A stretch of 12,724 nt of DNA. Origin: an archaeon (GTDB lineage: Archaea > Nanobdellota > Nanobdellia > Woesearchaeales > GW2011-AR9). Location: positions 1-12,724 of the forward strand of contig JAHFRS010000010.1 of the NCBI GenBank assembly GCA_023266155.1, in the 5' to 3' direction. Each line of letters opens with the position of its first letter. The stretch's first letter is position 1. Made by a program: the position numbers and the translations under genes. This document shows, piece after piece, positions 1-12,724 of this stretch. The notes below the pieces were generated by a model. The model did no database searches. It saw only the letters and a list, made by a program, of their open reading frames with translations, and had not been told where the DNA came from.

Positions 1-2
1 AG

Positions 3-1217
3 AATCAGGTTGTCAATACCTTGTCAGAAGTCTTTGAACTCTACGGCTTTGCGCCGTTAGAAACCCCAATGCTTGAGCGTTATGAAACCTTAGCCGCAAA
101 ATTCGCCGCGGGAGAATCTTCTGATGCACTCAAAGAAACCTTCAAACTCAAAGATCAGGGAAATCGGGAGTTAGGGCTGCGTTTTGATTTAACTGTTCCC
201 TTAGCCAGATTTGTCGCGATGAATCCAGTGTTAAAAATGCCATTTAAGCGGTATGAAATCGGTCGTGTCTTTCGCGATGGCCCCATTAAGCTTGGCCGTT
301 ACCGTGAATTCTGGCAATGTGATATTGATACGATCGGCAGTTCTTCGATGCTGGCTGATGCAGAAATCATTGGTGTGATGAACACTGTTTTCCAAAAGCT
401 GAATTTGAAGGTCATGATCAAAGTTAATAATCGCAAATTACTCAACGGCATTTTGGAGCAGGTTAAAATTACCAATACCGAGGATGCCATTATTTCCATT
501 GATAAACTTGACAAGATCGGTCCGGCTGGCGTTGCCAAAGAATTGCAGGACAAAGCTGTCACCAAAAAACAGATTGATGTTCTGTTCACGTTTATCAAAG
601 AAGACATCACCTTGCCAGAGTTGAAAAATATGATCAGCAATGAGGAAGGTAAAGCGGGGCTGCAAGAATTGGAAGAATTATTTGGGTATCTGCAAGCCAT
701 GGGCACCACTGCAATCTTTGATGTTTCCCTTGCTCGCGGCTTAGCATATTATACTGGAACTGTCTATGAAGCACGCCTGCAAAATGGCCCGATTTCCTCG
801 TCTGTGGCAGGAGGAGGGCGATGGGATAAGATGATTGGTAATTTTATGGGTGGTAATCGTCTTGTTCCTGCAGTGGGGGTTGCTTTTGGCTTAGAACCAA
901 TCATGGACACGTTACGTTTAGAAAAGAAAGCGCAGAGTAAACCGAGTGCCCAAGTCTATGTCATTCCTATCAATACCATCAAAGAATCATTGCAGCTTGT
1001 TCAGCAGTTGCGTGATGTCAGCATTAACACCAGTTTTTCTCTTGGCAAAAAAGGGGTGAGCAAGAATCTGGAATACGCTAGTGCATTAGGTATTCCTTTT
1101 GTGATTATCTTTGGCGAAGATGAATTGAAGAAGAAGAAAGTCTTGCTGCGGGATATGGTGCTAGGAACGGAACAGTTGCTGACGGTGAAAAAGGTGGTGA
1201 AGAAACTGCAACGATGA
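3..1217 (+). CDS. hisS: Histidyl-tRNA synthetase (5' end cut by window edge)
   Basis: Class II aminoacyl-tRNA synthetase that charges tRNA-His with histidine in the cytoplasm. The frame is open from base 3, so the true start lies before the window; the first in-window start-like codon, TTG at 21, falls inside the conserved N-terminal region. Visible landmarks are motif 2 (RYEIGRVFRDGP followed by GRYREFWQCD), the histidine-specific motif RGLAYYTGTVYEA, and motif 3 (GGGRWDKM followed by AVGVAFGLEP). Between motif 2 and the histidine motif lies a variable insertion domain. The C-terminal part (QVYVIPI to the end) is the anticodon-binding alpha/beta domain. About 404 codons are present, nearly full length for the family. 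It ends in TGA and is convergent with the HEPN gene. Family identification is certain; only the 5' end is missing. Confidence 0.96.
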   Translation, partial: NQVVNTLSEVFELYGFAPLETPMLERYETLAAKFAAGESSDALKETFKLKDQGNRELGLRFDLTVPLARFVAMNPVLKMPFKRYEIGRVFRDGPIKLGRYREFWQCDIDTIGSSSMLADAEIIGVMNTVFQKLNLKVMIKVNNRKLLNGILEQVKITNTEDAIISIDKLDKIGPAGVAKELQDKAVTKKQIDVLFTFIKEDITLPELKNMISNEEGKAGLQELEELFGYLQAMGTTAIFDVSLARGLAYYTGTVYEARLQNGPISSSVAGGGRWDKMIGNFMGGNRLVPAVGVAFGLEPIMDTLRLEKKAQSKPSAQVYVIPINTIKESLQLVQQLRDVSINTSFSLGKKGVSKNLEYASALGIPFVIIFGEDELKKKKVLLRDMVLGTEQLLTVKKVVKKLQR

Positions 1218-1243
1218 ACGAGCAAAATTTGAAAATTGTGGGG

Positions 1244-1253
1244 TCTTTTTTTC
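1244..1253 (+). terminator. Oligo-T terminator after hisS
   Basis: A run of seven T residues (1246-1252) lies 28 bases after the hisS stop, in the short convergent gap before the HEPN gene. Archaeal RNA polymerase commonly terminates at oligo-T tracts without a hairpin. No strong stem precedes it, so this rests on position and composition only. Confidence 0.4.
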
Positions 1254-1270
1254 TCTTTACTTCCGTCGTT

Positions 1271-1807
1271 TTACAACAATTTCTTCATCTCAAATACAAA
1301 TTCTTTTGCTCGTTCCAGAGAAGTGATTGCTTTCCCCCGTTTGGCCTGTTCATCCATTTGATATTGAAATTTTGACCTCTTCTCTCGCTCATAATCCAGA
1401 GATTTTAATAGAGTATCTGCTTTCTGGGACATTAACTCGAGAGCGTCCTCCTGGGCATTTTCATAGTCTTCCAGAAGCTTTTTCTTAAGCTTGTTTCTGA
1501 CAAAAACGATCAAAGCATCAGCAGTTACTTTGTGACTTATTTTATCACCAATTTTATAGCCCAGCTTCAATAAGACGGCATTAGCAATGTAATACATTGA
1601 ATAATACGCAATAACCATTACCCACAGATAAGGCTGATAGTCCTTACTTTCCAGGGCCAGAAGTTTTTGCGCTGTCTGCAAAGAGAGATCGGCGTTCTCG
1701 ATATACATGGCTCTGGCCGTTTCATTCGTTTGTTTCTTCAGCAGACCATCTTGTACATAGTGTCTTACATTCGATTCCGCTTCTTTAATCCGCTGGTCAT
1801 CAAGCAT
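1271..1807 (-). CDS. HEPN-domain protein, partner of an MNT nucleotidyltransferase
   Basis: A 178-residue all-helical protein of the HEPN superfamily. Many HEPN proteins are RNases or toxins paired with a minimal nucleotidyltransferase. Visible signs are the helix AYYSMYYIANAVLLKLGYK (residues 67-85), a conserved histidine at 92 (ISHKVT), and the C-terminal pattern REKRSKFQY followed by ITSLERAKEF, typical of archaeal HEPN proteins. A canonical R-x4-6-H RNase motif is not obvious, so RNase activity is uncertain. Its start overlaps the upstream MNT gene by 8 bases, indicating translational coupling and co-expression. By analogy with HEPN/MNT systems this would be the toxin-like partner, neutralised by the nucleotidyltransferase; that role is inferred from context. 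Confidence 0.85.
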   Translation of the reverse strand: MLDDQRIKEAESNVRHYVQDGLLKKQTNETARAMYIENADLSLQTAQKLLALESKDYQPYLWVMVIAYYSMYYIANAVLLKLGYKIGDKISHKVTADALIVFVRNKLKKKLLEDYENAQEDALELMSQKADTLLKSLDYEREKRSKFQYQMDEQAKRGKAITSLERAKEFVFEMKKLL

Positions 1808-2375
1808 TTTTTATCCGATAGTACGCCTCAATTCCATAGAGGATTATATTTCTTTCTAAAGCTTCCTGCACCACATTTGATTTTTTAGCATCTTTCATTC
1901 TGATAAATTCTTCCTCGGTAAAGGCCAGAACCTGGGTTTTAAGCGGAAGCAGAGCGAGGATCTCAGATATTTTATCTTCAAAGTTTTTTTCGTTGGATAT
2001 AAACAGGAGGTCAAGATCAGAAAATTTAGTCTGCTTGTTGTGGGCATAGGAGCCAAACAACAGCAGAATAAAAGAGCTGGTGCCTATTTTTGACATAATT
2101 TCCTTGCAGAGCAGGTTAATGTTGTTGTGATGGAGCATCCGCTCTTTTCGCTCGTATTCTGCCTCGTAAATCTCCTTTCCATAATAAGAAGGATTAAGCT
2201 GACATACAGTGCTTTTACCAACGGTTTCGGCCTTGAGGATGTTTTGAGCGATCAATCGTTGAGTTGCCGTGTGGGTAATTCGATAATCTGCCCGTATCCG
2301 TTTCGCCATTTCCCTAATGGTCTTTGGTTTTTTATCCTCGATGAATAATTTAATTATTTTAAGCCCGGTTTTCAT
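1800..2375 (-). CDS. MNT-type nucleotidyltransferase with N-terminal winged-helix domain
   Basis: A 191-residue two-domain protein. Residues 1-60 look like a winged helix-turn-helix (TIREMAKRIRADYRITHTA, then a wing-like stretch). Residues about 100-191 are a minimal nucleotidyltransferase domain with the signature G108-S109 followed by SDLDLLF, where D120 and D122 are the expected metal-binding carboxylates. In known HEPN/MNT modules the MNT protein can inactivate its HEPN partner, for example by AMPylation. Here the HEPN gene overlaps directly downstream. The fused DNA-binding domain suggests the protein also autoregulates the operon, and a palindrome sits at its promoter. The ATG is almost at the predicted transcription start, so the mRNA is probably leaderless. 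The domain call is strong; toxin-antitoxin function is inferred. Confidence 0.87.
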   Translation of the reverse strand: MKTGLKIIKLFIEDKKPKTIREMAKRIRADYRITHTATQRLIAQNILKAETVGKSTVCQLNPSYYGKEIYEAEYERKERMLHHNNINLLCKEIMSKIGTSSFILLLFGSYAHNKQTKFSDLDLLFISNEKNFEDKISEILALLPLKTQVLAFTEEEFIRMKDAKKSNVVQEALERNIILYGIEAYYRIKNA

Positions 2376-2376
2376 T

Positions 2377-2410
2377 ATGTACTTAAATACATCATATTAT
2401 GTATATAAAT
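2377..2410 (-). promoter_or_regulatory. TATA box and palindromic operator of the MNT/HEPN operon
   Basis: Read on the minus strand, an A/T-rich TATA element (TTTATATAC, 2401-2409) lies about 27-35 bases upstream of the MNT ATG. Between it and the start is an inverted repeat, ATGTA-cttaaa-TACAT (2377-2392), and a further ATGTA copy occurs at 2399-2403. A palindrome over the transcription start is a likely operator for the winged-helix domain of the MNT protein. This is inferred from position and symmetry. Confidence 0.55.
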
Positions 2411-2463
2411 CTTTCGAGGAAACCTGAGAACACGTTGCGTTTTATGAGCATGGTTTTGCCCCT

Positions 2464-2655
2464 TTACTTATTTTCTTCTTTCGGTATCACTCTCAGATCT
2501 TCCTTGATGCACAGAGGGCAGTAGCAATACCCTCTCTCGATGCGGTGAAGATAAATACGCAACCCGCTGAGAGTTTGTTGTCCGGTGAGGGCTTCCTCAT
2601 CGTCGGTACCACGGCCAGCAAACTCCCTGTGAATCTCGAAGTCGGAGAGGGTAAT
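2464..2655 (-). pseudogene. Out-of-frame 3' part of the putative lipoprotein gene
   Basis: A 63-codon open stretch on the minus strand, in the +1 frame relative to the lipoprotein ORF, ending in TAA. It has no start codon of its own and begins just where the upstream frame stops looking protein-like. It reads as ordinary soluble sequence (ITLSDFEIHREFAGRGTDDE) and ends with a cysteine cluster (CYCPLC) and a charged tail. Joining it to codon 107 of the upstream ORF gives a coherent protein of about 170 residues. It therefore looks like the original C-terminus, cut off by a one-base insertion (or two-base deletion) near 2656. A sequencing or assembly error is the main alternative. Confidence 0.6.
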
Positions 2656-2977
2656 CTTTCAACAATCGTTGCGCTTCTGGTGTTCCAGTGTCGATGCGCC
2701 GGTAGAGAGTATCACAGCCGGGAAAACCTTTTGTTCGTCCATCCCCGTAAAAGACGTAACCTGCACCGTATATATAGACCATATCTTTAGTTCCATCTCC
2801 CGTAACATCTACTTCAACAACACTTTGTTGCTTGCCAAAGTACTGCTCAAAGGCTGCTGCCGGTGGTGGTTGACAACTGGCAAAACCACGAATCGTATCT
2901 GGATTTACCGGCTCCTGGCGGCAAGCCAGCGCCAAAGCGATTGTTCCAATTAATCCTAGTTTTTGTGTTCTGGTCAT
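2597..2977 (-). CDS. Putative lipoprotein with EF-hand-like motif (frameshifted)
   Basis: A 126-residue ORF starting with a short basic region and hydrophobic stretch that ends in LALAC, a good lipobox with Cys19 as the lipidation site. The mature part holds a calcium-loop-like motif, DVTGDGTKD (D57, D61, D65), as found in FG-GAP/EF-hand-like extracellular proteins, followed by MVYIYGAGY. It is therefore probably exported and membrane-anchored. A Shine-Dalgarno-like GAGGT lies 7 bases before the ATG. The last 19 residues of this frame look unnatural, while the +1 frame continues a plausible protein to 2464, so the gene appears frameshifted near 2656. No specific function is recognised. Confidence 0.6.
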   Translation of the reverse strand: MTRTQKLGLIGTIALALACRQEPVNPDTIRGFASCQPPPAAAFEQYFGKQQSVVEVDVTGDGTKDMVYIYGAGYVFYGDGRTKGFPGCDTLYRRIDTGTPEAQRLLKDYPLRLRDSQGVCWPWYRR

Positions 2978-3069
2978 GTTAGTACCTCTATTTATTTAAT
3001 TTAATAACTAATAAGTAGCACTATTATATATCTCTTTGCCGTCGCTTTTCGGCGGCTTAATAGTAAGAT

Positions 3070-3078
3070 TAATATAAA
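3070..3078 (+). promoter_or_regulatory. TATA box of the TrmB-family gene (leaderless start)
   Basis: AATATAAAG is centred about 25 bases before the ATG at 3099, which would place transcription initiation at or next to the start codon. There is no Shine-Dalgarno sequence upstream. A second A/T-rich element at 3023-3031 and a short stem (GCCGTC/GGCGGC, 3039-3057) lie further upstream and could belong to an alternative promoter. Confidence 0.55.
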
Positions 3079-3098
3079 GCTGTTCTTTTCTCCCGCTC

Positions 3099-3821
3099 AT
3101 GGAACAGGAACTGCGTGAATACGGCTTGTCGGAAAAGGAGATAAAAGTCTATCTGACCTGCCTGAAATTGGGCCCCAGTACTGCCAACCGTATCAGTACA
3201 TCGGGCGAATTGCGGCGCAGTACAACCTATGACCTCCTCGAAGCTCTCAAAGTGAAAGGCTTGCTCAGTACGTTTATACGGGAGAAAAAGCAATATTTTC
3301 AGGCTGCTGAGCCGGCAGAATTAGTATCACTGCTGCAAAATAAAGAAGAGATCATCAAGCGCATTTTACCTCAGTTGGAAGCACTGAAAATGTCAGCAGG
3401 TGAGAAACCAAAAGTACGGGTGTTTGAAAGTGTTAGAGGCGTAGCAGCCATGTTGGAACGAATCTATCAGGAAAAAGAGCTACTGGTTTATGGCTCCGCA
3501 CGAAAGGCAGCTGAGGCGTTAAAGCACATTCCTCCGGCTTTGGCGCATCGCCGGGCAGAACACGGTATCAAAGCACGAATGGTATTCGAACGCTCTCCGG
3601 AAGCGTGGTACAGGTTAAAAGAACCCAAAATTAAGAAGGTAACGAGTATGAAATTCTTAGAATCATTGCGAACCTGTCCTACCGTAACCTGGATTGCTGG
3701 GAATCAAGTGGGGATAGTAACACTGGAAAAAGAGATGATTGGCGTCCATATCATCAACCAGGAGATCAGTCAAACCCAACGACTTTTGTTTGAGGTGCTC
3801 TGGAAGCTGGCTCGAAAGTAA
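3099..3821 (+). CDS. TrmB-family transcriptional regulator
   Basis: A 240-residue DNA-binding protein. Residues about 5-60 form a TrmB-type winged helix-turn-helix: YGLSEKEIKVYLTCLKLG, then the recognition region RRSTTYDLLEALKVKGLLS. Then comes a short coiled linker (ELVSLLQNKEEIIKRILPQL) and a C-terminal domain from about residue 100 resembling the phospholipase-D-like effector domain of TrmB regulators. Characterised TrmB proteins sense sugars, but the ligand of this protein cannot be read from sequence. It is transcribed divergently from the lipoprotein gene, leaving a 121-base shared promoter region. Its TATA box suggests a leaderless mRNA. Family assignment is strong; target genes are unknown. 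Confidence 0.9.
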   Translation: MEQELREYGLSEKEIKVYLTCLKLGPSTANRISTSGELRRSTTYDLLEALKVKGLLSTFIREKKQYFQAAEPAELVSLLQNKEEIIKRILPQLEALKMSAGEKPKVRVFESVRGVAAMLERIYQEKELLVYGSARKAAEALKHIPPALAHRRAEHGIKARMVFERSPEAWYRLKEPKIKKVTSMKFLESLRTCPTVTWIAGNQVGIVTLEKEMIGVHIINQEISQTQRLLFEVLWKLARK

Positions 3822-3898
3822 AGAGTTCCCTAAAATCTATTTTTCCACCGTGTAACGAAGCAGGCACAGAAATCGGGGCATTTTCCACAATAACCCGT

Positions 3899-4627
3899 TT
3901 AAAATGAACACTGCTGCCCATTTTCATTCAGCCATTTTTTTCTTTCATCGTAATCAGGGCAGGCTTTTTCCACCAAAGCCCAGAAGCGGTCAGAGTGATT
4001 ATGTTCGATAAGATGCGCTAATTCATGGATGCAGACTGATTCCAACACCGCATCCGGGGCAAATAATAACTTTGTAGAAATGTTGATGTTACCTTGACCG
4101 GAGCAGCTACCCCAAAGGGAAGACGTATTCTTAAAGAAAATCTTGTTGAATGGTTGGTTGAAATGTAATTTATTGAGCTCTCGTATTTTTTCCTGAAGCA
4201 ACGGCAGCCTTTTTCTGCCGATGCATCTGCTCAATAGTGAGGAGATATGCTTCTGCTGCTTCTCCGGAGACAAGGCGGAAGAGACCGCCAAATAAATAGT
4301 ATTCCCGATCAGGCGTGCCGAACTGCTTTGTTTCTCCTTAAATTCAATCTTTAAGGCATATTCCTCTGCCCCGATCTTGAGCACGTCGCCGTCGTGATAC
4401 TCTTTGGGCACTTCGATCTTGAACTTATCAGGATTTTTCTCGATCTTGCTTCTGGCCCAGTTTTTCATCTTCATTATCTGCTTAAACCTTTCTTCCCGGT
4501 TTAAGGCTAAAGGAATTTTAATGGCAATAATATTGTTGGCGATGGAGATGGTTGAATCTGGCCGTGGCTGGTCTATGATTTTCACCAGATACTTTCTTCC
4601 CACTATTTCTAGTGTTTCTATTTTCAT
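3899..4627 (-). CDS. YgjP-like zinc metallopeptidase (DUF45)
   Basis: A 242-residue protein of the YgjP/DUF45 metal-dependent hydrolase family, related to the WSS1/SprT-like group. The zinc site is HELAHLIEHNHSDRFW near residues 201-216: H201 and H205 of HExxH, glutamate 202 as catalytic base and H211 as probable third ligand. Upstream is the family-typical stretch LWGSCSGQGNINIS, and the N-terminal half contains an IxIANNIIAIKIP beta-rich region. I chose the ATG at 4627; an in-frame GTG at 4642 is possible but overlaps the GAGGTGA that would serve as ribosome binding site. It is a single gene, convergent with the TrmB regulator. Substrate is unknown; proteolysis of damaged or crosslinked proteins is only a family-level guess. 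Confidence 0.88.
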   Translation of the reverse strand: MKIETLEIVGRKYLVKIIDQPRPDSTISIANNIIAIKIPLALNREERFKQIMKMKNWARSKIEKNPDKFKIEVPKEYHDGDVLKIGAEEYALKIEFKEKQSSSARLIGNTIYLAVSSALSPEKQQKHISSLLSRCIGRKRLPLLQEKIRELNKLHFNQPFNKIFFKNTSSLWGSCSGQGNINISTKLLFAPDAVLESVCIHELAHLIEHNHSDRFWALVEKACPDYDERKKWLNENGQQCSF

Positions 4628-4773
4628 CGTATTTGTCTTCACCTCTTGCTATTAACGGCATGATCTGCGCTTTGTTGATAACCGTGTCACAGTTTTCCGG
4701 TCATCTCTAGCGGCATCAGCACAGGCAGATTAATCCAAACTCGTCCTCTCATCTCTACTAGAGAATCTCAATC

Positions 4774-4784
4774 TTTATAAATAA
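4774..4784 (+). promoter_or_regulatory. TATA box upstream of the small membrane protein
   Basis: TTTATAAATAA is a strong archaeal TATA-like element. It lies about 130 bases before the small ORF at 4906, implying a leader of about 100 bases if it drives that gene. Apart from this element I see nothing supported in 4643-4905. Confidence 0.5.
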
Positions 4785-4905
4785 TTTTCTATTTTGAAGG
4801 GATGTGGTTACCTTTGATAGTGCTGACAATGCCAAGACAAGTACGTTAGCCACAATTTAAAAATAAAGAAGAAATACTGGAGAAGATCATCGGCCGGAGA
4901 TAAGC

Positions 4906-5076
4906 ATGGATAAAGAAACCATCCTGAAAGTAATCGGATACATTTTCCTGATTATCTTACTGGCAAATATCATCTTATTTTCCTTCCGTATCATTTCTTG
5001 GCAGATATTCTGGCTAGTGCTTGGGATGAGTGCGCTGGTAGTGTATGGTATTCTGCCGAGGATAAAGAAGAAATAA
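4906..5076 (+). CDS. Small two-helix membrane protein
   Basis: A 56-residue ORF opening with ATG and ending in TAA. It has a short charged N-terminus (MDKETILK), a hydrophobic segment at about residues 9-28 (VIGYIFLIILLANIILF), a short polar link, a second hydrophobic segment at about 32-50 (WQIFWLVLGMSALVVYGIL) and a basic tail (PRIKKK). The basic tail suggests both ends face the cytoplasm. A GGAG lies 6-7 bases before the ATG, a TATA box is upstream and a hairpin plus T-run follows immediately, so it looks like an independent unit. I do not recognise the family. Confidence 0.6.
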   Translation: MDKETILKVIGYIFLIILLANIILFSFRIISWQIFWLVLGMSALVVYGILPRIKKK

Positions 5077-5083
5077 AAAACCC

Positions 5084-5109
5084 AACCGCAGCCAGCTGCT
5101 GGTTTTTTT
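5084..5109 (+). terminator. Hairpin plus T-tract terminator
   Basis: The stem AACC-GCAG pairs with CTGC-(T)-GGTT around the loop CCAG, with one bulged T. It is followed directly by a run of seven T residues and sits 8 bases after the stop of the small membrane protein. It looks like an intrinsic terminator. Confidence 0.65.
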
Positions 5110-5289
5110 AGTGTTTGTTGGGAGATTTATCATTTTTACTCACCTCACTCGCTGCTACGTTCACAATCATTGATGGACAGCAGAGAGCCGCAATCCAGGA
5201 ATTTATTAAAAAGCGCCGAGCTTCTAACGTTATATCACAAAGAATCATCAATTAGGGTTCTCGCAAAATCACGGGAAAGTCCCGCAACC

Positions 5290-5299
5290 TTTATAAATA
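5290..5299 (+). promoter_or_regulatory. TATA box upstream of the structured noncoding stretch
   Basis: TTTATAAATA is a clear archaeal TATA motif with no start codon at the expected distance. Transcription would begin near 5318-5322, just before a run of hairpins, so it may drive a noncoding RNA or a long leader reaching the tRNA and rps2. Confidence 0.5.
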
Positions 5300-5319
5300 A
5301 TCTGGGGATTTAACAGAAC

Positions 5320-5405
5320 ATCGCCAACACCTTTCCGTTGTCGGAGAGTGTAGAGCTGCGTGAGGCAAAAGAAAACGCAGACAGGAAGTATTAATTCTTC
5401 TTGTG
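5320..5405 (+). ncRNA. Candidate structured RNA with three consecutive hairpins
   Basis: Three stems follow one another with almost no spacing. The first is 5327-5351: ten pairs with one bulged C (ACAC(C)TTTCCG with CGGAGAGTGT, loop TTGT). The second is 5356-5380: CTGCGT with ACGCAG. The third is 5381-5404: ACAGGAAG with CTTCTTGT. A TATA box lies about 25 bases before the start. I do not recognise a known family; SRP RNA, RNase P RNA and 5S rRNA signatures are absent. It could be an independent small RNA or the 5' leader of the tRNA-rps2 transcript. The stems are seen in the sequence; function is unknown. Confidence 0.4.
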
Positions 5406-5431
5406 TGTTGAGAATAAAAAAGAAAAAAAAG

Positions 5432-5497
5432 CGGGTTCACATCATCAAACATCACAAACCCGAAAGCGATTGACCATCCAAGTCTGAAAGCTTTAAT
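5432..5497 (+). repeat. Probable decayed partial copy of the downstream tRNA gene
   Basis: This stretch aligns with tRNA bases about 5540-5606. In the D-arm region, 5440-5452 matches 5546-5558 at 10 of 13 positions. From anticodon loop to variable arm, CCCGAAAGCG and TGACCATCCA correspond to CCTGAAAAGCG and TGACCATCCA with few changes or one-base gaps. The acceptor stem and T arm are not preserved, so it is not a working tRNA. It also forms a CGGGTT/AACCCG stem (5432-5437 with 5457-5462). Chance similarity is possible. Confidence 0.4.
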
Positions 5498-5507
5498 GGC
5501 TCTAAAC

Positions 5508-5515
5508 TTTATAAA
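5508..5515 (+). promoter_or_regulatory. TATA box of the tRNA gene
   Basis: TTTATAAA is centred about 25 bases before the first base of the tRNA at 5536, the spacing expected for an archaeal promoter. Confidence 0.7.
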
Positions 5516-5535
5516 GCTTTTGGTGATAGTGTAAA

Positions 5536-5645
5536 GCCGAGGTCGCATAATCAGGCATTGCGCTCGCCTGAAAAGCGGGTGACCATCCAGTCCTGCGGGT
5601 TCAAATTTTCCTTCCATCTGGGAAGTGGAAATCCCGTCCTCGGCG
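5536..5645 (+). tRNA. Class II serine-type tRNA with T-loop intron and GAA anticodon
   Basis: The cloverleaf is clear. The acceptor stem is GCCGAGG (5536-5542) with CCTCGGC (5638-5644), and the discriminator is G (5645). The D arm is GCA/TGC with A14, G18-G19 and A21 in place. The anticodon stem is CTCGC/GCGGG around loop CTGAAAA (5568-5574), anticodon GAA at 5570-5572. A 15-base variable arm (5580-5594) carries a GAC/GTC stem. The T stem is GCGGG (5595-5599) with CCCGT (5633-5637). The T loop is interrupted by 26 bases (5606-5631 or shifted by one) that fold as a hairpin, fitting an archaeal intron near position 59/60. Long variable arm, G73 and acceptor sequence are serine-tRNA features, but GAA is a phenylalanine anticodon; a GGA serine tRNA would differ by one base. 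CCA is not encoded. Confidence 0.85.
5606..5631 (+). other. 26-base T-loop tRNA intron
   Basis: The insert separates T-loop bases TTCAAA from the closing T and the 3' T-stem strand. It folds on itself: TTTCC (5607-5611) with GGAAA (5627-5631), and an inner stem TTCC (5612-5615) with GGAA (5621-5624), loop ATCTG. Removing it leaves a canonical 7-base T loop, TTCAAAT. The exact cut sites are ambiguous by one base because both ends carry T. Confidence 0.75.
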
Positions 5646-5658
5646 CACTTACGATGAG

Positions 5659-5666
5659 AAGGAGGA
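5659..5666 (+). promoter_or_regulatory. Strong Shine-Dalgarno sequence of rps2
   Basis: AAGGAGGA ends 7 bases before the ATG at 5674, a near-ideal ribosome binding site. It fixes the start of rps2 and lies only 13 bases after the tRNA discriminator base. Confidence 0.85.
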
Positions 5667-5673
5667 ACTACCC

Positions 5674-6276
5674 ATGGCCGAACAAGAAACTTTATTAATC
5701 GACTCAAACGAGTACCTTAAATCCGGCATTCATATCGGCACTAAATTCAAGACTAAGTATATGGCTGAATTCATTTACAAGACTCGGCCTGATGGACTGA
5801 GTGTTCTCAATCTTAAAAAAGTCGATGAGCGGATCGGCTGTGCTGCGATGATGTTAGCTCAATACAATTCAGACGAGATTCTGATCGTCAGTAGAAGAGA
5901 AAACGGCTGGAAAGGCCTGCGTAAACTCCATGAATTGACGGGGATAAAAGTGATAATCGGCCGCTATCCCCCTGGTATTCTCACGAATCCTAACCTGGAA
6001 ACGTTTACGGAACCTAAAATCATCATGGTCTGTGACCCCTGGCCTGACAAAAATGCGGTTGATGATGCGGCGATTATCGGCATTCCCGTGATCGCTTTAT
6101 GTGACACCAACAACCAAGCTAATAATCTTGATTTAGTGGTGCCTTCCAACAATAAAGGAAAAAAATCGGTGGGCTTAGTCTTCTATCTCATCGCCCGTGA
6201 ATGGATGAAAAAGAAAGGCTTGATCCAAAATAATGAAGAGTTTACCGGTAAATTGGACGAGTTTGTGGAAGAATAG
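5674..6276 (+). CDS. rps2: Small-subunit ribosomal protein S2 (uS2), archaeal type
   Basis: A 200-residue component of the 30S subunit, the usual size for archaeal S2. Conserved stretches in order are YLKSGIHIGTKFKTKYM (residues 14-30), LNLKKVDERI, the segment GRYPPGILTNP, the phosphate-loop-like region MVCDPWPDKNAVDDAAIIGIP, and LCDTNNQANNLDLVVPSNNKG, followed by an archaeal-type C-terminal helix (LVFYLIAREWMKKKG). The start is fixed by the strong upstream Shine-Dalgarno. It stops in TAG, so TAG is used as a normal stop here. The tRNA gene ends 28 bases upstream, so both may be processed from one transcript. The next gene begins 5 bases after the stop. Confidence 0.97.
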   Translation: MAEQETLLIDSNEYLKSGIHIGTKFKTKYMAEFIYKTRPDGLSVLNLKKVDERIGCAAMMLAQYNSDEILIVSRRENGWKGLRKLHELTGIKVIIGRYPPGILTNPNLETFTEPKIIMVCDPWPDKNAVDDAAIIGIPVIALCDTNNQANNLDLVVPSNNKGKKSVGLVFYLIAREWMKKKGLIQNNEEFTGKLDEFVEE

Positions 6277-6327
6277 TCTTCATGGTTGTTCATTTAAACA
6301 TTAAAGAACTGGTAGACAGGTATATTG

Positions 6328-6335
6328 AAGAAATT
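6328..6335. repeat. Left target-site duplication of the MITE
   Basis: AAGAAATT is directly repeated at 6465-6472, immediately flanking the 129-bp element on both sides. Only one copy is needed for the host gene to read through in frame. Confidence 0.88.
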
Positions 6336-6464
6336 GTATTTGTTTAGCACCATAAGGTCGAAATCCTGCGATATCACGTCGAGAGCTGCGCGGGGGACGC
6401 CCCCTACGGGGAAGCAGCTCTCTCGATAACTACTGCGAGGATTTCGAAGGTGCTAAACAAATAC
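6336..6464 (+). mobile_element. 129-bp MITE with 16-bp perfect terminal inverted repeats
   Basis: The ends GTATTTGTTTAGCACC (6336-6351) and GGTGCTAAACAAATAC (6449-6464) are perfect inverted repeats of 16 bases. Inside, TCGAAATCC (6358-6366) pairs with GGATTTCGA (6439-6447). TCGAGAGCTGC (6379-6389) pairs with GCAGCTCTCTCGA (6414-6426) apart from a two-base insertion. A GC-rich core includes GGGGG-ACG-CCCCC. The whole element can fold into one long hairpin and has no coding capacity. It is flanked by an 8-base duplication, AAGAAATT. These are the marks of a non-autonomous miniature inverted-repeat element moved by a transposase elsewhere in the genome. The mobilising family cannot be named from this sequence alone. 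Confidence 0.9.
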
Positions 6465-6472
6465 AAGAAATT
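6465..6472. repeat. Right target-site duplication of the MITE
   Basis: This is the second copy of AAGAAATT, joined to the right end of the element and continuing into the host reading frame at TAT 6473. Confidence 0.88.
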
Positions 6473-6827
6473 TATATCGACGATGTGGATTATGTTCCTT
6501 GGAATGATGCCACGCACGATTGTGCCTATCTATCGCTGGATGTCCCCAGGGTGTTCTTAGATGACTATTTGGTCTTGCAAGGTCAGAAAAATAAAAAATG
6601 GCCTGATGGAATAGAATTATGGAACACGACTGAGTTACGAGAACGATTAAAAGGGAAGAAACCTCGAAAGTTTCATGCACCGTTAAGTGACATTCTCGAA
6701 TTTTTAGGAGGGAGAGTTCAAGTAGACTATTATGATTATTCTGGAGTGAGAATTGGAATAGGCATTACCGAATTTCCACGGGAATTTGATCCTGAATAAC
6801 TGAAAAACAATCATCTCTTCCACAATC

Positions 6828-6835
6828 TTTAAAAG
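6828..6835 (+). promoter_or_regulatory. TATA-like box of the YvcK-like operon (leaderless)
   Basis: TTTAAAAG lies about 25-32 bases before the ATG at 6860, with no Shine-Dalgarno in between. That fits initiation at or near the start codon. Confidence 0.45.
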
Positions 6836-6859
6836 GCGCTTTCGTCTTGTCCACACTGA

Positions 6860-7831
6860 ATGAAAAAAGTTGTGGTTATCGGTGGAGGAACAGGCAATTT
6901 TGTCGTTCTTCGCGGCCTGAAAAATTATCCCGTCGATTTAAGTGCCATTGTCTCCATGGCTGATGATGGCGGCAGCACGGGAATTCTCAGGGATGAGTTA
7001 GGGGTCCTTCCTCCCGGCGATGTGCGGCAATGTTTAGTGGCGTTATCTGATTCCGGACGATTAATGCGCAGCCTGATGAATTACCGCTTTGAAAATGGTG
7101 GATTACAGGGGCATAGTTTTGGCAACCTTCTTCTTTCAGCTTTAGAGAAAGTCACCGGCAGTTTTGAAAAAGCGGTGGAGGAAGCAGGAAAAATCCTTTC
7201 TATCAAAGGCAAAGTCATCCCCGTGACGACTCATCAAACCAGGCTGAAAATGATTCTGAAAAGTGGAAAAGTTTTAGAAGGGGAAGGGCAAATATACCTC
7301 TCGCGGGAAATAGATCAGGGCTATAGCAACATTTATCTGGAACCGTTTCCTAAAGCTGATGATCATGCTTTAGATGAAATTCGTAATGCCGATTTGATTG
7401 TCATGGGGCCAGGGGGGCTTTATACATCTTTAATCCCCAACTTGCTGGTTGAAGGCGTCGCGAAAGCTCTGTGTGAAACTCAGGCTAAGAAAGTGCTGGT
7501 CATCAATCTCATGAATAAGCACGGGCAAACGACTGGATTTAAAGTTAGTGATTACCTTCAGGAATTGCGGCGCTTTATGGGGAAAGATATTATTGACTTT
7601 ATCCTGGTGAACAATGGCCAGCCGGCAGAAGAATTAATTAAAATTTATGCTGAAGAAGGGGCTTTAGTCGAGAACGACCTTACCGATTCACGTCTGATTG
7701 CCGCAGATTTACTGGATAATCACCGAGCTGAATACAGCAGTGTGGATGTACTGGCCAGACATCGTGCTTTCATCCGTCATGATGCTAAAAAATTAGCCGC
7801 GGAGTTGATGGCGATTATTGATCATCTTTGA
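6860..7831 (+). CDS. YvcK/CofD-like family protein (UPF0052)
   Basis: A 323-residue protein of the CofD/YvcK superfamily. Motifs in order are the Rossmann-like GGGTGNF (residues 8-14), DDGGSTG (35-41), LPPGDVRQC (50-58), GHSFGNLLLSAL (84-95), MGPGGLYTSLIPNLL and NLMNKHGQTTGF. The overall length and the NLM-x-TxGF segment fit bacterial YvcK/GlmR better than archaeal CofD (2-phospho-L-lactate transferase in F420 synthesis). YvcK in Bacillus binds UDP-GlcNAc and influences gluconeogenic growth and cell-envelope precursors. The downstream HAD hydrolase and sugar nucleotidyltransferase fit a nucleotide-sugar role. It is the first gene of the probable operon and probably leaderless. The family is certain; the YvcK-type assignment is probable. 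Confidence 0.88.
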   Translation: MKKVVVIGGGTGNFVVLRGLKNYPVDLSAIVSMADDGGSTGILRDELGVLPPGDVRQCLVALSDSGRLMRSLMNYRFENGGLQGHSFGNLLLSALEKVTGSFEKAVEEAGKILSIKGKVIPVTTHQTRLKMILKSGKVLEGEGQIYLSREIDQGYSNIYLEPFPKADDHALDEIRNADLIVMGPGGLYTSLIPNLLVEGVAKALCETQAKKVLVINLMNKHGQTTGFKVSDYLQELRRFMGKDIIDFILVNNGQPAEELIKIYAEEGALVENDLTDSRLIAADLLDNHRAEYSSVDVLARHRAFIRHDAKKLAAELMAIIDHL

Positions 7832-7838
7832 TCTCTTC

Positions 7839-7844
7839 AGGAGG
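7839..7844 (+). promoter_or_regulatory. Shine-Dalgarno of the HAD gene
   Basis: AGGAGG lies 11 bases before the ATG at 7856 and begins 7 bases after the stop of the YvcK-like gene. It supports this start and internal-operon translation. Confidence 0.75.
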
Positions 7845-7855
7845 AAAGGGCAACC

Positions 7856-8326
7856 ATGTTACTCATTTTTGATTTAGATGATACGTTGTATGACCGCACG
7901 GGACAAGTGCCAGATAATTATACGGATGAAGATATCAACCGAATCGTTCCATTTTCCGGGGTGCGGGAATTTTTAACGGTGTTCACCGGGAAAAAAGTAT
8001 TGGTGACCACAGAAACTGTTCCTGGCCTGCAGTATCGCAAAATTGAAGTTTTACAGCTTCGACCTTATTTCGACCAGATCATGCTCTGTCATTCCCCGCA
8101 GGAAAAAAAAAATTGTTTTCAGCAAGCCGCTTCCCTATTTTCTTCACAGGACGTCTGGGTCATCGGCGACCGGACAGATGTCGACATAAAGTTCGGGAAA
8201 GAGTGTGGGTTCAAGACCGTCTGGCTGCGGCAGGGGAAATATAGCCGTCGTGAACCTCAAGATTACTGGGAAATTCCAGATTATGAAATTTCCTCATTCT
8301 CAGAATTATCAGAAATCATTACATAA
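7856..8326 (+). CDS. HAD-superfamily hydrolase
   Basis: A 156-residue haloacid-dehalogenase-like phosphatase. Motif I is FDLDDT (D6 nucleophile, D8 acid/base), motif II is VTTE (50-53, Thr51 or 52), a lysine at 84-85 (QEKKN) is the probable motif III residue, and motif IV is GDRTDVDIKFGKECG (G104, D105, D108 or D110). The short cap region (residues about 12-35) places it among small HAD phosphatases, where a sugar-phosphate or nucleotide substrate is common. It sits 24 bases after the YvcK-like gene and 41 before the nucleotidyltransferase, so a phosphosugar substrate is plausible. No specific substrate can be read from the sequence. Confidence 0.9.
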   Translation: MLLIFDLDDTLYDRTGQVPDNYTDEDINRIVPFSGVREFLTVFTGKKVLVTTETVPGLQYRKIEVLQLRPYFDQIMLCHSPQEKKNCFQQAASLFSSQDVWVIGDRTDVDIKFGKECGFKTVWLRQGKYSRREPQDYWEIPDYEISSFSELSEIIT

Positions 8327-8340
8327 ACTCTCTCATTTAC

Positions 8341-8370
8341 CATCATCATAATATCATCATAATCATCATG
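8341..8370 (+). repeat. ATCATCATAAT low-complexity repeat before the nucleotidyltransferase
   Basis: CATCATCATAAT, ATCATCATAAT and ATCATCATG follow one another and run into the start codon. The block takes the place of any Shine-Dalgarno sequence, so the next gene's initiation signal is not apparent. Confidence 0.6.
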
Positions 8371-9063
8371 AAAGCGGTAATCCTTGCAGCTGGAAAAGGG
8401 GTCAGGCTGCTGCCCTTGACAGAAATGAAGCCCAAAGTAATGGTGGAAGTTCTGGGCAAGCCATTTCTGCAGTATGTGGTTGAACAGTTGCACGCGGCGG
8501 GCTGTCTGGAGTTAGGGATAGTCGTAGGATACAAAAAAGAAAAAATCGTGGAATTTCTGAGCAAGAATAAGATCAAAGCGACAATCATCGAACAACGAGA
8601 GCAGTGGGGAACTGGAGATGCTCTCAAACAAGCTCGGGAATTCTGTGGGCAGGATCAGTTTATCCTGCAAGGTGGTGATGACTTATTTTCGGTTTCGGAT
8701 CTGCGTGCCGTGTCTCACGAAGATACATTCTGTTATGTGGTGGGAAAAGAAGTTCCGGACTGGCAGAAATATGGCGTGTTGCTGGTGCAAGGAGAACAAT
8801 TAGTGAAAATCATAGAAAAGCCGAAAGAATTTGTGGGAAATGTCGCCAATACTGCTTTGTATAAATTCACGCCAGAAATTTTCGGGGCGCTGGAACGGGT
8901 GAAACTTTCTCCCCGTGGGGAATATGAATTGACGGATGCGGTGACAATTTTGGCGCAGCAGGGAAAAGTAAAAGTATTGATGCTGAAAGGCCAGTGGCTG
9001 GGATTGGGAAGTAAAGAAGATGTGGGGAAGATAGAAAAGTTTCTCAGAATGGAGGGGTTATAA
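8368..9063 (+). CDS. Sugar-1-phosphate nucleotidyltransferase
   Basis: A 231-residue single-domain NTP-transferase that would join a sugar-1-phosphate to a nucleotide (UDP-, dTDP- or GDP-sugar synthesis). The signature LAAGKGVRLLPLTEMKPKVM (residues 6-25) contains the GxGxR nucleotide-binding loop and the PK pair. QGGDDLF near residue 97 supplies the metal-binding aspartate, and IIEKPKEF matches the family's EKP motif. There is no C-terminal left-handed beta-helix, so acyltransferase activity of the GlmU type is excluded. It resembles RmlA and GlmU-N equally, so the nucleotide and sugar are not resolved. It lies last in the YvcK-HAD-transferase cluster, suggesting it makes the activated sugar. 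Confidence 0.9.
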   Translation: MKAVILAAGKGVRLLPLTEMKPKVMVEVLGKPFLQYVVEQLHAAGCLELGIVVGYKKEKIVEFLSKNKIKATIIEQREQWGTGDALKQAREFCGQDQFILQGGDDLFSVSDLRAVSHEDTFCYVVGKEVPDWQKYGVLLVQGEQLVKIIEKPKEFVGNVANTALYKFTPEIFGALERVKLSPRGEYELTDAVTILAQQGKVKVLMLKGQWLGLGSKEDVGKIEKFLRMEGL

Positions 9064-9133
9064 TCACCATACTTTATTCATTTCGATTGTTTTCCATCGC
9101 TCGATAGTCGATTCCGCCAAATTCATCTTAAGA

Positions 9134-9700
9134 TTAATCTCCCAATATATTTTCTGATTCTTCTTTCTCTTCGATGAGTTGCCGCCAATTTTCCTGATAG
9201 TGCTTGAATTTAGCGTCAAATCTTTCCCTGGAGGTAAGCGGTATCTGTAAAGAATGTAACTTTTGCTGTAACAGCAAGAGAACTTCTTCTTTTTCATTCT
9301 CCTCCGCCATTTTTTCTAATTCAATGATATAGCCATAACCTTTGGTCCAATCAAGCATAACGCTAATCCCTTCCCATTGAAAAGTAGAGCGTTTCCTCAA
9401 CCACTTGATTTTTACGGGGAAGCCGATGGTTAAAAATAACTGTTCTAACGTATCAAAGTCCTCCCGGGCAAATTTAATCTCGATCTCTTCCCGGTGTTCA
9501 TCATGAAGTTTTCCTTTCTTCAGCCAAATCTTGGAATAAAAATTATTTTTTTGGATTCGCAAATCATGGGGGGCATCAAAGTAATACGTAATCTGCTCAT
9601 CTTCATTCAGGAAGGTAGCCTTGTTCTTAAAGAATTCCAACAATTCGCCATGCTGCTCCGGGGTGATAAAACTCCTCATTTCCACTTCAATGTTTTTCAT
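9134..9700 (-). CDS. CYTH-domain protein (triphosphate tunnel enzyme family)
   Basis: A 188-residue protein starting with the family signature EVEMR (E5, E7, R9), the ExExK/R motif of the CYTH/triphosphate tunnel metalloenzymes. The rest fits the eight-stranded barrel: YYFDAPHDLRIQ, SKIWLKKGKL, REEIEIKF, LDWTKGYGYIIELEKM and a basic helix at the C-terminus. Members hydrolyse triphosphates such as thiamine triphosphate or inorganic triphosphate, or act as class IV adenylate cyclases; which applies here is unknown. I prefer the ATG at 9700; an in-frame TTG at 9745 would sit only about 3 bases downstream of the TATA box. It is convergent with the nucleotidyltransferase and divergent from the AMP phosphorylase unit. 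Confidence 0.87.
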   Translation of the reverse strand: MKNIEVEMRSFITPEQHGELLEFFKNKATFLNEDEQITYYFDAPHDLRIQKNNFYSKIWLKKGKLHDEHREEIEIKFAREDFDTLEQLFLTIGFPVKIKWLRKRSTFQWEGISVMLDWTKGYGYIIELEKMAEENEKEEVLLLLQQKLHSLQIPLTSRERFDAKFKHYQENWRQLIEEKEESENILGD

Positions 9701-9747
9701 GAATGGTGTTAAATAGCCAGTTTTTAATAAAGATTTTGGAAGCAAGG

Positions 9748-9756
9748 CTTATAAAT
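9748..9756. promoter_or_regulatory. Shared TTATAA promoter core between divergent genes
   Basis: CTTATAAAT reads as a TATA box on both strands. On the plus strand transcription would start near 9778, twelve bases before the upstream ORF. On the minus strand it would start near 9727, leaving a leader of roughly 25 bases before the CYTH ATG. Confidence 0.5.
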
Positions 9757-9789
9757 CCCATAATCTATCCTCTTCAAAAAGAGGCCCGG

Positions 9790-9864
9790 ATGAAATTTAA
9801 AGTCAAAGACAACGAAAAAGACTTCGCCTTTTTCGAGCCCTTCACACGGAGGAGTAGAAAATGA
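9790..9864 (+). CDS. 24-residue upstream ORF overlapping AMP phosphorylase
   Basis: ATG at 9790 is preceded by GAGG (9781-9784) and opens a short frame that ends in TGA at 9862-9864, overlapping the AMP phosphorylase ATG (ATGA). Its first residues, MKFKVKD, mirror the start of the downstream enzyme, MRFRVKD. The coding stretch contains the hairpin CGAAAAAG/CTTTTTCG (9813-9835) and also the ribosome binding site of the next gene. Translation here would open or occlude that site, so a leader-peptide or coupling role is plausible. It may also be a relic of a 5' duplication. Confidence 0.5.
   Translation: MKFKVKDNEKDFAFFEPFTRRSRK
9848..9852 (+). promoter_or_regulatory. Shine-Dalgarno of AMP phosphorylase
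   Basis: GGAGG ends 8 bases before the ATG at 9861, inside the upstream ORF and a short distance after its hairpin. Confidence 0.75.
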
Positions 9865-11375
9865 GATTCCGTGTGAAGGACATGGACATCGCCAGCGGCG
9901 GTACGTTCATTGCTATTCTCAATAAAAAAGATGCCCGCCATTTAGACCTTCATTCTGGCGATCGGATTCTGGTTAAAGATGGCCAACAGGAGGTTACTTG
10001 CATTCTTGATATTTCAGAAAGCAACAAAGCTGTCCCAGAAGGAAAAATCGGGTTATTTGAAGAAGTTTTGAGCCGCCTGCAGGTTAAAGATGGTGATAGT
10101 ATCAGCATCAAGCTCACTGGGAAGCCGGAATCTATCGGGCATATCCGCGACAAATTGTATGGCCATAAGTTAGGGTATCAGGAACTGTATCATATCGTTG
10201 ATGACATCACCCATGACCGTCTGACGGACATTGAAAAAACGTATTTTGTGGCTGCCGGTTTCGCCCAGGGCTGGACGCATAACGAGATTGTCAACCTGAC
10301 CAAAGCGATGGTCGCAACGGGAAAGAGATTGAAATTCAGCAAGGTCACTCTCGATAAGCATTGCATCGGCGGCGTTCCGGGCAATCGGACGACAATGATC
10401 ATTATTCCCATTGTGGCGGCAGCCGGATTCACCATTGTCAAGACCAGTTCCCGAGCGATCACCAGTCCGGCCGGTACCGCCGATACGATGGAATGTCTTG
10501 CCAAAGTGGAATTATCGGAAGAGGAAATTAAACGAGTGGTGCGAAAAACTGGTGCATGCATGGTGCATGGTGGTTCCATCAATTTAGCGCCTTCCGATGA
10601 CAAGATCATTGAAGTCGAACATCCCCTGTCCATCGATGCCGAAGGGCAATTGCTGGCGTCGGTGATGGCCAAAAAGTATTCTGTATCAGCCAGTCATGTG
10701 TTAGTGGATATTCCTATGGGCAAGAGCACGAAAGCCAATACTCAGAAAAAAGCTCAGCATCTCAAGCAGATGTTTGAACTGATCGGCAGAAAGTTGGGGA
10801 TGAAAATAAAAGTTATCTTAACTGATGGTTCACAGCCTATCGGCAACGGTGTCGGTCCATTATTAGAAGCGGAAGATGTGCTGAAAGTGTTGCGTAATGA
10901 TTCTGGCGCGCCAGCTGATTTGAAACAGAAAGCCCTGATGATGGCTGGTCTGATGTTAGAAATGACGGGCCGGTACAAGGAGGGCTTGAGTTTAGCCACG
11001 AAAATATTGGAAAGCGGAAAAGCCTTGAAGAAAATGAATGAGATCATTGATGCGCAAGGCCGACAACAAAAACCAATCCTCGGAAAATTTCTATTTATGG
11101 TGCGCGCCAGCCGGACTGGCCGGGTGCGAGAGATCGATAACTTGGTTATCGCCAAGATTGCCAGGATTGCCGGAGCTCCCGATGACCAAGGAGCAGGTTT
11201 ATATCTTCACAAAAAAGCCCCTGACTCTGTCAAAAAAGGCGAGATTCTCTACACGGTCTTTGCCCCCACAGAATTTAAGCTGGAACTCGTTAAGCACTAT
11301 TTACAGAAAATAATGGATATATCATCAGGTGAGAACCATGAAACGGAAAAAATTGCTGAGCACCTTGGAATTTGA
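9861..11375 (+). CDS. deoA: AMP phosphorylase (archaeal thymidine phosphorylase family)
   Basis: A 504-residue enzyme that splits AMP with phosphate into adenine and ribose-1,5-bisphosphate. In many archaea this feeds ribose-1,5-bisphosphate isomerase and form III RuBisCO; neither is in this window. Residues 1-85 are the archaeal N-terminal domain. The catalytic core has DKHCIGGVPGNRTT (165-178), the phosphate/nucleoside-binding region KTSSRAITSPAGTADTME (194-211), GGSINLAPSDD (237-247), and the C-terminal alpha/beta domain with DDQGAGLYLHKK. The GVPGNRTT variant and length distinguish it from bacterial thymidine phosphorylase (about 440 residues). It follows an overlapping small ORF and itself overlaps the N-terminal extension of the DUF1003 gene, so the unit is compact. 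Confidence 0.95.
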   Translation: MRFRVKDMDIASGGTFIAILNKKDARHLDLHSGDRILVKDGQQEVTCILDISESNKAVPEGKIGLFEEVLSRLQVKDGDSISIKLTGKPESIGHIRDKLYGHKLGYQELYHIVDDITHDRLTDIEKTYFVAAGFAQGWTHNEIVNLTKAMVATGKRLKFSKVTLDKHCIGGVPGNRTTMIIIPIVAAAGFTIVKTSSRAITSPAGTADTMECLAKVELSEEEIKRVVRKTGACMVHGGSINLAPSDDKIIEVEHPLSIDAEGQLLASVMAKKYSVSASHVLVDIPMGKSTKANTQKKAQHLKQMFELIGRKLGMKIKVILTDGSQPIGNGVGPLLEAEDVLKVLRNDSGAPADLKQKALMMAGLMLEMTGRYKEGLSLATKILESGKALKKMNEIIDAQGRQQKPILGKFLFMVRASRTGRVREIDNLVIAKIARIAGAPDDQGAGLYLHKKAPDSVKKGEILYTVFAPTEFKLELVKHYLQKIMDISSGENHETEKIAEHLGI

Positions 11376-11430
11376 CGTGCTGGACGTGATCAAGAGCTAG
11401 ATTAAGTCGGTAGAATCCACGCTGGAAAAA
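11338..11430 (+). other. N-terminal extension of DUF1003 frame with in-frame TAG
   Basis: ATG 11338 with an upstream GGTGA (11329-11333) opens a frame of 20 codons (MKRKKLLSTLEFDVLDVIKS), overlapping the end of AMP phosphorylase by 38 bases. Codon 21 is TAG (11398-11400). After it the same frame continues IKSVESTLEKV straight into the DUF1003 protein. The extension therefore looks like the original N-terminus, interrupted by an amber codon. It could be a recent mutation, a sequencing error or a recoded stop; rps2 uses TAG as a normal stop. Confidence 0.55.
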
Positions 11431-11817
11431 GTGGATGAATTTTATAAAAAAGATTTACGAAAATTAGACCGGCTGTCGGATCACATTGCGGAAATCGGCG
11501 GCAGTTGGGGATTCATTTGTTCTTTCTTTATCTTCCTGTTTGGCTGGATCACCGTCAATAATTATCTCCTGATCGAGAAGCCCTATGATCCTTACCCATT
11601 TATTTTACTGAATCTGATTTTATCTACCTTAGCAGCTGTCCAAGCGCCGATCATTTTGATGAGTACCAATCGGGCCGCCAAACGCGATCAGGCTCGGTTA
11701 GAAATGGATTTGGAGAAAGATTTACGTGACTTGCATGTGGATGAAGCGTCACATCAATTATTGCTGGAATTGAAGCAGGATGTCAGGAAGATTAAGAAGA
11801 AGTTGAAGGTGAAATGA
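11431..11817 (+). CDS. DUF1003 family membrane protein
   Basis: A 128-residue inner-membrane protein of unknown function. A charged N-terminal helix (RKLDRLSDHIAEIGGSWGF) leads into two membrane segments, FICSFFIFLFGWITVNNYLL and PFILLNLILSTLAAVQAPII, separated by the family-typical link EKPYDPYP. Then come MSTNRAAKRDQAR and a C-terminal coiled coil (MDLEKDLRDLHVDEASHQLL, then DVRKIKKKL). The segment DPYPFILLNLxLS-x-QAPII is diagnostic for DUF1003. The only available start in frame after the amber codon is GTG 11431, which would remove 31 residues of a longer original N-terminus. No clear ribosome binding site precedes this GTG. It ends in TGA, convergent with the MOSC gene. Confidence 0.85.
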   Translation: MDEFYKKDLRKLDRLSDHIAEIGGSWGFICSFFIFLFGWITVNNYLLIEKPYDPYPFILLNLILSTLAAVQAPIILMSTNRAAKRDQARLEMDLEKDLRDLHVDEASHQLLLELKQDVRKIKKKLKVK

Positions 11818-11844
11818 ACAGTATCTTTGAGAACATAAATCTTT

Positions 11845-12336
11845 TTATCTCAGAAATTTTTCGATAGTATCTCCTTTTTGTACCATTCCTTCCTGTAAGA
11901 CTTTTGCATACCAGCCGCGTCTATTTATCGGTTTGGCCAGTGTCCGCATTAATTCCCTGACCCTTTCTCCAACGTAGGGAAGAACTTTTAAATTTTGGCA
12001 GGGAGTACACGCTTCGGAAATTTCTATGATCGCTTCCCTGACACGATACTGTTTTCCTGGAGCAAACGAATCGTAGGGAATTCCTTGCGTCGTAATATTT
12101 TCTCCCAGATGCCCTGGCTCAATAGGCCAGCCTTCGGCATTAAGGAGATGGATCATTTCCAAAGGCATAATCATGATGGCAGCTTCAGGGCGGTTGTGTT
12201 TCTTTTCAGCTCGATATTGATTATAATCTCCTTCCACCCCTCGCAGTGTAATTCTCGCTTCGGCTACAGGATATTTTGGAAGTCCTCGTTCTCCCGATGT
12301 TGCTGGTTTAAGGTTCAACTGGTAGATGATTCCCAT
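11845..12336 (-). CDS. MOSC-domain protein
   Basis: A 163-residue beta-rich protein of the MOSC family, the domain found at the C-terminus of molybdenum cofactor sulfurases and in YiiM-type reductases. The conserved segment PGHLGENITTQGI (residues 74-86) is followed by the hallmark cysteine region SEACTPCQNL, with C110 and C113, one of which is the expected sulfur-carrying residue. N-terminal features include VEGDYNQYRAEKKHNRPEAA, matching the family's GDxH/R region. It is a stand-alone MOSC domain without the MOSC N-terminal barrel. It probably handles sulfur or cofactor-linked ligands, with the substrate unknown. No molybdopterin gene is in the window. Confidence 0.9.
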   Translation of the reverse strand: MGIIYQLNLKPATSGERGLPKYPVAEARITLRGVEGDYNQYRAEKKHNRPEAAIMIMPLEMIHLLNAEGWPIEPGHLGENITTQGIPYDSFAPGKQYRVREAIIEISEACTPCQNLKVLPYVGERVRELMRTLAKPINRRGWYAKVLQEGMVQKGDTIEKFLR

Positions 12337-12387
12337 ACAACAAAAATCCGGGCGGTTCTTTTTAACGGTTGTGGAAGAATTATTTTC

Positions 12388-12724
12388 CTATAATGTTCTG
12401 TGAGCTAAATCTTCTATCCCTTTTTCGATTATTCCGTCCAGCTTACTTGTCGCTTGCTGAAGAGTAACTCTGGCTTCGCCAAACCGGTCTAGGACTGTAA
12501 TGACACGGTCTTTTTTTTGCATATAAACACCAGCGTATTCTTCACTTAATAACGCTACGCTAACATTTCCTTTTTTAGTTAATGGCGGACCAAATCGCAT
12601 ATTCACAAAAAGTTCTTGAAGCAAATCATTGATGGGGCCATAATCATCCTTAATAGTTCTACAAGGAAGAGCTTTATCAGTACCGAGTGAATAGGGAAAC
12701 ATTTTTATGTTCGTGACATGGTAA
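12388..12724 (-). CDS. Unknown protein, 5' end cut by window edge
   Basis: The minus-strand frame ending in TAG at 12388 is open to the window edge. An ATG at 12702 gives 104 residues, but seven more codons (YHVTNIK) are open before it, and no Shine-Dalgarno sequence precedes the ATG, so the start may lie outside. The protein is soluble and mixed alpha/beta: DYGPINDLLQELFVNMRFGP, then KKGNVSVALLSEEYAGVY, a basic patch and a C-terminal helix. I do not recognise a family. It ends 51 bases before the MOSC start, in the same orientation, so it may be co-transcribed. Confidence 0.6.
   Translation of the reverse strand, partial: YHVTNIKMFPYSLGTDKALPCRTIKDDYGPINDLLQELFVNMRFGPPLTKKGNVSVALLSEEYAGVYMQKKDRVITVLDRFGEARVTLQQATSKLDGIIEKGIEDLAHRTL

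Follow-up and report, generated by a model that had tools for sequence, protein, structure and literature searches.

A palindromic MITE family of Woesearchaeota with a probable IS66-family partner, and a gene split by one of its copies

The DNA analysed here (12,724 nucleotides, referred to as the window) is located on contig 11 of a Woesearchaeota genome assembly of 1.19 Mb in 186 contigs, which is 82.7% complete and 5.6% contaminated. It contains a 129-bp MITE that interrupts a short gene. We consider it highly probable (about 0.88), from shared ends and duplication lengths, that this MITE represents a palindromic, non-autonomous Woesearchaeota family that is moved in trans by an IS66-family transposase, which would recognise the 13-bp end GTATTTGTTTAGC and make 8-bp staggered cuts. 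We infer that this transposase also acted on the window copy.

The element and the gene it interrupts

The MITE occupies positions 6336–6464 (129 bp, no strand assigned) and is flanked on the forward strand by two copies of the 8-bp target duplication AAGAAATT (positions 6328–6335 and 6465–6472); together with one duplicate it measures 137 bp. The left terminal inverted repeat, GTATTTGTTTAGCACC (positions 6336–6351, forward strand), of which the first 13 bases are common to IS66-family elements, is matched perfectly by the right one, GGTGCTAAACAAATAC (positions 6449–6464, forward strand). The perfect inverted repeat continues for two bases into the duplication, giving 18 bp in total (6334–6351 with 6449–6466), while the best of 300 mononucleotide shuffles reached 11. 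Further inwards, two forward-strand arms of 10 bp (positions 6358–6367, overlapping helix 2 of the family alignment, and 6438–6447) form an inner stem, followed by a central hairpin, the G+C-rich core (positions 6381–6422, forward strand), closed by a 9-bp inverted repeat (6381–6389 with 6414–6422). Folded as DNA, the element reaches −41.7 kcal/mol, whereas 200 dinucleotide shuffles average −15.5 kcal/mol (z −9.4). A first-pass annotation, made from the window alone, had described a 129-bp MITE with perfect 16-bp inverted ends, inner repeats and an 8-bp duplication, and all its boundaries are confirmed.

The element at 6336–6464 is a real MITE with exact boundaries. It has perfect 16-bp terminal inverted repeats, is short, contains no transposase gene and is present in multiple copies. 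Its target-site duplication has a fixed length of 8 bp, found with at most one mismatch in 82 of the 102 family end pairs among the matches listed, and its ends are common to an autonomous element, with 13 bp identical to those of three IS66-family elements (L306–L308, described below).

The interrupted gene starts with the ATG at position 6282, downstream of the ribosomal protein S2 gene (rps2, positions 5674–6276, forward strand), and is broken after codon 18. Its 5' piece (positions 6282–6347, forward strand) translates as MVVHLNIKELVDRYIEEI, ending in EEI, and then runs into the left end of the MITE, which contributes VFV and an in-frame stop at 6345–6347 (GTA TTT GTT TAG). The 3' piece (positions 6473–6799, forward strand) is open from the GTG at 6485 to its stop. 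With a stop after 21 codons, the insertion would abolish the 126-amino-acid product; any translation of the 3' half would need an internal start, for example GTG 6485. No Pfam family was found for the gene, and the predicted structure of one homologue (P0002, mean pLDDT 83.8) gave no PDB match at an E-value of 0.001 or better.

As first annotated, removal of 137 bases restores a frame of 126 amino acids with a single, terminal stop. The annotation had taken this repair as independent proof of the insertion boundaries; the repair is real, but by itself it is weak, as it would occur by chance about one time in three before stops are counted. Stronger proof is, on comparative grounds, provided by intact relatives. 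Five homologues of the downstream half were found (P0001–P0005), four of which (P0002–P0005, 123–130 amino acids) continue across the joint without an insert; the annotation had proposed looking for orthologs of this kind. Aligned with P0003 over 126 positions, the rejoined frame shows 84% identity and needs no gap where the two halves meet. The remaining homologue, P0001 (a cluster of two sequences), has 104 amino acids, begins at the downstream GTG and differs by one residue from the 104-amino-acid frame of the window, a start that suggests that another strain carries the same split. A further intact relative, in genome G022, is an open frame of 125 codons with 48% identity. The gene is sparse, being present in two of 60 genomes (the window's own genome and G022) and not found in G001, a genome of the same genus; because of this, an empty syntenic site in a sister genome is not demonstrable.

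Copies, length variants and insertion sites

Further copies of the 16-bp ends, for which the first-pass annotation had suggested a search, occur both in the own genome and in related genomes. In the own genome the 18-bp end is found at 43 places with up to three mismatches (3 for a reversed control), and the exact 13-mer GTATTTGTTTAGC at 38 (17 + 21), compared with none for the reversed control pattern. The stretches examined hold 18 complete copies of 120–202 bp, 14 of them with 8-bp duplications of at most one mismatch; of the four lacking a good duplication, one shows a 7-base near-duplication. Unpaired ends also occur. The window copy is 47–88% identical to the 17 others, the best value being 87.6%, so that the MITE family is diverged and not young, with no fresh burst. 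The annotation had proposed a recent event here: the perfect duplicates and ends and the open downstream half agree with this, while the 87.6% identity of the closest own-genome copy does not.

The family is also carried by other Woesearchaeota assemblies. Of 145 genomes sampled as relatives, 16 contain the 16-mer with at most one mismatch, in some cases as a single end that could be a chance match, and a scan of contigs returned at least 105 stretches containing it. The matches listed comprise 102 distinct end pairs of 90–320 bp, a few of them chance pairs, counted over loci from whole genomes and genome contigs with viral loci left out. Duplications are perfect in 59 of these, carry one mismatch in 23 and are worse in 20 (among the matches listed), and 70 have a length of 129–134 bp. 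Matches in unrelated bacteria, among those listed and inspected, are unpaired ends that look like chance. In 80 of the 84 viral stretches with the 16-mer, which were screened, no end pair 60–6000 bp apart had a matching 8-bp flank. An assembly chimera or misjoin, for which the fragmentation of the assembly into 186 contigs leaves some room, is exceedingly improbable, since the 8-bp duplications are clean both here and at dozens of further sites spread over several independent assemblies.

Copies are mostly located outside genes. When the 82 copies with good duplications are excised, the rejoined site is inside a frame of at least 150 amino acids in 17, compared with 77% of 1,795 positions drawn at random from these loci, and is crossed by a frame of at least 100 amino acids in 30, compared with 88% of random positions. 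Insertion within a gene is an exception, though not a rare one.

Several variants of the element were observed. In nine loci of the Woesearchaeota assemblies JACPII and JACPBU (L179, L196, L212, L222, L229, L230, L250, L255 and L272) the G+C-rich core is lengthened by one, two or three additional hairpin units, each about 33 bp long, forming a length ladder of approximately 132, 165, 199 and 231 bp. These units have a common scaffold, with stems that differ and are mostly self-complementary; the L255 contig begins inside a tandem array of them, and the same units are present in the core of an apparently different palindromic element (L180, position 433, and L267, position 5154). Three 190-bp copies (L005, L028 and L065) have other inserted hairpins with unrelated stems. 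Two elements of 252 and 258 bp (L071 and L081, from G105) have GTATTTGTTTAGC ends, 8-bp duplications and an unrelated interior; one end of L081 has a changed base and the duplication of L071 one mismatch. To judge from the sequences, they constitute a further non-autonomous family that uses these ends. At L076 (near position 1501, contig 10 of G021), a lone MITE-like end supplies the ATG that opens a kinase-like frame (MLNKYKVIAITGTPGTGKS, identified by eye), possibly a co-opted start codon.

A probable IS66-family partner element

In two genomes (G009 and G078), remnants of a transposase carboxy-terminus end directly inside GCTAAACAAATAC; these remnants pointed to IS66. Seven of the eight ends in G078 have a contig end no more than 100 bases away, the pattern that recent multiplication of a longer repeat would produce; one of them translates into an apparent IS66 carboxy-terminus (by eye). 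Among ten genomes chosen for carrying such ends, PF03050 matched in five, four of them over the cut-off. IS66-family elements of 1.57–1.59 kb with the same 13-base ends occur in the same order. L307 (G111, 1565 bp) and L308 (G063, 1594 bp) have GTATTTGTTTAGC ends and are flanked on both sides by CATAATAT and ACAAAAAT, respectively, which are exact 8-bp duplications. L306 (1590 bp), from the MITE-rich genome G039, has GTATTTGTTTAGC ends and one frame of 450 amino acids; its right end coincides with the contig end, where the right duplication is unreadable. A transposase sharing both the ends and the 8-bp duplication length, which the first-pass annotation had proposed to look for, exists in relatives (L307 and L308); searches of the own genome yielded none.

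The G039 protein scores 223.3 bits against the NF033517 IS66 transposase model (cut-off 180) and 113.6 against PF03050 (cut-off 23.1). In an alignment of four transposase sequences, Asp231, Asp281 and Glu395 are invariant, and we take these to be the catalytic triad of the IS66-family transposase. In the 1590-bp element L300, no long plausible frame other than that of the 450-amino-acid transposase lies between the ends, and the accessory genes tnpA and tnpB of the classical IS66 group are absent there. Single-gene IS66 members are known, and the partner element presumably belongs with these, as in the ISBst12 group. It resembles the IS66 family in its transposase, which is over both the NCBIfam and the Pfam cut-offs, in its 8-bp target duplications and in its GTA-starting ends. 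An excerpt of PMC3281130 has a table of two Paracoccus IS66 elements with a figure of 8 in a column taken as the duplication length. According to the same excerpt, multi-ORF structures are typical of IS66, unlike the single long frame in about 1.59 kb of the partner element; the end it shares is 13 bp long, compared with 22/20 and 35/26 in the two Paracoccus elements (PMC3281130, excerpt).

A protein search of 352 genomes of the order gave matches in 32, and 30 loci were compared. Where the protein is at least 54% identical to the G039 transposase, the 13-bp end is present in eight of nine loci (seven exact, one with one mismatch); the exception, L309, is a partial copy with a stop, adjoins a contig end and has no 13-bp end. 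Where the identity is 37% or less, none of 21 loci, several of them cut by contig ends that may hide one of their termini, has the exact 13-bp end, and four (L310, L323, L329 and L332) have other GTA-starting ends with 8-bp duplications of their own. Across these loci the end sequence thus appears to follow transposase relatedness, the 13-bp end being, as far as they indicate, particular to one transposase clade. In a sample of 371 genomes drawn evenly from the phylum there were 14 matches at an E-value of 1e-40; the three from outside the order are at most 35% identical, so that within this sample the clade appears confined to the order.

No IS66 transposase was detected in the own genome, 82.7% complete and in 186 contigs, by PF03050 (E 0.01) or by protein search (E 1e-20), nor by either method in the incomplete same-genus genome G001. 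Two MITE carriers, G021 and G026, have IS66 proteins around which no such end was found within two mismatches; those of G021 are only 28–33% identical. The MITE and the IS66 element have only the 13 end bases in common and differ in their interiors, so that simple deletion within a known copy does not account for the MITE. A 582-bp derivative of the IS66-family element (L311 of G258, positions 1349–1930) keeps the start of the transposase between GAAAGATT 8-bp duplicates and has one exact and one damaged end; it is possibly a step from the full element toward a MITE.

Transposases of several families yield 8-bp duplications, and with no IS66 copy found in the own genome the MITE might be moved by another DDE transposase (for instance of the IS1595, ISL3 or IS256 type), the match to the IS66 ends being a coincidence or convergence. 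This is improbable in view of the exact 13-bp identity at both ends and the matching duplication length in two IS66-family elements; the link of the ends to one transposase clade also makes chance unlikely.

Searches for other transposases covered IS1595, ISL3 and IS256 in ten genomes and Y1 in the own genome, and none of these four families yielded an element carrying the MITE ends. IS1595 (PF12762) was over the cut-off in none of the ten, with one weak match in G016; ISL3 (PF01610) was over it in one, as a 151-codon frame of G078 with no such end (two mismatches allowed) in the surrounding 5.5 kb; IS256 (PF00872) was over it in none, with one weak match in G078 and no such end nearby; and Y1 (PF01797) had no match in the own genome, the only one searched.

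Covarying arms and relation to known elements

For analysis of the arms, 59 distinct copies of 128–134 bp were aligned; 63 of the 102 pairs among the matches listed had passed a filter on length and duplication. In the fold-back structure of these 59 copies, 98.4% of the cells are standard pairs. Two-sided changes affect 12 pairs (shuffled mean 8.6) and 164 cells, compared with 50.4 in shuffles (s.d. 5.3) and 4–25 in slid controls, in a test where the structure was derived from the same alignment, which favours it over its slid versions, and where kinship among copies inflates cell counts. Further standard pair types number 30 and do not exceed expectation: the shuffles give 31.5, and 490 of 500 equal or exceed the observed number.

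Counting as rare the variants present in fewer than three copies, and counting states, which are not independent events, the ratio of one-sided to two-sided variants in the outer two helices is 14:3 for rare and 1:6 for shared ones (Fisher p 0.004). It is 16:3 and 3:6 in the inner helices (p 0.013), and 30:6 and 4:12 over all helices (p 0.00009). This suggests one-sided decay of copies once they have inserted, the ones that spread being those with complementary arms. A count of independent arm switches on a tree for which only unpaired columns were used (for example 8 changes on either side at pair 15–124) is rough, depends on few noisy columns and is given no weight. Folding during transposition, template switching between the arms or RNA selection may have produced the arm pattern.

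The very stable fold and the strong two-sided covariation over the 59 copies are what would be seen if the element were a regulatory hairpin, or a gene for a structured RNA, lying by chance inside the split gene. The many G-U cells of the inner helix, with 21 U-G cells at one pair, point in the same direction and call for caution about RNA. The outer arms differ: of their 1416 cells, 84 are Watson-Crick pairs changed on both sides, compared with 9 G-U and 9 unpaired cells, and this excess of 84 over 9 disfavours RNA selection and fits a symmetry at the DNA level better. Nothing in the window reaches an Rfam gathering score, the 8-bp duplications are at varied sites and the gene is intact in relatives, all of which makes an RNA origin very improbable.

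For a MITE moved in trans, we infer that amplifying copies are those that keep their arms complementary, perhaps because folding joins the ends of a 130-bp element. A more specific proposal, which we regard as tentative and rather unlikely, is that transposition depends on the palindrome, the arms extruding and bringing the 13-bp ends together so that only copies with complementary arms multiply. By forming an extruded hairpin or cruciform, complementary arms would then enable a transposase that reads only 13 bp at each end to use a 130-bp element. Shared variants would be two-sided and later decay one-sided, since only complementary-arm copies would multiply, and nested hairpin units of about 33 bp in the core would be tolerated because the fold is kept.

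The palindromic repeats of bacteria known as ERIC, nemis and Correia elements also fold back over much of their length, like the MITE described here, and differ from it in their ends and duplications as generally described. The first-pass annotation called well-defined MITEs uncommon in archaea with short genes, but MITEs have already been described from Sulfolobus, Halobacterium, Haloquadratum and Desulfurococcus (PMC10969869, excerpt). The element is like these in general MITE features: it is short, has terminal inverted repeats and target duplications and would be mobilised in trans. No description of an IS66-related archaeal MITE was found in the excerpts of open-licence literature searched. 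The kind of element is thus known, and what is newly added is the family, its IS66 partner and the covarying arms.

The result links an apparently undescribed MITE family of the Woesearchaeota, an archaeal group known mainly through environmental assemblies, to one specific family of transposases, IS66. It shows that the small genomes of these organisms carry gene-breaking mobile DNA, and the arm-by-arm covariation makes it testable whether a very short transposon must fold to jump.
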